A DNA stretch of 64,000 nucleotides from Thermaerobacter sp. FW80 (GTDB taxonomy: Bacteria; Bacillota; Sulfobacillia; Thermaerobacterales; Thermaerobacteraceae): the NCBI RefSeq assembly GCF_004634385.1, contig NZ_CP037895.1, positions 2,207,245 through 2,271,244 of the forward strand, read 5' to 3'. The translations under genes and the position numbers were made by a program. This document shows, piece by piece, positions 1-64,000 of the stretch. How positions within the stretch are numbered: the first letter of the stretch is position 1; each line of letters starts with the position of its first letter. A model generated the notes under the pieces. That model saw only the letters and a list, made by a program, of their open reading frames with translations, had not been told where the DNA came from and did not search any database.

Positions 1-1376
1 CCCGACGGGTGGGGGCCCTGGGCCGCGGGGATGCGGAGCGGGGCCGGCGTGGCCACGCAGCGGCAGGTGGGCGCGGCGGCCAGCGCGGGCAGGGCCTCGA
101 GGATCAGCCGCCGCAGGTTGGCGCCGTTGGCCGCCATGACCTCCAGCACCTCCTCATGGGTCAGCGGCTGGCCCGCCATGCCCGCGGCGTAGTTGGTGAC
201 CATGGCCACCGTGGCGTAGCACAGCCCGGCCTCCCGCGCCAGCACCACCTCGGGCACGCTGGTCATGCCCACCACGTCGCCCCCCAGGCGCTCGAACATG
301 CGGATCTCGGCGGGCGTCTCGAAGCGGGGGCCCTCGGTGCACACGTACACGCCGCCGTTGGTGACCGCCAGGCCCAGGGCGGCACCCGCCTCGGCGAGAC
401 GGGCCCGGATCTCCGGGCAGTAGGGCTCGGTGACGTCGACGTGGACGACCCCCTGCTCGCCCCCCTCGAAGAACGTGGCGACCCGGTTCTTCGTGAAGTC
501 CAGGAACTGGTCCACCAACACGAAGTGCCCGGGGGCCAGCGCCCGGCGCAGGGAGCCCACGGCCGCCGTGGCCACGACCCGTCGTACCCCCAGGGCGGCC
601 AGGGCGTAGATGTTGGCGCGGTAGTTGATCCGGTGGGGTGGCACCGTGTGCCCGGCGCCGTGCCGGGCCAGGAACACCACCTCCAGGCCGCGGAACGTCC
701 CGATTCGGACCGTCGCGCGGCCGTAGGGCGTCACCACCGTCTCCTCCCGCACGTCCTCGAGGATCGCGGGGTCGTAGACCCCCGTCCCGCCGATGATGGC
801 CAAGCGCACGGACCGGTTCCTCCCTTCGCCACCGTCGCCGGTCGGAGCCGAGGCTCCGGTGGTGCTGCCCGCCGCCTCTCCGCCGGCGCCCACCGCCGGG
901 CCGGTCGCCGCCGGCGGCCCCCCACCCTCCCGGCGCATGGCCTCGACCAGGCGCTCCAGCGAGCGCAGCAGCCCCTGCCGATCCGCCGGCTCCAGGTGGG
1001 CCAGGACCCGCGCCAGGTAGGCGCGGCGCGCCTCCAGTACCGCGTCCATCAGCTCGCGGGCGCGGGGCAGCAGGCGCAGCCGGATCACCCGCCGGTCGTC
1101 GGGGTCGCGCACCCGCTGGACCAGTTGCTGCCGCTCCAGGCGGTCCACCAGATCGGTGACCGTGCTGGAGGCCAGATAGAGGTGCTGGCAGAGCTCCCCC
1201 ATGGTCAGGTCCGGGTGGCGCATCAGGACCAGGAGGGCGTCGAACTGGGGCGGGGTGATGTCGAAGCGCTCCAAGATGGCGCGGCCGTGATGCCGGACCA
1301 GCGTGGCCACCGCCCGCAGGTGCTGCTCGGCGGCCGCGACCAGTCCGTCGCCGCATCCCTCGTCCCTTCGGGTCAT
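1..1376 (-). CDS. MarR-type regulator fused to a purine/methylthioadenosine nucleoside phosphorylase (C-terminus cut by window edge)
   Basis: One uninterrupted frame runs from ATG 1376 (GGAGG 6 nt upstream) to the window edge. Residues 1 to about 145 form a MarR winged helix, with helix SSTVTDLVDRLERQ and wing DPDDRR. A Gly/Ala/Ser-rich linker (about 146-189) follows. From residue 190 comes a nucleoside phosphorylase of the MTAP/PNP family: GGTGVYDP, RHGAGHTVPPHR (phosphate/substrate loop), TEGPRFET and TSVPEVVLAREAG. There is no stop codon between the two parts. An internal GTG at 809, preceded by AGGGAGG, could also start the enzyme alone. The family phosphorolyses methylthioadenosine or purine nucleosides. 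The substrate-pocket motif reads TNYAAG, with Asn where human MTAP has Asp, so a 6-oxopurine substrate is plausible (inference). Family recognition is sure; whether a fusion protein is made is not. Confidence 0.85.
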   Translation of the reverse strand, partial: MTRRDEGCGDGLVAAAEQHLRAVATLVRHHGRAILERFDITPPQFDALLVLMRHPDLTMGELCQHLYLASSTVTDLVDRLERQQLVQRVRDPDDRRVIRLRLLPRARELMDAVLEARRAYLARVLAHLEPADRQGLLRSLERLVEAMRREGGGPPAATGPAVGAGGEAAGSTTGASAPTGDGGEGRNRSVRLAIIGGTGVYDPAILEDVREETVVTPYGRATVRIGTFRGLEVVFLARHGAGHTVPPHRINYRANIYALAALGVRRVVATAAVGSLRRALAPGHFVLVDQFLDFTKNRVATFFEGGEQGVVHVDVTEPYCPEIRARLAEAGAALGLAVTNGGVYVCTEGPRFETPAEIRMFERLGGDVVGMTSVPEVVLAREAGLCYATVAMVTNYAAGMAGQPLTHEEVLEVMAANGANLRRLILEALPALAAAPTCRCVATPAPLRIPAAQGPHPS

Positions 1377-1547
1377 GGGTGGCCTCCGTGCCGCCGGACC
1401 GGGGCGGTTGGGGCGGGGCGTGCGCCGCGCTGCGCGAGGGCGCCACCGGTCCCACCGCCGCGGGTGCGGACCTGGCGGCCGCGCCGGCGGCGGCGCCGCC
1501 CGTGGCCCAGCCCCCGTCCGGTCTCGCCTGCCCTGCGGTCGGGGATC

Positions 1548-2003
1548 TCAGCCGCGGTCGTACAGCCAGGCTTCCCTATGATTTTCCCAGTCCAGCAGCT
1601 CATCCTGCCGGAACCAGAGGTCGATCTCCCGCCGGGCGCTCTCGACGGAGTCGCTGCCGTGCACCAGGTTGAAGCCGATGTCGTTGGCCAGGTCGCCGCG
1701 GATGGTGCCCGGCGCCGCCTTGGCGCCGTCGGTGGGTCCGAGGAGGTTGCGCACCACGGCCACCGCCTCGCGGCCCTCCCAGACCATGGCCACCACCGGC
1801 GCCGAGGTGATGAAGCGGATCAGGCCCGGGAAGAACGGCTTGCCCTCATGGGCGGCGTAGTGGCGGCGCGCCAGCTCCTCGCCGACCCGCACCATCTTCA
1901 GCGCCACCAGCTTGAGGCCCTTGCGCTCGAGGCGTGCGATGATCTCGCCCACCAGGCCGCGCTGCACGCCGTCGGGCTTGACCATCACGAAGGTACGCTC
2001 CAC
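1548..2003 (-). CDS. ndk: Nucleoside diphosphate kinase
   Basis: This 151-residue cytosolic enzyme transfers the gamma phosphate of ATP to nucleoside diphosphates, balancing (d)NTP pools. The whole protein is one NDK domain of normal length. The start of the domain ([10 protein letters not shown]), the nucleotide-binding KPFFPGLI segment and the catalytic-His motif NLVHGSDS, with His about residue 115, are all present. GTG 2003 is chosen because AGGAGG lies 7 nt upstream; the frame stays open further upstream, but without family similarity. It sits between speD and the MarR-phosphorylase gene on the same strand, about 170 bp from the latter. Confidence 0.95.
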
Positions 2004-2096
2004 AGGGCATCCTCCTTCGCTCGCGTCGGTCGCCCCCGTCCGCTGCCGGCGCGATGCAAGACCCCGGGGCGGTGCGGCGCCGGGCGGCCCGGACGC

Positions 2097-2126
2097 AAAA
2101 AAAGAAGTGCGGTCGAACCGCACTTC
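2097..2126 (-). terminator. Rho-independent terminator downstream of speD
   Basis: On the minus strand a 10-bp stem (GAAGTGCGGT paired with ACCGCACTTC) with a 3-nt loop is followed directly by seven T residues. It lies about 30 nt after the speD stop and before ndk, so speD is probably a single-gene transcript. Confidence 0.9.
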
Positions 2127-2158
2127 CGCCGCCCCGGCCGGGGTCCGCCCGTCACCAG

Positions 2159-2563
2159 TCAACCGGCGGCATCCCGGCGCAGGGCCACCGGCTGCAGCTT
2201 CGGGGTGTCGTGCTCGTCCAGGATGCCGCGCTGGGTCTCCGTCGCCGCGACGCGGCCCGCCCGCAGGTGCTCGAAGATGTAGTGGCACGCGTCCCACGGG
2301 TCGACGTGGTCGCCGCAGGTGAAGACGTCGATGGCGGCGTAGCCCAACTCCGGCCACGTGTGGATCGTCAGGTGGGACTCGGAGATCACCACGACCCCAC
2401 TGACGCCCTGGGGGGCGAACTTGTGGAAGGCGACCTGACGAATCTCGGCCCCGGCGGCCAGCGCCGCCTCAACCATGATCGACTCCACCAGGTTCACGTC
2501 GTCCAGCACCGCCGGGTCGCAATCGTAGGCCTCGGCCAGGATGTGCCGCCCAAGCGCCCGCAT
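2159..2563 (-). CDS. speD: S-adenosylmethionine decarboxylase proenzyme, class 1b
   Basis: This 134-residue proenzyme makes decarboxylated AdoMet, the aminopropyl donor for spermidine synthesis. It cuts itself to create a pyruvoyl group. The conserved [12 protein letters not shown] segment places the cleavage between Glu62 and Ser63. His68 and Cys83 (FTCGDH) match the processing and catalytic residues known in the family. ATG 2563 is chosen from the family N-terminus and the preceding AAGGGGG. The gene has its own sigma-A promoter (2685-2712), a structured leader of about 115 nt and a strong terminator, which suggests independent control. The MarR-phosphorylase fusion nearby could recycle the methylthioadenosine that polyamine synthesis releases. 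Confidence 0.96.
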
Positions 2564-2627
2564 GCGCCTCGCCCCCTTTTCGTGACCGAGTTTCACAACC
2601 TTTCCGCCGCCAGACGGCGTCAGATTC

Positions 2628-2657
2628 GGGAATCCAAAAGCACAAAAGCGGATTCCC
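2628..2657 (-). promoter_or_regulatory. Inverted repeat in the speD leader
   Basis: Within the predicted 5' leader of speD, GGGAATCC and GGATTCCC pair as an 8-bp stem around a 14-nt A-rich loop that contains AAAAGC twice. Further short GC-rich pairings lie nearby. It may be a regulatory RNA structure, but it matches no riboswitch class I recognise. Confidence 0.45.
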
Positions 2658-2684
2658 CGGCTGGTCCCGCGAGAACCAGGATTC

Positions 2685-2712
2685 ATTGTAGCAACCTGCC
2701 CCGCCGTGTCAA
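2685..2712 (-). promoter_or_regulatory. Sigma-A promoter of speD
   Basis: On the minus strand a perfect -35 box TTGACA (2712-2707) and a near-consensus -10 box TACAAT (2690-2685) are separated by 16 bp. The -35 box overlaps the TGA stop codon of the upstream membrane-protein gene. Transcription would start near 2678, giving a leader of about 115 nt before the speD ATG. Confidence 0.9.
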
Positions 2713-5285
2713 CAACGGGGAGCCGGTTCGACCGGGCCCCGTCCCGGCGGGTCGGCCCCCGCCTCCCCCGCCACCAGGGCGAGGAGCAGGGTCGCCCCGT
2801 AGACCAGGGTGGTGGCGGCGGCCACGATCCCGCTGTCGTTCAGCACCAGGGCGGCCAGGCTACCCGCCCCCACCGCCGCCAGGCCGCGCACCGCCTCGGG
2901 TACCCTGCGCTCCAGCCGTCGGATCACGGCGGCGCGGCGATAGATGACGAAGGCGTAGACGAAGACCAGCATGACAAATAGGTAGCTCCAGTTGGTGTAG
3001 CGCATCAGCCGCAGGTTCATCGCCACCTTGCGGCCCACCACGTCCGCCAGCGCCTCCGGTCCCACGCCCCGCACCTGCTCCCACGTGGTCAGGACGTGAC
3101 TCGCCCCCATGCCCATCTGTCGGTCCAGCAGCGCCATCAGCAGGCCCACGCCGACGGGCACGGCCAGGAGGACCAACACCGCTCCCGCCCGCCGCCGCAG
3201 GGACCGGTGGGCCGCCAGGCTCGCGGCCAGGGTTGGACCGCAGGCGGCGACGGCGGCCGACAGGGCGCCGCCGAAGTTGCTGCCCTGCCGCGGATCGGCC
3301 AGCAGCAGCGCCACCGCCGCCAGGCTGAGGGGAACGGCCCGGGAAGCCGCGGCGGTGCCCCCGGCTGCGAGGCCGCGGCGGGACGGCTCCGGCGGCGCCG
3401 GGGCCGTCCCGCCGCCCGCCTCCCTCCCCCCGTGCTGGCGGCGCCGGCCTTCGGCCCAGGCCGCCGCGGCCACCGCGGCGGCACCGATCAGCACGCCCAT
3501 GTACTCGTTGCCGAGGCCGTAGTAGCGGGCGCCGCCGATGGGCGAGTACCCGAAGGGCGTGAGCTGCGCCAACCATCCCCCCGCCAGGAGGTCGGCGACG
3601 ACGACGGCCACCGTCCACGCGCCCACGGCCCCGAAGGCCGCCACGGGGTTCGCCGTCAGGCGCCGTGCGGCGGCGGCCGCGGCCAACGCCAGCCCGGCGG
3701 CCAGGACCACCGACGGCGCCCCCGACCACCAGGACCACCCCGGTCCCGTCGGCCAGGCCGGCAGCAACAGGTTGGCCAGGGGAAAGGCCGCCAGGGCCAG
3801 CAGCCAGCGGGACCAGCGCTCCAGCTGCCGGCTGCGCCGCCAGAGGGCCAGCAGGGGTCCCGCGCACAGGACGAGGCCGGCGCCGACGAACAGGCGGATG
3901 AACGCGGCGCGCCGCTGGTAGTTGGCCACCATGGCCAGATCGAGCCGGTCGAGGGCGTCCAGAGCGCCGCCGGGGGACCCGGCGGAGGCAGCCGCCGTGC
4001 CATCGCCGGGGGGCACCACCGCCCACGGCCGGCCCACCCAGGCCGGGTGGGGCGGTGCCCCCAGGTGGGCCGCGATGGACGGCGCCACGTCGGTGTTGAC
4101 CACCAGACCGGCCCGGCGCGTGGAGGGGCTCGTCAGCAGGCCCGGCCCCGCTCCCCACGTCGCCACCGGCAGGAGGGTCTCCCCCGCGGCCCGCGCCTCG
4201 TCACGGGGCGCGGGGTTGAGCAGCACCAGTCGATCCTCCGGGCCCAGGGCCGCCTGGAGGGCGGCCAGGGCTCGCCCCAGGCGCGCGCCCGCGGACCGCC
4301 GCGCCCCCTCCAGTCCCTCCGGCGTCAGGGTGGGGGCCAGGTCTTCAAGGCGGCCCAGGTCGCCGGCCTCGATGACGATCAGCGACGCGTGGCGTTGCGC
4401 CGCCGCCCACCCCGTCAGCACCGCCTCCCAGCGCGTGCGCCAGCCCCCCGGGAAGGAGGCGTCGGGTTCCAGGGAGCGCCCGTCGATCAGGCCCAGGTCC
4501 ACCCATCCCCGCTGGTCGGCCGCCATGAGGACGGCGCCCCGGCGGGGGACGGCCCACGGGCCCCCCGGCAGGTCGGCGTTGCCCAGCACGGCCACCGCCA
4601 TGCCGGCGCGGTGGAGCGCCGTGGCCAGGGAACCCAAGGGGACGGGGTGGTCCAGGTCCTCGTTGGCCCGCCGGAGGGCCTGCCACCCCCAGTGGACCAC
4701 CGGGACCAGCCCGTCGTCGGCGGCCCCGGCGGTCCGCGCCGCGCCCGCGTCGCCGGCGCGGGCGGCCGGGATCGCCGCACCCGGCCACGGCGCCTCCCGG
4801 GGCGGCCACCACCGGTCGAACAGGCCCGCGGCCGTCCCGGGTTCCAGCACCTGGTCCCCGGGCAGGACCCAGCCGGCGGTGGGACCGCTGACGGCCCGCG
4901 CGCCCGCTCCCAGGGTCAGGTAGCCGGCTTCGCGACCGTAGTAGCCGCCGGTGTGGGACGTCATCAGGCCGACGGCGGCGTTGCGCAGAAGCTCGCGCCA
5001 GGTGGGGTCCGCGGCGGCCAGCTGGCGGAGCAGGTCCAGGTCGAGGCCGGGTGCGGCCACCACCGTCACCGTCCGTCGGGGGGACGGCACGCCGGGCGGG
5101 TCCGCGGGGGCGACCCACGGTCTCCCCTCGCCGATCGCCAGGCGACCGGCGCCCCCCAGAGCGGCCGCCAGGCCGTGGCCCGCCGCCACCGTCGCCGCCA
5201 CCAGCGCGAGGGCCACGGCGGCCACGGCGAGGGTCTGCGGGCCGGTGGCGTGGGCCCGGGTCGGCTCGGTCGGCGTCGCCCGCAC
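2709..5285 (-). CDS. Polytopic membrane protein with an N-terminal alkaline-phosphatase-like domain
   Basis: This is a predicted 858-residue protein. One N-terminal membrane segment ([18 protein letters not shown]) is followed by a large domain of about 400 residues. That domain begins [15 protein letters not shown] and has [19 protein letters not shown], which recalls the alkaline phosphatase/phosphoglyceromutase superfamily. The C-terminal half has roughly ten hydrophobic segments, including [16 protein letters not shown] 5285 is chosen because AAGGGGG lies 8 nt upstream. It follows a glycosyltransferase gene by 40 bp, so both may act on a cell-surface polymer or lipid. I know no characterised homologue, and the metal ligands of the superfamily cannot be assigned with certainty here. 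Confidence 0.8.
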
Positions 5286-5325
5286 CGCGTCGACCCCCTT
5301 GCGCCCTGGGCCCGGGGGAGGCGCC

Positions 5326-6552
5326 TCACGCCCGGCGGTTGCGCCCGCGCCGCGGCGCGGGCGCAACCGCCCCCGGGGCCACCTCGGCGTAGAGCTGCAC
5401 GTGTTGGCGGGCCACCTGGGCCCCGTCCGGCCAGCGGCTGGCGCGGGCCACCGCGGCCCGCGCCAGCCGCTGGCGGGCGCGCTCGTCCCGCAGCAAGCCG
5501 AGCAGCACGCGGGCCAGGGCGTGGGCATCGCCCGGGGGCACCAGGCGTCCGTCCACGCCGTCGCGGATCAGCTCCACCAGCCCGCCGGTGCGGCTGGCCA
5601 CCACGGGACGCGCGGCGGCCATGGCCTCCGCCACCGCGAGTCCGTAGGCCTCGTGGCGCGACGGCTGGACGTAGACGTCGATGGCGCGCAGCAGGCGAGC
5701 CGCCCCCTCCCTCGGTCCGGCCCAGCGCACCCAGGGCTCGATGCCGAGGCGGCGGGCCAGCCGCCGCAGGCCGGGTTCGTCCGGGCCGGAGCCGACCACG
5801 ACGCAGCTGACCGGGTGGCCCGCGTGGTGGACCAGGGCCACGGCCCGCAGGAGCACGTCGACGCCCTTCTCACGGCTCAGCCGGGCGACGGTGCCGACCA
5901 CCGGACCCAGCTCTGGGAGTCCCAGGATTCGCCGGGCGCGCCGCCGCGGGAGCGCGGCCCGCCCGGGCCGCGCCAGGGGCGGCCTCAGCACGTGGACCTG
6001 GGGCGGCCTTCCGGGGGCCGCGGCGGCGATGCCGTGCGCCGCCGCCCACGTGGCCAGGGAGCGGGACACGGCCACCACCGCGCGACTGCGCCGGGCGACC
6101 CAGCGGGCCGCCTGGCGCTGCCACCACCCGCGCGGGAAGGTGTGCAGGGTGACGACCAGCGGCGTGTGCGGCAGGGCCAGGGTCGCCACCACCGCGGCCC
6201 GCAGGCCGTGGGCGTGGAGGAGGCGCGGCGGCCGGCCCCGGGCCAGGCGGCGCAGGCCGACGACGGTCTCCGCCAGCGCCCGCACCGCCGGCCAGGGGCC
6301 GGGGGCGACGGCGGGACCGCCGCGATGCGCCGCCGCCCAGAGGTTCCCTGGGGTATCGGCCTCGCCCCCGCCGGCCGCCTGGAGCCGCGGGGCGCCGGTC
6401 AGGGGGACCACGGCCCAGTCGACGCCCGCGGCCGCCAGGTGACGGCCGACGGTCTCCACGTAGGTGCGCAGGCCGCCGGCGGCAGGCCCCACCAGCCACC
6501 ACACGGGGCCCGGCGGGACGGCCGGTTCGTCCGCAGCGCCATCGACCGGCAT
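5326..6552 (-). CDS. GT-B fold glycosyltransferase, family 4 type
   Basis: This 408-residue protein has the two Rossmann halves of a GT-B enzyme. The N-terminal acceptor half contains GGLRTYVETVGRHLAAAG. The C-terminal donor half contains VGTVARLSREKGVDVLLRA and the E-x7-E type motif HEAYGLAVAEAMAAARP. Such enzymes use nucleotide sugars at the cytoplasmic face of the membrane to build lipids or polysaccharides. ATG 6552 is preceded by GGGAGG; the open frame extends upstream without family similarity. The membrane phosphatase-like gene follows at 40 bp, so the two probably form an operon. Acceptor and donor are unknown. Its N-terminus carries one copy of the 12-mer GCCGGTTCGTCC. Confidence 0.88.
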   Translation of the reverse strand: MPVDGAADEPAVPPGPVWWLVGPAAGGLRTYVETVGRHLAAAGVDWAVVPLTGAPRLQAAGGGEADTPGNLWAAAHRGGPAVAPGPWPAVRALAETVVGLRRLARGRPPRLLHAHGLRAAVVATLALPHTPLVVTLHTFPRGWWQRQAARWVARRSRAVVAVSRSLATWAAAHGIAAAAPGRPPQVHVLRPPLARPGRAALPRRRARRILGLPELGPVVGTVARLSREKGVDVLLRAVALVHHAGHPVSCVVVGSGPDEPGLRRLARRLGIEPWVRWAGPREGAARLLRAIDVYVQPSRHEAYGLAVAEAMAAARPVVASRTGGLVELIRDGVDGRLVPPGDAHALARVLLGLLRDERARQRLARAAVARASRWPDGAQVARQHVQLYAEVAPGAVAPAPRRGRNRRA

Positions 6553-6696
6553 GGAGCTGGACCTCCCTGCCAGAAGATTGCCCCGCCCCGCAGGCGCTAT
6601 ACCCCGGCCCAGCCCCGCTACCGGTCGCGGTGGGGGTTCCCCGGGGCCGTGGGACGCCGCGGACGGGCCCGCCGGGTGCCGCAGCGGCGGCGCGTG

Positions 6697-6725
6697 TTGC
6701 GGGATGCGGGGGGCCGTGCTAGAAT
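6697..6725 (+). promoter_or_regulatory. Sigma-A promoter of tRNA-Pro
   Basis: TTGCGG (6697-6702) and TAGAAT (6720-6725) are separated by 17 bp. The expected start site is about 10 nt before the tRNA. Confidence 0.75.
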
Positions 6726-6741
6726 GGCCTCGAGTCTGCGA

Positions 6742-6816
6742 CGGGCTGTGGCGCAGCTTGGTTAGCGCGCTACCTTGGGGTGGTAGAGGTCCCCGGTTCA
6801 AATCCGGGCAGCCCGA
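6742..6816 (+). tRNA. tRNA-Pro, anticodon GGG
   Basis: A full cloverleaf can be drawn. The acceptor stem is CGGGCTG with CAGCCCG, the D arm is GCGC with GCGC, and the anticodon stem CTACC/GGTAG encloses loop TTGGGGT (anticodon GGG). The T arm is CCCGG/CCGGG around TTCAAAT, and the discriminator base is A. The 3' CCA is not fully encoded (CCG follows). It has its own promoter upstream and a strong terminator downstream. Confidence 0.95.
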
Positions 6817-6822
6817 CCGACG

Positions 6823-6852
6823 AACCCCGCGGGTGCGGACCCGCGGGGTTTT
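6823..6852 (+). terminator. Terminator of tRNA-Pro
   Basis: A perfect 12-bp stem AACCCCGCGGGT / ACCCGCGGGGTT with a 4-nt loop begins 6 nt after the tRNA. The stem end and following bases give a short run of four T residues. Confidence 0.85.
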
Positions 6853-6950
6853 CGCTCCCGGTGACCCGCGGGGCCCGCGGGTGGCGGCCCGCGGCGGTCC
6901 TTGCCGCCCGTCGCCCCCGGGCGGGATTCCCTCGGCCGCACAATTCCTTG

Positions 6951-6956
6951 TATAGT
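6951..6956 (+). promoter_or_regulatory. Candidate -10 box for the MoaD-E1-rhodanese/JAMM operon
   Basis: TATAGT stands out in this GC-rich stretch. A start site about 7 nt downstream would fall on ATG 6962, which supports GTG 6998 as the real start. No good -35 box is visible. Confidence 0.5.
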
Positions 6957-6997
6957 AGTCGATGAGATCGCGTTTCGATGAAAAAGAGGTGTTGCCC

Positions 6998-8692
6998 GTG
7001 GTCGAGGTCTACATCCCGACGCCGTACCGCTCCATCACCGGCGAGGCCCGCCTGCGGCTCGAGGCGGCCACCGTGAAGGAGCTCTTGGAGACCCTGGCGC
7101 AGCGGTATCCCGACCTGCGCCCGCGCCTGTTCGAGGGCGATCAGATCGCCCATCACCTCAACGTGTACGTCAACAAGCGCGAGATCCGCACCTTGCAGGG
7201 GGCGGAGACGCCGCTGGCCGACGGCGACGAGGTGGCGCTGATCCCCGCCATGGCCGGCGGCTCCGATGGCGGGTCCCCGGCGCCGCTGCTCACCGAGCAG
7301 CAGATGGAGCGCTACTCGCGCCACGTGCGCCTGCCCGAGGTCGGCGTCGAGGGCCAGCGCAAGCTGCTGGACAGCAAGGTCGCCATCGTCGGCGCCGGCG
7401 CCCTGGGCTCGCCGGCGGCCATCTACCTGGCGGCCGCGGGGGTCGGCACCATCGGCATCATCGACGGCGACCGGGTGGACGTCTCCAACCTCCATCGCCA
7501 GATCCTCTACTTCGACCACGACCAGGGTCGGCCCAAGACCCAGGCGGCGCGTCGCCACCTGGAGGACATCAACCCCGACGTCCGGGTGATCGAGCACCGC
7601 ACGTTCCTCAACGCGGAGAACGCCCTGGAGATCCTCAAGGACTACGACGTGGTGATCAACGGCAGCGACAACTTCGCCACGCGCTACCTGGTCAACGACG
7701 CCTGCGTGCTGCTGGGCAAGCCGCTGGTCGACGCCAGCATCCTGCGCTTCGAGGCGCAGGCCACGGTCTTCCTGCCCGGGCGCGGCTGCTACCGGTGCCT
7801 GTTCCCGTCGCCGCCGCCGCCGGGGATGGTGCCGAGCTGCGCGGAGGCCGGGGTGCTCGGGGCGTTGGCCGGTCACATGGGCACCCTGCAGGCGCTGGAG
7901 GCGATCAAGATCCTCCTCGGCATCGGCGAGACGCTGGCGGAGAAGCTGCTGATCTACGACGCCCTCAGCGCTAGCTACCAGATCCTGCACTGGCAGCGCA
8001 ACCCCAACTGCCCGGTCTGCGGCGACAACCCGACCATCACGCACCTGATCGACTACGAGGCCTTCTGCGGGGTGCCGCTGCCGGGCAGCGCCCAGAGCCG
8101 CGCCAACGGCCGGGTGACGCCGGCGGGCCGCCCCGCCGCGGGCACCGAGGCCCGCGACGGCGTGGCGACAGGCCGGCCGGCTGCGGCGCCGGGGACGCCG
8201 GCGCCGGCCGGGGCGGCGCCCGCGACGGAAGCCAACGCCGGGGTATCGGGGCGTGCCGGACGGGACGAACGCGGCGCCGCGGCGGATCGGTCCGGGTCCG
8301 GGCCCGGGGGTGGGGCGGCCGCGCCCGCCGCGCCCGCTGCGGCGGAGGCGCTCCCCGACGCCGGGCAGGGGCCGGCGGAGCTCGAGCCCGTCGAGGCGCG
8401 CCGTCTCATCGAGGGGGGCCAGGTCCAGATCATCGACGTGCGCGACCCGTGGGAGTACGAGCGCGACCACATCCCGGGCGCGCGCCTGGTGCCGCTGGCC
8501 CAGCTGGGTGCGCGGCTCGAGGAGATCGATCCCGAGCGGCCGCTGCTGATGGTGTGCGAGGTGGGCGAGCGCAGCCGCCTGGCGGCCGAGTTCCTCCACG
8601 AAGCGGGCTTCCCGGCCGTCTACAACCTCAAGGGCGGGATGATCGCCTGGCGCAACTACCGGCTGCCCGTCGAGGCGGGGTCCGGGCGGTGA
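6998..8692 (+). CDS. MoaD/ThiS-like domain fused to an E1-like (MoeB/ThiF) adenylyltransferase and a rhodanese domain
   Basis: Predicted 564 residues in three parts. Residues 1-88 are a beta-grasp ubiquitin-like MoaD/ThiS domain ending PAMAGG, the usual diglycine tail, but here internal. Residues about 95-360 are an E1-like enzyme. It has nucleotide loop GAGALGSP, NLHRQ, ADP-binding GSDNFATR, two zinc CxxC pairs (CYRC, CPVC) and Cys in PSCAEAG. An Ala/Gly/Pro-rich linker of about 90 residues leads to a C-terminal rhodanese with active-site loop CEVGERS (Cys about 520). Such enzymes adenylate a carrier and load sulfur for molybdopterin, thiamin, cysteine or thio-tRNA synthesis. GTG 6998 is preferred over ATG 6962 because AAGAGGTG precedes it. 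The downstream JAMM gene overlaps its stop. The target pathway is unknown. Confidence 0.93.
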   Translation: MVEVYIPTPYRSITGEARLRLEAATVKELLETLAQRYPDLRPRLFEGDQIAHHLNVYVNKREIRTLQGAETPLADGDEVALIPAMAGGSDGGSPAPLLTEQQMERYSRHVRLPEVGVEGQRKLLDSKVAIVGAGALGSPAAIYLAAAGVGTIGIIDGDRVDVSNLHRQILYFDHDQGRPKTQAARRHLEDINPDVRVIEHRTFLNAENALEILKDYDVVINGSDNFATRYLVNDACVLLGKPLVDASILRFEAQATVFLPGRGCYRCLFPSPPPPGMVPSCAEAGVLGALAGHMGTLQALEAIKILLGIGETLAEKLLIYDALSASYQILHWQRNPNCPVCGDNPTITHLIDYEAFCGVPLPGSAQSRANGRVTPAGRPAAGTEARDGVATGRPAAAPGTPAPAGAAPATEANAGVSGRAGRDERGAAADRSGSGPGGGAAAPAAPAAAEALPDAGQGPAELEPVEARRLIEGGQVQIIDVRDPWEYERDHIPGARLVPLAQLGARLEEIDPERPLLMVCEVGERSRLAAEFLHEAGFPAVYNLKGGMIAWRNYRLPVEAGSGR

Positions 8693-9150
8693 GTCGGGGA
8701 CCGGTGGGCGCCGGCATCGTCCCGGGGCGGGGCGACGAGGCCCCGCCCCCGCTGGTTCTTCCCCGGTCGCTGGTGGAGGCGATGCTCGCCCACGCGCGGG
8801 CCGAGGCCCCGCTGGAGGCGTGCGGCATCGTGGGCGGGCGCGGCGGCCGCCCGGTCGCGTTCTACCCCGCGCGCAACGCCGAGCGGTCGCCGGTGCGCTA
8901 CACCGTGGACCCGGAGGACCAGCTGCGCATCTTCACCACGATGGAGGAGCGCGGCGAGGAGCTGTGGGGGATCTTCCACAGCCATCCCCACTCGGCTGCC
9001 TACCCCTCGCCCACCGACGTGCGCTACGCCTACTACCCCGAGGCCTACTACCTGATCGCGTCGCTGGCCACGGATCCCCCGGTGCTGCGCGCCTTCCGCA
9101 TCGTGGAGGGGCAGATCGCGGAGCACCCCGTGGTGGTCGAGGCGGGCTGA
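8689..9150 (+). CDS. JAMM/Mov34-family zinc metalloprotease
   Basis: This 153-residue protein is one JAB/MPN domain. It has an upstream Glu in APLEACGIVGG and the metal motif HSHPHSAAYPSPTD, which supplies His-x-His, Ser and Asp. Bacterial relatives such as the mycobacterial Mec+ protease remove residues after the diglycine of a ubiquitin-like sulfur carrier. The start codon GTG 8689 overlaps the stop TGA of the upstream fusion gene (GTGA), so the two are translationally coupled. A likely role is freeing the carrier tail held inside the fusion protein, or removing product from it. GTG 8704 is an alternative start. Confidence 0.93.
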   Translation: MSRGPVGAGIVPGRGDEAPPPLVLPRSLVEAMLAHARAEAPLEACGIVGGRGGRPVAFYPARNAERSPVRYTVDPEDQLRIFTTMEERGEELWGIFHSHPHSAAYPSPTDVRYAYYPEAYYLIASLATDPPVLRAFRIVEGQIAEHPVVVEAG

Positions 9151-9651
9151 GCGACCCGGGGCGGATCGCTGGGACGGGGGAGCCGCCGAGCCCGGGCGGG
9201 CTGGGCTCGGACCGCGCGTCCCCGGCTGCCCGCGCCGGAAACCCGCCCGCACCGCCGGCGCGGTCTTCCGCCGCCGGTGGGCGGACCGGGCACCGGGGCC
9301 TCGATGGTGCGCCGCCCGGGGACGGGCCGGGCTGGGGCATGTCGCCCCCGTCGCCGTGGGGCGGCGAGGGAAGCGGATCGGTGCCGCCGCGTTCGCCGGG
9401 CGGGGCGGCGGGGGACGGACGCGGGACGAGCGAGCCGCGCCAGGGCGGCCTCGCCGGGCGCTCCGGAGGGGGGCGCCGGATCCACGGGGCCGCGCGGGGG
9501 CGCCGGCGGCTGGAGTCGGCGCCGGTGGTGGCCCATCGGATCGCGTCGGCAGGGGCGGGGGCCCGTCGGCCGGGGCCGGCATCGGCGGGTCCCCGTCGGC
9601 GTGGGGCGGGGCGTGGCTGCGAACCTGCGGGCCGGCGGTCGTAAGCGGCTG
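9151..9651. other. Intergenic region between convergent genes
   Basis: About 500 bp of very GC-rich sequence with no credible gene; open frames here give only Ala/Arg/Gly/Pro-rich translations. An 8-bp hairpin (CCGAGCCC/GGGCTCGG, 9186-9210) without a T tract may help end transcription of the JAMM operon. Confidence 0.5.
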
Positions 9652-9906
9652 CTAGCCTTCGGGCCGGCGGTAGTACTTGACGCCGCTGTAGAGGCCCATG
9701 CTGCCGAGCCCCAGCGCCAGCCCCTGGATCAGGGCCTCGAACCACAGGCTCTGACCGGCCAGGGCGTAGCCGATGGCGAGGGCGGTGCCCAAGAGCAGCG
9801 CCACCGGGGGCGCCCACCGGGTGGGCATGCCCTGGCGCTTGAGGAGCTCGACCAGTCCGGCGATCAGGGGCACGGCCACCACGATGCCGGTGGTGTCGGG
9901 ATCCAC
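9652..9906 (-). CDS. Small membrane protein, holin-like
   Basis: A predicted 84-residue protein with two hydrophobic stretches, TGIVVAVPLIAGLVELL and a second segment around ALLLGTALAIGYALAG. A third weak one (ALIQGLALGLGSMGLY) and a basic tail KYYRRPEG follow. GTG 9906 is chosen because AAGGGGG sits 9 nt upstream; ATG 9915 is immediately next to that sequence and is an unlikely start. It lies 113 bp downstream of spoIVA on the same strand. It resembles small phage-type holins in size and layout, but no phage genes are near, and the function is unknown. Confidence 0.65.
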   Translation of the reverse strand: MDPDTTGIVVAVPLIAGLVELLKRQGMPTRWAPPVALLLGTALAIGYALAGQSLWFEALIQGLALGLGSMGLYSGVKYYRRPEG

Positions 9907-10019
9907 CCGCTCCATCCCCCTTCCCCACCCGGGACCCGACGGCGGCGGCCACGGTCGGCGGTGCGCGCCGATGGCGCCCGTCCCGGGACGGGCGGACCGG
10001 TCGACCGGGAAGAGCGGCC

Positions 10020-11498
10020 TCAGATGATGATGCAGATCAGGTTGCCGCTGCCCTCGTTGGCGATGCGCTCCAGGGCCTCGCGGATCTTGGCCTGGGCGTG
10101 CTCGGGCATCGAGCGGATCTTGTCCTCGATGCCTTCCTTGAGCAGCTCGTCCAGGGACTTGCCGAAGATGTCGGACTCCCAGATCTTGCGCGGGTCGTCC
10201 TCGAACTTCTCCATCAGGTAGTTGACCAGCTGCTGCGACTGCTTCTCCGAACCGATCATCGGCGCCACCTCGGTGCTGACCACGGTGCGGAACAGGTGCA
10301 GGGTCGGGGCGCTGGCCCGCAGGCGGACGCCGAACTGGCCGCCCTTGCGCACCAGCTCGGGCTCCTCGAACACCAGGTCGTCCAGGGCGGGCAGGACCAC
10401 CGCGTAGCCGCGCTCGTCGGCCTCCTCCAGGCTGCGGCCGATGCGGTCGTACACCGCCTTCGCCTTGCTGAGGTCGCGGATCAGCCGCACCAGCGCCTCC
10501 TTGCCGCGGATCTCCATGCCGCCGATCTCGCCCAGCACCTGCCAGAACAGCTCCTCCGGCACGGCCACGTCGACGGTGGCCACCCCCGTGCCCAGGTCGA
10601 GCTCCTCCAGCTGCACCTTCTCCACGTGCTGGTACTCGGCCAGCTGGGCGATGGCCCGCTCCACGTCCCGCAGGCGTTCCACGTTCTGGACCGTGGCCTG
10701 GATGGCGTCGGCGTAGTGGCGCCGCAGCCAGAAGTCCGCATCCAGCTCCTCCACCCAGGCCGGCAGCCGCACCACCAGCTCGCGGACGGGGAACTCCAGC
10801 AGCAGCTGCTCCAGCACCACCAAAAGGTCCCGCTCGCCCACGCGGTTCAGGGCGATGGGGATCACCTGGACGTCGTAGTCGAAGGCCAGGGTCTCCGCCA
10901 GCTGGGCGGTCTCGGGCGAGAGGGGGTCGGCGGTGTTGAGCAGCACCACGAAGGGCTTGCCCAGCTCCTTGAGCTCGCGGATCACCTGCTGCTCGGCCTC
11001 GACGAAGTTCTCCCGCGGGATCTCGCCGAAGCTGCCGTCGGTGGTCACCACGACGCCCAGGGTGGAGTGCTCGGTGATGATCTTGCGCGTTCCGACCACC
11101 GCCGCCTCTTCGAAGGGGATGTCCTCCTCGAACCAGGGGGTGGTGACCATGCGGGGCCCGTCGGCCTCGGTGTAGCCGATGGCACCGGGCACGGGGAAGC
11201 CCACCGAGTCCACCAGGCGGACGCGCACCGTCAGGCCCTCTTTGACCTGGATCTCCACGGCTTCGTCGGGGATGAACTTGGGCTCCGCGGTCATGATGGT
11301 GCGGCCGGCCCCGCTCTGGGGGATCGCGTCCTGGGTGCGCTGCCGGTCGTGCTCGTTGGCGATGTTGGGCAGGACCAGCAGCTCCACGAACTTCTTCACG
11401 AAGGTGGACTTCCCCGCCCGCACCGGACCGACCACGCCAATGTAGAGGTCGCCGCCGGTGCGCTCGGCGATGTCCTGGAAGATGTCGTAACGCTCCAC
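10020..11498 (-). CDS. spoIVA: Stage IV sporulation protein A, spore-coat morphogenetic ATPase
   Basis: The 492-residue length equals that of the Bacillus subtilis protein. SpoIVA is made in the mother cell, binds the outer forespore membrane with SpoVM, hydrolyses ATP and polymerises into the coat basement layer. Visible here are the N-terminal ERYDIFQDIAERTGGDLYIG, a Walker A loop GPVRAGKST near residues 24-32 and the C-terminal end GSGNLICIII. GTG 11498 is preceded by GGGAGGGAAGG. A sigma-E-like promoter lies about 85 bp upstream, in agreement with known sigma-E control of this gene. Confidence 0.97.
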   Translation of the reverse strand: MERYDIFQDIAERTGGDLYIGVVGPVRAGKSTFVKKFVELLVLPNIANEHDRQRTQDAIPQSGAGRTIMTAEPKFIPDEAVEIQVKEGLTVRVRLVDSVGFPVPGAIGYTEADGPRMVTTPWFEEDIPFEEAAVVGTRKIITEHSTLGVVVTTDGSFGEIPRENFVEAEQQVIRELKELGKPFVVLLNTADPLSPETAQLAETLAFDYDVQVIPIALNRVGERDLLVVLEQLLLEFPVRELVVRLPAWVEELDADFWLRRHYADAIQATVQNVERLRDVERAIAQLAEYQHVEKVQLEELDLGTGVATVDVAVPEELFWQVLGEIGGMEIRGKEALVRLIRDLSKAKAVYDRIGRSLEEADERGYAVVLPALDDLVFEEPELVRKGGQFGVRLRASAPTLHLFRTVVSTEVAPMIGSEKQSQQLVNYLMEKFEDDPRKIWESDIFGKSLDELLKEGIEDKIRSMPEHAQAKIREALERIANEGSGNLICIII

Positions 11499-11583
11499 GC
11501 GCCTTCCCTCCCGATCCCGCCGCCGTGCCCGCGGCTCCGGCTGGTCGGTCGGCCAGCGGCCAGCCCCTGTCCGAGGCCAGTAC

Positions 11584-11614
11584 CATGTATATGAGGGGTC
11601 GGGGGGGATATGTC
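11584..11614 (-). promoter_or_regulatory. Candidate sigma-E promoter of spoIVA
   Basis: On the minus strand GACATATC (11614-11607) resembles the sigma-E -35 box and TATACATG (11591-11584) resembles CATACAAT, with a 15-bp spacer. It is one of the few AT-rich spots in the region and lies about 85 bp before the spoIVA start. Confidence 0.55.
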
Positions 11615-11737
11615 GCGCGGTGGGACGAACCGGCATGCGCCCGTCGGCCGGTTGGGGCGGTGCCGGGGTGCCGGGCGAGAAGGGCGGGGTGGCAGGGGCC
11701 CCCACGGCGCCCGGCAGGTGGCGGATCCCCTCGTGGC

Positions 11738-13054
11738 TCACCCCCAGGCGCCCGCGTCCCTGAGGGCGGCCAGCAGACGATCCGGCCGGTCGCGGAACCA
11801 CGCCCGCCGCGCCGGGTCCGCGGCGGCCTCGTCGACCAGACGCGCCAGGGTCGCGCAGACCGGCGCCTCGAGGGCGAGGGTCTCCGCCGCCCGCGCCACC
11901 GCGCCGTGCAGCGCCTGGATCTCGGTGGGGTGCCGGCCGGCGGCCACATCCAGGGCGACGGACGGAAGCTTCCCCCCACGCCCCCCCGCCGCCTGCGGTC
12001 CCACGGCGCGGCGGAAGACGGGGGTGGGGAGCCAGCGGGTCAGCCGCGCGAAGAGGCGCACCGGGTAGCCGGGGAGGTCCACCAGGGCAGGCGCCACCCG
12101 CCGGGCCACCGCGACGGCCTCCCGCAGGCTGCGGTGCTCGACGGCCGCGGCCACCGGGTCCTGGAAGACCCGGTCCACCCCCCACTGCAGCAAGGCGCCG
12201 ACGGCGTTCCCCACCAGGTTGAGCAGCAGCTTGGACCACTTCAGGGTCGCCGCATCCGGGGCCATGACCACGGGCACGGCCAGCGTCGCCTGCCACTGGG
12301 ACGCCAGGCCGCGGAACGCGAGCGCGGCGGTCCGGCCGGGGGCATCGCCCGCCCGCCCGGCGGGGTGGAACCGGCGGGGCCCGTCGGCCGCCTCGCCGGC
12401 GGTGCTGGCGGGACCGGTTCCCGTGACCGGCGCCAGGCCGATGCCGCCCCGGCCGGCGTTGAAGATCCGCACCCGGTGGCCTTCCAGCGCCGCGCTGAGG
12501 GTGACGGTGCCCGCGATGACGCGCCCGGCACCCAGCTGGGCGACCGCCCGCTCCTCCGCGCCGATCCCGTTCTGGAAGGTGATCACCAGGGGGGACGGGC
12601 CGCGGTCCGACCCCGGCCACGCGGCCGCCACCTGGGCCAGGGCCGCGTCGAGGGCGGGCATCTTGACCGTCACCAGCACGGCGTCCGGCGCCGGACCCGT
12701 CGTGGCCTCGCCGACCGACGCCACCACCGCGACCGGCAGCGGGCGCTGGTCGTCGGGTTCCCGCCGTGCCGTGCCGGAGCCGTGGCTAGTTCCCCCGCCG
12801 CCATCGCCTTCTCCCCCGGGGCGGGTGGGGATGGGGGCCGCCCCGGAGCGGTCGCGGGCCTTCTCCCCCGGCGCCGTGCCGGAACGGTGCCGCTGGGGAG
12901 CGGCCCAGGGTGGCGGGTCGAGCACCAGTCCACCGCGCGCCACGGCCTCCAGCCGCCAGGGCCGTCCGACCAGGACCACCTGGTGTCCCCCGGCGGCCAG
13001 CAGGCCGCCCAGCAGACACCCGATGGCCCCTGCCCCGACCACCACCACCCGCAT
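11738..13054 (-). CDS. panE: 2-dehydropantoate 2-reductase (ketopantoate reductase)
   Basis: A predicted 438-residue protein. The N-terminus is the NADP-binding fold VGAGAIGCLLGGLLAAGGH. The central LVTVKMPALDAALAQ and FQNGIG and the C-terminal KWSKLLLNLVGNAVGALLQWG and PTEIQALHG segments are typical of PanE/ApbA. It reduces ketopantoate to pantoate for coenzyme A synthesis. It is about 130 residues longer than usual because of low-complexity insertions near residues 55-110 and 215-240. ATG 13054 is preceded by GGAGGGAG. It stops before plsY by only 3 bp. In Bacillus this place between spoIVA and der is held by gpsA; the motifs here favour PanE, though I cannot exclude a different substrate. 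Confidence 0.85.
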   Translation of the reverse strand: MRVVVVGAGAIGCLLGGLLAAGGHQVVLVGRPWRLEAVARGGLVLDPPPWAAPQRHRSGTAPGEKARDRSGAAPIPTRPGGEGDGGGGTSHGSGTARREPDDQRPLPVAVVASVGEATTGPAPDAVLVTVKMPALDAALAQVAAAWPGSDRGPSPLVITFQNGIGAEERAVAQLGAGRVIAGTVTLSAALEGHRVRIFNAGRGGIGLAPVTGTGPASTAGEAADGPRRFHPAGRAGDAPGRTAALAFRGLASQWQATLAVPVVMAPDAATLKWSKLLLNLVGNAVGALLQWGVDRVFQDPVAAAVEHRSLREAVAVARRVAPALVDLPGYPVRLFARLTRWLPTPVFRRAVGPQAAGGRGGKLPSVALDVAAGRHPTEIQALHGAVARAAETLALEAPVCATLARLVDEAAADPARRAWFRDRPDRLLAALRDAGAWG

Positions 13055-13057
13055 CCC

Positions 13058-13678
13058 CTACTCCCTCCGGGGGTCAATGCGCAGGGTGATGGGCAGCTCC
13101 TCCCCGCGGAGCAGCCGCCCCACGTTGGACCGGTGCCGGACGAGGACCACCAGGGCGGCCGCCACGCCGAAGGCCAGGTGGGCAGGCGGCGCATGCCAGA
13201 GGGCCATCCAGAGGGGTACGCTGACGGCGGCCGCCATCGAGCCGAGGGAGGAGTAGCGGCTGGCCGCCACCACGGCCAGCCAGACGGCGAAGGCCGCCAG
13301 GGCGACCCGGACGTCGAGGCCCAGCAACACGCCCAGGCCCGTGGCAACCCCCTTGCCGCCGTGACCAGCGAGCCAGATGGACCAGCTGTGGCCGGCCATG
13401 GCCGCCACGCCGGCCAGCACGGCCGCGACCTCGCCGGGGCCGACGGCGCGGGCCAGCATCACCGGCAGCGCCCCCTTGGCCGCGTCGGCCAGGAGGACCG
13501 CCGCCGCCAGGCGCGGTCCAGCGACCCGTAAGACGTTGGTGGTGCCGATGTTGCCGCTGCCGTAGCGGCGGATGTCCACGCCCCGGACGGCTCGGACCAG
13601 CCAGAGGCCAAAGGGGATGGAACCCAGGAGGTAGCCCAGCAGGACCAAGCCTGTGACGCCCAGCCATGGCATTGCCAT
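13058..13678 (-). CDS. plsY: Acyl-phosphate glycerol-3-phosphate acyltransferase
   Basis: This 206-residue integral membrane enzyme has about five hydrophobic segments. It transfers an acyl group from acyl phosphate to glycerol 3-phosphate, the first step of phospholipid synthesis. Family motifs are complete: LLGSIPFGLWL, RRYGSGNIGTTNVLR, KGALPVMLAR, GHSWSIWLAGHGGKGVATGLG and the loop RYSSLGSM. ATG 13678 follows GAGAGGAG. The next gene, panE, begins 3 bp after its stop; der lies 210 bp upstream, as in the der region of many Bacillota. Confidence 0.96.
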   Translation of the reverse strand: MAMPWLGVTGLVLLGYLLGSIPFGLWLVRAVRGVDIRRYGSGNIGTTNVLRVAGPRLAAAVLLADAAKGALPVMLARAVGPGEVAAVLAGVAAMAGHSWSIWLAGHGGKGVATGLGVLLGLDVRVALAAFAVWLAVVAASRYSSLGSMAAAVSVPLWMALWHAPPAHLAFGVAAALVVLVRHRSNVGRLLRGEELPITLRIDPRRE

Positions 13679-13888
13679 CTCGCGCTCCTCTCCCGCTCCG
13701 GGGCCATGGCCCCACCCGGCGCCGGGATCGGCGGACGGCGCCGCGGGACGGTCGGGGGGCGCCGCGGGCGATCCGCCGTGAAGTCGCCGGCAGCTTCCGC
13801 CGCCGGGGGCCGGGGACGACCGTCGGGGGCCATGCCGACCCGTCCCGGCCGCCGGCGGCGGCACGGCCGGCCGGGACCCTCGTCCCCG

Positions 13889-15262
13889 CTACTCCTCGTC
13901 CCTGTCCCTCCCCTTGCCCTTGCCCGGGGATCGGAACACCAGGCGCAGGGGCGTGCCGGTGAAGTCGAAGGCCTGGCGGAGGACGTTCTCCAGGAACCGC
14001 TGGAAGGAGAAGTGGACGGCGTCCGGGTCGCTGACCACGAAGAGGATGGTGGGCGGTCGGGTCGCCACCTGGCGGATGTCGTGGATCCGCAGCCGGCGCC
14101 CCCTGGCGGAAGGCGGCTGGTGGACCACCAGGGCGTCGTCCACCACCTTGCGCAGCACCGGCTGCGGGACCTGGCGCCGGTGGTTGTCGGCCACGCGCCC
14201 GATCCAATCCACCAGCCGGTCCAGGCGCTGCCCGGTGGCCGCCGACAGGAAGACAATGGGCGCGAACGGCAGGAAGTCGTACTCCCGGGACAGGGCCTCG
14301 CGGTACCGGTCGGCGGTGTCGGGCCCCTTGGTCACCAGGTCCCACTTGTTCACCGCCAGGACGCACGCCTTGCCCTCCTCCAGGGCCATGCCGGCGATGC
14401 GCTTGTCCTGTTCGGTGGCGGGATCGCGGGCGTCCAGGACCACGCACGCCACGTCGGCGCGGGCCAGCGCCCGCCGCGTCCGGACGGTGCTGTAGAACTC
14501 CACGTCCTCCTTGATGCGACTCCTGCGCCGCAGCCCCGCCGTGTCGATGAAGCGGAAGGTGCGCTCCCCGTGGCGCCACACCACGTCCACCGCGTCCCGC
14601 GTGGTGCCGGGGATCTCGCTGACCACCACGCGCTCCTCCCCCAGCAGCCGGTTGAGCAGCGACGACTTGCCCACGTTGGGGCGGCCGACGATGGCCACGG
14701 CGATCTCGGCGGGCTCGCCCCAGGCCCCGCCGTCGGCCTCGGCCTGCCCGCCTCCGGCCGCCGGCGCGGGATTGGGCAGCGCCCGCACCACCGCGTCCAG
14801 CAGGTCGCCCACGTTGCGGCCGGGTCCCGCCGCCACGGGGATGGGCTCGCCCAACCCCAGGCGGAAGAAGTCGTACTGCACCCCGTCCCAGCGGGGGTCG
14901 TCCACCTTGTTGACCGCCAGGATGGTGGGCTTGTTGGCCTGGCGCAGGAGGCGCGCCACGTCCTCGTCGGCGGGGGTGACCCCCGCCTGGCCGTCCACCA
15001 CCATCACGAGGACATCGGCCTCGCGCACCGCGGCCTCCACCTGGCGCCGGACCTGGACGGTCAGCGGGTCGTCCCCCTCGGCCAGGCCGCCGGTGTCCAC
15101 CAGGGTGAAGGCGCGTCCCGCCCAGTCGGTGTCGGCGTAGAGGCGGTCGCGGGTGACGCCGGGGACGTCGTCCTCGATGGCCAGCCGGCGCTCGATGATC
15201 CGGTTGAACAGGGTCGACTTGCCCACGTTGGGCCGTCCGACGATGGCCACGACCGGTTTCAC
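13889..15262 (-). CDS. der: Ribosome-assembly GTPase Der (EngA)
   Basis: This 457-residue protein has tandem GTPase domains and a KH-like C-terminal domain. Both Walker A loops are visible (GRPNVGKSTLFN near residue 9 and GRPNVGKSSLLN near 185), with DTGGL and DTAGL switch motifs and two NKxD motifs (NKVD, NKWD). Der helps mature the 50S ribosomal subunit. GTG 15262 is chosen from the family N-terminus (KPVVAIVG) and an upstream GGGGAGGGG. The C-terminus is lysine- and arginine-rich, as usual. A Gly/Ala stretch of about 20 residues separates the two G domains. Confidence 0.97.
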   Translation of the reverse strand: MKPVVAIVGRPNVGKSTLFNRIIERRLAIEDDVPGVTRDRLYADTDWAGRAFTLVDTGGLAEGDDPLTVQVRRQVEAAVREADVLVMVVDGQAGVTPADEDVARLLRQANKPTILAVNKVDDPRWDGVQYDFFRLGLGEPIPVAAGPGRNVGDLLDAVVRALPNPAPAAGGGQAEADGGAWGEPAEIAVAIVGRPNVGKSSLLNRLLGEERVVVSEIPGTTRDAVDVVWRHGERTFRFIDTAGLRRRSRIKEDVEFYSTVRTRRALARADVACVVLDARDPATEQDKRIAGMALEEGKACVLAVNKWDLVTKGPDTADRYREALSREYDFLPFAPIVFLSAATGQRLDRLVDWIGRVADNHRRQVPQPVLRKVVDDALVVHQPPSARGRRLRIHDIRQVATRPPTILFVVSDPDAVHFSFQRFLENVLRQAFDFTGTPLRLVFRSPGKGKGRDRDEE

Positions 15263-15317
15263 GGCGGCGGATCCCCTCCCCGCCCGCCCCCATGATGCCA
15301 GCGCCGCCGTGCCAGCG

Positions 15318-16031
15318 TCAACGCGACCCGGTCCGTGGCCCCGGGACGCTCGACGGCCCGTCGCCGGCCGGGTTGCCCCCGTCGTCTGCCGGATGCCCGC
15401 CCCCCCTTCCCCGACCGCCGGCTCCCGTGGAAGCGCCGTCACCGCCGAGAAGGGCCATCAGGGCGGCCGTCAAGGCGCTGGCCGCGATGGCGTCGTACCC
15501 TGGGCCGCCGGCGACGGTGAACGCCAGCGGCAAGGGGGACCCGTTCAACCCGCCGCCTGCGGTGGCGGCGCCGGCCCACAGCCCCTGGGCGAGCACCATG
15601 CCGGCGGTGGCCAGCACGAGGCCCGCAGGGGGTGCCAGGGGCGCCAGGGAGGCTGCGACGCCGGTGACCACGCCGGCCGCCCAGGCAGGCGAGAGCCACG
15701 GCGGCGCGCTGCCCGGCAAGCCCTGCAGGAGGGCATAGGCGAGGGACGTGGTCGCCGCGAGGCTCGCCGCGGCCCGGAGCCGCAGGGATGGCGCCAGGCC
15801 GGCGAACCACAGGGCGGCGCCGACCAGGGGCAGGCCGGCGCCGCCGGGACTGACGGCCAGCCCGCCGCTCTCGCCGACGGGCCAGAGGGGGATGCTGGCC
15901 ACAAGCCACGCCCCACCCCACAGCGCCAGGCGACCCGGCGGCACCCCCAGCCGCCGCGCGCCGGGAACGGCGTCGAGGGCCAGGAGGGCCACGGTCATCG
16001 CGATCAGCCAGGTCCCGGTCACCGCCACCAC
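15318..16031 (-). CDS. Polytopic membrane protein of unknown function
   Basis: Predicted 237 residues with about six hydrophobic segments in the first 195 residues (for example WLIAMTVALLALDAV and AGLVLATAGMVLAQGLW), then a Gly/Asp-rich tail of about 40 residues without membrane character. GTG 16031 is the start of the frame; the ribosome binding site is not clear. It stops 55 bp before der on the same strand. Bacillus has an unrelated-looking small membrane gene (yphA) near der, so position suggests but does not prove an equivalent. Confidence 0.6.
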   Translation of the reverse strand: MVAVTGTWLIAMTVALLALDAVPGARRLGVPPGRLALWGGAWLVASIPLWPVGESGGLAVSPGGAGLPLVGAALWFAGLAPSLRLRAAASLAATTSLAYALLQGLPGSAPPWLSPAWAAGVVTGVAASLAPLAPPAGLVLATAGMVLAQGLWAGAATAGGGLNGSPLPLAFTVAGGPGYDAIAASALTAALMALLGGDGASTGAGGRGRGGGHPADDGGNPAGDGPSSVPGPRTGSR

Positions 16032-16313
16032 CCCGGCCTAGGGTTCCCCAGGGTCGGGGTGAAGAGGGCCGCCGCCCACCGGGGCCGGGGAGGACGGAGC
16101 GGAAGGCCTAGATGATGCGGACGCCCTCAAGGCCCAACAACCGCAGGGCCCCATGCACAAAGGCCTCTTGGCGGACGAGCCACGCGGGCGAGCAAGCGCG
16201 CTGGACGGTGCCCTGGCGGGCCCGGCACGCAGCCGGCCGCGGGGAGACCGGCAGGGAGGCGCCACCGGCCAGCGGAAGCCGCCACGTCGGCCGGGGGATC
16301 CGCCATGCTGCGC

Positions 16314-16418
16314 GGGACCGCAAGGGGTTGCGCAGGGACCGCACGGGGTTGCGCAGGGACCGCACGGGGTTGCGCAGGGACCGCACGGGGTTGCGTAGGC
16401 ACCGCATGGGGTTGCGCG
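16314..16418. repeat. Five-copy 21-bp tandem repeat
   Basis: The unit is GGGACCGCACGGGGTTGCGCA. The second and third copies are identical, the fourth differs at one base, and the first and fifth are diverged. It lies in the 595-bp gap (16032-16625) between the S1-domain gene and the membrane-protein gene, where no credible gene is seen. Head-to-tail copies without spacers rule out a CRISPR array. Confidence 0.9.
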
Positions 16419-16460
16419 GAGACGAGACGAGCGCAGAGCAGCATCGGGGGATGTCCCGCC

Positions 16461-16500
16461 AGCGGAGGGGGCGCGCCCACCCGGGCGCGCCCCCTCCGCT
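16461..16500. terminator. Perfect 18-bp hairpin downstream of the S1-domain gene
   Basis: AGCGGAGGGGGCGCGCCC pairs exactly with its complement across the 4-nt loop ACCC. It lies 126 nt after the stop of the S1-domain gene. There is no T tract on either strand, so termination is possible but unproven; it could instead stabilise mRNA. Confidence 0.5.
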
Positions 16501-16625
16501 GACGCGGTGGCTTCCCCGCCCGGTGGGGCGGCGGCTGGGCCCGCGCCCCACCGGCGCCCCACCGGCGTCGGCACGTCCCGCCGGCGTCCCGGCGCCCGCG
16601 CCGCCTGCCGACCCTCGGAGCGGCG

Positions 16626-18332
16626 TCAGGCCCGGTCCGCCGCCTCGTCGCCCGTCAACCGGTCGCGGGTCTCCTCCAACAGCTCGCCGAACATCTCGCC
16701 GATGGTGATGCCGCCGCCCTCCGACGCGGGGCCGGGTTCGTCCGACCGGGGCAGCGGGCGCTCCGGTCCGCGACGGGCCCGCTCGCCCCGCGGCCGGCGG
16801 GCCTCCGGGGGCGTCCGCATGCTCAGGCTGATCCGCCGCTCCTGGGGCTGGACCCGCAGCACCCGGACCTCCACCTCCTGGCCCTCCTGGACCACCTCTT
16901 CCGGCGACTCCACCCGGTGGTTGGCCAGCTGGGAGATGTGGACCAGCCCCTCCACCCCGGGTTCCAGCCGCACGAAGGCGCCGAAGGGGACCAGGCGTAC
17001 CACGGTGCCGCGGACCCGCGAGCCGACCGGGTACTTGCGCTCCGCGTCGTCCCACGGATCGGGCATGAGCTCCTTGAGGCTGAGGGAGATGCGGCCGCGC
17101 TCGCGGTCCACCCGCAGGACCTTGACCTGGATGGTGTCCCCTTCCTTCAGCAGGTCGCGGGGGTGGTCGATGCGGCCCCAGTGCATCTCGGAGACGTGGA
17201 GCAGACCGTCGACGCCCCCCAGGTCGACGAAGGCGCCGAAGTCCGTCAGGCCCTTGACCACCCCGGTCCGCACCTGCCCCTCTTCCAGGCTGGCCAGGGT
17301 CTCCTCGGCCCGACGGCGCGCCTCCTCCTCCAGCAGCTGCTTGCGCGAGAGGATCACCCGCCGCTTGTTGCGGTCCAGCTCGATGATCTTCGCCCGCACG
17401 GTGGTGCCCACGTAGGGGCTGAGGTCGGCCACGTAGCCCCGCTCCACGTGGGAGGCCGGCATGAAGGCGCGGACGCCGGCGTCGCACACCAGGCCGCCCT
17501 TCACCTGCTCCACCACCGGCACCTCGACGGGCTCACCCGCTTCGTAGGCGCGCCGCAGGGACTCCCACGCCTCCCGCTCCACGGCCCGCCGGTGGGAGAG
17601 CAGCAAGCCGCCCTCCCCCTTGTCCGTGAAGCCCAGCACCACCACGGGGATCTGCTGGCCGACGTGGTACACCTCGTCCGGTCGCTTGCCTCCCAGCAGC
17701 CGCAGCTCGTGGCGGGGGATCGTGCCGTCCGACTTGTGGCCCACGTCCACCAGGACGTGGTCGTCGGCCACCTGGACCACCGTGCCCGTCACCATCTGGC
17801 CGCGGCTGAGGCGCGTGGGCGCCAGTTGCTCGTCCATGGCCCCCCGGCCCTCGCCCGCCCCGGCGGATGCGGGGGCCGCGGCCTCGCTGGCCCCGGCGCC
17901 GCCGGCCTCCGGGCGACGCCCGGCGTCCTCCGGCGTTGCGGTCCCCTTGGCCCCGGGTCCGGATGCGGACCCATCCGGGCCGGCGGGACCCGACTCCCCG
18001 GCGGCGTCGCCGCCCTCCGCCGCGGGGCGGGATCCCTCCCCGGCGGCGGCCTCGGCGGACCCCGCGGCGCCCGCTTCACCCGCGGGCTGCCCGGCCGGCC
18101 GGTCGGCCCCCTCCGTCTCGGCGACGCCGGTCTCGCGTTCCACCGCGGCCTCGGCGGACTCCTCGGCCTCCTGTTGCAGCTGCGCCAGGGCCTCCGTCGC
18201 CCCCGCGGCGGCTTCGGCCGCCGCGGGGCCCAGCGGCTGGTCCGGCGCGGCCGGGCTCACCTCCTGTCGCGGCACGGCACCGGGAGCGTCGTCGTCCCGG
18301 TTGGCCGCCTGCGGATCGCGGATCTCGTCCAT
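16626..18332 (-). CDS. Four-domain S1 RNA-binding protein (RpsA-like)
   Basis: A predicted 568-residue protein. Four S1 OB-fold repeats can be followed: GQMVTGTVVQVADDHVLVDVG (about 175-245), the next through VGTTVRAKIIELDR, then VRTGVVKGLTDFGAFVDLGG, and finally VRGTVVRLVPFGAFVRLEPG. In Bacillota the equivalent (YpfD) sits beside cmk, as here; its exact role in translation is debated. The first 160 residues are an acidic Ala/Gly/Glu-rich extension absent from most relatives, and the last 60 are disordered and Arg/Pro-rich. ATG 18332 follows AAGGGGG; GTG 18356 upstream is possible. Confidence 0.9.
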   Translation of the reverse strand: MDEIRDPQAANRDDDAPGAVPRQEVSPAAPDQPLGPAAAEAAAGATEALAQLQQEAEESAEAAVERETGVAETEGADRPAGQPAGEAGAAGSAEAAAGEGSRPAAEGGDAAGESGPAGPDGSASGPGAKGTATPEDAGRRPEAGGAGASEAAAPASAGAGEGRGAMDEQLAPTRLSRGQMVTGTVVQVADDHVLVDVGHKSDGTIPRHELRLLGGKRPDEVYHVGQQIPVVVLGFTDKGEGGLLLSHRRAVEREAWESLRRAYEAGEPVEVPVVEQVKGGLVCDAGVRAFMPASHVERGYVADLSPYVGTTVRAKIIELDRNKRRVILSRKQLLEEEARRRAEETLASLEEGQVRTGVVKGLTDFGAFVDLGGVDGLLHVSEMHWGRIDHPRDLLKEGDTIQVKVLRVDRERGRISLSLKELMPDPWDDAERKYPVGSRVRGTVVRLVPFGAFVRLEPGVEGLVHISQLANHRVESPEEVVQEGQEVEVRVLRVQPQERRISLSMRTPPEARRPRGERARRGPERPLPRSDEPGPASEGGGITIGEMFGELLEETRDRLTGDEAADRA

Positions 18333-18359
18333 GCCTCGACACGACCCCCTTCGCACGGC

Positions 18360-18971
18360 TTACCCTGCAGGGACGCGGCGCCGCGCCGGCTCTCCCGCCG
18401 CGGGATCCTCGGCCAGCAGCGCCGCGACGGCCTCGCGCATCCTGTGCGCCACCGCGTCGATGGACCCCTCCCCCCCGCTCCCCGCGACCCGGAAGGGGAT
18501 GCCGATGCGCACCCGCACCCGCCGGCCCGGGCGATACGGGCCGGCGATGGCCACGGGGAGCACCGGCGCGCCCGATTTGATGGCCAGCAGGGCGGCACCG
18601 GGCTCGAAGGGCCCGAGCCGACCCCGGCTGCGGGTGCCCTCCGGGAACAACCCCACCACGGCGCCCCGGTCCAGCAGGTCCAGGGCATGGCGCAGCGCCC
18701 ACCGGTCGGGCTGCCCGCGGCGCACGGGGAAGGCGCCCAGGCGCCGCAGCACCCACGCCGCCAGCGGGTTTCGGAAGAGCTCGTGCTTGGCCATAAAGTG
18801 CACCTTCCGCGGCAAGACGGTGCCCACCAGCGGCGGGTCCAGCCAGCTGAGGTGGTTGGCGATCACCAGCAGCGGGCCGTCGGGGGGGACGTGCTCCCGC
18901 CCGCCCACCTCCCAGCGGCATCCCAGGGCGAACAGCACCCAGAACAGCGCCTTCCCCAACGCGTACAGCAC
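18360..18971 (-). CDS. plsC: 1-acyl-sn-glycerol-3-phosphate acyltransferase
   Basis: A 203-residue membrane-associated acyltransferase that converts lysophosphatidic acid to phosphatidic acid. The catalytic HX4D motif is NHLSWLD (His40, Asp45), and FPEGTRSRG provides the glycerophosphate-binding motif. A hydrophobic N-terminus (ALGKALFWVLFALGC) anchors it. GTG 18971 directly follows the cmk stop codon, so cmk, plsC and the S1 gene form one operon. Together with plsY nearby it completes phosphatidate synthesis. Confidence 0.94.
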   Translation of the reverse strand: MLYALGKALFWVLFALGCRWEVGGREHVPPDGPLLVIANHLSWLDPPLVGTVLPRKVHFMAKHELFRNPLAAWVLRRLGAFPVRRGQPDRWALRHALDLLDRGAVVGLFPEGTRSRGRLGPFEPGAALLAIKSGAPVLPVAIAGPYRPGRRVRVRIGIPFRVAGSGGEGSIDAVAHRMREAVAALLAEDPAAGEPARRRVPAG

Positions 18972-19640
18972 CTAGTCGCCCTCCCGGCAGTACCGCAGGA
19001 TCTCCTCCACCACCGCCTCCACGGTGCGGCCGGTGGTGTCGATCTCGATGGCGTCGGCGGCCCTCTTGAGCGGCGCCGCGGGTCGCGTCATGTCCTGCCG
19101 GTCCCGCTGGCGCAGGGCCTCCGCCACCTCTTCCAGGGTCACCCTGTGCCCCGCGGCCACCAGCTCGCGGTACCGCCGGCGGGCCCGTTCCTCCGGCGAC
19201 GCGGTGAGGTAGACCTTCAGGTCCGCGTCGGGCGCCACGTGGGTGCCGGTGTCGCGACCCTCCAGGACGACCCGGCCCCGTCGTGCCAGCGCCCGCTGCA
19301 CCTCGAGGAGTCGCTGCCGGACCTCGGGGATCGCCGCCACGGCCGACACCGCCTGGTCGACGCCGGGCTCCCGCAGGTGGGCGGTGACGTCGACCCCGTC
19401 GAGAACAACCTGCGGGGCCCCCTCGGGCCCCGTTGCCAGCGCGATGTCCGTTTCTCGAGCCAGCTGCGCCACCCGCTGCCGGTCCGCCGGGTCGATGCCG
19501 TGGCGCAGGACCTTCAGCGTCATGGCGCGGTACATGGCGCCGGTGTCCACGTACAGGTAACCCAGGGCTGTGGCGACCCGCCGGGCGACGGTGCTCTTCC
19601 CCGCACCGGCCGGCCCGTCGATGGCGATCACGCGCTTCAA
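18972..19640 (-). CDS. cmk: Cytidylate kinase
   Basis: A 222-residue enzyme that phosphorylates CMP and dCMP. The P-loop GPAGAGKST (residues about 9-17), the YVDTGAMYRA motif, LEGRDTGTHVAPDADLKVYL and RRYREL complete the family pattern. TTG 19640 is chosen because it gives the family N-terminus KRVIAIDGPAG and has GGAGGG upstream. The start of the operon cmk-plsC-S1 is marked by an extended -10 promoter about 170 bp upstream. Confidence 0.96.
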   Translation of the reverse strand: MKRVIAIDGPAGAGKSTVARRVATALGYLYVDTGAMYRAMTLKVLRHGIDPADRQRVAQLARETDIALATGPEGAPQVVLDGVDVTAHLREPGVDQAVSAVAAIPEVRQRLLEVQRALARRGRVVLEGRDTGTHVAPDADLKVYLTASPEERARRRYRELVAAGHRVTLEEVAEALRQRDRQDMTRPAAPLKRAADAIEIDTTGRTVEAVVEEILRYCREGD

Positions 19641-20023
19641 CGAGATCGGTTCCCTCCGGTTGTTCGACAGCGCCCGCCGGATTCCTTGTGCGGGCCGCCC
19701 GACCGCGGCAGGGGCCGTCCGCGCGGCCGCCCGGCGGCGGTCGGGCGCGCCAGGGCCCGCCGCCCGCGGTGCGGGGCGACGGTCGGCGCCGCCGTTCCAA
19801 TCGCCCGCAATTATACCATGGATCGCTGCGGCGCCGGCCCCGCGTGCCGGCGGCCCCGCGACCGCCGGGACCGACCGGCCCGGTCCCGGCGCCCGCCGGT
19901 GCGGGCCTGCCCGGGCGCTCGGCATGGCCCGGTTCCGGCGGATGGCCGCGGGGGCCGCGGGCGGGTCCCGGCGGGAGCCCGCGCCGCGGCCGGCCGGCGC
20001 GGCCGATCGCGGGCGCCCGCCGG
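19641..20023. other. Leader and promoter region of the cmk operon
   Basis: 383 bp without a credible gene, dominated by GC-rich simple sequence. The only AT-rich island (19808-19818) carries the promoter listed separately. Confidence 0.6.
19810..19818 (-). promoter_or_regulatory. Extended -10 promoter for cmk-plsC-S1
   Basis: The minus strand reads TGGTATAAT: a perfect TATAAT (19815-19810) with the upstream TGn of an extended -10 element. No recognisable -35 box is present, which such promoters tolerate. It lies about 170 bp before the cmk start. Confidence 0.7.
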
Positions 20024-20809
20024 CTACGGCGCGCGCCATGCCAGCCGGACCGCCGTGCCCTGCGGTCCCACCCGCCACGTCGAACCCGGGGTCGGCGCGG
20101 CCAGCGGGCCGCTGGCGTGGGTGAGCACCACCTCCGCGCCACCGGCCTCGGCCCGCAAGACCAGGCGGTCGCCCGGGCGGACCACCACGGGCCGCCTGTC
20201 GCCCGGCACCAGCCGGGCCAGCTCGACCCCGTTGAGGACCACCGCGACGGACGAGGGCCCCCGGTTGCCGAGGGTCAGGAGGGCTTGGGCCGACGGCGTC
20301 CGGCTTGCGGTCGGGTTCGCCCGGTCGGCGGTCGCCCCGACCGGCGCTGGGCGGCTGGCGCCCCGCTCCTCCGCGGCGCCCAGGACCCCGGGGGATCGCG
20401 GCGCCTCGGTCGGCGGCGACGTCCCGGGCATGGTGGCGCCCGGGGTTGCGGATGAACCGGTGGGCACCCCGGCGGGCGTGGCGTCTCGCCAGGCGGCGGC
20501 GGGCATGCCGGGCCGGTAGCCCCAATCCTCGAGGACGCGACCGTAGGTCTCGTAGGCCAGGGGACCGCGCCCCGCCATCAGCGACTGGACCACCACCAGT
20601 GCCACCAGTCCCGCCACCACCGCGCGGGTGAGGACCTCTTCCACGGTTGCGAGCCAGGGCGGCCCGATGCGCGCCCCAGGGCCGCCCCCGGCGGGCGGCG
20701 CTTCGTTCGGGGCGGCCCGGGCGGCGTCGGTCGGCGGCCGCCGTCCCGACGGCGAGGGGGTGAACCGCGGCCGCGGCGGCACGGGCCGGGGCGGCTGTCC
20801 GGAACCCAT
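20024..20809 (-). CDS. Single-pass membrane protein of unknown function
   Basis: Predicted 261 residues. A Pro-rich cytoplasmic N-terminus of about 55 residues is followed by one membrane helix (LTRAVVAGLVALVVVQSLMAG) and a Ser/Thr/Pro/Ala linker. The C-terminal domain of about 90 residues is beta-rich (SSVAVVLNGVELARLVPGD, RPGDRLVLRAEAGG) and probably extracytoplasmic. ATG 20809 has GGGGAGGTGG upstream. I do not recognise the family. It lies upstream of cmk on the same strand, separated by the cmk promoter region. Confidence 0.65.
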   Translation of the reverse strand: MGSGQPPRPVPPRPRFTPSPSGRRPPTDAARAAPNEAPPAGGGPGARIGPPWLATVEEVLTRAVVAGLVALVVVQSLMAGRGPLAYETYGRVLEDWGYRPGMPAAAWRDATPAGVPTGSSATPGATMPGTSPPTEAPRSPGVLGAAEERGASRPAPVGATADRANPTASRTPSAQALLTLGNRGPSSVAVVLNGVELARLVPGDRRPVVVRPGDRLVLRAEAGGAEVVLTHASGPLAAPTPGSTWRVGPQGTAVRLAWRAP

Positions 20810-21022
20810 CGCGCCACCTCCCCGGAGGCTGCGGGCGGTCCGCCGCGCCGGCCTCCGGGGGAGTCTATGCGTGCGGGTGAGCATCCTTGTGCGGCTCGGA
20901 GTGCGGCTCGGATGGGGGCACGCAGCCGGTCGGGGACGGGGCGCCCCGGCGCGGTGCGAGCGGTACGGGTTCGGGACGGCGCGGGGCCCGGGCTGGCGGG
21001 CGGCGGGGTGCCGGTGCCGTCC

Positions 21023-21385
21023 TCACTCCCACCCGGCGGCTTCCAGGGGGATCAGCCGGTCGAACACCGCGGGGTTGCCGACGTAGACGGCGGCGTCCAC
21101 CGGGCCCTCGGCCGTCTGCACGGTCACGGTCCGGCGGAAGTAGTACGGCGGATCCTCGTCAGCCCCCTCGTAGTGGTCCAGGTGGCCGAGATCCGACCGC
21201 TGGATGGTCCACAGCACGCCGTGGACCCGATGGCCGGGGGCCGGCAGGATCACGGGGTATCCGCGGCCCGTGTCGTAGAGGCGATAGCCCTCCAGCACGG
21301 CGGGCACGGGAGGCTGCAGCCGGCGACCGACCAGCGCCTCGATGCGCCCGCGGCGGCGCAACGTCCCGTAGGCGAACAGGTTCAC
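21023..21385 (-). CDS. Gamma-glutamylcyclotransferase-fold protein (AIG2/GGCT type)
   Basis: A 120-residue protein with the GGCT signature: NLFAYGTLRRRGRIEALVG at the N-terminus, YRLYDTGRGYPVILP, and HGVLWTI followed by LDHYEGADEDPPYYFRRTVTV. The family includes enzymes that open gamma-glutamyl amines or release 5-oxoproline, and others of unknown substrate. GTG 21385 overlaps the stop of the upstream gene by 4 bp (GTGA) and has GGAGGAG before it. It is the last gene of the apparent fixABCX transcript. Confidence 0.88.
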   Translation of the reverse strand: MNLFAYGTLRRRGRIEALVGRRLQPPVPAVLEGYRLYDTGRGYPVILPAPGHRVHGVLWTIQRSDLGHLDHYEGADEDPPYYFRRTVTVQTAEGPVDAAVYVGNPAVFDRLIPLEAAGWE

Positions 21386-22248
21386 GGGGTCTCCTCCCTG
21401 GTCTCCTCCCGCTCCTCCAACAGCCCGCGCTGGCGCAGGGCATCGGCCAGTTGGCCGTGGAGCCGGGCGATGGTCCCGTAGAGCCGGTTCTCCTTCGGGT
21501 CGTAGCTTCCTCCCAGGGTGGCGACCTGCCCCAGGCCGGAGAAGAGCGCGTAGAGGTCGGCGCGGCACTGCCGCCCCAGGGAGGTGCGCATGGCCGCCTG
21601 CAGGAGCCACTTCCGATCCACGGGGGGCTGCCCGTCGGCGTAGCGGCACAGGAGGAGGAAGTGCTCGAGCCACTGGACGAACCCGGCCAGGAAGGCGAAC
21701 GCCTGGCCACGGCGCAAGTTCCACGCCATCGACGCGGTGCGCCGCCGCAGGGCGCGGTAGCGCCGCCGCACCTGCTGGCGGTACCATGCCGGCGGCAGCT
21801 GGCGCAGCGGCGCCAGCGCCGCCGCCAGCCGGCCGCCGGGATCCAGCACTGGCTCCGCGGCGCCGAGCAGCACCACCGCCGCCTCGGAGGGCCGGGCAGC
21901 CGCCTCGGCCAGTTCGTCCCAGCTCAACAGGGCCAGGTGACCGCCGCCCGCCCAGCCGGGCAGCCGGTGGAAGGACCCTGGGCCCGTCGGGTCACCGTGG
22001 GGCGGCAGGCGGTGGCGCAGCCGCGCGACGGCCGAGCCCGGACCGACGGCCACCAGGTCGAGGCGCGAGACCCGGTCGCGGTAGCCGGTGGCCCCGGAAC
22101 CGGCCAGGGCCACGGCCCAGGCGGCGCCGGCCGCCGCCTGGGCCGTGGCGGCGGGCGAAGCGCCCGCCTGCGGCTCCAGCCACTCCCCCAAGACCCGCTG
22201 GGCCACATCCCGCGCTCGGCGGACCAGCTCCGCCCTGGCGATGGCCAT
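21382..22248 (-). CDS. Uncharacterised protein, possible nucleotidyltransferase-like fold
   Basis: Predicted 288 residues. The first half has an alpha/beta pattern (SRLDLVAVGPGSAVARLRHRL, GGHLALLSWDELAEA). The second half is helical, with conserved-looking aromatic and basic residues (AWNLRRGQAFAFLAGFVQWLEHFLLLC). I tentatively compare the layout with two-domain minimal nucleotidyltransferases, but the catalytic Gly-Ser/Asp-x-Asp signature is not evident. ATG 22248 has GGGGGG upstream. It lies 47 bp after fixX and overlaps the GGCT gene by 4 bp. Confidence 0.6.
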   Translation of the reverse strand: MAIARAELVRRARDVAQRVLGEWLEPQAGASPAATAQAAAGAAWAVALAGSGATGYRDRVSRLDLVAVGPGSAVARLRHRLPPHGDPTGPGSFHRLPGWAGGGHLALLSWDELAEAAARPSEAAVVLLGAAEPVLDPGGRLAAALAPLRQLPPAWYRQQVRRRYRALRRRTASMAWNLRRGQAFAFLAGFVQWLEHFLLLCRYADGQPPVDRKWLLQAAMRTSLGRQCRADLYALFSGLGQVATLGGSYDPKENRLYGTIARLHGQLADALRQRGLLEEREETREETP

Positions 22249-22295
22249 GGCTCAACCCCCCGTATCGGCCCGGATCCCGGCGCCGGCCCGCCGGC

Positions 22296-22673
22296 TCAGC
22301 CCTGGCGGTACTGCACGCCGTAGCCGCCCCGCGGGTTGAGCCACTTGATGTTGCGGAAGGGGCAGCCGATGCGGCAGGTGCCGCACTCGACGCAGCCCTC
22401 GTACCCCACCAGGATCTTCTGGGCCTCGGGATCCCACTCGTAGACGTGGGCCGGGCAGAACTTGGTGCAGTACTGCTCCGGGCACTTGGTCAGGCACACG
22501 TCCGGGTCGATGATGAACAGGTGCGACTGCTTGTCGGCGTTGAACCGGTCCAGGTAGAGTTTGTCCTGGATGCTCATGGGCTTGGCGCCGCCCGAAGCCT
22601 GGGCGCCCTCGCCCGCCTGCGCGTCCACCGCCTTGGGGGCCGCCGCGACGGCGGCCGCAGCCCGTGCGCTCAT
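22296..22673 (-). CDS. fixX: Ferredoxin-like protein FixX
   Basis: A predicted 125-residue electron carrier. The C-terminal 90 residues match FixX: DPDVCLTKCPEQYCTKFCPAHVY and CVECGTCRIGCPFRNIKW provide the cysteines for iron-sulfur clusters. The N-terminal 32 residues are Ala-rich and extra; ATG 22577 is an alternative start. ATG 22673 has GGAGGG upstream and overlaps the fixC stop (ATGA). It works with FixC in passing electrons to the quinone pool. Confidence 0.95.
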   Translation of the reverse strand: MSARAAAAVAAAPKAVDAQAGEGAQASGGAKPMSIQDKLYLDRFNADKQSHLFIIDPDVCLTKCPEQYCTKFCPAHVYEWDPEAQKILVGYEGCVECGTCRIGCPFRNIKWLNPRGGYGVQYRQG

Positions 22674-23968
22674 CCGATCGCCCTCCACATGGCGTACAGG
22701 TCGTAGGCGATGCGCCAGAGCGGCCGCTGCTGGCGCACCATCCGGACGATCTTCGCCTGCTTGTCCCACTTCGGCGTGCTGTCGACGGTGAAGAACTCGC
22801 GCATCACCTGGCTCAACAGCTCGGGATAGTCCCGCAGGAACTGGGGGTTGGCGTCGAAGAACTCGTTGGCGTGGTTGTACTTCCGCAGGTCCTTGAGCAC
22901 GTACGTCTCCTCGAGCCGCTGCTGGTAGCGACACAGCACCCGGCTCGAGGTGTCGCCCTCCGCCAGGGCCTCCAGGGCGACCTCGCCGGCGATGCGCCCC
23001 GAGGTCATCGCCAGGTTCGAGCCCTCGCGGTGGATCGCGTTGGTCAGGCCGGCGGCGTCGCCCACCACCATCAACCCGTCCTTGAACAGGCGCGGGATCG
23101 CCTTGTAGCCGCCCTCGGGGATCAGCTTGGCGGAGTACTCGATCACCTTGCCGCCCTCGATCAGCTTGCGCACCTTGGGGTGCTGCTTGAGCCGCTCCAA
23201 CAGGTCGTTGGGGTTCATGCCGCTGTAGACCAGGTGCTTGACCAGCACCCCGACCCCGAAGGAGAGCGACTCCTTGTTGGTGTACAGGAACGCCATCCCC
23301 AGCATGCCGGCGGTGGCGTCGCCCAGCATCTCCACCGTGGCACCCTGACCGGGCTCCAGGCCGAAGCGGTCCTCGATCTTCTCCCGCGGCAGCTCGATGA
23401 CCTCCTTGACCGCCAGGGCCGCCTCGTCCATCGCCCAGTCATCGTGGAGCCCCGCCTTCTGGGTCAGCAGGTTGTTGACCCCCTCGGCCAGGATGACCAC
23501 GTCGGCGTAGACCTCGCCCTCGGGCCGGCCCGCCACCACCCCGACCACACGGCCGCGGTCGTCGTGGATCAGGTCGACCACCGTGGTCCGGGTGATCAGG
23601 GTCGCCCCGGCCTCTTCCACCTTCTTCGCGAACCAGGGGTCGAACTTGGCCCGCAGCACCGTGAAGTTGTTGGGCGGGTCGTCGGCCCAGCGCGGCGTGC
23701 GGTAGCCGAAGGTGACCGCCGCGTCCGGCGTGAGCAGCCAGTAGTTCTGCTCCACGATGGTGCGCTCGATGGGCGCCTCGCGCCAGAATCCCGGCAGCAG
23801 CTCGTCCAGCTGGTGCCGGTAGAGCACGCCGCCCATCACGTTCTTGGAGCCGGGGTACTCCCCCCGCTCCAGGATCAGCACGTTGGCGCCGCCCCGGGCC
23901 AGGACCAGGCCGGCCGACAGGCCCGCCGGACCGGCGCCGACGATCACCACGTCGAAGCGCTCTGCCAC
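22670..23968 (-). CDS. fixC: Electron-transfer flavoprotein:quinone oxidoreductase FixC
   Basis: About 432 residues. The N-terminal FAD-binding motif is DVVIVGAGPAGLSAGLVLARGG. The middle holds the ETF-QO-type quinone region (GGYKAIPRLFKDGLMVVGDAAG, with the second FAD motif GDAAGLTNAIHREG). FixC accepts electrons from FixAB and passes them to quinone. GTG 23968 is preferred over ATG 23974 because GGAGGG lies 6 nt before it and touches the ATG. The stop overlaps fixX. Confidence 0.95.
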   Translation of the reverse strand: MAERFDVVIVGAGPAGLSAGLVLARGGANVLILERGEYPGSKNVMGGVLYRHQLDELLPGFWREAPIERTIVEQNYWLLTPDAAVTFGYRTPRWADDPPNNFTVLRAKFDPWFAKKVEEAGATLITRTTVVDLIHDDRGRVVGVVAGRPEGEVYADVVILAEGVNNLLTQKAGLHDDWAMDEAALAVKEVIELPREKIEDRFGLEPGQGATVEMLGDATAGMLGMAFLYTNKESLSFGVGVLVKHLVYSGMNPNDLLERLKQHPKVRKLIEGGKVIEYSAKLIPEGGYKAIPRLFKDGLMVVGDAAGLTNAIHREGSNLAMTSGRIAGEVALEALAEGDTSSRVLCRYQQRLEETYVLKDLRKYNHANEFFDANPQFLRDYPELLSQVMREFFTVDSTPKWDKQAKIVRMVRQQRPLWRIAYDLYAMWRAIG

Positions 23969-23981
23969 AGCCATCCCTCCG

Positions 23982-25208
23982 TCAGGCGCCCGCCCGGGCC
24001 GCCGCGGCCGCGCCTTCCTGGGCCTCGCCGCCTCCGGCCGCGCCCGCCGACGCCGAAGCCTCGTCCGCCAGCTGGTCCAGCCGGCGTGCCAGCTCCTCCT
24101 GCAGCGCGGGGAGGATCTGGAACAGGTCGCCGACCACGCCGAAGTCGGCCACCTTGAAGATCGGCGCCTGGGGGTCCTTGTTGACCGCGACGATCAGTTC
24201 CGCGTTCTGCATGCCCACGGTGTGCTGGATGGCCCCGGAGATGCCGAAGGCGAAGTACACCTTGGGCCGCACGGTCAGGCCCGTCTGGCCCACCTGGTGC
24301 TCCCGGCCGATCCAACCGGCGTCGACGATGGCGCGGGATGCCCCGACGACGCCGCCGACCACCTCGGCGAAGTCGAAGAGCAGCTTGAGGTTCTTCGGAT
24401 CCTGGAAGCCGCGGCCGCCGGCCACCACCACGTCGGCCCGCTCCAGCTGGGCCTGGGGGTCGGGCTCGTCGATCACGCCCAGCACCTGGGTGCGCAGGCT
24501 GCGTTCGTCCAGGTCCACGGGGAAGCGGACGATCTCGCCGCTCCGCCCGGGCTGGCGCGGCGCGGGCTCCATCATCTTCGGCCGCACCGTGGCCATCTGG
24601 GGCCGGTGCTTCTTGCAGAGGATCACCGCCAGCTGCTTCTCGAGGAACGCCGGCCGGATCGCGTCCAGCAGCCTCGTTTCGGGGTCCACGTCGAGCTGGG
24701 TGCAGTCCGCCGTCAGCCCGGTCTGCAGCGTGGTGGCGATGGTGCCCGCCAGGTCGCGGCCCGTGCTGGTGGCGCCCAGCAGGAAGATCTCCGGCTTCAC
24801 CTGGCGGATCGCCGGCGTCAGCACCCGGGAGTAGGCCTCGTTGCGGTAGACCGCCAGCGCCGGATGATCCATCAGGATCACCCGGTCGCAGCCGCGCTCC
24901 ACCGCCTCCCGGGCGACGGCCTCCACCTGGTGACCGGCGACGAAGCCGATGAGCTCGACCCCCAGCTTGTCGGCCAGCACCCGACCGATGCCCGCCAGCT
25001 CCCAGGCGACGGGCGCCGCCTGGCCGCCGTGCTGCTCGATGAAGATCCCGACGCCCCGGTAGGCCTCCAGATCCGGCGTCCCGCCGGGTCCCCGCGCCGC
25101 CGCAGACCGCCGCTGGGCCGCGGCGGGTGCGGCGCCCGCCGCGCCGCCGCGCCCGCCGGCCGCCGGGGCGGCGGCCGGGGCCTGCTTCGCCATGGCTCCC
25201 TCGCTCAC
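23982..25208 (-). CDS. fixB: Electron-transfer flavoprotein alpha subunit FixB
   Basis: Predicted 408 residues. The conserved alpha-subunit C-terminal FAD domain is clear: VVAGGRGFQDPKNLKLL, ASRAIVDAGWIGREHQVGQTG and YFAFGISGAIQHTVGMQ, ending with the AVNKDPQAPIFKVADFGVVGD segment. The first 45 residues and last 30 are Ala/Gly-rich additions. GTG 25208 is taken as start because of the strong GGAGGGGAGGAGG upstream; ATG 25193 is possible. It lies 13 bp before fixC and 28 bp after fixA, in one operon. Confidence 0.95.
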   Translation of the reverse strand: MSEGAMAKQAPAAAPAAGGRGGAAGAAPAAAQRRSAAARGPGGTPDLEAYRGVGIFIEQHGGQAAPVAWELAGIGRVLADKLGVELIGFVAGHQVEAVAREAVERGCDRVILMDHPALAVYRNEAYSRVLTPAIRQVKPEIFLLGATSTGRDLAGTIATTLQTGLTADCTQLDVDPETRLLDAIRPAFLEKQLAVILCKKHRPQMATVRPKMMEPAPRQPGRSGEIVRFPVDLDERSLRTQVLGVIDEPDPQAQLERADVVVAGGRGFQDPKNLKLLFDFAEVVGGVVGASRAIVDAGWIGREHQVGQTGLTVRPKVYFAFGISGAIQHTVGMQNAELIVAVNKDPQAPIFKVADFGVVGDLFQILPALQEELARRLDQLADEASASAGAAGGGEAQEGAAAAARAGA

Positions 25209-25236
25209 CGTCCTCCTCCCCTCCCTCCAACGGCGC

Positions 25237-26139
25237 TCAGCGATCGCCGGACGAACCGGCCGCGCCACCCGCCCCCTGGGCCATGGCCGCCGCCATGGCG
25301 GCGGCGCGTCGGCTCTCCAACACCGCCTTGCGGAAGGTGGGGTGCGCCAGCAGCCGGTCGGCCAGCTCCCGGGCGGCCCGCCGCGGGTCGCTGCCGTCGA
25401 TCATCACCGTGTCCCGCTTCCGCTCCGGCGGGGTGAAGGACTTGGCCACGATGGTGGGCGACCCCAGCAGCCCCACCTCGGTGCGGTCGAGCCCCAGGGT
25501 CTCGCGGTTCCAGACGATGGGCTTGTGCCGCGCCGCCCGCAGCATGCCGGGCAGGGAGGCGTAGCGCAGCTCGTTGAGCTCCTTCTCGACGGTCAGCAGG
25601 GCGGGCAGCGTCGAGCGCACCACCTGGCGGCCGCCCTCCACCTTGCGCTCGACCACGATGTAGCGCCCCTGGGGGTTGACCTCCCGGATGCGGATCACGT
25701 AGGTCAGCACCGGGATGTCCAGGCGCGCGGCGATCCCCGGCCCGACCTGCCCCGTGTCGCCGTCGATGGTCTGCCGGCCGCAGCAGATCAGGTCCACGGG
25801 CCCGAACTCCCGTTCGATGCGCCGGATGGCCTCGGCGAGGACCCGGCTGGTGGCGAAGGTGTCCGCGCCGGCCATCGCCCGGTCGCTGACCAGGATGGTG
25901 CGGTCGGCCCCCACCGCCACCGCCTCCTTGAGCGACTGCTCGAAGAAGGGGGGGCCCATGCTGACCACCGTCACCTCGCCGCCGAACTGGTCCTTGATCT
26001 GCAGGGCCGCCTCCAGGGCGTGGACGTCGTAGGGGTTGATGATCGAGGTCACGCCCTGGCGCACCAGGGTGCCCGTCTTGGGGTTGATGCGCATCTCGGA
26101 GCTGTCGGGCACCTGCTTGAGGCAGACCACCACGTGCAT
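25237..26139 (-). CDS. fixA: Electron-transfer flavoprotein beta subunit FixA
   Basis: A 300-residue subunit with the beta-ETF pattern: MHVVVCLKQVPDSSEMRINP, INPYDVHALEAALQIKD, GADRTILVSD and CCGRQTIDGDTGQVGPGIAARL. The FixABCX complex in anaerobes and nitrogen fixers couples NADH oxidation to simultaneous reduction of ferredoxin and quinone (electron bifurcation). The last 25 residues are Ala/Gly-rich and include the 12-mer GGACGAACCGGC. ATG 26139 starts at the family N-terminus. A perfect CRP/FNR-type palindrome lies about 140 bp upstream. Confidence 0.96.
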   Translation of the reverse strand: MHVVVCLKQVPDSSEMRINPKTGTLVRQGVTSIINPYDVHALEAALQIKDQFGGEVTVVSMGPPFFEQSLKEAVAVGADRTILVSDRAMAGADTFATSRVLAEAIRRIEREFGPVDLICCGRQTIDGDTGQVGPGIAARLDIPVLTYVIRIREVNPQGRYIVVERKVEGGRQVVRSTLPALLTVEKELNELRYASLPGMLRAARHKPIVWNRETLGLDRTEVGLLGSPTIVAKSFTPPERKRDTVMIDGSDPRRAARELADRLLAHPTFRKAVLESRRAAAMAAAMAQGAGGAAGSSGDR

Positions 26140-26595
26140 GCTCCCACCGCCCTTTCCCGCCCGGTGCTGCGCCGTCTCCCATCCGCGCGGCGCGGCTTGC
26201 GGGCTGGCCGGGTCCGCCCGGCTGGCGGAGACCGCCGCGCAGCGCGGCCCGCCGGTGGGGACGGCCGGCCTACTTTGTGATACGGTTCACATGTTGGCCT
26301 AGAGATTGCTCCCACGTCACCGCCGAGGGACCCGCGCCGCCGCCCGCGGCTCCGTCCCCAGAGGGGTTCGCCATCGTGCCGACGAAGCCTTCACCGTGCA
26401 ACTTGGTTTGCCTTGGTTTGCCACAACGTGCGATACCCGTCGGTTCGCCTCGTTCGCCACGACGTGCGATCCGTTGGCTCGCCACCCTCAATCCCACTGT
26501 ATGCCTCTTCGCGGTGGGTTTCAATGCGATCCCGTCTTCGCCGTGGATCGGCGCGGGGACCCGCCGGTTTCGCGCCGCCGGCCTTGGTGTCGCGC
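26140..26595. other. Regulatory region upstream of fixABCX
   Basis: 456 bp without a credible gene and with lower GC than its surroundings. It holds the palindrome at 26276-26291, a 10-bp tandem repeat (TTGGTTTGCC twice, 26403-26422) and two imperfect copies of GCCACGACGTGCGAT. No clear -35/-10 pair is visible. Confidence 0.6.
26276..26291. promoter_or_regulatory. CRP/FNR-type operator
   Basis: TGTGA-TACGGT-TCACA is a perfect match to the CRP/FNR-family palindrome TGTGA-N6-TCACA. It lies about 137 bp upstream of the fixA ATG. B. subtilis Fnr uses a site of this form to control respiration genes, so redox or oxygen control of fixABCX is a reasonable inference. Confidence 0.7.
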
Positions 26596-27663
26596 CTACA
26601 GGCGACGGCGCAGGCGTGGATCCGCGGGCGCGCCGGGGATGCGCCCGCGCTTGGCGACCGGCCGGCCGGCCACCTCTTTGATGTCCATGGTCATGTCCAC
26701 CGGCGGCGCGGCGGCGACGTAGCTGCCGACGCCGAAGGCATCGGCGCCCGCGGCCTTCAGCGGCGGGATGCGCTCGGGGGTGATGCCGCCCGACACGAAC
26801 ACCCTGACGTGCCCGAAGCCGGCCTGGGCGAGCCGGGCCTTGACCTCGCGGACCAGGCCGGGGGTGACGCCGCCCCGCTCCGACGGCGTGTCGAGCCGCA
26901 CCGCCGCCAGCCGACGGCCCATGGCCGCCGCCACCCGCACGGCTTCCACCGCCTCGTCCTGGAAGGTGTCCACCAGCACCACCCGACCCTCCTGGGGCGG
27001 GAACACCCGGTCCGCCGCCTCGGCCACCGTCAGCGTGTCGCCGGCGATCAGCATCACCGCGTGGGGCAGCGTGCCCACGGGGTCCCGTCCCGCCAGCCGG
27101 GCGCCCAGGATGCAGCTGGCGCCGTCCATGCCGCCGACCACGGCGGCCCGCTCCATGACCGGCGCCACGGCGGGGTGGACGTGCCGGGCGCCGAAGCAGA
27201 TCACCGGCGTCTCCCCAGCCGCCTCCTTCACCTGCCGGGCGGCCGTAGCCCACCCGGTGGCCGAGGCGAGCATGCCGAGCAGCGCCGTCTCGTACAGGCC
27301 GAAGGCGCCGTACGGTCCCTGGATGCGCAGCACCACCTGGCCGGCCTCCACCGGTTGCCCCTCGTCGGCGGCCCAGACCGCCACCGGCAGCCCGCGGAGC
27401 AGCTCCAGGACCTCCTCCACGCCGCAGAGGATCCCCGCCCGGTTGGCGAAGACGTCCGCCGTCACCGGCGTGTCCAGGGCCCCCAGGTGGCGGAGCACCT
27501 CGTAGGTCTTGACGAAGTAGACGTCGGTGGTCGCGCCGCGCCGGATCTCCTCGTGGGTCGCCGAGTGCAGCCGCCCCGGGCCGGGGCGCACCGCGTCCAG
27601 CGTCGCGAAGGAGTCGACGCGGCCCTGCGTCGCCGGGGTCTCGGGTTCACCGGCCGATGCCAT
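26596..27663 (-). CDS. Nicotinate phosphoribosyltransferase family protein
   Basis: A predicted 355-residue enzyme of the short NAPRTase type, which joins nicotinate to PRPP in NAD salvage. Family features include HSATHEEIRRGATTDVYF near residue 35, with Thr/Asp of the PRPP site, EVLELLRGLPV, the FGARHVHPAVAP loop with its key His, and DTPSERGGVTP. VFVSGGITPERIPPLKAAGADAFGVGSY forms the phosphate-binding end of the barrel. Its start at ATG 27663 overlaps the rluB end by 17 bp. Substrate could be nicotinate or a related base; the family call is firm. Confidence 0.9.
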   Translation of the reverse strand: MASAGEPETPATQGRVDSFATLDAVRPGPGRLHSATHEEIRRGATTDVYFVKTYEVLRHLGALDTPVTADVFANRAGILCGVEEVLELLRGLPVAVWAADEGQPVEAGQVVLRIQGPYGAFGLYETALLGMLASATGWATAARQVKEAAGETPVICFGARHVHPAVAPVMERAAVVGGMDGASCILGARLAGRDPVGTLPHAVMLIAGDTLTVAEAADRVFPPQEGRVVLVDTFQDEAVEAVRVAAAMGRRLAAVRLDTPSERGGVTPGLVREVKARLAQAGFGHVRVFVSGGITPERIPPLKAAGADAFGVGSYVAAAPPVDMTMDIKEVAGRPVAKRGRIPGAPADPRLRRRL

Positions 27664-28465
27664 GGTCGCCCACGCCTCCCTCGTCCCGGCCGCCCCTTGG
27701 GGCCGGGGCCGGTTCGTCCCCGTCCGCCGACAGGCCCGCCGCCTCCCGCAGGGCCCGGACCTCGGCACGGGTCAACGGCCGCCAGCGGCCCGGCGCCAGG
27801 CGGCCCAATCGCAACGGTCCCACGGCCACCCGCACCAGCCGCACCACGTCCCAGCCCACCGCCCGGCACATGCGCCGGACCTGGCGCTTGCGGCCCTCCC
27901 GCAACACCACCTCGACCCACCCGCCCCCGGGGCGCCGGCGCAGGATGCGGGCGGCCCGGGCGCGGGCCGGCCCGTCGTCCAGCAGCACCCCGTCCCGCAG
28001 CCGGCGCAGGCGCCGGGCCTCCAGCGGGCCGCGCACCAGCACGTGGTAGACCTTGTCCACCTCGTGGCGCGGGTGGGTCAGGGCGAAGGTCAGCTCGCCG
28101 TCGTCGGTGAGCAGCAGCAGGCCCTCGCTGTCGACGTCCAGCCGGCCCACGGGATGCAGACCCGCGAGCCCCACCCGGCGGCAGAAGTCGCCCACGCTGG
28201 GACGCCCCTGGGGATCGCGCAGCGTGGTCACCATGCCCCGCGGCTTGTGGAAGAGCACGTACCGCTTGCGGGCCAGGCGCCGGGGCAGATCGCCCAGAGG
28301 GCGCCCGTCGATGGCGATCACGTCCCGCTCCGGGTCCGCCCGCGTCCCCAGCACGGCGGGCCGGCCGTTGACGGTGACGCGGCCGGCGGCGATCCACGCC
28401 TCCGCCCGCCGCCGGGAGGCGATCCCGGCGCGGGACAGCAGCTTCTGCAGTCGCTCGGCGGGCAC
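27647..28465 (-). CDS. rluB: 23S rRNA pseudouridine synthase, RsuA/RluB family
   Basis: A 272-residue protein with an S4 RNA-binding domain (ERLQKLLSRAGIASRRRAEAWI) followed by the RsuA-type catalytic domain. The catalytic Asp is in HPVGRLDVDSEGLLLLTDDG. Also present are FHKPRGMVTT and EGRKRQVRRM. It would isomerise a uridine in 23S rRNA (2605 in E. coli) or 16S rRNA; RluB is the usual assignment in Bacillota. GTG 28465 follows GAGGTCTGACC. The C-terminal 25 residues are disordered and include a GCCGGTTCGTCC copy. Confidence 0.92.
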   Translation of the reverse strand: MPAERLQKLLSRAGIASRRRAEAWIAAGRVTVNGRPAVLGTRADPERDVIAIDGRPLGDLPRRLARKRYVLFHKPRGMVTTLRDPQGRPSVGDFCRRVGLAGLHPVGRLDVDSEGLLLLTDDGELTFALTHPRHEVDKVYHVLVRGPLEARRLRRLRDGVLLDDGPARARAARILRRRPGGGWVEVVLREGRKRQVRRMCRAVGWDVVRLVRVAVGPLRLGRLAPGRWRPLTRAEVRALREAAGLSADGDEPAPAPRGGRDEGGVGDHGIGR

Positions 28466-28468
28466 CGG

Positions 28469-28930
28469 TCAGACCTCCACGCGGAAGACGGCCTCCACCT
28501 CGACGGCGGCATCCAGGGGCAGCTCCGCCACCCCCACCGCCGAGCGCGCGTGGCGTCCGCGCTCGCCGAACACCTGCCCGAGCAGCTCCGAGGCGCCGTT
28601 GACCACCTGCGGCTGCCCGGTGAAGCCGGGGGCGCTGTTGACGAACCCGACCACCTTGACCACGCGCACCACGCGGTCCAGCGAGCCGGCGACCGCCCGC
28701 ACCACGGCCAGGGCGTTCAGGGCGCAGAGGCGCGCGGCGGCGTAGCCGTCGTCCGGCGTGACGTCACGGCCCACCTTGCCGCGGTAGAGCACCTGCCCCT
28801 CGCGCAGGGGCAGCTGTCCCGACACGTAGAGCCACCCGTCCTCCAGCACGCCGGGCACGTAGGCAGCCACCGGCGGCGCCACGGGCGGAAGCGCGAGGCC
28901 GAGTTCCTCCAAGCGGCGTTCGAAGGACAA
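28469..28930 (-). CDS. RidA/YjgF-family protein
   Basis: A 153-residue member of the RidA superfamily, long form (YjgH/TdcF-like). Features are [54 protein letters not shown] and the C-terminal [23 protein letters not shown] with the conserved Arg. Classical RidA hydrolyses reactive 2-aminoacrylate imines; long members may have other substrates. TTG 28930 has GGAGG 8 nt upstream. rluB follows after 3 bp, so the three genes ridA-rluB-NAPRTase form an operon. Confidence 0.9.
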
Positions 28931-29087
28931 CGGACCCCCTCCTTCCCCTCCTCCCCTCTATATTGGCCTCCCCTGCCAGACCCGTCCACGGGCGCCGACG
29001 GGCGCCACCGGGGGCGGGATGGCGCCGGCCGGCTCGGTGGGCAGGCGGGGGGTCTCGCCAGCGCCCGGCCGGGCTGCGGTCCCGGGC

Positions 29088-29360
29088 GGAGGGATGCGGC
29101 GCGCGCCGTCGGCCCGGAGAACCCCGCCCGCGGTCCCGCGCGGAGGGACGCAGCCCGCGGCGTCGGCCGGAGGAGCCCGGCCCGCGACGCCGTGGGGAGG
29201 AACGCAGCCGGCGGCGCCGTGGAGAGGGATGCGGCTGCGGGCGCCGGCCGGAGCGACGCGGCCCGCGGTACCGGGGGGAGGGACGCGGCGCGGGACGCCG
29301 TGGGCAGGACGCGGCCTGCGGCGCCATGGGGAGGGACGCGGCGCCGGGTCCCGCACGGAG
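29088..29360. repeat. Degenerate 27-bp minisatellite, about ten copies
   Basis: Successive units resemble GGGACGCGGCCCGCGGCGCC followed by GTGGGGA, with clear divergence between copies. It fills much of the 519-bp gap (28931-29449) between spmB and ridA. Read on the minus strand, the repeat gives a 9-residue period (AASLRPAPA and similar). No gene in this gap is convincing. Confidence 0.8.
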
Positions 29361-29449
29361 GAACCCCCCGTGCCGTCGGCCGGGAGCGCGACGTGCGGCC
29401 CGCCGGCCGGGGCGCGCCTCCGCCGGCCGGCGCCCGCGTCGCCCGGCCG

Positions 29450-29986
29450 TCAGCCGAAGAGGGCGCGGACCAGCAGCACCGAGGTGAGGATGCCGACGGC
29501 ATCGGCGATCAGGCCGACGGGCAGGGCGTGGCGCGAGGCGCGGATGCACACGGACCCGAAGTAGACGGTGAGGATGTAGAAGGTGGTGTCGGTGCTCCCC
29601 TGCATGACGGTGGCGAGCCGGCCGATGTACGAGTCCGGCCCGTGCTGGCGCACCAGGTCGGCCATCAGGCCGAAGGCGCCGCCCCCGGAGAGGGGCCGGA
29701 CCAGGGCGAGGGGGAGGACCTCCCCCGGCATGCCCAGGGGGCGCAGGAGGGGTTCGGCCAGGTGGACCAGCAGCGCCATGGCGCCCGACTCGCGGAAGGC
29801 GGTGATGGCCGCCAGGATCGCCACCAGGTAGGGGATGATCTGCACCCCGATCCAGAAGCCGTCCTTGGCCCCCTCGACGAAGGCCTCGTACACCCGGACG
29901 CCGCGGAGGAACCCGTAGATGGGGATCCCCACCAGGAGGGCCGGGATCGACCAGGTCGAGAGGAGCTGGACCAGTTCCCATACCAC
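29450..29986 (-). CDS. spmB: Spore maturation protein B
   Basis: A 178-residue membrane protein with a nucleoside-recognition (gate) domain. The segment RPLSGGGAFGLMADL and QGSTDTTFYILTVYFGSV are the family signatures. In B. subtilis SpmA and SpmB are needed for spore core dehydration and heat resistance and sit beside dacB. GTG 29986 follows GGAGGGGG. It lies 35 bp after spmA on the same strand. Confidence 0.95.
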   Translation of the reverse strand: MVWELVQLLSTWSIPALLVGIPIYGFLRGVRVYEAFVEGAKDGFWIGVQIIPYLVAILAAITAFRESGAMALLVHLAEPLLRPLGMPGEVLPLALVRPLSGGGAFGLMADLVRQHGPDSYIGRLATVMQGSTDTTFYILTVYFGSVCIRASRHALPVGLIADAVGILTSVLLVRALFG

Positions 29987-30021
29987 GGATCGCGCCCCCT
30001 CCGGCGGCCCCCTCCCCCCGG

Positions 30022-30759
30022 TCAGGCGGGGCCCGGGCCGGACGGGTCCGGCGGCGGGGCGGCCGGCGACGCGTCGCAGCGGCGCGGGGCGTCACCGCCG
30101 GGCCCGGAGGCTCCCGCGGCCCCGTCCACCGCCCCCGGGTGCGGGGCGTCCGCGGTGTCCGCACCGGGCGGCGGGGGCGGCACGGGGGCCAGGGGCCGCA
30201 GGAGCCGATCGGCCGCCAGGGCGGTCACGGTGGCCACGGTGCTGGCGAGCAGCGTGGGCCCCACGATCTCGGCGGGATTGGCCGACCCGGCCGCCGCCCG
30301 CACGGCGATGACGGTGGCCGGCACCAGGGTGACGCCCGAGGTGGTCAGCGCCAGGAAGGTCACCATGGCGTCGGAGGCGGCGTGCTTGTGCGGGTTGATG
30401 CGCTGCAGCTCCTGCATCGCCTTGAGCCCCAGGGGCGTGGCCGCCGGCCCGACGCCCAGCAGGTTCGCGCTGACGCTCATCACCACGGCCCCCAGGGCGG
30501 GATCCCCCGGCGGGATGGTCGGGAAGATCCGGCGCATCAGGGGTTGGAGCCCGCGGGCCACCGCCGTCACCAGGCCGGCCTCCTCGGCGATCTTCATCAG
30601 GCCGAGCCACAGGGAGGTGACGCCGAGGAAGCCGATGACCGTCTCCACCGCCAGCTGCGTCGAGGCCATGACGGCCTCGGTGACCTGCTCGACGCGCCCC
30701 GTGGCGGCGGCCACGGCCAACCCCACGATCAGCAGCCCCAGCCAGATCAGGTCGAGCAC
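30022..30759 (-). CDS. spmA: Spore maturation protein A
   Basis: Predicted 245 residues. The first 195 form the SpmA membrane domain, with GFLGVTSLWLGLMKIAEEAGL, SVSANLLGVGPAATPLGLKAM and VTFLALTTSGVTLVPATVIAVR. The last 45 residues are a Pro/Gly/Asp-rich tail not usual in the family. GTG 30759 follows GGGAGGGG. It pairs with spmB; the partner dacB is not in this window. Confidence 0.95.
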   Translation of the reverse strand: MLDLIWLGLLIVGLAVAAATGRVEQVTEAVMASTQLAVETVIGFLGVTSLWLGLMKIAEEAGLVTAVARGLQPLMRRIFPTIPPGDPALGAVVMSVSANLLGVGPAATPLGLKAMQELQRINPHKHAASDAMVTFLALTTSGVTLVPATVIAVRAAAGSANPAEIVGPTLLASTVATVTALAADRLLRPLAPVPPPPPGADTADAPHPGAVDGAAGASGPGGDAPRRCDASPAAPPPDPSGPGPA

Positions 30760-31193
30760 GCCGGTCCCCTCCCCCGTCGCCCGCGGGTCCGGCGGCTGGC
30801 GCGGCCGGGCTCCGGACCCCCGTCAATCCCTATGCGGCCGGGGGCGGGCCCATCCCGCCCGCCAGCGCTGCCGCACGACGGGCATGCGGCACGGCGGCAC
30901 CGACCGTCGTGCCGCGCCGCGGGGGCCCCGTCGCGCCGCGGGAGGCCCCGTCGCGCCGCGACGCGGGGCCCCTCTGGACGGGCGGCCGGCGCCCTCGCAG
31001 GCACGGACGCGGACCGTCAGCCCGCGACCGGGGCGGGGATCGTCGCCCGGCGACCGGCGGGCGGATCGTCGCTTCGCTACCGTCACCAGGCGCCGCACGG
31101 CCCTACCGCGGCGCCGGCCCCCGGGCTCCCGCCCGGGGCGGGGAGGGCTACGGCCTGGCGCGGCGGGGCGGCCCGTCGGGCCGGTTCGTCCCC
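30760..31193. other. Intergenic region upstream of spmA
   Basis: 434 bp with no credible gene. A 20-bp near-perfect tandem duplication (30921-30960, unit GGGGGCCCCGTCGCGCCGCG) and one exact GCCGGTTCGTCC (31180-31191, directly after the SNF2 stop codon) are present. No sporulation promoter could be matched with confidence. Confidence 0.6.
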
Positions 31194-32768
31194 CTAACCG
31201 GAGCCCATCCAGGCCAGGGTGCGCCGGCGCACCCGTTCCATGAAGGCCGCCAGCTCGTTGCCGAAGCGTTCGAACCGCGCCGCCATCTCGGCGTCGTCCC
31301 GGGAGGAGAGGGTGATCTCGGCGATGCGCGCCTCGATGGACTTCTCCCGGTCCAGGCTGCGCAGGATCAGGTCGATCTCGCCGATCACCTGGCGGAACAG
31401 GTTGATCTTCTCATCCAGGAGGCGCAGGATGTACTCCTCGATGGTGCGGCGGGCGTAGAGGTTGAAGACCCGCACGGACTCCGCCCGCTGTCCCAGGCGG
31501 TGGACGCGGCCGATGCGCTGCTCGACCCGCATGGGGTTCCAGGGCAGGTCGTAGTTGACCACGTTGCGGCAGAACTGCAGGTTGACCCCCTGTCCGCCGC
31601 ACTCGGTGCTGATCAGCACCCGCGCGCCCCGCCGGAAGCGGGCGGTGGCGGCGTCCCGCTCCGCCGCCCCCATGGCCCCGTGGTAGACCACGGTCTCGAT
31701 CCCCGCCCGGCGCAGGCGCCGGGCCAGGTAGTCCTGGGTGGCGCGGAACTCGGTGAAGACCACCACCGGCTCGTCCAGCCGGTGGATCAGCCGCTCCAGC
31801 ATCTGGGCCTTGTGGTTCTCGTCCACCTGGCGGGCCAGCTCGCGCACGCGGGTCCAGGCCAGCGACTGCCACCCCTCGCTGCCCGCCAGCCGTTCCAGGG
31901 TGGCGCGCAGGGCGTGGGAGCTGGAGCAGACCTCGCGCTGCAGGGTGAGCAGCGGGAGCACCGTGCCGTGGTACAGCCGGCGCTCGGCGTACTCCTCGCG
32001 CACCGCCCGCAGGACGGCCTCGTAGAGCTCGCGCTCCTCGGGGAAGGGGTCCAGCCCGACCAGCTCCACCTCCCGGGCCGGGAAGGGCAGGTCCAGCTCG
32101 GCCCGCCGGTTGCGGATCATCACCCGGGCCAGCACCTGCTTGAGCTGCTGCGGGTCCTTGGGGGTCCGCTTGTCCAGGAGGAAGTTGCGCCAGAACTCGC
32201 TGTAGGACCCGAAGAGGTCCGGCCGCACCAGGCTCACCAGGCTGTAGAGCTCCGTCAGGTCGTTTTGCAGGGGGGTGGCGGAGAGCAGCAGCAGGTAGCG
32301 GGTCGCGAGCCCGCGGACGAAGGCGTGGGCCTGGGTGTTGCGATTCTTCAGCTTGTGGGCCTCGTCCACGATCACCAGGTCCCAGGGGCGCGCCTGGAGG
32401 ATGCGGCGCTGCTCGTCCCGCTTGGCCAGGTCGAGGGAGGTCACGATCCGCTCGGCGCGCTGGAGGGCCGCTCCCCGCGGGTTGACGGCCAGGGGGAGGG
32501 CGAACTTGTCCCGGAACTCCGCGGCCCACTGGCTGACCAGCGGCGTGGGAACCAGCACCAGCACGCGGCGGATGCCGTGGCGCGCCATGAGCTCGCGGGT
32601 GACCAGCCCGGCTTCGATGGTCTTGCCGAGGCCGACCTCGTCGGCCAGGATGGCCCGGCCCCCCAGGTCCTCCACCGCGCGCCGGGCGGCCTCGATCTGG
32701 TATCCCAGGTAGTGCACGCCCCGGCGCTCCCAGAGCCGTCGCAGCTCCGGCCAGCAGGCGAGGGCCAT
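31194..32768 (-). CDS. SNF2/RapA-like DEAH helicase
   Basis: A 524-residue ATPase with both RecA halves of the SNF2 superfamily: Walker A ADEVGLGKTIEAG, Walker B VDEAHKLKN, motif III LLSATPLQN, and motifs V-VI STECGGQGVNLQF and QRIGRVHRLGQ. It lacks the extra N-terminal domains of RapA. It would use ATP to move along DNA or to strip proteins from it. ATG 32768 has GAGGAGG upstream. It is the last gene of the Ku-ligase-polymerase block, so a role in preparing or clearing DNA ends is inferred. Confidence 0.92.
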   Translation of the reverse strand: MALACWPELRRLWERRGVHYLGYQIEAARRAVEDLGGRAILADEVGLGKTIEAGLVTRELMARHGIRRVLVLVPTPLVSQWAAEFRDKFALPLAVNPRGAALQRAERIVTSLDLAKRDEQRRILQARPWDLVIVDEAHKLKNRNTQAHAFVRGLATRYLLLLSATPLQNDLTELYSLVSLVRPDLFGSYSEFWRNFLLDKRTPKDPQQLKQVLARVMIRNRRAELDLPFPAREVELVGLDPFPEERELYEAVLRAVREEYAERRLYHGTVLPLLTLQREVCSSSHALRATLERLAGSEGWQSLAWTRVRELARQVDENHKAQMLERLIHRLDEPVVVFTEFRATQDYLARRLRRAGIETVVYHGAMGAAERDAATARFRRGARVLISTECGGQGVNLQFCRNVVNYDLPWNPMRVEQRIGRVHRLGQRAESVRVFNLYARRTIEEYILRLLDEKINLFRQVIGEIDLILRSLDREKSIEARIAEITLSSRDDAEMAARFERFGNELAAFMERVRRRTLAWMGSG

Positions 32769-32838
32769 GCCCGTCACCTCCTCCGCGGGCCGGGTCCCGA
32801 CCCGGATCCCCAAGCCGCCGGCACCGAGCGTCCGCGGC

Positions 32839-33786
32839 CTACACGGGGCTGGGCAGCCGGCCCGCTCCCACGTCCAGGCCGAGCCGGCGGCAGGCCGGGG
32901 TCAGGGAGCGGCGGCTGGCCGCGGCCCGCGCCCAGAGATCGCCCACGGCGCGCAACCGCGCCGGCGCCGTGCGCAGGTTCCAGGCGGCGGGCTCGACGCC
33001 GCGCTCCAGCTCCTCCCACGTCACCGGCATGGACACCGGCGCACCCGGCCGCGGCCGGGGACCGTAGACCGTGACCAGCGTCTTGCCCTTGCCGTTCTGC
33101 AGCACGTCCAGGTAGACCGTGGCCGGGGGCCGCCGGGCCACCGCCCGCACGGTGGTGACCAGGTCGGGCCGCAGCCGCTGGACCACCGCCGCCACCCGCC
33201 GCGCGAACGCGGTGACCACGGGATAAGGATGCTCCGGGATGACCGGGACGAACACGTGCAGGCCCGTGGCCCCCGACGTCTTCGCATAGGCGTCCAGGTC
33301 CAGGGCGGCCAGCACGTGGCGGACCAGGCGCCCCACCTCGACGGCCATGGCGAAGGTGGCCCCGGGACCGGGGTCCAGGTCGAAGACCACCCAGTCCGGA
33401 CGGTCGGGGTGCCCGATGGTGGACAGCCACGGATGGATCTCGATGGCCGCCTGCTGGCCCAGCCACGCCAGGGTGGCCGGTTCGTCCGCCAGGAGGAACC
33501 GGATGGTGCGGCCCTCCCGGGTTCGGTAGGGCCAGGTGCGTACCCACGGCGGCGTCCCGGGCGGCGCGTCCTTCTGGTAGAATCCCGGGGCCTGGGCCCC
33601 GTCGGGGTAGCGGGTACAGACCAGCGGCCGGTCGCGCAGGTGCGGCAGGAGATACGGCGCCACGCGCACCCAGTAGTCGATCAGATCCGCCTTGGTCAGC
33701 CCGGCGTCGGGCCAGAGCAGCCGGTCCAGGTGGGAGAGCTCCAGCGTTCGACCGGCCACCTGCACCCGCAGCCGTTCTCCCGGCAT
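32839..33786 (-). CDS. LigD-type DNA primase/polymerase for end joining
   Basis: A 315-residue archaeo-eukaryotic primase superfamily protein equal to the polymerase domain of LigD. Signatures are LSHLDRLLWPDAGLTKADLI, the catalytic VVFDLDPGPG, KTSGATGLHVFVPV and DVLQNGKGKT. Such polymerases add nucleotides, often ribonucleotides, at broken ends held by Ku. ATG 33786 follows GGGGGAGGG. It is a stand-alone gene, separated by 173 bp from the ligase, so LigD is split here. Confidence 0.94.
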   Translation of the reverse strand: MPGERLRVQVAGRTLELSHLDRLLWPDAGLTKADLIDYWVRVAPYLLPHLRDRPLVCTRYPDGAQAPGFYQKDAPPGTPPWVRTWPYRTREGRTIRFLLADEPATLAWLGQQAAIEIHPWLSTIGHPDRPDWVVFDLDPGPGATFAMAVEVGRLVRHVLAALDLDAYAKTSGATGLHVFVPVIPEHPYPVVTAFARRVAAVVQRLRPDLVTTVRAVARRPPATVYLDVLQNGKGKTLVTVYGPRPRPGAPVSMPVTWEELERGVEPAAWNLRTAPARLRAVGDLWARAAASRRSLTPACRRLGLDVGAGRLPSPV

Positions 33787-33959
33787 GGGATCGGCCCTCC
33801 CCCGCCTCCCGGCCGCGGGCCGCACGCCGTGCCCCGCGCCGGCGACCGCCTCGGCGCCGCCCGGCGCGGCCCGCCGCGGGCGGGCCGGGGCTGGGAAGGG
33901 GACGCCGTCACCCCCGCCTCCGGCCCGGGGATGCCGCCGCGGGGGCGCTGGGGCCGGCG

Positions 33960-35144
33960 TCAGCCGTCCTCCCCTCGCTCGCGGGGGTTCCCTCCGGGGA
34001 GGTCCTCCCCGCGCTCGCGAGGGCTCGCTCCGGGGCGCCCGCGGGGGCTCCCTCCGGGGAGGCCTCGCCCTCGCCCAAGGGGGCCGTCGCCAGGACCGTC
34101 CGGGTCGCGGCCCGCGGCCGGGTGACCCGCGTCGGCGGGCAGCCGGCAGTCCCGCGGCGCCCGGTCGTCGCGCCAGCGCCGGAAGACGGGGTGCCGCAGG
34201 TGCCCCTGGGGCGTCCAGTGCAGGTAGGTCACCTCGCACACCAGGCTGGGCTCGACCCAGACCACCGGCCGGTGGCGGGCGCGCGCCGGCACCGTGGCGA
34301 AGGGGCAGGTGGCCCGCGGGCGGAGGCGTCCCAGCAAGTGGCGGATCGCCTCGCCGCCGAGGCCCGTGCTGACGTCGCCCACGTAGTGCAGCGCCCCGTC
34401 CGGACCGTAGAGCCCCAGGAGCAGGGTCCCCACCCCGGCCGCCCGGCCTCCGGGCACCACCCCGCCCACCACCGCCTCCAGCTCCCGTTCCGCCTTGATC
34501 TTCTGCCAGTGGTCGGTGCGCCATCCCGGCAAATAGGGGCTGTCCAGGCGCTTGGCCACCACGCCCTCCAGCCCCTGGTCGCGGACGCGGGCGAACAACG
34601 CCTCGCCCTGGCCCTCGACGCCGCGGGAGAGAGCGACGCCGGGCGCCGACCCCTGGGGGAAGAGGCGCTCCAGGCGGTGGACGCGGTCGGCCAGCGGGCG
34701 GCGAAGCCAGACCTCGCCGCCGAGCCCGAGGAGGTCGAAGACGACGAACAGCGCCGGAGCGATGGCGGCGGACCGGTCGCGGGCCGCGCCGGCCGCCGCG
34801 CGCACCCCTCCGGCCCGACGTTGGAGGGCGGCGAAGGAGGGCCGCCCGGCCACCAGGGCGACGATCTCCCCGTCCAAGACCGCGGCCGCCGGCAGCAGGC
34901 GGTGGAGGCCGGCCAGCTCGGGGAATCGCGGCGCCAGGTCGTGGCCGTGGCGGGACTGGAGGAAGGTGCGTCCCAGGACGGGGTCGGCGAAGGCCAGGCA
35001 GCGATACCCGTCCCACTTGACCTCGAAGCGGTAGGCCGGCGAGGAGAAGGGCGCGGGGGCCCGGCGGGCCAGCATCGGCGGCAGCCGGCCCGGGCACCAG
35101 AGCTCGTGCCACGTCCGCGGGATGGGCGGCCCTCCGCCCGCCAC
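33960..35144 (-). CDS. ATP-dependent DNA ligase (LigD ligase type)
   Basis: Predicted 394 residues. The adenylation motif is FEVKWDGYRC with Lys43. Other nucleotidyltransferase motifs are LDGEIVAL, EGVVAKRLDSPY and WQKIKAER, followed by an OB domain (GVGTLLLGLYGPDG, EVTYLHWTPQGHLRHPVFRRW). It seals double-strand breaks in bacterial NHEJ. GTG 35144 is chosen because AGAGGGGGG lies upstream. The last 45 residues are Gly/Arg/Pro repeats, encoded by copies of a 22-bp sequence (33981-34002, 34041-34062). No phosphoesterase domain is present. Confidence 0.93.
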   Translation of the reverse strand: MAGGGPPIPRTWHELWCPGRLPPMLARRAPAPFSSPAYRFEVKWDGYRCLAFADPVLGRTFLQSRHGHDLAPRFPELAGLHRLLPAAAVLDGEIVALVAGRPSFAALQRRAGGVRAAAGAARDRSAAIAPALFVVFDLLGLGGEVWLRRPLADRVHRLERLFPQGSAPGVALSRGVEGQGEALFARVRDQGLEGVVAKRLDSPYLPGWRTDHWQKIKAERELEAVVGGVVPGGRAAGVGTLLLGLYGPDGALHYVGDVSTGLGGEAIRHLLGRLRPRATCPFATVPARARHRPVVWVEPSLVCEVTYLHWTPQGHLRHPVFRRWRDDRAPRDCRLPADAGHPAAGRDPDGPGDGPLGRGRGLPGGSPRGRPGASPRERGEDLPGGNPRERGEDG

Positions 35145-35229
35145 GGTCAGCCCCCCTCTGGCGCGACCCGGCGGCACGTCCGGCCCGACGGCCCGGCGGG
35201 CGACGCCGGCCGCCGGGACAGGGCGAGCC

Positions 35230-36321
35230 TCAGCGGACCGGGGCGCCCGCGCCCCGGCGGCCCTCCAGCTGCTCCAGGCTCGCCCGCAGCGCTTCCATGA
35301 GGTCGACCACCGGGGCCGGCTCGGGCGGCGCCACCACCGCCTCCTGCCCCTGGAGCTTGCGCTGGACCACCGTCAACAGGGCCTCCCGGTACCGGTCGCG
35401 GTAGCGGTCGGGATCGAAGCGGGTCGTCAGCCGGTCGATCAGGTGCAGCGCCAGCTCGAGCTCGCGGTCGTCCACCGCCCCGTCCCCGCCGGTGCGGGCT
35501 GCGACGGGGGAGGCCGGGCGCCCGTCGGCCTCCGCCGGCCGCCCGGCGGCCGTCCCATCGACGGCGGCGCCATCCGGCGGCGGGCCGCTCGGGGCGGCGC
35601 CGGGCCAGCCGTCGGGACGCAGGGGGGCGGAACCCGCAGCGGTCACGGCGGGCGGCCGCCCTTGCCCGTCATGCCCGGGGGCCGGTCCCCCGTCGGCCGG
35701 ACCCCCCGGGCCCGCTGCTCGCGCGCCGCCGGGCGCGACGTCCGCCCCCGCCGGCACCGACGTCTCCGGGGGGCCCAGGGCGGCGAAGGCCGGCAGCGCC
35801 TCCAGCGGCCGGATCTCGTCGGGATAGGCCATGGCCACCAGGGCCAGCGCCCGCTGGCGGAAGGTGCGCAGGCAGGCCAGGGTCTCCTTGTTCCGCAGGG
35901 CGACCTTGGCGATGGCCACGCGGCCCCGCAGGTCCATGGCCCGGCGCAGCAGGCGGTAGGCCTTGCCGCCGCCCTCGGCGGGCTCGAGGTAGTACGTGCG
36001 CTGGAAGTAGATCGGGTCGATGGCCTCGCCCTGGACGAAGTCCAGGATCTCGATGGCCCGGGCGGTGGGCAGGGGCAGGCGGGCCAGGTCCTCGTCGGTG
36101 ATCAGGACGAACCGGTCCGGGGCGTACTCGTACCCCCGCGCCAGCTCCTCCGCGGCCACCTCCACGTCGCAACGGGGGCACCAGCGGCGGTAGCGGATGG
36201 GCGTCCCGCACCGCTGGTGCAGCTGGCGGAAGCGGACCGCCTTCTCCTCCACCGCCAGGTACATGCGCACGGGGATGTTGACGAGGCCGAAGCTGATCAC
36301 GCCCCGCCAGAGGCTGCGCAC
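35230..36321 (-). CDS. ku: Ku homodimer protein of bacterial NHEJ
   Basis: A predicted 363-residue Ku protein. The N-terminus RSLWRGVISFGLVNIPVRM and the core segments CPRCDVEVAAEELARGYEY, IDPIYFQRTYYLEP and RVAIAKVALRNKETLACLR are diagnostic. Ku rings DNA ends and recruits the ligase and polymerase. A Gly/Pro/Ala-rich insertion of about 100 residues splits the core before ELELALHLIDRLTTRFDPDRYRD, making it longer than the usual 270-300. GTG 36321 follows AAGGGGAG. It is the first gene of the ku-ligase-polymerase-SNF2 set. Confidence 0.95.
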   Translation of the reverse strand: MRSLWRGVISFGLVNIPVRMYLAVEEKAVRFRQLHQRCGTPIRYRRWCPRCDVEVAAEELARGYEYAPDRFVLITDEDLARLPLPTARAIEILDFVQGEAIDPIYFQRTYYLEPAEGGGKAYRLLRRAMDLRGRVAIAKVALRNKETLACLRTFRQRALALVAMAYPDEIRPLEALPAFAALGPPETSVPAGADVAPGGARAAGPGGPADGGPAPGHDGQGRPPAVTAAGSAPLRPDGWPGAAPSGPPPDGAAVDGTAAGRPAEADGRPASPVAARTGGDGAVDDRELELALHLIDRLTTRFDPDRYRDRYREALLTVVQRKLQGQEAVVAPPEPAPVVDLMEALRASLEQLEGRRGAGAPVR

Positions 36322-36440
36322 CGGCCATCTCCCCTTCCCCGCGCCCCGACCCCGGCCGGCATCCATCCCCGGCCTGCGCCGGTGCCCTCACCGCCCGGCC
36401 CGACGCCTGGCAGCCCGGCGCCCTCCGGCGCCAGCGGCGG

Positions 36441-37061
36441 CTAGTCCAGGGGCGGCGACTCGTCCCCCACCGCGCCCGCCGACCAGCCGGTTCGCTCCAG
36501 GGGGCGCGTCGCGGCGTCCCCGGGGCGCGCCCGGGATCCCATGGCGCCGGTGCCGGGTCCGGGCCGCTGGCCCTGCGGCCCGGCGAGCGGCGCCCCCGGC
36601 ACGGCGGGCGACCCCGACGCCCCGGCGCCGGCCGCCGTGCGGCCGCCCGGGGCGGAGGCTCCGCCCGGGACCGTCCCGTCTCGTCCCGACCAGAAACGGC
36701 GGACCCGATCCAGGACCTCCGGGGCCGCATCGATGATGCGGTCCAGGAAGGCGCCCTCGGCCACCGGGAGCAGCCGCACCCGACCCTGTCCCACCACGAG
36801 GAATCCCACCGGCTGGACGCTCACCCCCGCCCCGCTGCCTCCCGCGAAGGGCCAGGCGGCGTCGCCTGCCTCGGTGCGCCGCGGCTCCCGGCCGTACTCG
36901 CCGCCGCCGGCGACGAAGCCGACGGAGACGCGGGAGACGGGCACGATGACCGTGCCGTCCTTGGCCTCCACCGCGTCGCCGACGACGGTGTTGACGTCCA
37001 CCATCTGCTTGAGGCTCTCCATCGCCGTGTGCATCAAGCCCTGGATGGGATGCTCGCCCAA
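36441..37061 (-). CDS. ytfJ: Sporulation protein YtfJ (GerW family)
   Basis: Predicted 206 residues. The first 110 match YtfJ: HPIQGLMHTAMESLKQMVDV, GDAVEAKDGTVIVPVSRVSVGF, and a glycine-rich GGGEYG. TTG 37061 is selected because the resulting GEHPIQGLM aligns with the Bacillus start and AGGGGGG sits 8 nt upstream. In Bacillus the protein is expressed in the forespore and is needed for SleB-dependent germination. The last 70 residues are disordered. It follows scpAB and DUF2953 on the strand, the same order as in many Clostridia. Confidence 0.93.
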   Translation of the reverse strand: MGEHPIQGLMHTAMESLKQMVDVNTVVGDAVEAKDGTVIVPVSRVSVGFVAGGGEYGREPRRTEAGDAAWPFAGGSGAGVSVQPVGFLVVGQGRVRLLPVAEGAFLDRIIDAAPEVLDRVRRFWSGRDGTVPGGASAPGGRTAAGAGASGSPAVPGAPLAGPQGQRPGPGTGAMGSRARPGDAATRPLERTGWSAGAVGDESPPLD

Positions 37062-37170
37062 CCCCTCGACCCCCCTGCCCTGCAGCGCCGCCTGCGCGTC
37101 CGACCCCGCCGGTCCCCGCGGGCCCCGCCGGTGGCGGGTGGGCCGTGGGGCCGTCAAGGCCGTGCGGCCG

Positions 37171-37860
37171 TCAAGGTTGCGCGCCCGGCCTCCGCGGCCC
37201 CCGGCGCGGGCCGGCAGCGGGGGCCGCCGGCGGCCTCCGGGAGCGGAGCGCCCAGGCGGCGCTCATAGTCTCCCAAAGCGGCAGGCGGGCGATGCACTCC
37301 AGCTCCAGGGCCCAGGCGTGCCGGCCAAAGGCCGGTTCGACCCGAACGTCGACGGGGCCGGTGGCGCGACGCCCGGCGACGGCCGCGGCGGCGGCGCCGG
37401 TCAGCGCCCAGAGGCTGCCGGCCAGCCAAGCCGTGGCCGCGGCGTCGACGACGCCCGCCACGATGCGCAGGGAGAGGCGCCGGATCTCCCAGCGGTCCCC
37501 GGCCAGGAGCCGTCGCCACGGGTGGCTCGCGGCCGGCCCGCCGGCGGCCGCCGCGCCCGGCGCCGGCCTCAGGTGGAGGATCCGCGTCCCCCGCCGTCGC
37601 CCGTCCCGGGCGGGTGGCCGAAGGGGGCCGACCCCGGGCAGGTGCACCGAGTGCCGGCGCCGCAGGGGGCCGGGGAGCCGGCCGGTGATCCAGGCGCGGT
37701 AGGCGAGGCGCGGCCAGCCGACCATGAGCGCTGCCGTCAACCGCCGACCGCGCCAGCGGACCCGCAGTCGCAGGGGCAGGAGGGGCCGGTGCAGGATCCA
37801 GCGCACGGCGATGGCCAGGGCGAGGGCCAGGGTGGCGGCGGCCAGCCCGGAGCGGCCCAT
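37171..37860 (-). CDS. DUF2953 family protein
   Basis: A 229-residue protein with an N-terminal membrane segment (LAAATLALALAIAVRWIL) and a beta-strand region (LRLRVRWRGRRLTAALMV). Position between ytfJ and scpB, where DUF2953 genes are usually found in spore formers, and general layout support the assignment. The function is unknown; expression in the forespore with ytfJ is likely from context. ATG 37860 has GGAGGTG 6 nt upstream. The central and C-terminal parts are unusually Ala/Arg-rich. Confidence 0.7.
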   Translation of the reverse strand: MGRSGLAAATLALALAIAVRWILHRPLLPLRLRVRWRGRRLTAALMVGWPRLAYRAWITGRLPGPLRRRHSVHLPGVGPLRPPARDGRRRGTRILHLRPAPGAAAAGGPAASHPWRRLLAGDRWEIRRLSLRIVAGVVDAAATAWLAGSLWALTGAAAAAVAGRRATGPVDVRVEPAFGRHAWALELECIARLPLWETMSAAWALRSRRPPAAPAAGPRRGPRRPGAQP

Positions 37861-37877
37861 GGGAGCACCTCCGCCCG

Positions 37878-38480
37878 CTAGGATGCCCCAGGGCCGGGCG
37901 TGGACGTCCCCCCATCGGGCGGGGTCCCCGGCGTCGCGCCGCGTTCGTCCAGCGACGGCGCGTCCGGCGGGACGAAGGCGCTGGGGGGCGGCAGCTCGCT
38001 CAGGTCCTTGAGGCCGAACATCTGCAGGAAGAGGGGCGTGGTCCCGTACAGGATCGGGCGGCCGGGCGCGTCCTTGCGGCCGACCTCGCGGATCAGCCCG
38101 CGCTCCAGCAGCGTCCGCAGGCCGGCCTCCGACTGGACGCCGCGGATGGCCTCGATCTCCGCCCGGGTCACCGGCTGGCGGTAGGCGACGATGGCCAGCG
38201 TCTCCAGGGCCGCGCGCGAGAGCGCCTGGCGCCGCGGCTGCAGGAGCTCCTCCACCGCGCGCCGGTACTCCCGCCGGGTCACCAGCTGCCAGCCGCCGGC
38301 CACCTCGACCAGTTCGATCCCGCGCCCAGGCGCCCGGCAGGCCTCGGCCAGCTCGGCCAGCGCCTCCCGCACCACCCCTTCGCCGACGCCCAGGATGCGG
38401 GCCATGCGGGCCACGGAGAGCGGCTCGCCGGCGACGAAGAGCAGGGCCTCCACGGCGCCCCGGATCGGTTCCACCGTCAA
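37878..38480 (-). CDS. scpB: Segregation and condensation protein B
   Basis: A 200-residue winged-helix kleisin partner. EALLFVAGEPLSVARMARILG, RAALETLAIVAYRQPVTRAEIEAIRGV and the ILYGTTPLFLQMFGLKDLSELP end are diagnostic. ScpB dimers bind ScpA and SMC to compact and separate chromosomes. Its TTG 38480 start overlaps the scpA stop (TTGA); GTG 38474 is possible. The last 30 residues are disordered. Confidence 0.96.
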   Translation of the reverse strand: MTVEPIRGAVEALLFVAGEPLSVARMARILGVGEGVVREALAELAEACRAPGRGIELVEVAGGWQLVTRREYRRAVEELLQPRRQALSRAALETLAIVAYRQPVTRAEIEAIRGVQSEAGLRTLLERGLIREVGRKDAPGRPILYGTTPLFLQMFGLKDLSELPPPSAFVPPDAPSLDERGATPGTPPDGGTSTPGPGAS

Positions 38481-39331
38481 GCCGGCGTCCCCCCTGGGGC
38501 CGCCTCCTCCGCCGCCGGGGCCGCGCCGGTCTCGCCGCCGCTCTCCCGCTCCGCGCCGGCACCGCGCCGTCCGCCCCGCTCCTCCCCGCCCGCGGGCTCG
38601 GCCCGGACCCCCTCGGCGGGGTAGAGCACGATCTCGCCGAAGGCGCGGTCCTGCCGCACCCGCACCCGCCCCTGGCGGATCAGCTCCAGCAGGGCTAGGA
38701 AGGTGACCACCACCTCCAGCCGGGTGGCGCGGCCGGAGAAGCAGGCGCGAAAGGTGACGGGGCCCGCGGTGGCGGCCAGCAGCCGCAGGATGGCGTCCAT
38801 CTGCTGGGCCACCGTCACCTCCTCCGGCTCCACCACCACCTCGGGCGTCTCGCGCGCGGCGGCGAGCACGGTGGCGAAGGCGCGGACCAGGTCCTCCAGG
38901 GTCACCCCCTCGAGGCCGCTCAGCTCGCCGGCCAGCGGTTCGATGGCCTCGGCCAGCCGCGGATAGCGTCCGCCGTGCTGCTCCGCCAGCTGGCTCAGAT
39001 AGCGGGCGGCCTCCTTGTACCGGCGGTACTCCAGCAGCCGGCGCACCAGCTCCTCGCGCGGGTCCGGCTCCTCGGCGGCCTCCTCCTCCTGGGCGCGCGG
39101 CTCCGGCGGCAGCAGCATCCGCGCCTTGATCTCGATGAGCTGGGCGGCCAGCACGACGAACTCGCTGGTCACCTCCAGGTCCAGCCGGCGCATGGCCTCC
39201 AGGTGCTCCAGGTACTGCTCGGTGATGCGGGCGATGGGGATGTCGTGGATGTCGATCTCCTGCCTCTCGATCAGCTGCAGCAGCAGGTCCAGCGGCCCCT
39301 CGAACCGGTCGAGCCGTACGGTGTACGCCAT
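38477..39331 (-). CDS. scpA: Segregation and condensation protein A (kleisin)
   Basis: Predicted 284 residues. The N-terminal TVRLDRFEGPLDLLLQLIERQEIDI and EQYLEHLEAMRRLDLEVTSEFVVLAAQLIEIKARMLLP are typical of the SMC-head-binding helices. The C-terminal winged helix contains FLALLELIRQGRVRVRQDRAFGEI. ScpA bridges SMC heads and binds ScpB. ATG 39331 has GGGGAGGAG upstream. The scpB start overlaps its stop. The final 45 residues are Gly/Ala/Glu-rich and dispensable-looking. Confidence 0.96.
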   Translation of the reverse strand: MAYTVRLDRFEGPLDLLLQLIERQEIDIHDIPIARITEQYLEHLEAMRRLDLEVTSEFVVLAAQLIEIKARMLLPPEPRAQEEEAAEEPDPREELVRRLLEYRRYKEAARYLSQLAEQHGGRYPRLAEAIEPLAGELSGLEGVTLEDLVRAFATVLAAARETPEVVVEPEEVTVAQQMDAILRLLAATAGPVTFRACFSGRATRLEVVVTFLALLELIRQGRVRVRQDRAFGEIVLYPAEGVRAEPAGGEERGGRRGAGAERESGGETGAAPAAEEAAPGGTPA

Positions 39332-39371
39332 GCCGACTCCTCCCCGCCGCCCGGGCCTCCGCCCGGGCCGC

Positions 39372-39992
39372 TCACCGGCCTCCCGCCATGGCCGCGGCCA
39401 GGCCCGCCAGGCCGTCCATCACCAGGGCGGCCAACGGGTGGAGCACCAGATCCAGGGTGTGGGTCACCAACAGCAGCATGAGCAACAGCCATCCGTAGGA
39501 CTCCAGCGCATCGAGCCAGCCGCCGCTGCGCCCCAGGAGCGCGCGCAGGACCCGGGAGCCGTCCAGCGGCGGGATGGGGATGAGGTTGAACACCGCCAGG
39601 TAGACGTTGATGATGGCGACGTACCGCACCGCCACCCCGACCAGTCCCGTCGGCTCCCAGAGGTCCGCGATGACGAAGGTCGCGAACGCCAGGGCGAGAT
39701 TGGTCGCCGGACCGGCCGCCGCCACCAGCGCCATGCCGGCCAGGGGGTTGCGGAAGTGCCACGGGTTCACGGGCACGGGCTTCGCCCAGCCGAAGCCGAA
39801 GAGCACCAGCAGCAGGGTGCCGATGGGATCCAGGTGGGCCAGGGGATCGAGGGTCAGGCGTCCGGCTGCCCGGGGCGTCGGATCGCCCAGGTGGTGGGCC
39901 ACGCGGGCGTGGGCGTACTCATGCAGCACCAGCGCCAGGAGCAGGCCCGGCGCGGCGATCAGGAGTCCCAAGGGGTCGAACAGGCCCGACAC
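39372..39992 (-). CDS. Site-2 type (M50) membrane metalloprotease
   Basis: A 206-residue polytopic protein. The zinc motif HEYAH is near residue 27 and the third ligand lies in NLIPIPPLDGSRVLRAL. Six hydrophobic segments are visible. Rhomboid-like regulated proteolysis of membrane substrates is the family role; in Bacillota this small group (YwhC-like) sits before scpA. GTG 39992 follows GGGGAG and gives the usual N-terminus; the frame is open further upstream without similarity. Confidence 0.92.
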   Translation of the reverse strand: MSGLFDPLGLLIAAPGLLLALVLHEYAHARVAHHLGDPTPRAAGRLTLDPLAHLDPIGTLLLVLFGFGWAKPVPVNPWHFRNPLAGMALVAAAGPATNLALAFATFVIADLWEPTGLVGVAVRYVAIINVYLAVFNLIPIPPLDGSRVLRALLGRSGGWLDALESYGWLLLMLLLVTHTLDLVLHPLAALVMDGLAGLAAAMAGGR

Positions 39993-40192
39993 GGGCAACG
40001 CTCCCCGCTCCGGACCGGCCCCAGGCGCGGCCCCCGCCGGCGCGCGGCGGCCGCGGCCGGCCCGCACTGGGGCGAAGCGCGCCCTTCGCATCGACGGCAC
40101 CGCCCGGCCGGCCCGGCAGTCTGGCTCGAGTCTAGCCAAGGGCCGCGCCGGGGGTCAAGGTCGCGGGTCGCCGGTGCCCGGGCGCCACCCGG

Positions 40193-41776
40193 TCACGCCG
40201 GCTGGGGGCCGCCCGCCTCGCCCCCCTCCACCGGGCGGGGGAAGGTGCGCTCGCGGGCGACCCGCACCGTCATCGGCTGGCGCAGCAGCATGCGGACCAG
40301 CGCCCGCCCGTCGAAGGGCACCAGCGGCCACAGGTAGGGCACGCCGAAGGACCGCGTGCTGAGCAGGAGGACGAAGGACGCCAGGATGCCCAGCAAGAAC
40401 CCCGGGACGCCCAGCGTCCCCGCCAGGATCAGCAGCCCCACCCGCAACAGGCGGAAGGCCTGGGCCAGCTCGACGCTCGGCGTGGCGAAGGTGCCCAGCG
40501 CCGCCAGCGCGATGTAGAGGATGGCCTCGTTGGTGAACAGGCCCACCTGCACGGCCAGCTGGCCGATGAGGACGGCACCGATGATGCCGAGGGAGGTGGA
40601 GAGGGCTTCGGGCGTGTGGATCAGGGCCAGGCGGATGAGCTCGATGCCGACCTCGCCGAGGATGAACTGCCATTCCAGGTCGATGCCCGCCGGCTTCCGC
40701 GGACCCAGGATGGCCAGCCAGTCCCGGGGCAGCCCGGTCAGCCGGTCCTTGTCCAGGACCAGGGCGACCCACAGGGCGGGCCCGAACCACGCCAGCAGCA
40801 CCCCGGCGTAGCGGATCAGCCGCACCCAGGTGCCCACGGTGGCGTTCTCGTGGAACTCCTCGGCGTGCTGCAGGTGGTGGAACAGCGTGGTGGGCAGGAT
40901 GATGGCCGACGGGCTGGTGTCCACCAGGATCAGGACGTGCCCTTCGATCAGGTGGACCGCGGCCACGTCGGGCCGCTCGGTGAAGCGCACCAGCGGGAAC
41001 GGGTTCCACCAGCGCCGGGGCCCGACCAGGTGCTCCACCACGGCGGACTCGGCCATGGGGATGGCGTCGGTCTCGACCCGCTGCAGCCGCTGGCGCACCG
41101 CCTCCACCAGCCCGGGGTCCGCCACGTCCTTGAGGTAGACCAGGGCGACGTCGGTGCGCGAGCGTCGGCCGACGTGGACGACCTCCGCCCGGAACTGCGG
41201 ATCCCGCAGCCGCCGCCGGATCAGGGCGGTATTGTAGACCAGCGTCTCGGTGAACCCGTCGTGGGGGCCGCGCAGCACCTTCTCCAGGGCCGGCTCCGCG
41301 ATGCCCCGGCTGGGATAGGTGCGGACGTCGATCAGGTAGGCGCGATCGACGCCATCGACCAGCAGCGCCACGGGTCCCATCAGCACCTTCTCCACCACGT
41401 CGTCTAGGGTCTGGGCCGGATCCACCTCCAGGTAGCCGATGCCCTCGACGAACACCTGGGTGAACCACAGGCGGTCGTCCTCCCGGGCCGAGGGGTCGGG
41501 TTCGAAGACCGCCAGCGCCTGCATGATGCGCAGCAGCACGTCGGTCTTGACGAGGCCGTCGATGCCGATCAGCACGGCATCGCGGCCGGCGAACCGGGAG
41601 GGCTTGATCAGGACGTCGAAGCTCTCGCCCGCGCCCAGCACCCGCCGCAGGTACGCCAGGTTCGCCTCCAGCTCCCGTCGGATCGGGTGCCTGGACTCCC
41701 CGTGGTCGACGGCCGCGCGGATCGCCCCGGCCGCCCCGGCGGGTTCCGGTGCGGACGAACCGGCCCCTTCCCGCAT
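40193..41776 (-). CDS. spoVAF: GerA-family protein SpoVAF
   Basis: A 527-residue spore membrane protein of the GerA superfamily. The N-terminal half has a soluble domain (SFDVLIKPSRFAGRDAVLIG, VEGIGYLEVDP, LVDGVDRAYLIDVRTYPSRG). RPDVAAVHLIEGHVLILVDTSPS and four to five membrane helices follow (LALIHTPEALSTSLGIIGAVLIG). Gene order after spoVAE supports SpoVAF rather than a germinant receptor A subunit. ATG 41776 has GAGGGGAGGG upstream. The N-terminus contains a GGACGAACCGGC copy. Confidence 0.93.
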   Translation of the reverse strand: MREGAGSSAPEPAGAAGAIRAAVDHGESRHPIRRELEANLAYLRRVLGAGESFDVLIKPSRFAGRDAVLIGIDGLVKTDVLLRIMQALAVFEPDPSAREDDRLWFTQVFVEGIGYLEVDPAQTLDDVVEKVLMGPVALLVDGVDRAYLIDVRTYPSRGIAEPALEKVLRGPHDGFTETLVYNTALIRRRLRDPQFRAEVVHVGRRSRTDVALVYLKDVADPGLVEAVRQRLQRVETDAIPMAESAVVEHLVGPRRWWNPFPLVRFTERPDVAAVHLIEGHVLILVDTSPSAIILPTTLFHHLQHAEEFHENATVGTWVRLIRYAGVLLAWFGPALWVALVLDKDRLTGLPRDWLAILGPRKPAGIDLEWQFILGEVGIELIRLALIHTPEALSTSLGIIGAVLIGQLAVQVGLFTNEAILYIALAALGTFATPSVELAQAFRLLRVGLLILAGTLGVPGFLLGILASFVLLLSTRSFGVPYLWPLVPFDGRALVRMLLRQPMTVRVARERTFPRPVEGGEAGGPQPA

Positions 41777-41836
41777 GGCTCCGCCCTCCCCTCGCGTGCG
41801 TTCCCCGGCCGCCGCCGGCTTCGTCTGGCGCGTCGG

Positions 41837-42190
41837 CTACCCCTTCGGGTTGAACAGCAGGGCCGTCAGGAGGCCGCCGAGGATGGCCACCGTCAGGCCG
41901 AGGGCCGTCGCGCCGAGGCCGCCGGCCAGGATGCCGCCCAGGCCCCGGCTCGCCCCCTGGAGGGCGCCCTCGACCAGCGCGAACCCGAAACCCGGCAGCG
42001 GGATGGTCGCCCCGGCGCCGGCCAGTTCCACCAGCGGCCGGTAGAGGCCCAGCCCGCCGGCCACGGCGCCCAGGACGACGAACAGCACCATCACGTGCCC
42101 CTGGGTGAAGCGCGGTGGCGTCAGGTCCAGCACCAGCTGGGCCAGGGTGCAGAGCAGGCCCCCGACGACGAACGCCAGGAGATAGCTCAC
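41837..42190 (-). CDS. spoVAE: Stage V sporulation protein AE (SpoVAEb type)
   Basis: A 117-residue membrane protein with three or four helices, with LAFVVGGLLCTLAQLVLDLTPPRFTQGH and LPGFGFALVEGALQGASRGLGGI. SpoVA proteins form the channel for dipicolinic acid entry into the forespore and release in germination. GTG 42190 overlaps the spoVAD stop (GTGA), showing coupling. No SpoVAA, SpoVAB or SpoVAEa gene accompanies it. Confidence 0.94.
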   Translation of the reverse strand: MSYLLAFVVGGLLCTLAQLVLDLTPPRFTQGHVMVLFVVLGAVAGGLGLYRPLVELAGAGATIPLPGFGFALVEGALQGASRGLGGILAGGLGATALGLTVAILGGLLTALLFNPKG

Positions 42191-43536
42191 GATCCGTTCC
42201 CCCTCGAAGCGGCCTCGCCCGACGGGTCCTGGTTGGGGGCGCCGGGGGCGGTGCCGCCGGCCGGGGTGCCGCGGCCGTCGCCCGCGGCGGGGCGACCGTC
42301 GGCGGGCGCGGCGTCCTCGACCTCCAGCGCCACCGCGTGGGCGACGGTAGGGAGGGTGTCCCCCTGCTTGTAGGTCGTGGTGCTGTGCAGGCAGCCGGTG
42401 CACACCAGCAGCACCCGGCGCAGGTCGCCCTGCTGCATGCGCCGGAGCAGGTACCCCGCGGTCACCATGCCGGAACAGGCGGTGCCGCTGCCTCCCGCGT
42501 AGACGCCCTGGGACGCGTCGTAGAGCATGATGCCGCAGTCGGCCAGCACGCCCTCGGCGTCGTACCCCTGTTCGCGCAGTAGTTCCACCAACAGCCGGTG
42601 GCCGTAACGGGCCAGGTCGCCGGTGACGATCAGGTCGTAGTCGCCGGGACGCCGGCCGGTGTCCGCCAGGTGCTGGCGGATGGTGTCGGCCGCGGCCGGT
42701 GCCATGGCCGATCCCATGTCGAAGGGGTCGGTCAGGCCCATGTCGATGACCCGGCCGAAGGTGGCGTGGGTGACGCTCACCCAGCGCCCGGGGCGGCCGC
42801 GGGCGGGCCGATCTGCCGCGGCGTCCGCGGCTGGTGGCCGGCCGGCCTGCCCGGCGGCCGGCCGACGGCTCGCACGGCCTGCCGTCGCCCGCCGCTCCGC
42901 CGGCCCGTCGCCGGGGCCAGGGCCCGGGGTGGCCGCCAGGACGGCCGCCGCCGCGCCCGTGGCCGTCCACTGCGCGGTGGCGGGCCGCTGGTTGCCGAGC
43001 TCCGTCGGGAAGCGATACTGCCGTTCGGCGGCGTCGTGGTGGCTCGACGTGGTGCACAGCACCCGCCCGGCGTAGCCGGCGTCGGCCAAGGCCGCGCCGA
43101 GGCCCAGGGCGGCGGCCCACGTGGCGCAGGCCGCGAAGAGGCCGAGGAAGGGGATGTCCAGCTCGGCCGCGGTGAAATTGGCGCACGTCAACTGGTTCAT
43201 CAGGTCGCCGGCCAGATGGAGGTCGATGTCCGCCGGTTCCAGCCCCGCCTTCTCCAGGGCCAGGACCGCCGCGTCCAGGCACATGCGCCGCTCCGCGTGC
43301 TCCCAGGACCGCTGGCCCAGCAGGCGGTCGGGATAGGTCCGATCCCAGTAGGCCCCCAGGGGGCCCTGGGCCTCCTTGGGGCCGGCCACCGCGGCGGCGG
43401 CCAGGATGCGGGGGCGGCTGGGAAAGACCAGGGTCTGCTGTCCGATGCGGCGGTCCTGGTGCCGGGGGGCCGCGGCGCCGGGGCGCGGGCCGCGCCCCTT
43501 CTCCAGCAGGTTGGCGACGGCGGTCAGCGATGCCAT
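42187..43536 (-). CDS. spoVAD: Stage V sporulation protein AD
   Basis: A 449-residue thiolase-fold protein that binds dipicolinic acid. QTLVFPSRPRILAAAAVAGPKEAQGPLG, DLMNQLTCANFTAAEL, DCGIMLYDASQGVYAGGSGTACS and TGCLHSTTTYKQGDTLPTVAHAV are family segments. A Gly/Ala/Arg-rich insertion of about 55 residues sits between AAAAVLAATPG and RWVSVTHATFGRVIDMG, and there is a disordered tail; together these explain the length (usual about 340). ATG 43536 is preceded by AAGGGGG. Confidence 0.95.
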   Translation of the reverse strand: MASLTAVANLLEKGRGPRPGAAAPRHQDRRIGQQTLVFPSRPRILAAAAVAGPKEAQGPLGAYWDRTYPDRLLGQRSWEHAERRMCLDAAVLALEKAGLEPADIDLHLAGDLMNQLTCANFTAAELDIPFLGLFAACATWAAALGLGAALADAGYAGRVLCTTSSHHDAAERQYRFPTELGNQRPATAQWTATGAAAAVLAATPGPGPGDGPAERRATAGRASRRPAAGQAGRPPAADAAADRPARGRPGRWVSVTHATFGRVIDMGLTDPFDMGSAMAPAAADTIRQHLADTGRRPGDYDLIVTGDLARYGHRLLVELLREQGYDAEGVLADCGIMLYDASQGVYAGGSGTACSGMVTAGYLLRRMQQGDLRRVLLVCTGCLHSTTTYKQGDTLPTVAHAVALEVEDAAPADGRPAAGDGRGTPAGGTAPGAPNQDPSGEAASRGNGS

Positions 43537-43744
43537 GGATCGGTCCCCCTTGCCTTCCGGACCCGGATCGCCGCGGGCGACCCGACCTCTCCGCCGCCCC
43601 GGGGCCCGCTTTCCCACCGCCCCGGGGCGATCCGGGCTCCCCACCGCCGCGGCCGCGCGGGCGACCCCGCGGCCGCGCCGGGCCGCGGGGTCGGCCGGGC
43701 CGGTGGCGCAGCGCCCGGGCGGTCCCGATTCGCCCCCGCGGCGC

Positions 43745-44221
43745 CTAGGGCGCCCCCAGGGTCGCCCGGGCGCCGCCCAGCCAGGTGGCCAGCCCGGCCA
43801 CCACCGTGGCCGCGGCGATCCCGTAGACGATCACCGGACCCGCGATCTGGAAGATGCGCGCGCCGAGGCCCAGCACCCATCCCTCCCGCTTGAACTCCAT
43901 CGCCGCCGAGCCGATGGAGTTGGCGAAGCCGGTGATGGGCAGGAAGGCGCCCATGCCGCCGATCCGGCCCAGGTCGTCGTAGACCCCCATGCCCGTGAGC
44001 AGGAGGCCGATCAGGATGAACACCGCCGCCGTCCAGGCGGTGGCCTCCGTGGCGGGCAGGCCGGCGTTCTTCAGCAGGTTGAGCACCACCTGGCCGGCGG
44101 TGCAGATGGTCCCGCCGACGAGGAAGGCCATCAGCGCATTGCGGGCGATGGGCTTGGGGGGCAGGATGCGGCGGACGGCCTGCTGGTATTCCTGGGTCTG
44201 CTGCTGGCTCGCCTTGGCCAT
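43745..44221 (-). CDS. spoVAC: Stage V sporulation protein AC
   Basis: A 158-residue membrane protein with four to five helices. KPIARNALMAFLVGGTICTAGQ, GVYDDLGRIGGMGAFLPITGFANSI and the second half match SpoVAC, a mechanosensitive-type component of the dipicolinate channel. ATG 44221 has GGGGAAG upstream. The gene begins 30 bp after the dodecin gene, so it is likely transcribed from the same sigma-F type promoter. Confidence 0.96.
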   Translation of the reverse strand: MAKASQQQTQEYQQAVRRILPPKPIARNALMAFLVGGTICTAGQVVLNLLKNAGLPATEATAWTAAVFILIGLLLTGMGVYDDLGRIGGMGAFLPITGFANSIGSAAMEFKREGWVLGLGARIFQIAGPVIVYGIAAATVVAGLATWLGGARATLGAP

Positions 44222-44251
44222 GGGTCTTCCCCGCGGAGCCGGCGCGGCGCG

Positions 44252-44473
44252 TCAGGCGCCGCGCCGGCTGTTGTCGACCTTGAAGGCCACCTTGACGTTG
44301 GCCTTCCACTCCACGACGCGGCCGTTGTCGACGTTGGCCGTCAGGTTGCACACCTCGACGCCGGAGACGTGGTCCAGCGTGCGGCACGCCTCCGCCACGG
44401 CGTTGTTGACCGCATCCGTCCAGTCCTTGGTGGACTCGCCGACCAGCTCGATGACCTTGACCACGTCCGCCAC
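44252..44473 (-). CDS. Dodecin-family flavin-binding protein
   Basis: A 73-residue protein equal to a dodecin: ADVVKVIELVGESTKDWTDAV and WKANVKVAFKV. Dodecins form hollow dodecamers that store or buffer riboflavin, FMN or coenzyme A. The usual Trp of the flavin stack is present (DW and VEW). GTG 44473 gives the standard N-terminus with GGAGGAGG upstream; ATG 44479 lies against that sequence and is unlikely. It sits between sigF and spoVAC, behind a sigma-F type promoter. Confidence 0.92.
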   Translation of the reverse strand: MADVVKVIELVGESTKDWTDAVNNAVAEACRTLDHVSGVEVCNLTANVDNGRVVEWKANVKVAFKVDNSRRGA

Positions 44474-44570
44474 GTCCATCCTCCTCCGTTGGCGCCCACG
44501 GGACCGCCACGGGGGACGAGCCCGCCGGGCGGCGCCGGGCCTGCGCCGTTGGGTCCGGGATTCCGCTGCT

Positions 44571-44599
44571 AGCCTTCCCGGGGGCTGCGGCCGCTATGC
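44571..44599 (-). promoter_or_regulatory. Candidate sigma-F promoter of the dodecin-spoVAC unit
   Basis: On the minus strand GCATA (44599-44595), a 15-bp spacer and GGGAAGGCT (44579-44571) match the sigma-F pattern GCATR-N15-GGNNANNMT. The -35 element overlaps the sigF stop codon. The expected start gives a leader of about 90 nt before the dodecin start. A sigma-G -10 box (CATnnTA) is absent. Confidence 0.6.
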
Positions 44600-45394
44600 C
44601 GGGGCGGGCCCGGCGTCGCGCCCGGGCGCCGCCCCGGCGCCCGGGCGCGACGCCGGGCACGATGGGACGGCCGCGGCCCCGACGTCCTCGCCGGCCGCCA
44701 GCAGCCGGCGCAGGTGCGCCAGGCCCGCCTTCTCCAGGCGCGAGACCTGGGGCTGGGAGATCCCCAGGGCGGCGGCCACCTCCGCCTGGGTCAAGTCGCG
44801 GAAGAAGCGCAGCGTCAGGACCGTGCGCAGGCGCGGCGGCAACTGGGCCAGGGCGGCGCGCACCGCCACCCGGTCGCCCCAGTCCGGCTCGGCGGGTGCC
44901 GCCAGCCGCTGGCCGCGGGCGGCGGCGTCGGGATCGGCGCCCAGGGGCTCGTCCAGGGACAGGGGGCCCTGCGCCGCCTCCAGGGCGAAGGCGACGTCGG
45001 CCACGTCGCAGCCCAGCCGCGCCGCCACCGCCGCGGCGGCGGGACGGTGGCCTAGCTCCTGTTCCATGGCCTCGGCCACGCGGCGGATCGCCGTCACCCG
45101 CGCCCGCATCGCGCGGGTCAGCCCGGCCGGGTCGCTGGCGCGCAGCCAGCGGCGGATCTCGCCGAGGATGGCCGGCACGGCATACGTGGAGAACTGGTAG
45201 CCGCGGTCCGGGTCGAAGCCGTCGATGGCCTGGAGCAGGCCGACGGTGCCCGCCTGGACCAGGTCGTCCAGGTCGTGGCCCAGGCCCGCGAACCGGCGCG
45301 CCACGTGTCGCACCAGGGGCATGTGCAGGGCGACCAGGCGCTCCCGGGCCTCGGCGTCGCCCTGGCGCGCCCGCGCCCACAGCTCCGCTTCCAC
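44594..45394 (-). CDS. sigF: Forespore RNA polymerase sigma-F factor
   Basis: A predicted 266-residue sigma-70 family factor. Region 2 is intact (GLGHDLDDLVQAGTVGLLQAID, GYQFSTYAVPAILGEIRRWLR). Region 3 and region 4 (PRLRTVLTLRFFRDLTQAEVA, QPQVSRLEKAGLAHLRRLL) follow. The last 30 residues are Gly/Pro/Ala-rich and extra. Directly after spoIIAA and spoIIAB, the order of the classic spoIIA operon, it is SigF rather than SigG. SpoIIAB holds it inactive until the forespore forms. Confidence 0.97.
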   Translation of the reverse strand: MEAELWARARQGDAEARERLVALHMPLVRHVARRFAGLGHDLDDLVQAGTVGLLQAIDGFDPDRGYQFSTYAVPAILGEIRRWLRASDPAGLTRAMRARVTAIRRVAEAMEQELGHRPAAAAVAARLGCDVADVAFALEAAQGPLSLDEPLGADPDAAARGQRLAAPAEPDWGDRVAVRAALAQLPPRLRTVLTLRFFRDLTQAEVAAALGISQPQVSRLEKAGLAHLRRLLAAGEDVGAAAVPSCPASRPGAGAAPGRDAGPAPA

Positions 45395-45407
45395 CGCCCG
45401 CGCCCCC

Positions 45408-45986
45408 TCAGCGGGCGGCGCCGGCGTCGGCCGACCCGGAGCCGTCGCCGCGGCCGGCGGCAGCCTCCAGCTGGGACGAGGGCGGCGCCCCGCCGTCGGG
45501 GGCGCCGGCCGGCGGGTCCCCGGCCGCCGGTTCGTCCGGGGAGGGGGCCTGCTCCTTGGGGCGAGGCCGCTTGTAGAGGCGCACCGTGGTGCCGGCGCCC
45601 GGCGCGGACTCCACGTCGACCTGGTCCATGAAGGCCTCCATGAAGGCGAAGCCCATGCCCATGCGCTCGGGGTCGGTGGAGAAGGCGGGCTGACGCGCCT
45701 GCTCGATGTCCGCGATGCCGCGGCCGCTGTCGGCGACCTCGACCCACAGGCGCCGCCCGTCGTGACCGGCGCGGATGGTGACGACGCCCCGGCCGTGGCC
45801 GTAGCCGTGGACCACGGCGTTGGTCACCGCCTCCGACACCGCCACCTTGATCTCCTCGAGCTCGCTCAGGGTGAAGGGCAGCTGGGCGGCGAAGGCGGCC
45901 ACGGCCACCCGCGCCACGCCGACGTTCTCCGGCCGGCTGGGCAGGCGCAGCTCGAGCCAGCGGGGTTCGGCGGCGCGGTCACCCAT
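45408..45986 (-). CDS. spoIIAB: Anti-sigma-F factor and serine kinase
   Basis: A predicted 192-residue GHKL kinase. Motifs are EEIKVAVSEAVTNAVVHGYG (N box), VADSGRGI (G1) and DPERMGMGFAFMEAFMD. It binds sigma-F in the presence of ATP and phosphorylates SpoIIAA. It ends 14 bp before sigF. ATG 45986 has GAGGAGGGG upstream. The last 45 residues are an acidic, Ala/Gly/Pro-rich tail not seen in the 146-residue Bacillus protein, and they contain one GCCGGTTCGTCC copy. Confidence 0.96.
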   Translation of the reverse strand: MGDRAAEPRWLELRLPSRPENVGVARVAVAAFAAQLPFTLSELEEIKVAVSEAVTNAVVHGYGHGRGVVTIRAGHDGRRLWVEVADSGRGIADIEQARQPAFSTDPERMGMGFAFMEAFMDQVDVESAPGAGTTVRLYKRPRPKEQAPSPDEPAAGDPPAGAPDGGAPPSSQLEAAAGRGDGSGSADAGAAR

Positions 45987-46087
45987 GGGGCCCGTCCCCT
46001 CCTCGGCGGGACGCGGCGGTCCGGCCGGCCGGTTCGATGGGGATGGGTGGGGGACCGCCGTCAGGGGACGACCGGGCTCGGCGCGGC

Positions 46088-46441
46088 TCATCGGCGCCCC
46101 ACCTCCCCCGGCGCGCCCAGGGCGGCGGCCTCGTCCTCGTAGAGGGGGATCCACTGCGGGATGCCGGCCAGCTGCAGCACCGCCCGCACATGCGGCGGCG
46201 CTCCCGCCACGCTGACCCGGGCGCCGTCCTCCCGGGCGCGACGGTAGCGCCCCAGCAGGGCTCCCAGGCCCGAGCTGTCGATGAAGCGGACCTCCTGGAG
46301 GTTGACCACCAGATGGTCGTAGGCGCGCCGACGGAGGGCGCGCTCGATCTCCTGCCGGAAGACCTCGGCGCCATGCTCGTCCAGGTCCCCGGCCAGGCGG
46401 GCGATCAGGGTGCGTCCCGTCCACCGGAGTGCGACGTGCAA
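46088..46441 (-). CDS. spoIIAA: Anti-anti-sigma factor
   Basis: A 117-residue STAS domain. FIDSSGLGALLG carries the Ser that SpoIIAB phosphorylates and SpoIIE dephosphorylates. Unphosphorylated SpoIIAA displaces sigma-F from SpoIIAB. TTG 46441 is preferred over TTG 46447 because AGGAGG lies 8 nt from the former and only 2 nt from the latter. It is followed by spoIIAB after about 100 bp and preceded by dacF. Confidence 0.96.
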   Translation of the reverse strand: MHVALRWTGRTLIARLAGDLDEHGAEVFRQEIERALRRRAYDHLVVNLQEVRFIDSSGLGALLGRYRRAREDGARVSVAGAPPHVRAVLQLAGIPQWIPLYEDEAAALGAPGEVGRR

Positions 46442-46545
46442 CGGCAACGCCTCCTATCGCCCTCTCTCCCCGTCTCCCCCCACAAGGGTTCGCCGCCGGG
46501 CCGGCGGTCCCTGCCGCACCCGGCGGCGCGTTCCCCATGCGTCCA

Positions 46546-47838
46546 TCAGCGCATCGGCCAGGTCCACCCGAACAGCCGTGCCCAGAGCGCGGGCGGGCCC
46601 GCCCGTCCCACCGCCTGCGCCGCCACCACGGGCGCCGTGGCGAGGGTCCGGTCGCCGGCCCGGGCGACGACGCGCCCCACCGGCTGCCCCTCCGCCACCG
46701 GCGCCGGCACGGGCTCGGCCACCTCCACCGTCCAGCGCACCCGGCCGGCCTCGCCCCGCGGCACCGTGACGCCGAAGACCTCCCGGACGGTCACCGGGAC
46801 CCCCAGGCGCCGGCCCTCGGCCACCCGCACCGTCCGCAGCGCCTGGCCCGGTTGGGCGATGGGCACGGAGTCGAAGGAGGCGAACGCCCAGTCCAGCAGC
46901 CGGCTGGCCTCCCGCCAGCGGGTGTCGCTCTCGGGCGCGCCGAGCACGACGACGATGAACCGGTCGTCGCCCTTGCGCGCGGTGACCACGACGGACGGAC
47001 CCGACTCCTCGGTCAGCCCGGTCTTCAGGCCGTCGACGCCGTCGTACCAGGCCACCAGCTTGTTGGTGTTGGTGAGCCAGAACTCGCGATCGGTCCCCTT
47101 GCGCAACCAGTCCTCCCAGATCGAGGTGTAGCGCAGGATCTCGGGGTGGTGGTTCACCAGGTACCGGCTGAGGACGGCGATGTCGCGGGCGCTCATGCGG
47201 TTGCCGGGCCGGTCGGTCAAGCCGTGGGGGTCGACGAAGCGGCTCTGGGTGAGCCCGAGCTCGCGCGCCCGCTGGTTCATCCGCTGGACGAACCGGCCCA
47301 CGTCGCCGCTGATGTACTCCGCCAGGGCGACACAGGCGTCGTTGGCCGAGGCCACCGCCACGGCCTTGATCAGGTCCTCCACGGTGATCCGCTCGCCCGC
47401 CTCGAGGAAGGCGGTGCTGCCCGGCGTCCCCTCCGCCCGCGGGCTGACGGTCACCTGGTCCTGGAGGCGGATCTGCCCCGCCTGGATCGCCTCCAGGGTC
47501 AGGAGCAGGGTCATCAGCTTGCTGATGCTGGCCGGGTGGCGCGGCTGGTCGGCGTTCTTCGCCCAGAGCACCTGGCCGCTGGCGGCGTCCATCACCAGCA
47601 GCGCCGCCGAGCGGGTGGGGAAGCCTGGACTGCCGCCCGGCCTCTCGGTGTCGGGATGCGGTCCCTCGCCAGGGTCCGGCGCCGTCGCTGCCGCCACCGG
47701 TGGGACCGGCGCGCCGACCAGGGCCATCGCCAGCAGGAGGGTCGCGGCCATGCGGGCGGCGGCTCGCCAGCCCCGATCCCCCCGCCCGTCGCCGTACGGG
47801 CCCCGGGGCGGCGCAGGCCGCGGGCGCAGCACGGGCAC
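46546..47838 (-). CDS. dacF: D-alanyl-D-alanine carboxypeptidase, sporulation type
   Basis: A predicted 430-residue serine peptidase (PBP5-like). A signal segment (AATLLLAMALVGAPVPPVAA) precedes the active-site SISK (Ser104-Lys107). The SxN (SAND) and KTG (DGLKTG) motifs and a C-terminal beta domain follow. It trims peptidoglycan stem peptides in the spore cortex or cell wall. Position before spoIIAA matches Bacillus, where dacF is transcribed from a sigma-F promoter; such a promoter is visible about 45 bp upstream. GTG 47838 has GAGGGGGG upstream. Confidence 0.95.
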   Translation of the reverse strand: MPVLRPRPAPPRGPYGDGRGDRGWRAAARMAATLLLAMALVGAPVPPVAAATAPDPGEGPHPDTERPGGSPGFPTRSAALLVMDAASGQVLWAKNADQPRHPASISKLMTLLLTLEAIQAGQIRLQDQVTVSPRAEGTPGSTAFLEAGERITVEDLIKAVAVASANDACVALAEYISGDVGRFVQRMNQRARELGLTQSRFVDPHGLTDRPGNRMSARDIAVLSRYLVNHHPEILRYTSIWEDWLRKGTDREFWLTNTNKLVAWYDGVDGLKTGLTEESGPSVVVTARKGDDRFIVVVLGAPESDTRWREASRLLDWAFASFDSVPIAQPGQALRTVRVAEGRRLGVPVTVREVFGVTVPRGEAGRVRWTVEVAEPVPAPVAEGQPVGRVVARAGDRTLATAPVVAAQAVGRAGPPALWARLFGWTWPMR

Positions 47839-47881
47839 CCCTCATCCCCCCTCGCGGTGGTTCGCGGTTCTGACGGGAGGT

Positions 47882-47909
47882 AGGTTTTCCCGGGGGAAGG
47901 TCCCTATGC
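47882..47909 (-). promoter_or_regulatory. Candidate sigma-F promoter of dacF
   Basis: On the minus strand GCATA (47909-47905), a 14-bp spacer and GGAAAACCT (47890-47882) fit the sigma-F consensus GCATR and GGNNANNMT. The expected leader is about 40 nt. Confidence 0.6.
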
Positions 47910-48015
47910 GCCGGCCACCGCGCCCGACGGTGGCGGGCGCCGCAGCCCGAGCGCGCGGAGGACGCGGGGCGGGCGCGGGCGGCCCGGCGGCTCCGGCTGC
48001 CCCTGGGGGCGGGGG

Positions 48016-49512
48016 TCAGGGGGCGGCGGGCGCCGGATCGCCCCGGGTCGCGTCGGTCAGGCGGTCCACCGCCCGGGCGGCGGCCCGGACCAGCTCCCGA
48101 TCGTCGCCGGGCAGGAGGGTGCGGGGGTCGAGCCAGAGCACGTCGTCATGGATCCGGCCGATGACCGGCGGCTCCCCCTGGCGCAGCGCCGCGGCCAGGT
48201 CCGCCACGGCCACCCCCGGGACTGTCAGGCCGACCAGGGTGGTGGGCCATGGGACCTCCGGCAGGCTGCCGCCGCCGGCCTGGGAGTCGCCCGGCGCCAC
48301 CGTCACCCGCGCTCGCGGGCCCAGGGCTCGGCGCAGGCGGGCCGCCAGGCGCCGGGCGATGCGGGCCAGTTCGTCCGGCGATCGGGACAGCATGGCCAGC
48401 ACCGGGACGCGCCGGTACGCCTCCGCCGGGTCCAGGTAGAGCCGCAGGGTGGCCTCGAGGGCGGCCAGCACCAGCTTGTCGCAGCGCAGGGCGCGCATGA
48501 GGGGATGGCGGCGGAGGCGGGCCACCAGCTCCCCCCGGCCGACGATGATGCCGGCCTGCGGCCCGCCCAGCAGCTTGTCCCCGCTGAAGGTGACCAGATC
48601 GGCGCCGGCCGCCAGACTGGCCTGGACCGACGGCTCGCCGGCCAGGGGACGCCCGGGGCCGGCGGGCGGCGGGAACAACAGGCCGCTGCCGACGTCGTCC
48701 ACCACGGGGAGGCCATGGCGCCGGCCCAGGGCCACCAGGTCCTCCAGGGGGACGCTGGCGGTGAAGCCGACGATGCGGTAGTTGCTGGTGTGGACCCGCA
48801 GCAGCAGGGCGGTCTCGGGCCCGATGGCCGCCTCGTAGTCGGCCAGCCGGGTCTTGTTGGTCGTGCCCACCTCCACCAGGCGGGCGCCGCTGGCCGCCAG
48901 GATCTCGGGGATGCGGAAGGATCCGCCGATCTCCACCAGCTGGCCGCGGGAGACCACCACCTCGCGCCCCGCCGCGAGGACGGCCAGGACCAGGTACACC
49001 GCGGCGGCGTTGTTGTTGACCACCAGGGCGTCCTCCGCCCCGGTGACGCGCCGCAGCAGGCTGCGGACGTGGTCGAGGCGCGAGCCGCGTCCGCCGGTGG
49101 CCAGGTCGTACTCCAGGGTGGAGTAGGCCCCCGCCACCTCCGCGACCGACGCCACCGCCTCCGCCGGCAGGGGAGCCCGGCCCAGGTTGGTGTGGAGGAC
49201 GACGCCGGTGGCGTTGATCACGCGCCGCAGCGAGGGTCGGGCCACGGCGGCGACGCGGGCCGCCGTGGCGGCCGCCAGCTGGTCGAGGGCACGCGGGGGC
49301 GCGCCCTCCAGGCGGCGCCGGCGCTCCTCGTCCAGGACCCGGCGGGCGGCCTCGGCGGCCCACGCCGCCCCCGCCCCGCGGGCGGCCTCCTGGACGGCCG
49401 GATGGGCCAGCAGGCGGTGGACCGCCGGCAGGGTGCGCAGGGTCGAGGCCGCCGCCGGCCGGCGGTCCGCCTCGGTGGCGCTCGCCGTCTCGCGGTCGTG
49501 CGGGCTCGGCAC
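48016..49512 (-). CDS. selA: L-seryl-tRNA(Sec) selenium transferase
   Basis: A 498-residue PLP enzyme that converts seryl-tRNA(Sec) to selenocysteyl-tRNA(Sec). NATGVVLHTNLGRAPL, NNNAAAVYLVL and the PLP-lysine loop TFSGDKLLGGPQAGI (Lys313) are diagnostic. GTG 49512 follows GGAGGAGG. xerD ends 2 bp before its start, so they may be co-transcribed. No selB, selD or tRNA-Sec lies in this window, so the genome is expected to hold them elsewhere. Confidence 0.97.
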   Translation of the reverse strand: MPSPHDRETASATEADRRPAAASTLRTLPAVHRLLAHPAVQEAARGAGAAWAAEAARRVLDEERRRRLEGAPPRALDQLAAATAARVAAVARPSLRRVINATGVVLHTNLGRAPLPAEAVASVAEVAGAYSTLEYDLATGGRGSRLDHVRSLLRRVTGAEDALVVNNNAAAVYLVLAVLAAGREVVVSRGQLVEIGGSFRIPEILAASGARLVEVGTTNKTRLADYEAAIGPETALLLRVHTSNYRIVGFTASVPLEDLVALGRRHGLPVVDDVGSGLLFPPPAGPGRPLAGEPSVQASLAAGADLVTFSGDKLLGGPQAGIIVGRGELVARLRRHPLMRALRCDKLVLAALEATLRLYLDPAEAYRRVPVLAMLSRSPDELARIARRLAARLRRALGPRARVTVAPGDSQAGGGSLPEVPWPTTLVGLTVPGVAVADLAAALRQGEPPVIGRIHDDVLWLDPRTLLPGDDRELVRAAARAVDRLTDATRGDPAPAAP

Positions 49513-49513
49513 G

Positions 49514-50521
49514 TCAGCCTCCTCCCTCCGGGCCGGCCCCGGGCCCCGCGGCCGCCGTTCCGGCCGCGGGCGGGGTCGCCGGCGGCCCCGCCAGCCGCGG
49601 GTGGGCCCTGAGGTAGGCCTCCAGCAGGTGGTGGCGGGTCAGATGGGTGTAGATCTGCGTGGTGGTGATGCTGGCGTGGCCGAGCAGTTCCTGTACCGCC
49701 CGCAGGTCGGCGCCGCCCGCCAGGAGGTGGGTGGCGAAGGAGTGGCGCAGGGTGTGGGGGCTCACGGCCCGGCTCACGCCCGCCTGGCGCGCGGCTCGCC
49801 GCAAGAGCCGCCACACCCACTGGCGGCTCAGGCGCCCGCCGCGGTGGTTGAGGAAGAGGGCCCGCTGGTCGGGGCGGCGGCAGAGCCGGGGGCGGCCGCG
49901 TTCCAGGTAGACGCGGACGGCCTCCACCGCCGGCGCGGCCACGGGGACCACGCGCTCCTTGCCGCCCTTGCCGCGGCAGCGCACGAGGCCGTGGTCGAGG
50001 AGCAGGTCGTCCAGGTCGAGCCCCACCAGCTCCGACACCCGCAAGCCCGCGGCGTAGAGGAGCTCCAGCACCGCGCGGTCGCGCAGCCCGGCGGGCGAGG
50101 CCGGTCGCGGCAGCTCCAGCAGGCGCTCGACCTCCTCCACCGACATCACCCGCGGCAGCGGGCGGCCCGCCCGCGGCGAGGTCATGCCCTCGACGGGGTC
50201 GCGGGCGATCCGCCCCTCCCGGACCAGGTAGGCGAAGAACCCGCGCAACGCGGCCAGCCGCCGGGCCACGGTGGCCCGCGCCCGCCCGGCCTGGTGCAGG
50301 CGCTGCAGGTAGGCCATCACCAGGCTGCGGGTCACGGCCCCCGGGTCCGCCCCGTGCCCGACCGCGAAGGCGGCGAAGTCGCCCAGGTCGCGGCGGTACG
50401 CCTCCAGGGTATGGGCCGCCAGGCCGCGTTCGACCCGCAGGATCTCCAAGTACTCCGCCATGGCCGCCGCCCACACGGCGGCGGGCGGCTCGGCCGCGGC
50501 AGCCTCGCCTCGTCCCGCCAT
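49514..50521 (-). CDS. xerD: Tyrosine recombinase XerD
   Basis: A 335-residue recombinase that resolves chromosome dimers at dif together with XerC. The catalytic set is present: Arg in YAAGLRVSELVGLD, Lys in GKGGKERVVP, His-x-x-Arg in HTLRHSFATHLL, a second His in LGHASITTTQIYTH and the nucleophile Tyr in QIYTH. ATG 50521 follows GGGAGGG. Position between selA and ald and the high match to XerD support the name over XerC. Confidence 0.93.
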   Translation of the reverse strand: MAGRGEAAAAEPPAAVWAAAMAEYLEILRVERGLAAHTLEAYRRDLGDFAAFAVGHGADPGAVTRSLVMAYLQRLHQAGRARATVARRLAALRGFFAYLVREGRIARDPVEGMTSPRAGRPLPRVMSVEEVERLLELPRPASPAGLRDRAVLELLYAAGLRVSELVGLDLDDLLLDHGLVRCRGKGGKERVVPVAAPAVEAVRVYLERGRPRLCRRPDQRALFLNHRGGRLSRQWVWRLLRRAARQAGVSRAVSPHTLRHSFATHLLAGGADLRAVQELLGHASITTTQIYTHLTRHHLLEAYLRAHPRLAGPPATPPAAGTAAAGPGAGPEGGG

Positions 50522-50815
50522 GGGACGCCCTCCCCCCGCCTGCTGCGATGGCATGGGCCACCGGGGTCGGGGGCCGTCCGATCGCCCCGGCATCGCCCGA
50601 CGCGGGGGATCGGCCGGCGCACCCGTCGATCCCCGGGGCGCCTGGGCACCGGACGCCCGGGGCGACGCGCCTGGCGCATCCCCATGGCCGGGGCGGCGAG
50701 AGATCGCCCGCATCGACCGCTTCGGCCCGGGCCCGGGCGGCGCGGCCGCCGCCCGGGCCCCCTGTCCGCCGCGGCCCGGGGCTCCCGCCCCCCGGGGCCC
50801 CCGGAGCCCGGTTCC

Positions 50816-51967
50816 CTACCGCCCGCCGGCGGCACCCGGGTGCGCCTCGAGGCCCGCTTCCTCCAGGGGTGTGTAGGGCAGGCGGTGGGCCTCCGCCACG
50901 GCCCGGTGGGTCAGGCGACCGCGGTAGGCGTTGACGCCGCGGGCCAGGGCAGGGTCGCGGCGCACGGCCTCCTCCACCCCCAGGCGGGCGAGGTCCAGCA
51001 CGTAGGGCAGGGTGGCATTGGTCAGGGCCAGGGTCGACGTCCGGGGGACGGCGCCCGGCATGTTGGCCACGGCGTAGTGGACGACGCCGTGCCGCTCGTA
51101 GGTGGGCGCGTCGTGGGTGGTCACCCGGTCGATGGTGGCGATGGAGCCGCCCTGGTCGACGGCGACGTCGACGATCACCGACCCCGGCTTCATCGACCGG
51201 ACCATCGCCTCGCTGACCAGCCGCGGCGCCCGGGCGCCGGGGATCAGCACGGCGCCGATCAAGAGGTCGGCCCGCCGCACCGCGTGGGCGATGTTGTACT
51301 CGTTGGACATCAGGGTGGTGATCCGGCCGCCGTAGACGTCGTCGAACCAGCGCAGGACCTCGGGCCGGACGTCCAGCACCGTGACGCGGGCGCCGAGGCC
51401 CAGGGCGATGCGGGCCGCGTTCCGGCCGACGGTGCCGCCGCCGATGATCACCACGTCCGCCGGCGGGACGCCGGGGACCCCGCCCAGCAGCACGCCGCGA
51501 CCGCCGTGGGCCCGCTCGAGGAAGTGGGCCCCCACCTGGGGCGCCATGCGGCCGGCCACCTCGCTCATGGGCGTCAGCAGCGGCAGGGAGCCGTCGGCAC
51601 GCTGGACGGTCTCGTACGCGATGGCCGTCACCCCGCGGTCCAGCAGCGCCCGGGTCAGGGCCTCGTCGGCGGCCAGGTGGAGGTACGTGAAGAGCGTCAG
51701 CCCCGGGCGGAAGAAGCGATACTCCTCGGGCAAGGGCTCCTTGACCTTGAGGACGAGATCGGCGGCCTCCCAGACGGCCTCGGGGTGGGGCACCAGCTGG
51801 GCACCGGCGTCGGCGTAGTCCTCGTCGCGGAAGCCGCTGCCCTCGCCCGCCCCCCGCTCGATCAGCACGGTGTGGCCCGCCTGGACCAGCGCGTGGGTTC
51901 CCGCGGGGGTCAGGGCCACCCGGTTCTCGTGGCGCTTGATCTCCCGCGGCACGCCGATGACGGCCAT
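50816..51967 (-). CDS. ald: Alanine dehydrogenase
   Basis: A 383-residue NAD-dependent enzyme that interconverts alanine and pyruvate. The N-terminus [31 protein letters not shown], the NAD-binding [20 protein letters not shown] and DVAVDQGG are family segments. In Bacillus it provides pyruvate during sporulation. ATG 51967 follows GGGGAGG. A possible sigma-A promoter (52173-52201) lies about 205 bp upstream. Confidence 0.96.
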
Positions 51968-52172
51968 GCCAGCTACGCCTCCCCGTTGCGGTCGGGCCGC
52001 GGGCCGGCGCCTCGGCCCCCGAACCCCGGTCCCGTGGGCGACGGGCCGTGCCGGCGTCGGACGAACCCGGCCCGATCCGGTCGGCGGTTCCGGCGGCCCT
52101 GGCGCCGCGGTCCCCGACGCGGCGGTGCGGGACCGGCCCGGCGGGGCCCTTCCGCCGCCGGACTGCGACGCG

Positions 52173-52201
52173 ATGGTAGCACACCCAGGGGCTACCGGCA
52201 A
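52173..52201 (-). promoter_or_regulatory. Candidate sigma-A promoter of ald
   Basis: On the minus strand TTGCCG (52201-52196), 17 bp and TACCAT (52178-52173). It lies in the 302-bp gap upstream of ald, where no gene is seen. The -10 box is imperfect. Confidence 0.45.
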
Positions 52202-52269
52202 GGCGACAGCGCGGGCACGGGATGGCCGTCGGCCGTGCGGTGTGACCAGTCGGCGGGGCGGCTAGAAGA

Positions 52270-52950
52270 CTAGAAGACCAAGCGCCGGGTCAGGCCGAGC
52301 AGCGCCGGCGCCACGGCGACCTCGACCCAGGCAGCGCCGAGGGCGAGGAGGGTCGCCAGCACCCCGAGGGCGAGGTACGGCGACCACGGCGAGGCCAGCG
52401 CGGGCAGATCGCGCCGGACCCGGCTGGCGGCCACCTGGACGGCCAGGCGGGTGGCGGCCGCGGCCACCAGGACCAGGGCGGGGAGCTGCAGCAGGTTGGG
52501 GGGGAAGACGGCGGCCAAGGCCACCAGGAGGCCGCGCCACTGCCAGTGGGCGGTCATGGCCGCCACCGCGAAGCCCAGGCTGTAGCCATGCAGGAAGAGC
52601 ACGCCCAGGGCGACGGGCAGTCCCAGGACCAGGAAACCCGCCGCCCAGGCGACCGCCACCTGGCGCAGGTTGCCGCCCAGGATCGTTGGCCAGGGTGCCG
52701 CGCCGGCCCCCGGTGCCGCCAGGTCGCCGGCCCCCGCCGCGGCCTCCGGGGGCGGCCCCGCGGCGCCGGGGGCGGTGGCCATCAGGTAGTCCAGGTATTG
52801 TCCCACCTGGGCCTGCTGGGCGGGATCGAGCCGGGCCACCTGCAGGGCCCCGGTGACGATCCCCGCCGTGAGGACGACCGCGGCCAGGACCAGCGCGGCC
52901 TGGTGCTGGCGGACGGCGGCCATCAGGGCGCGGCGCAGATATTCCAGCAT
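52270..52950 (-). CDS. spoIIM: Stage II sporulation protein M
   Basis: A 226-residue membrane protein with five helices (AALVLAAVVLTAGIVTGALQV, VAVAWAAGFLVLGLPVALGVLFL, LAALGVLATLLALGAAW and others). In Bacillus SpoIIM, with SpoIID and SpoIIP, drives septal thinning and engulfment. A Gly/Ala/Pro loop near residue 65-85 is longer than usual. ATG 52950 has GGGGAGG upstream. It lies 73 bp after the Nudix gene, on the same strand, the order seen in other spore formers. Confidence 0.9.
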   Translation of the reverse strand: MLEYLRRALMAAVRQHQAALVLAAVVLTAGIVTGALQVARLDPAQQAQVGQYLDYLMATAPGAAGPPPEAAAGAGDLAAPGAGAAPWPTILGGNLRQVAVAWAAGFLVLGLPVALGVLFLHGYSLGFAVAAMTAHWQWRGLLVALAAVFPPNLLQLPALVLVAAAATRLAVQVAASRVRRDLPALASPWSPYLALGVLATLLALGAAWVEVAVAPALLGLTRRLVF

Positions 52951-53023
52951 GGAGGGGGCGTCCTCCCCGCGGTCCGCGGGCGGCCATGGCGGTCGTCGGC
53001 GTCCACCGCCCGTCCGTACCACC

Positions 53024-53641
53024 CTATGCGCGGGTGGGCCCGTCCATGTGGCCCGGCGGACCGCCGCGTTCGTCGAGCAGCCCGCCGCCTTCGTCGAGTG
53101 GCCCGCCGTGTTCGTCGAGCAGCCCGCCGCGCTCGAGAATCAGGAGCCCCAGCAGGGTCTTGGCGTCCAGGATCTCCCCCCGCTCGGCCATGGCCATGGC
53201 CTCCGCCAGGGGCACGGCCCGCACGGCGATGGCCTCGTCCGGATCGGGGTGGCGGGCGCCGCGCTCCAGGTCCTGGGCCAAGAAGAGCCACTTGTGCTCG
53301 CTGGTGTAGCCCGGGGAGGCGAAGCAGCGCGCCAGCAGCCGCCACGTGCGGGCCCGGTACCCCGTCTCCTCCTCCAGCTCCCGCCGGGCGCCGGCGAGGG
53401 GGTCCTCGCCGGGCTCCCGCCGGCCGGCCGGGAGCTCCCAGAGCTCCCGGCCGGCCGGCAGCCGGTACTGCCGGACCAGCAGCACCTCGCGGGCCGCGGT
53501 GACGGCGGCGATCACCACGCTGCCCGGGTGTTCGACCCACTCCCGCTGGGCCTCGCGACCGTCCTCCAGGCGCACCGTCGCCCGCCGGAGGTCGAAGACC
53601 CGACCGGTCCACACCGTCTCCGTGTGCAGCGGCCTCTCCAT
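53024..53641 (-). CDS. nudF: ADP-ribose pyrophosphatase (Nudix hydrolase)
   Basis: Predicted 205 residues. The Nudix box is GRREPGEDPLAGARRELEEETG, preceded by EVLLVRQYRLPAGRELWELP. It hydrolyses ADP-ribose and related compounds. ATG 53641 follows GGAAGGAG. Residues after 175 form a tail of 7-residue Gly/Leu/Asp/Glu repeats, encoded by three 21-bp copies. A perfect 19-bp inverted repeat (53419-53459) lies within the PAGRELWELPAGR codons. spoIIM follows by 73 bp. Confidence 0.93.
   Translation of the reverse strand: MERPLHTETVWTGRVFDLRRATVRLEDGREAQREWVEHPGSVVIAAVTAAREVLLVRQYRLPAGRELWELPAGRREPGEDPLAGARRELEEETGYRARTWRLLARCFASPGYTSEHKWLFLAQDLERGARHPDPDEAIAVRAVPLAEAMAMAERGEILDAKTLLGLLILERGGLLDEHGGPLDEGGGLLDERGGPPGHMDGPTRA
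53067..53129. repeat. Three-copy 21-bp tandem repeat in the nudF tail
   Basis: The unit is TTCGTCGAGCAGCCCGCCG with two leading bases that vary. It encodes GGLLDE-type heptads at the C-terminus of the Nudix protein. Confidence 0.85.
53419..53459. repeat. Perfect 19-bp inverted repeat inside nudF
   Basis: GCCGGCCGGCCGGGAGCTC pairs exactly with its complement across the 3-nt spacer CCA. The peptide it encodes (PAGRELWELPAGR) is partly palindromic and conserved in ADP-ribose pyrophosphatases, which may explain the symmetry. Confidence 0.9.
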
Positions 53642-54201
53642 GCGCCATCTCCTTCCGTCGTGGTGCGGGAGACCCCGCCCGGGGGCCCCTCCCGGGCGAG
53701 GGCTCCCCGCCCCGCCGCGCCCCCTCCGCCGGACGGTCCACCCCGGCGACGGCTGCGGCACCCCGCCACCGCGTGGGGGGCCCGGGGCGCTGGGCGTCCC
53801 GGGCCCCCCACGACCCCCCGGCTCCCCAGATGCCCCCGGCCGCGCCGATGCGTCCCGGCCGTCCCAGGGCCCACCCGCGGGCGCAAGGCGTCCCGTCCGC
53901 CTCGGCACGTGCCGGCTGCCCAAGTGCTCCCCGGACCCGCCGACGCGCCGCGGCCACCCCGGCGCGCCCCGGCTACCCCCACGCCGATCCGCCGCCCCGG
54001 TGCACCCCGGTATCCCCGGCGTGTCCCGGCCGGCGCGACCCGACCCGGCCGCGCCCACGCCGATCCGCCGCCCCCCTTGCTCCCCGGTACCCCCGGGGCG
54101 TCCCGACCCGGACCGGCCGACGCGGCCTGGCCGCCCCGGCGCGCCCTGCCGCCCCCACGCATCCCGACGCCCCCGCGCGCTCCGACTGCGCCCCCGGCGC
54201 G
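53642..54201. other. Repeat-rich intergenic region between nudF and the DUF3866 gene
   Basis: 560 bp with no credible gene. CCCACGCCGATCCGCCGCCCC occurs at 53978 and 54054 with similar flanks, a 76-bp period, and other diverged C-rich units are visible around them. Long open frames on both strands here are Gly/Arg/Pro-rich products of the composition. Confidence 0.65.
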
Positions 54202-55260
54202 CTATCCGTCGCCGGGCGCCGTCGGCCGGGACGCCAGCACCGCCGCCAGGATGCCCGCGGCCAGGGCGGCCTGGAAGAGGGGCGGGTCGTCCTCCGCCCC
54301 GCGGCCCATGCTGGCCGTCTCCGGCCCCTCCCGGCACCACCAGCGCCAGGCGGCGGCGGTGGACACCTCCACCGGCAGCACCGTCGCCGCCGCCGCCAGC
54401 CGACCCAGGGCGTCGGCCGCGGCCTCCGGCAACGGCCGCGGCAGGGCGAGCCAGGCCGGGACGGCGAGCACCCCCATCACGCCCGCGGTGTGGTGGCTCA
54501 GCCCGCGGTGCCGGGGGCGCCGGTCGGCGGTGCTGAGGCGGGGCACCAGGACGGGACGCCCTCCCAGGGCGTGGGCCAGGGTCAGCGCCCACGCCTGGTC
54601 CACGCCCGAGTGGCCCAGGGGCTCGCCCGTCCCCAGGATGCCGGGACCCATCCCGACCACCGCCATGGCGGCCCCGCGGGCGCGGGCGACCAGCAGGGCG
54701 GAGGCCAGGTGGACCGCCTCGTCGTCCCCGCCGAAGGCCTGGCCGGCGGTGATCACCCGCTGCACCCAGCCCCGGGCCCGCAAGCGCGCCACCAGGCGGC
54801 TCACGGCCGCCGGCAGGGCGCCGCCGTCGGTCATCACGTAGGCCGCGGCCGGCCCGCCGCCGGCCCAACGCCAGCCGGCGAGCACCGGCGCCAGCTGGCT
54901 GTGGAGCTCCACCGCGACCACCGGCATGCCGGCGAGGCCGGCGGGCAGCGGCGCCAGCGCCTCCTCCGCCGCCGGCACCCGCACCTGCAGCGGGGTGTAG
55001 CGAAGCTTCATCGCCTCGCCCCGGCCCGGCGGCGGTCGGCGGCCGGGGATGGCGATGACGAGATCCCATCCACCCGTCCCGAGGCCGAGGTCGACGGCGG
55101 TGGTGTTGAGCCACACGCGGTCGCCCGGGACCGCCGTGCCCACCAGGTCGGGGTAGGCCACGGCCCGCCGCCACTCGCCGTCCACCTGGACCAGCAGCTC
55201 CTGGCGGCCGCCGGCGACCGCCAGGATCCGCTCGACCCGACCCCAGCGGGCGTGGAGCAC
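54202..55260 (-). CDS. DUF3866 family protein
   Basis: A 352-residue protein of the DUF3866 family, common next to spoIIM and nudF in spore formers. WGRVERILAVAGGRQELLVQVDG at the N-terminus, then LNTTAVDLGLGTGGWDLV, VVAVELHSQLAPVLAGWR, AVVGMGPGILGTGEPLGHSGVDQA and RHRGLSHHTAGVMGVL, are conserved blocks. No enzyme activity is known. GTG 55260 is preferred over GTG 55269 because GGGGAGG then lies 8 nt upstream. Confidence 0.85.
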   Translation of the reverse strand: MLHARWGRVERILAVAGGRQELLVQVDGEWRRAVAYPDLVGTAVPGDRVWLNTTAVDLGLGTGGWDLVIAIPGRRPPPGRGEAMKLRYTPLQVRVPAAEEALAPLPAGLAGMPVVAVELHSQLAPVLAGWRWAGGGPAAAYVMTDGGALPAAVSRLVARLRARGWVQRVITAGQAFGGDDEAVHLASALLVARARGAAMAVVGMGPGILGTGEPLGHSGVDQAWALTLAHALGGRPVLVPRLSTADRRPRHRGLSHHTAGVMGVLAVPAWLALPRPLPEAAADALGRLAAAATVLPVEVSTAAAWRWWCREGPETASMGRGAEDDPPLFQAALAAGILAAVLASRPTAPGDG

Positions 55261-55335
55261 CCGGTCCACCTCCCCGCGCCGCGCCGGGCCGTGAGCCCTG
55301 CGCGGCGGCCCGCGCCCCGTCGGCGGACCCGACGG

Positions 55336-56400
55336 CTACCGCTCCGACCCGTCCCCGCCGGAACCGGGCGCCTCGCCCAGCTGCACCTCCGGGTCGCCGC
55401 CGTCCTCGTCGGCCGCCACCGCCGCCTCCTGGCCGGCCTCCAGGTCGAGGGCCTCGTCCCCGGTCCCGCCGTCCCCGCGACCCTCGTCCGGCGTCCCGGC
55501 GGCCGCGCCGGCGCCGCTCCCGGCGCCCGTCCCCGCCGCACCGCCCTGACCCTCGGCGTGCACCCCCAGGGCCGCCGCCCGTTCCGCCGCCATCTGGGCC
55601 CGCATCTTGCGGCCCAGCTCCAGCAGCCGGTAGATGGGGGACTGGCGCACCCGGCGGTCCCGCAGCTCGATCAGCTGTTCGTAGACCTCGAGGAAGACCC
55701 GGGCCGCGGCCTCGACGAGCTCATCGCCTGCGGGGGCCGCGCCGGCCAGCCACGTGGGCTCCCCGGTGCGAAGGTTCGGGAGGGCGAAGAGCCCCACCAG
55801 CAGCTCCTGTCCGCCCACCGTCACCAGCTCGCAGTCCACCAGCTCCAGCTCGCGCTCGGGGGCCAGCAGCAGCGGCCGCAGGGCCTCCAGCACGGCCGTC
55901 AGGGCGGTGTGGGCCTGCTGCTTGCGGCGCGAGCCCCCGGTGGCCGCGCCCTGCCAGCGGGCGGCCTCGTCCCGCGGATCGCGGAAGGTCACCTCGATGT
56001 GGGTCTTGCCGGTGACGGCGTCGGTCTGGCTGACGAACCCGGCCAACTCGGGCCGCACCGGGTCGCGCAACGGGCCGAGGCCGCGGACCTGGGCCACGCT
56101 GACCTTCTTGTGGTCCAGGCGCAGGCCGAAGCGGGCCTGCAACGCGCTCTCGATGTCGCGGACGATCTGCTTCGCCCCGCGGTCCACGGTGGCCAGCACG
56201 TGGACGGCCTCGATGGCCCCCCAGTCGTTGACCGCCAGCCGCACCGCCAGGACGCCCGGCAAGCGCGAGAGCAGATCCTCGATGTCGGACCGCCGAACGG
56301 CGGGCCGGACGGCGGCACGCCCACCCCGGTCGCGGCCGCCCAGGCTCGGTCGCGGGCCGTCCGTCCGGGCGGCAGCCCGCGTCGGTGGTTCCGTCGCCAT
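55336..56400 (-). CDS. Uncharacterised conserved protein
   Basis: Predicted 354 residues. The N-terminal part has an alpha/beta stretch, SDIEDLLSRLPGVLAVRLAV and GAIEAVHVLATVDRGAKQIVR, then KTHIEVTFRDPRDEAARW and a second half (ALRPLLLAPERELELVDCEL, YEQLIELRDRRVRQSPIYRLLELG). The last 85 residues are Gly/Ala/Asp/Glu-rich. The repeated alpha/beta pattern suggests small ligand-binding domains, but I do not recognise the family. ATG 56400 has GGAGGGGG upstream. It lies between DUF3866 and two amino-acid dehydrogenases. Confidence 0.6.
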   Translation of the reverse strand: MATEPPTRAAARTDGPRPSLGGRDRGGRAAVRPAVRRSDIEDLLSRLPGVLAVRLAVNDWGAIEAVHVLATVDRGAKQIVRDIESALQARFGLRLDHKKVSVAQVRGLGPLRDPVRPELAGFVSQTDAVTGKTHIEVTFRDPRDEAARWQGAATGGSRRKQQAHTALTAVLEALRPLLLAPERELELVDCELVTVGGQELLVGLFALPNLRTGEPTWLAGAAPAGDELVEAAARVFLEVYEQLIELRDRRVRQSPIYRLLELGRKMRAQMAAERAAALGVHAEGQGGAAGTGAGSGAGAAAGTPDEGRGDGGTGDEALDLEAGQEAAVAADEDGGDPEVQLGEAPGSGGDGSER

Positions 56401-56406
56401 CCCCAC

Positions 56407-56503
56407 GCCCCCTCCGCTGTGCTGTGGTCTGCGGACCTCCGGGACGGGTGCAGATCCGGGGCGTCCCGGACCGCCCCCTCCGCTGTCCTGTGGTCGGCGG
56501 ACC
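56407..56503. repeat. Two direct 31-bp repeats upstream of the uncharacterised gene
   Basis: 56407-56437 and 56473-56503 differ at two positions. Both begin GCCCCCTCCGCTGT and end GCGGACC, with a 66-bp offset. They lie just before the start codon of the uncharacterised gene and contain the GGAGGGGG used as its ribosome binding site. Confidence 0.85.
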
Positions 56504-56552
56504 CCGCGCCCCGCCCGGGACGCCGGATGGGCCATGCCCTCGACGGCGCCGC

Positions 56553-57626
56553 CTACGGCAACCGGGACGGCATGTGCAGGCGGCGCAGCTGGGCGATGGC
56601 ACGGATCCGCTGCTCCGCCAGCCGGTCGGCGGCCTCCGCCGTGGTGATCCCCTGCTCCCGGGCCATGGCCAGGATCGCCTTGACCTTGTCGTAGATCGTC
56701 GCCACGCGGGCGAAGGCCCGGTCGCGGTCATAGCCGCCCGGCCCGTACTCGTCGGCCACGTGGATCACGCCGCCGCCGTTGATCACGTAGTCGGGCGCGT
56801 AGAGGATCCCCCGCCGCGCCAGCTCCTCCCCGTGCCGGGGCTCGGCCAGCTGGTTGTTGGCGGAGCCGGCCACGATGCGGCAGCGCAGCCGCGGGATGGT
56901 GTCGTCGTTGAGGATCGCCCCCAGGGCGCAGGGGGCGAAGACGTCGCACTCCACGTCGTAGATGGCGTCGGGCGGCACCACCTGGGCGCCGAACTCCGCG
57001 GCGACCCGCTGCGCCCGCTCGGGGTCGATGTCGGTCACCACCAGGCGGGCGCCGGCCTCGTGGAGCAGCCGGGCCAGCTGGGCGCCCACGTGCCCCAGCC
57101 CCTGGATCGCCACCACCCGGCCCTGGAAGGACTCGTCGCCGAAGGCCTCGCCCAGGCACGCCTTGATGCCGCGGAACACGCCGTAGGCGGTGGCGGGCGA
57201 GGGGTCGCCGCTGCGGCCGGGGAGGCCCACCACGTGGCGGGTCTCCATGGCGACGTACGCCATGTCCTCGGCGGCGGTGCCCACGTCCTCGGCGGTGATG
57301 TACCGGCCGCCCAGCGAGTCGACGAACTGGCCGAAGGCGCGGAAGAGCATCTCCGACTTGTCCCGCCGGGGATCGCCGATGATCACGCTCTTGCCGCCGC
57401 CGAAGTTCAGGCCCATGGCGGCGTGCTTGTAGGTCATGCCGCGGGCCAGGCGCAGGGCGTCGACCAGGGCCTCCTCCTCCGACGCGTACGGCCACATGCG
57501 GCAACCCCCGAGGGCCGGGCCCAGGGTGGTGTCGTGGATCGCGATGATGGCCTTGAGCCCGGTGGCGCGGTCGTAGCAGAAGACCACCTGCTCGTGGCCC
57601 ATGGCCTCCATCTTCGCGAACACCAA
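56553..57626 (-). CDS. Leucine dehydrogenase-type amino-acid dehydrogenase
   Basis: A 357-residue member of the Glu/Leu/Phe/Val dehydrogenase family. [42 protein letters not shown] (both catalytic lysines) and the NAD-binding [19 protein letters not shown] are present. It interconverts branched-chain amino acids and oxo acids. TTG 57626 is chosen from the alignment with the upstream paralogue and GGAG 8 nt before it; ATG 57611 and upstream starts are possible. The second copy lies 33 bp upstream. Confidence 0.9.
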
Positions 57627-57659
57627 GTCTCTCGCTCCCCCTCCCGGGAAGGGCACGGG

Positions 57660-58766
57660 TCAGGCGCCGCCCGCCCGCGGGTTCGCCGGGCCGCCACCCT
57701 GCGGGCGGTAGACGGTGCGCAGGGCCGCCACCCCGGCCAGTCGCCGGCGCACCATCCACTCGGCGGCCTCCAGCGTGGTGATGGACCGCTCCCGCGCCAC
57801 GCGGAAGATGGCCCGCAGCATGGGACCGATGGCGGCCGTCCGGCGCATCACCCGGTCGCGGTCGAAGCCGTCCAGCTCGTCGGCCACCTGGATGAGCCCC
57901 CCGGCGTTGATCACGTAGTCCGGCGCGTAGAGGATCCCGCGGTCCTGGAGGGCCGCCGCGTGGCGCGGCTCCGCCAGCTGGTTGTTGGCCGCCCCCGCGA
58001 CCACGCGGCAGCGCAGGCGGGGGACGGTGGCGTCGTTGATCACCCCGCCCAGGGCGCAGGGGGCAAAGACGTCGCACGGCTCGTCGTAGATGGCCTCGGG
58101 GTCCACCACCCGCGCGCCGTACCGGCGGGCCACCGCCCGGCTCCGGGCGGCATCGACGTCGGCCACCGCCACCTCGGCACCGGCCTCGACCAGCCGCCGG
58201 ACCAGCTTGCTGCCCACCTTGCCGCACCCCTGGACCGCGACCCGGCGGCCCTTGAGGTCGCCGTCGCCGTACACCTCCTCGAGGCAGGCCTGGATGCCGA
58301 CGAAGACCCCGTAGGCGGTGGTCTCCGAGCTGTCGCCGCTGCCCCCGTAGGCCGGCGGCAGGCCGACCAGGTAGGGCGTCTCCTGGCGCGCGGCGACGAA
58401 GTCCTCCGGGTTCGTCCCCGCATCGGTGCCCGTGACCACCATGCCGCCCAGGCTGTGGACGAACCGGCCCAGCGCGCGGAAGAGGACCTCGCTCTTGTCC
58501 CGGTTGGGGTCTCCCCAGATCACCACCTTGGCCCCGCCGTAGTTCACCCCCGCCAGGGCGGACTTGGCCGTCATCCCCTGGCTGAGCCGGAGGGCATCGG
58601 CCACCGCCTCGGCCTCGGTGGCGTACGGCCACATGCGGCAGCCGCCCAGCCCCGGCCCCAGGGTGATGTCGTGGATGGCCACGAGGGCCCTCAGCCCCGC
58701 CGCCGGATCGTGGCAGAACACCAGCTGGCGGTGGCCGCCGGCCGCCATGGCCGCGAAGATGGACAC
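57660..58766 (-). CDS. Second amino-acid dehydrogenase of the leucine dehydrogenase family
   Basis: A 368-residue paralogue of its neighbour. [43 protein letters not shown] and the NAD-binding QGCGKVGSKLVRRLVEAGA are present. It differs in the substrate region (AKSALAG against YKHAAMG, NYGGAK against NFGGGK), so a different oxo acid is likely. GTG 58766 has GGGGGG 6 nt upstream; ATG 58772 touches it. A further Gly/Pro tail lies at the end. Both genes are on one strand, 33 bp apart. Confidence 0.88.
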   Translation of the reverse strand: MSIFAAMAAGGHRQLVFCHDPAAGLRALVAIHDITLGPGLGGCRMWPYATEAEAVADALRLSQGMTAKSALAGVNYGGAKVVIWGDPNRDKSEVLFRALGRFVHSLGGMVVTGTDAGTNPEDFVAARQETPYLVGLPPAYGGSGDSSETTAYGVFVGIQACLEEVYGDGDLKGRRVAVQGCGKVGSKLVRRLVEAGAEVAVADVDAARSRAVARRYGARVVDPEAIYDEPCDVFAPCALGGVINDATVPRLRCRVVAGAANNQLAEPRHAAALQDRGILYAPDYVINAGGLIQVADELDGFDRDRVMRRTAAIGPMLRAIFRVARERSITTLEAAEWMVRRRLAGVAALRTVYRPQGGGPANPRAGGA

Positions 58767-58867
58767 GCGCATCCCCCCGTGACGTCTCCCACCGCGGCGG
58801 TTCGCCGGGACCCGGCCCGCGGCGCGGGAGCGGGCCGCGGCGCCGGGCCCGGCCGGGACCTGCAACT

Positions 58868-58964
58868 GCCGTGGCCCAGCCGGTTCGTCCGTGGACGCGG
58901 GCACCTGTGAGCAGAGGCCGACGCCGCCGCGTTGCAGTCCCGCCGTGGCCCAGCCGGTTCGTCC
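58868..58964. repeat. Two exact 23-bp direct repeats with the 12-mer
   Basis: 58868-58890 and 58942-58964 are identical and each ends with GCCGGTTCGTCC. They lie in the short gap between the second dehydrogenase gene and the MraY-like gene. Confidence 0.9.
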
Positions 58965-58991
58965 CTGGTTGCAGGCGCCACCCTGGCAGAA

Positions 58992-60020
58992 TTACTCCTT
59001 CGCCCAGGGCGATCCCTGTCGGGGCGCGGCGGCGTGGGGACGGGTGCCGAGGCGGTCGAGCCAGCGCAGCGGACCGACCGCGTCGATGAGCCGGCTCAGG
59101 GGGAGGAACTCGGCGATGGCGTGTAGGACCACGAGCCCCGCCAGGGCGAGGCCGTGGGCAACGGGCGGGGCGAAGGCGACCAGGGCCCAGCCCAGGGCGG
59201 CCCCCAGAGCGTTGCTGCCGGCGTCGCCCAGCATGGCCCGCTCCTCCAGGTCGGGCCCCAGCAGCACCAGGGCGGCCAGGGCCAGGGGCAGGAGCGCCAG
59301 CGCCCCGGGGGGGAGGGCGGCGGCCATGAGGAGCCACGCCGTGAAGAACGCCTTGAGGGCGCGTCCCGGCCGTCGATCCAGGAGGTTCATGCCGTTGGCG
59401 GCCGCCGCGACCAGGGCCGCCGCCAGGAGGCGAGGCACCCACCCCCGGGTCGGCACGAGGACCCACGCCAGCAGGGGGACGGCCAACAGCTTCAGCCGGC
59501 CGCCGGTCCACCCGCGCCCAGCCCCCAGGTGGCCGCGCCAACCGCGGACCGGTTCGTCCCAGAGGTCGTCGATCAGGCCGACCAGGGTCGTGGCGGCCAC
59601 CAGGCCGAGGAGCGTCGGCGCGGGGCCGAGGAGGTGCACCAAGCTGGGGGGCAAGCCGCCCGCCGGGCCAGGGGACGGCGGGGCGTCCCCGTGCGTCGGG
59701 ACCGCTTGGGCGGGCAGGCCGCCCGCACCGCCCGCCGGGCCCGCCGCGCCGGGCGCCGCCGGGGTCCACGCCACGGCGAGGGGCGGGGGGCCGACGGCCA
59801 GGGAGGTTGCCGGCGCCGCCGGGGAGAGCCACGCGCCCAGGGCGGCGGTCACCAGCGGCCCCGCCACCAGGGCGACGCCAAGGCCGGTGGTCACCGGAGC
59901 GCCGCGGTAGTTGGACCGGACCAGCCCCGCCTGCGCCAGCCGCGGGGCGACGGCGGCCGCCAGCGCCGCCGTCGCCGCCGCCACCGCCACCGCCAGCACC
60001 GCCACGCCGCCCGCGGTCAC
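58992..60020 (-). CDS. MraY/WecA-like phospho-glycosyltransferase
   Basis: Predicted 342 residues with about nine membrane helices. SNYRGAPVTTGLGVALV, LIDDLWDEP (magnesium/substrate Asp pair), NGMNLLDRRPGRALK and LGDAGSNALGAALG are family motifs. It would transfer a phospho-sugar to undecaprenyl phosphate. RPGR in place of the usual DGLDG marks the subgroup seen near steA and steB in Bacillota. An extracytoplasmic loop of about 60 residues, Ala/Gly/Pro-rich, is inserted after the second helix. GTG 60020 overlaps the GT2 stop (GTGA). Confidence 0.85.
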   Translation of the reverse strand: MTAGGVAVLAVAVAAATAALAAAVAPRLAQAGLVRSNYRGAPVTTGLGVALVAGPLVTAALGAWLSPAAPATSLAVGPPPLAVAWTPAAPGAAGPAGGAGGLPAQAVPTHGDAPPSPGPAGGLPPSLVHLLGPAPTLLGLVAATTLVGLIDDLWDEPVRGWRGHLGAGRGWTGGRLKLLAVPLLAWVLVPTRGWVPRLLAAALVAAAANGMNLLDRRPGRALKAFFTAWLLMAAALPPGALALLPLALAALVLLGPDLEERAMLGDAGSNALGAALGWALVAFAPPVAHGLALAGLVVLHAIAEFLPLSRLIDAVGPLRWLDRLGTRPHAAAPRQGSPWAKE

Positions 60021-60712
60021 CGCGCCGCCACCCCCCAAGGCGTCCCCGCCTCGCGGCGACGCGCGTAGGCGGCCAGGGTCCAGGCGATGTGGCCCAGCTG
60101 TCGGCCACGGTGGGCCAGGTGGGCGAGGTGCCATCCGGTGACGCGGTGCTCGATGGCCAGGGGGACCTCGACCACCTCGAGACCCGCGCGCAGCGCGGCC
60201 ACGGTGAGGGCCACCTCGATGCCCCAGCCCGGGGGCACGGGATCGAGGCAGGCCAGCACGTCGCGCCGCAAGACGCGCTGGCCCGAGAGGGGAGCCTCCA
60301 GGCGCCGCCCCGCCAGGCGTTCCACGCCCCAGCGGGCGAGGCCGACGGCGGCGCCGAACCCCCGGCGGCCGGGGCGGCGCGGCGGCGCGGCGATCAGCAT
60401 GTCGCCGCGACCCGCCAGGGCGAGGTCCACCAGCCGCGCCAGCTGGCCGGCGGAGCCGCCCAGGTCCGCGTCGGCGAACAGCAGCCAGGGCGCCGTGGTG
60501 TGGGCCGCCCCCGCCAGCAGGGCGCGGGCCTTGCCGCCGCGCCGCGGCAGGCGCACCACCTCGGCGCCCGCGGCGCGGGCGGCGGCGGCCGTGCCGTCCG
60601 TCGAGCCGTCGTCCACCACCCAGATGCGGCCCAGGTGAGGGCACGCCGCCAGGGCGCGGACCGTGGCGGCCACGGTCGCCGCCTCGTTGTGGGCCGGGAT
60701 CACGGCCTCCAC
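60017..60712 (-). CDS. Family 2 glycosyltransferase
   Basis: A 231-residue GT-A enzyme. VIPAHNEAATVAATVRAL, the DxD-type region VVDDGSTDGTAAAARAAGAEV and FADADLGGSAGQLARLV, and GQRVLRRDVLACLDPVPPGWGIEVALTV are all visible. It probably adds a sugar to the lipid made by the MraY-like enzyme. The start is uncertain: GTG 60712 gives the family N-terminus with a weak ribosome binding site, and GTG 60754 is in frame upstream. It overlaps the MraY-like gene by 4 bp. Confidence 0.85.
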   Translation of the reverse strand: MEAVIPAHNEAATVAATVRALAACPHLGRIWVVDDGSTDGTAAAARAAGAEVVRLPRRGGKARALLAGAAHTTAPWLLFADADLGGSAGQLARLVDLALAGRGDMLIAAPPRRPGRRGFGAAVGLARWGVERLAGRRLEAPLSGQRVLRRDVLACLDPVPPGWGIEVALTVAALRAGLEVVEVPLAIEHRVTGWHLAHLAHRGRQLGHIAWTLAAYARRREAGTPWGVAAR

Positions 60713-60840
60713 CGCCGGCCGACCGCCGGCGGCGGTCGGCCCGCCGGCGGGCACCCGGCGGGCGCCGTCGCCCGCGGCGGACGGCCGCCCGCCTGGGCTG
60801 GCGGGCGCCCTCGGAGCGCCGCGCCGGCCGTCCGCGGGCC

Positions 60841-61719
60841 TCACGACCCGTCGCCCTCCAGCCCCTGGAGCCGCTCCCCCTGGCCCGCCAGGGTGAGGAT
60901 TAGGGTGACCTGATCGGCGGCCGAGCCGGCTTCCACCAGCGGCACGCCCGTCCGGGCGTAGGCCTCCGTCCGGCCGGAGCCGGGCGGGGCGAGGCCGACC
61001 ACGGTCAGCCCGGCGCCCTCCAGGGCGTCCAGCAGGGGGGCGAGGATCGCCTCCGACCCTCCGCCGGCGGCGTGGATCAGGATCACCGCGTCGGGCCGGG
61101 GCGGCCTGTCCCCCGACGCCGGCTGCCAGGTCAGCCCGCCCACCGCGGCCAGGCCCTCCACCCCGGCGGGGGCGTCCGCCCCCCCGGGGAGCGTCAGGGC
61201 CGCCACCAGCGCCTGGGCCACGCCCTGCGCCAGACGTCCCGGATCGGCGCCGGGCATCCCCAGGGCGGCGGCCGCCACCTCCGGCCAGGGGCCGGACAGC
61301 CGGGCCAGGCCGGGGTCGACGGCGAGCCGCGGCCCGGGTCGCGCCGCCGCCGCCTGCAACAGGCGGGCGGCATCCCGGGCCAGGGGGGCATCGGGGTCGC
61401 CGAGCACGACCACGGCCACCCGTCGGCCGCTGAGGCGCCCCTCGACCGCCAGCGAGGCCAGGGCCTGCTGGGCCTGGCCGTAGCGGGCCAGCTCGGCGCT
61501 GAGCCGGCGGTTCTCGCTGCGCAGGTGGGCGGTGTCCTGGCGCAGGGTGGCGAAGTCCCGTTCCAGGGCCCGGATCAGGGCCTGCTGGCGCTCCAGCAGG
61601 GCGCGGTCGTCGAGCAACCCCGCGCCGATGAGGATGCCGACGCCCAGGGCGAGGAACACCGCCACCAGGGTCACCAGATGATAGCGAAGCCCGAGGGGGC
61701 CTGCGCGTCCCACGACCAC
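60841..61719 (-). CDS. steB: MctB/SteB-type protein (copper transporter family)
   Basis: A 292-residue protein. YHLVTLVAVFLALGVGILIGAGL is the membrane segment, followed by a coiled coil (ALLERQQALIRALERDFATLR) and an extracytoplasmic domain. The MctB family includes a mycobacterial outer-membrane copper protein. In Corynebacterium the SteA-SteB pair acts in cell division. It lies after steA on the same strand, the usual arrangement in Bacillota as well. Confidence 0.9.
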   Translation of the reverse strand: MVVGRAGPLGLRYHLVTLVAVFLALGVGILIGAGLLDDRALLERQQALIRALERDFATLRQDTAHLRSENRRLSAELARYGQAQQALASLAVEGRLSGRRVAVVVLGDPDAPLARDAARLLQAAAARPGPRLAVDPGLARLSGPWPEVAAAALGMPGADPGRLAQGVAQALVAALTLPGGADAPAGVEGLAAVGGLTWQPASGDRPPRPDAVILIHAAGGGSEAILAPLLDALEGAGLTVVGLAPPGSGRTEAYARTGVPLVEAGSAADQVTLILTLAGQGERLQGLEGDGS

Positions 61720-61892
61720 GCCTCCTCCGCTGCCGGGGCCGGTCCCGTCGGCGGCGGCACCGCCCGTCGGCTGCCGTGGGTGCGGCGCGCTCTCCGGCCG
61801 GGGGCCGCCGCGTCACCGCGGCTGCGGCGACGGCCATCACGGCGGGGTGCGGGGCGCTCTGCGGCCGGCGACGACCCCGGGACCGCGGCGGC

Positions 61893-63014
61893 TCACCACC
61901 CCAGGGCCACCCGCGCGTGCAGCCACAGCAGCTCCACCCACGTGCGCAGCCAGGGGGATGCGGCGACCACGGCCGCCACGGGCACCAGGGCGGCCACCAG
62001 CAGATGGACCAGGTGTCGCCCCGTCACGCGCGACCGATACAGGCGGCTGACGCCCTTGGCGTCCACCAGACGGGTGCCGACCTTGAGCCGCACCAGCAGG
62101 GTGCTGGCCATGCCGGGGCGTCCCTTGTCCAGGAAGTCCACCAGGTTCGTGTGGGAGCCGACGGCCACCAGCAGGTCCGCCCCCGCCTGGTAGGCCAAGA
62201 GCATCGCCGCGTCCTCGCTGGTCCCGGGGGCCGCGAAGCGCACCGCCGGCAGACCGAGGGCGCGCAGCCGCGCCTCGCCCGGCGCCCGACCGTCGGGGTA
62301 GGCGTGGACCACCAGCTCGGCGCCGCAGGCCAGCGCCCGATCGGAGACGCTGTCCATGTCGCCGATGATCAGGTCCGGCCGGTACCCCTCGGCCAGGAGG
62401 GCGTCGGCGCCGCCGTCGATACCCACCAGCACCGGCCGCACCTCGTCGATGTACGGTCGGATGGCGGCCAGGTCGTCCCGGTACGACGGCCCCCGCGCCA
62501 CCAGCAGGACGGGCCGGCCCGCCATGCGGGTGCGCAGCGGCGGCGGCTCCCAGCGACCAAGGATCAGATCCCGTTCCCGCCGGGCCCACTCCAGGGTGTT
62601 CTCCAGGAACCGGGCCAGCTCGCGGTCCAGGTTGGCCTGGGCGGCGGCCAGCCGCTCCTCCAGCCGCTGGCGCGTGAGGGGCGTGCCGCAGGCGATGACG
62701 CGCTCGCCGCACCCCACCGCGCCGTCCTCGACCCAGAGGGGGTCCCCGTCCTGCACCTGCGCGAGCAGGGCCTCGCCCAGCCCGTCCACCACCGGGATGC
62801 CGGCCTCCAGCAGGCAGGCCGCGCCCGCGGCGGGATAGCGACCCGACAGGGTCTCGTCCGCGTTGAGCACCGCGCGGACGCCCGCGTCGATCAGCGAGCG
62901 CGCCGCCACCTCGTCCATGTCGCGATGGGCCACCACGGCGATGTCGCCCGGACGCAGGCGCCGCACCAGCCGCTTGGTGCGGCGGTCGACCCGCGCCGTG
63001 CCGGTCACGCGCAC
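61893..63014 (-). CDS. steA: SteA, putative cytokinetic ring protein
   Basis: A 373-residue protein with a thiamin-pyrophosphokinase-like catalytic fold: RGPSYRDDLAAIRPYIDEVRPVLVGIDGGADALLAEGYRPDLIIGDMDSVSD, and TSEDAAMLLAYQAGADLLVAVGSHTNL. The C-terminus has hydrophobic helices. The first part (KRLVRRLRPGDIAVVAHRDMDEVAARSL) is typical of SteA. SteA and SteB are linked to cell division and wall integrity in actinobacteria. GTG 63014 follows GGAGGGG. spo0A precedes it by 315 bp. Confidence 0.9.
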   Translation of the reverse strand: MRVTGTARVDRRTKRLVRRLRPGDIAVVAHRDMDEVAARSLIDAGVRAVLNADETLSGRYPAAGAACLLEAGIPVVDGLGEALLAQVQDGDPLWVEDGAVGCGERVIACGTPLTRQRLEERLAAAQANLDRELARFLENTLEWARRERDLILGRWEPPPLRTRMAGRPVLLVARGPSYRDDLAAIRPYIDEVRPVLVGIDGGADALLAEGYRPDLIIGDMDSVSDRALACGAELVVHAYPDGRAPGEARLRALGLPAVRFAAPGTSEDAAMLLAYQAGADLLVAVGSHTNLVDFLDKGRPGMASTLLVRLKVGTRLVDAKGVSRLYRSRVTGRHLVHLLVAALVPVAAVVAASPWLRTWVELLWLHARVALGW

Positions 63015-63203
63015 GCTCCCACCCCTCCGCCGCCCGGGGCGCCGGGCCGCTCCGGCCGGCGGACGAACCGCCGGGCGGGGCCCCGGGCCGAGCGGCGGCT
63101 CCGCCGCGGCCCGGCCGGCGGCTCCGCCTCCGGATGAGAAGATTTCCAAATCCGCGGAAGGCTACGCGCCAGACGATGGACGACCAGCGGCCCGCCCCGA
63201 AGC

Positions 63204-63244
63204 GCGAGGCCCCCCGGCGCGCCGACCGCGCGCCGGGGGGCCTC
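63204..63244. terminator. Perfect 18-bp hairpin downstream of spo0A
   Basis: CGAGGCCCCCCGGCGCGC pairs exactly with its complement across a 5-nt loop. It lies 86 nt after the spo0A stop within the 315-bp gap to steA. The lack of a T tract leaves terminator function likely but unproven. A lower-GC patch at 63134-63155 may hold the steA promoter; no clear boxes were found. Confidence 0.6.
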
Positions 63245-63329
63245 GGGGCGGCCTGCCGGCTGCCGCCCTGTCGCCTTCCCGGACCGCCGTGCCTTCCTGT
63301 CCCCGCAGAGCCCTGCCTGCCTCCTGGGG

Positions 63330-64000
63330 CTACTTCATGTCCATGCGCAGGCGGTCCGCCACCATGGCGATGAACTCGGAGTTGGTGGGCTTGCCGCGGT
63401 CCGCGTGGACCGTGTGGCCGAACAGGCGATGGACCACCTCCAGGTTGCCGCGGTTCCACGCCACCTCGATGGCATGGCGGATCGCCCGCTCCACGCGGCT
63501 CGGCGTGGTGTCGTACTTCAGGGCGATGGAGGGGTAGAGCTCCTTGGTCACCGCCCCCAGGAGCTCCACCCGGTGGACGACGCGCAGGATCGCCTCCCGC
63601 AGGTAGAGGTAGCCCTTGATGTGGGCGGGGATGCCGATCTGGTGGAGCAGGTTCGTCACCTCCACCTCCAGGTTGCGATCGCGCGCGCTGAGGGGGCTAC
63701 GGCGGGCAGGACGGGCGGGCGAGCCGGCCACCTGGCGGATGCGCTCGGCCAGCACCTCCAGGTCGAAGGGCTTGAGCACGAAGTAGCTGGCGCCGAGCTC
63801 GGCCACCCGGCGGCTGACGGCCTCCTGGCCGAAGGCGGTCAGCATCACCACCCGTGGGCGGCGCGGCAGGTCCATGGCGGCCAGGGTCTCCAGCACGCCG
63901 ATGCCGTCCAGGTGCGGCATGATCACATCCAACAGGACCACGTCGGGCTGGACGGCCTGGATGCGCTCGATCACCTCCTGGCCGTCGTGGGCGACCCCCA
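63330..64000 (-). CDS. spo0A: Sporulation master regulator Spo0A (N-terminus beyond window)
   Basis: The visible 223 residues lack only the first 30 or so. The receiver domain has [15 protein letters not shown] (phosphorylated Asp) and LTAFGQEAV. The C-terminal DNA-binding domain has [16 protein letters not shown] and [24 protein letters not shown], and ends with DRLRMDMK. Phosphorylated Spo0A switches cells to sporulation and activates the spoIIA, spoIIE and spoIIG genes. It precedes steA, an order found in other Bacillota. Frame, motifs and length leave no doubt. Confidence 0.98.

Follow-up and report, generated by a model that had tools for sequence, protein, structure and literature searches.

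In Thermaerobacter, a heat-loving bacterium, a DNA-binding regulator and a salvage enzyme are encoded by adjacent genes that have fused into a single open frame. The fusion is a real, lineage-specific oddity, and its conserved frame and conserved internal start indicate that one gene probably yields two nested products, of about 49 and 29 kDa. Two products had been proposed in the preliminary description as the alternative to a fused protein, and both are probably true together. Taken as a whole, the best explanation, which we regard as likely, is that a coupled operon was turned into one gene with two nested products. The fused open reading frame (marR::phosphorylase) lies on the minus strand at 1..1376 of the window, i.e., the whole stretch of 64,000 nucleotides that was analyzed (C1:2207245-2271244, in a host genome of 3.04 Mb and three contigs). 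As described previously, it is stop-free from ATG 1376 to the window edge; a TGA closes it just beyond base 1, and the encoded protein has 463 amino acids. A GGAGG ribosome-binding site for this long product was read from the sequence at 1383..1387 (minus strand).

The frame comprises three parts, all on the minus strand. The MarR (YsmB-like) domain, residues 1-151 (924..1376), is recognized by PF12802/PF01047 and as a relative of PDB 2rdp (E 1.5e-30), which is the nearest solved structure; the PF12802 match covers residues ~39-97 (E 2.9e-18, 66.2 bits against a Pfam cut-off of 27). The domain is predicted to be complete, and its membership of the MarR family is indicated by a winged helix scoring above the Pfam cut-off together with dimer helices at both termini. 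The linker, residues 152-189 (38 residues; 810..923), is rich in Gly, Ala, and Pro, is predicted to be disordered, and is conserved in neither sequence nor length. The nucleoside phosphorylase domain (1..809) is of the Asn type (motif VTNYAAG) and is likely a methylthioinosine/methylthioadenosine phosphorylase: PF01048 of the phosphorylase superfamily matches residues 191-429 (E 4.3e-51, Pfam), and full-length matches were obtained with TIGR01694, the methylthioadenosine (MTA) phosphorylase model of NCBIfam (321.5 bits, cut-off 274.85), and PRK09136, the methylthioinosine (MTI) phosphorylase model (275.3 bits, cut-off 223). In the predicted structure of the whole protein (mean pLDDT 76.7), a MarR fold at residues 6-151, with helices at 8-37, 104-125, and 130-151, is followed by disorder at 152-186 (pLDDT below 50) and by the phosphorylase fold from residue 190. 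The domain matches and the structural model confirm the earlier observation that no stop separates a complete MarR domain from the start of a phosphorylase, and the phosphorylase domain itself is complete.

The same fused frame is found in four other assemblies (75-87% identity), two of which are single contigs, and it is therefore not a sequencing error. The linker is GC-rich and of low complexity, as would suit an assembly or sequencing error (a deleted stop or a frameshift), but this explanation is refuted by the relatives, since assemblies from different species, five in all, share the fused frame, and it retains a negligible probability.

Whether close relatives keep the fused frame had been raised in the preliminary description, and all five genomes of the family do, namely, four of Thermaerobacter (including the type strain of T. 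marianensis) and one of another genus. Outside the family but in the same class, the gene order is ndk-marR-phosphorylase-ahcY, and the pair consists of two genes with a stop between them. The comparison of marR stops covered the other class members with neighbouring marR and enzyme genes whose DNA was read. In two genomes of the same order as Thermaerobacter (G005 and G006), marR and the enzyme gene are distinct and a stop lies between them, a stop ends marR where the enzyme adjoins in G010, G014, G016, G035, G039, G082, and G083, and the same holds for the adjoining pairs of G093-G095, G097, G098, L043, L044, L051, and L063; this stop often overlaps the enzyme start or lies a few bases away. 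In the sample of the phylum (398 genomes), no one-frame match to both domains was found outside the family among the matches listed, and only five genomes carry the fusion. Candidates for further fusions, suggested by long open frames, were rejected: in G082, marR is closed by a TGA and the enzyme is read in a different frame; in G144, the stretch read around marR contains no phosphorylase; and in G006, for which a frame of 457 residues is listed, a TAG separates the genes. Separate genes in relatives had been put forward as evidence against the fusion; they occur in families outside the Thermaerobacter family and in none of the five genomes inside it, so that they date the fusion rather than refute it. 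The sequence comparison suggests, as the simplest history, that the genes of a closely coupled operon fused once, in the stem lineage of this family.

A start codon and a ribosome-binding site are conserved within the frame. The internal ribosome-binding site AAGGGAGGA (818..826, minus strand), noted previously together with GTG 809, is identical in four species and is the strongest of 453 in-frame positions, with a pairing energy of -15.5 kcal/mol compared with -9.5 kcal/mol at the marR start, the standard sequence of the 16S tail being assumed for these energies. The internal start codon, GTG at 807..809 (minus strand), would give a short product of about 274 amino acids, and the corresponding codons of the five genomes are GTG, GTG, GTG, TTG, and ATG. 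In four species, GAAGGGAGGA is identical amid the drifting linker and the start codon (GTG, GTG, GTG, or TTG) lies nine bases past its GGAGG; in the second genus, GGAGGAGG and ATG stand at this place. When all in-frame positions are ranked by anti-SD pairing, the site comes first in four genomes (453-502 positions each) and fourth in the remaining one (448 positions). A mere relic of a site would have drifted away like the remaining linker, and separate production of the enzyme from the internal start is very probable.

Selection differs sharply between the domains and the linker. Between family members, dN/dS is about 0.08-0.28 for MarR, 0.08-0.16 for the enzyme, and 0.4 to above 1 for the linker, whose alignment is uncertain for distant members. 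Between the two closest members, differences affect 8 of 59 residues of the linker, 3 of 135 of MarR, and 2 of 251 of the enzyme. The substitution patterns indicate purifying selection on both domains but none on the linker, which shows no amino-acid constraint and drifts almost freely. Purifying selection implies that MarR is translated, and as no stop follows MarR, its ribosomes must continue into the enzyme.

The openness of the linker was dropped as evidence for the fusion: the linker of this genome (83% GC) is stop-free in all six frames, and Markov copies of four distinct linkers were all stop-free in 28% of trials, so that an open linker by itself is weak evidence. The linkers of the five genomes measure 43, 63, 63, 91, and 44 residues between fixed anchors, which corresponds to at least three length changes, every one in frame. 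As a control, 39 co-directional neighbouring pairs that were read in all four Thermaerobacter genomes were examined, the gene calls being rough; three pairs hold phase because they overlap in all four genomes, and among the remaining 36 comparable spacers, three kept phase in all four. The untranslated ndk-marR spacer also keeps phase within Thermaerobacter and loses it in the second genus. This spacer (window 1377-1547; L006, L007, L035, and L038) ranges from 171 to 39 bases among Thermaerobacter species, with differences that are multiples of three. Because of this spacer, frame keeping was no longer taken as strong evidence, but after the 39-pair control it was retained as real though modest evidence, and the chance obtained by combining it with the stop test, roughly estimated as a product, is about 1%. 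Between 6 and 12 linker codons per genome are one substitution from a stop.

The fused gene belongs to the unit ndk-marR::phosphorylase-ahcY. The upstream gene, ndk (nucleoside diphosphate kinase, PF00334; 1548..2006, minus strand), adjoins marR in relatives, and the likely start of ahcY overlaps the phosphorylase stop (GTGA). The unit is set apart from speD by an intrinsic terminator between speD and ndk (2103..2127, minus strand) and by a promoter-like site before speD (2685-2712, minus strand), a near-perfect extended sigma-70 sequence (TTGACA-16-TACAAT with TG) that is rare in this GC-rich sequence. A simple search for a palindromic operator upstream of marR conserved in the family found none. 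Downstream of ahcY lies an amidohydrolase that resembles MTA/SAH deaminases (C1:2204504-2205538); the models matching it, including TRZ/ATZ hydrolases, 5'-deoxyadenosine deaminase, MTA/SAH deaminase, and others, all score below their cut-offs, and it is a probable MTA/SAH deaminase. Elsewhere in the window (6962-8689, plus strand), a single open reading frame combines ThiS, ThiF/MoeB, and rhodanese, with a Pro/Ala/Gly-rich linker of ~110 residues before the rhodanese; its ThiS GG is internal (..MAGGSDGG..), so that obtaining a free carrier would require either cleavage or a product made separately.

Regarding the substrate, the base-binding loop reads TDYD in the solved MTA phosphorylases (1wta/9vs8), and the second paralogue carried by class relatives shares this motif. 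The loop of the fused enzyme is TNYAAG, and most marR-linked relatives have TN(Y/F/L)(A/G)AG or similar, as in purine nucleoside phosphorylases; the fused enzyme thus lacks the Asp pair in the adenine-binding loop that marks an MTA phosphorylase proper. Besides the marR-linked Asn-type enzyme, many class members have a second phosphorylase paralogue (L148-L154, L156, and L157). These second paralogues are mostly of the Asp type, and those scanned are PRK07823-like, with their best score to another MTAP model. Thermaerobacter shows only the marR-linked Asn-type phosphorylase, and no second enzyme of the phosphorylase family was found in this genome. The Asn-type pocket, the single enzyme of the family, and the probable deaminase in the gene cluster make methylthioinosine a likelier substrate than methylthioadenosine, the metabolite named earlier, which is now doubtful. 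They suggest a route in which MTA is converted to MTI, and MTI to hypoxanthine and methylthioribose-1-phosphate; an MTA to MTI route has been reported for P. aeruginosa (PMC6302742).

The preferred explanation can be stated as a sequence of proposed steps. In the stem lineage of the Thermaerobacter family, marR of an ancestral operon ndk-marR-phosphorylase-ahcY would have lost its stop codon while in frame with the gene that follows, and the resulting fusion would since have been retained as a gene with two nested products. From ATG 1376, translation would give the 463-residue protein, consisting of a MarR dimer module, a disordered tether, and the phosphorylase, and from GTG 809 the enzyme by itself, of roughly 274 residues; both proteins presumably accumulate. 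MTA phosphorylases are trimeric and MarR proteins dimeric, so that a protein made only in the long form would build cross-linked assemblies. Mixing in short subunits would avoid such assemblies, and enzyme oligomers that combine both forms may allow a MarR dimer to occupy DNA without a MarR domain on every enzyme subunit. The enzyme would split methylthioinosine supplied by the deaminase two genes on, and the MarR part may regulate its own operon.

The strongest of the other explanations, to which we give a substantial but somewhat less than even chance, holds that two products are made and that the tether serves no purpose: once the stop was lost, translation in this genome of 75% GC simply continued into the next gene, and the read-through could be tolerated, as the enzyme is still provided from the internal start. 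The linker dN/dS near 1, the openness of the linker in all frames, and the only modest excess of frame keeping over the control fit such a neutral fusion. Its persistence in two genera, despite the linker codons that lie one substitution from a stop, and the survival of the frame through at least three length changes argue against it. A regulatory role of the tether is assumed by a different proposal, made already in the preliminary description, in which the protein is a metabolite-gated regulator (a trigger enzyme): substrate or product bound by the phosphorylase would alter how MarR binds DNA and would thereby control the salvage operon. This is compatible with the preferred explanation, and regulator and enzyme do share one polypeptide in all five genomes, the operon represents one pathway with AdoHcy hydrolase and deaminase downstream, and marR and the enzyme gene were neighbours before the fusion. 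However, a long, disordered, and drifting linker speaks against rigid allostery, the upstream region has no conserved palindrome, and the strong independent start would leave many enzyme subunits without a regulator; metabolite gating is considered unlikely. The fuller version, i.e., a lineage-specific trigger enzyme in which a MarR repressor is tied covalently to a methylthioinosine phosphorylase, the two starts set the dose of regulator subunits, and the flux of SAM by-product salvage feeds transcription, appears slightly less likely still. It is improbable to a similar degree that the long product is rarely made or is cut in the linker, so that the proteins that accumulate are just the short enzyme and a fragment of MarR. 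The disorder of the linker and the far stronger signal at the internal start than at the marR start (-15.5 versus -9.5 kcal/mol) would allow it, whereas no cleavage site is known or conserved and an extra step is needed.

Our explanation of one gene with two nested products has wider implications. YsmB-type MarR regulators are widespread, and the neighbourhood of ndk, methylthionucleoside phosphorylase, and AdoHcy hydrolase recurs in one Firmicutes class. This neighbourhood, together with the fusion in one family, links a YsmB-type regulator to the salvage of SAM by-products and makes the link testable. A literature search for a MarR-phosphorylase fusion or ysmB returned nothing relevant, and no publication giving a ligand or target of a YsmB-type MarR regulator was found. 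Furthermore, the gene documents the passage from a coupled operon to a fusion in which the old start is retained, and it is a caution for annotators, as choosing either start alone misleads.

Among known systems, the MarR part resembles the YsmB regulator (PDB 2rdp), with about 41-60% identity to relatives across the domain and the same invariant motifs, although its C-terminus in Thermaerobacter runs into an enzyme instead of ending at a stop and its gene neighbours differ; the Bacillus relatives lie in the ysmB-racE-gerM neighbourhood. PutA and NadR are trigger enzymes or enzyme-regulator fusions, and here too catalytic and DNA-binding domains occur in one polypeptide at the level of the reading frame; in the Thermaerobacter fusion, any coupling between the two activities is hypothetical, and a short enzyme probably comes from the same gene. 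The enzyme part is comparable with the MTI/MTA phosphorylase of Pseudomonas aeruginosa (PRK09136, TIGR01694; PDB 3ozb), as both models score above cut-off over the whole catalytic domain, the base-binding loop carries an Asn (VTNYAAG), and the probable MTA/SAH deaminase in the cluster agrees with the MTI route reported for that species (PMC6302742), whereas the Thermaerobacter frame adds an N-terminal MarR domain and a linker. Finally, spaO is a bacterial gene with an in-frame internal start that gives long and short forms (PMC13059759); in both genes, a second start within the frame gives, or in Thermaerobacter would give, the C-terminal part as a protein of its own, but the second start of Thermaerobacter would have been retained from a formerly separate gene.
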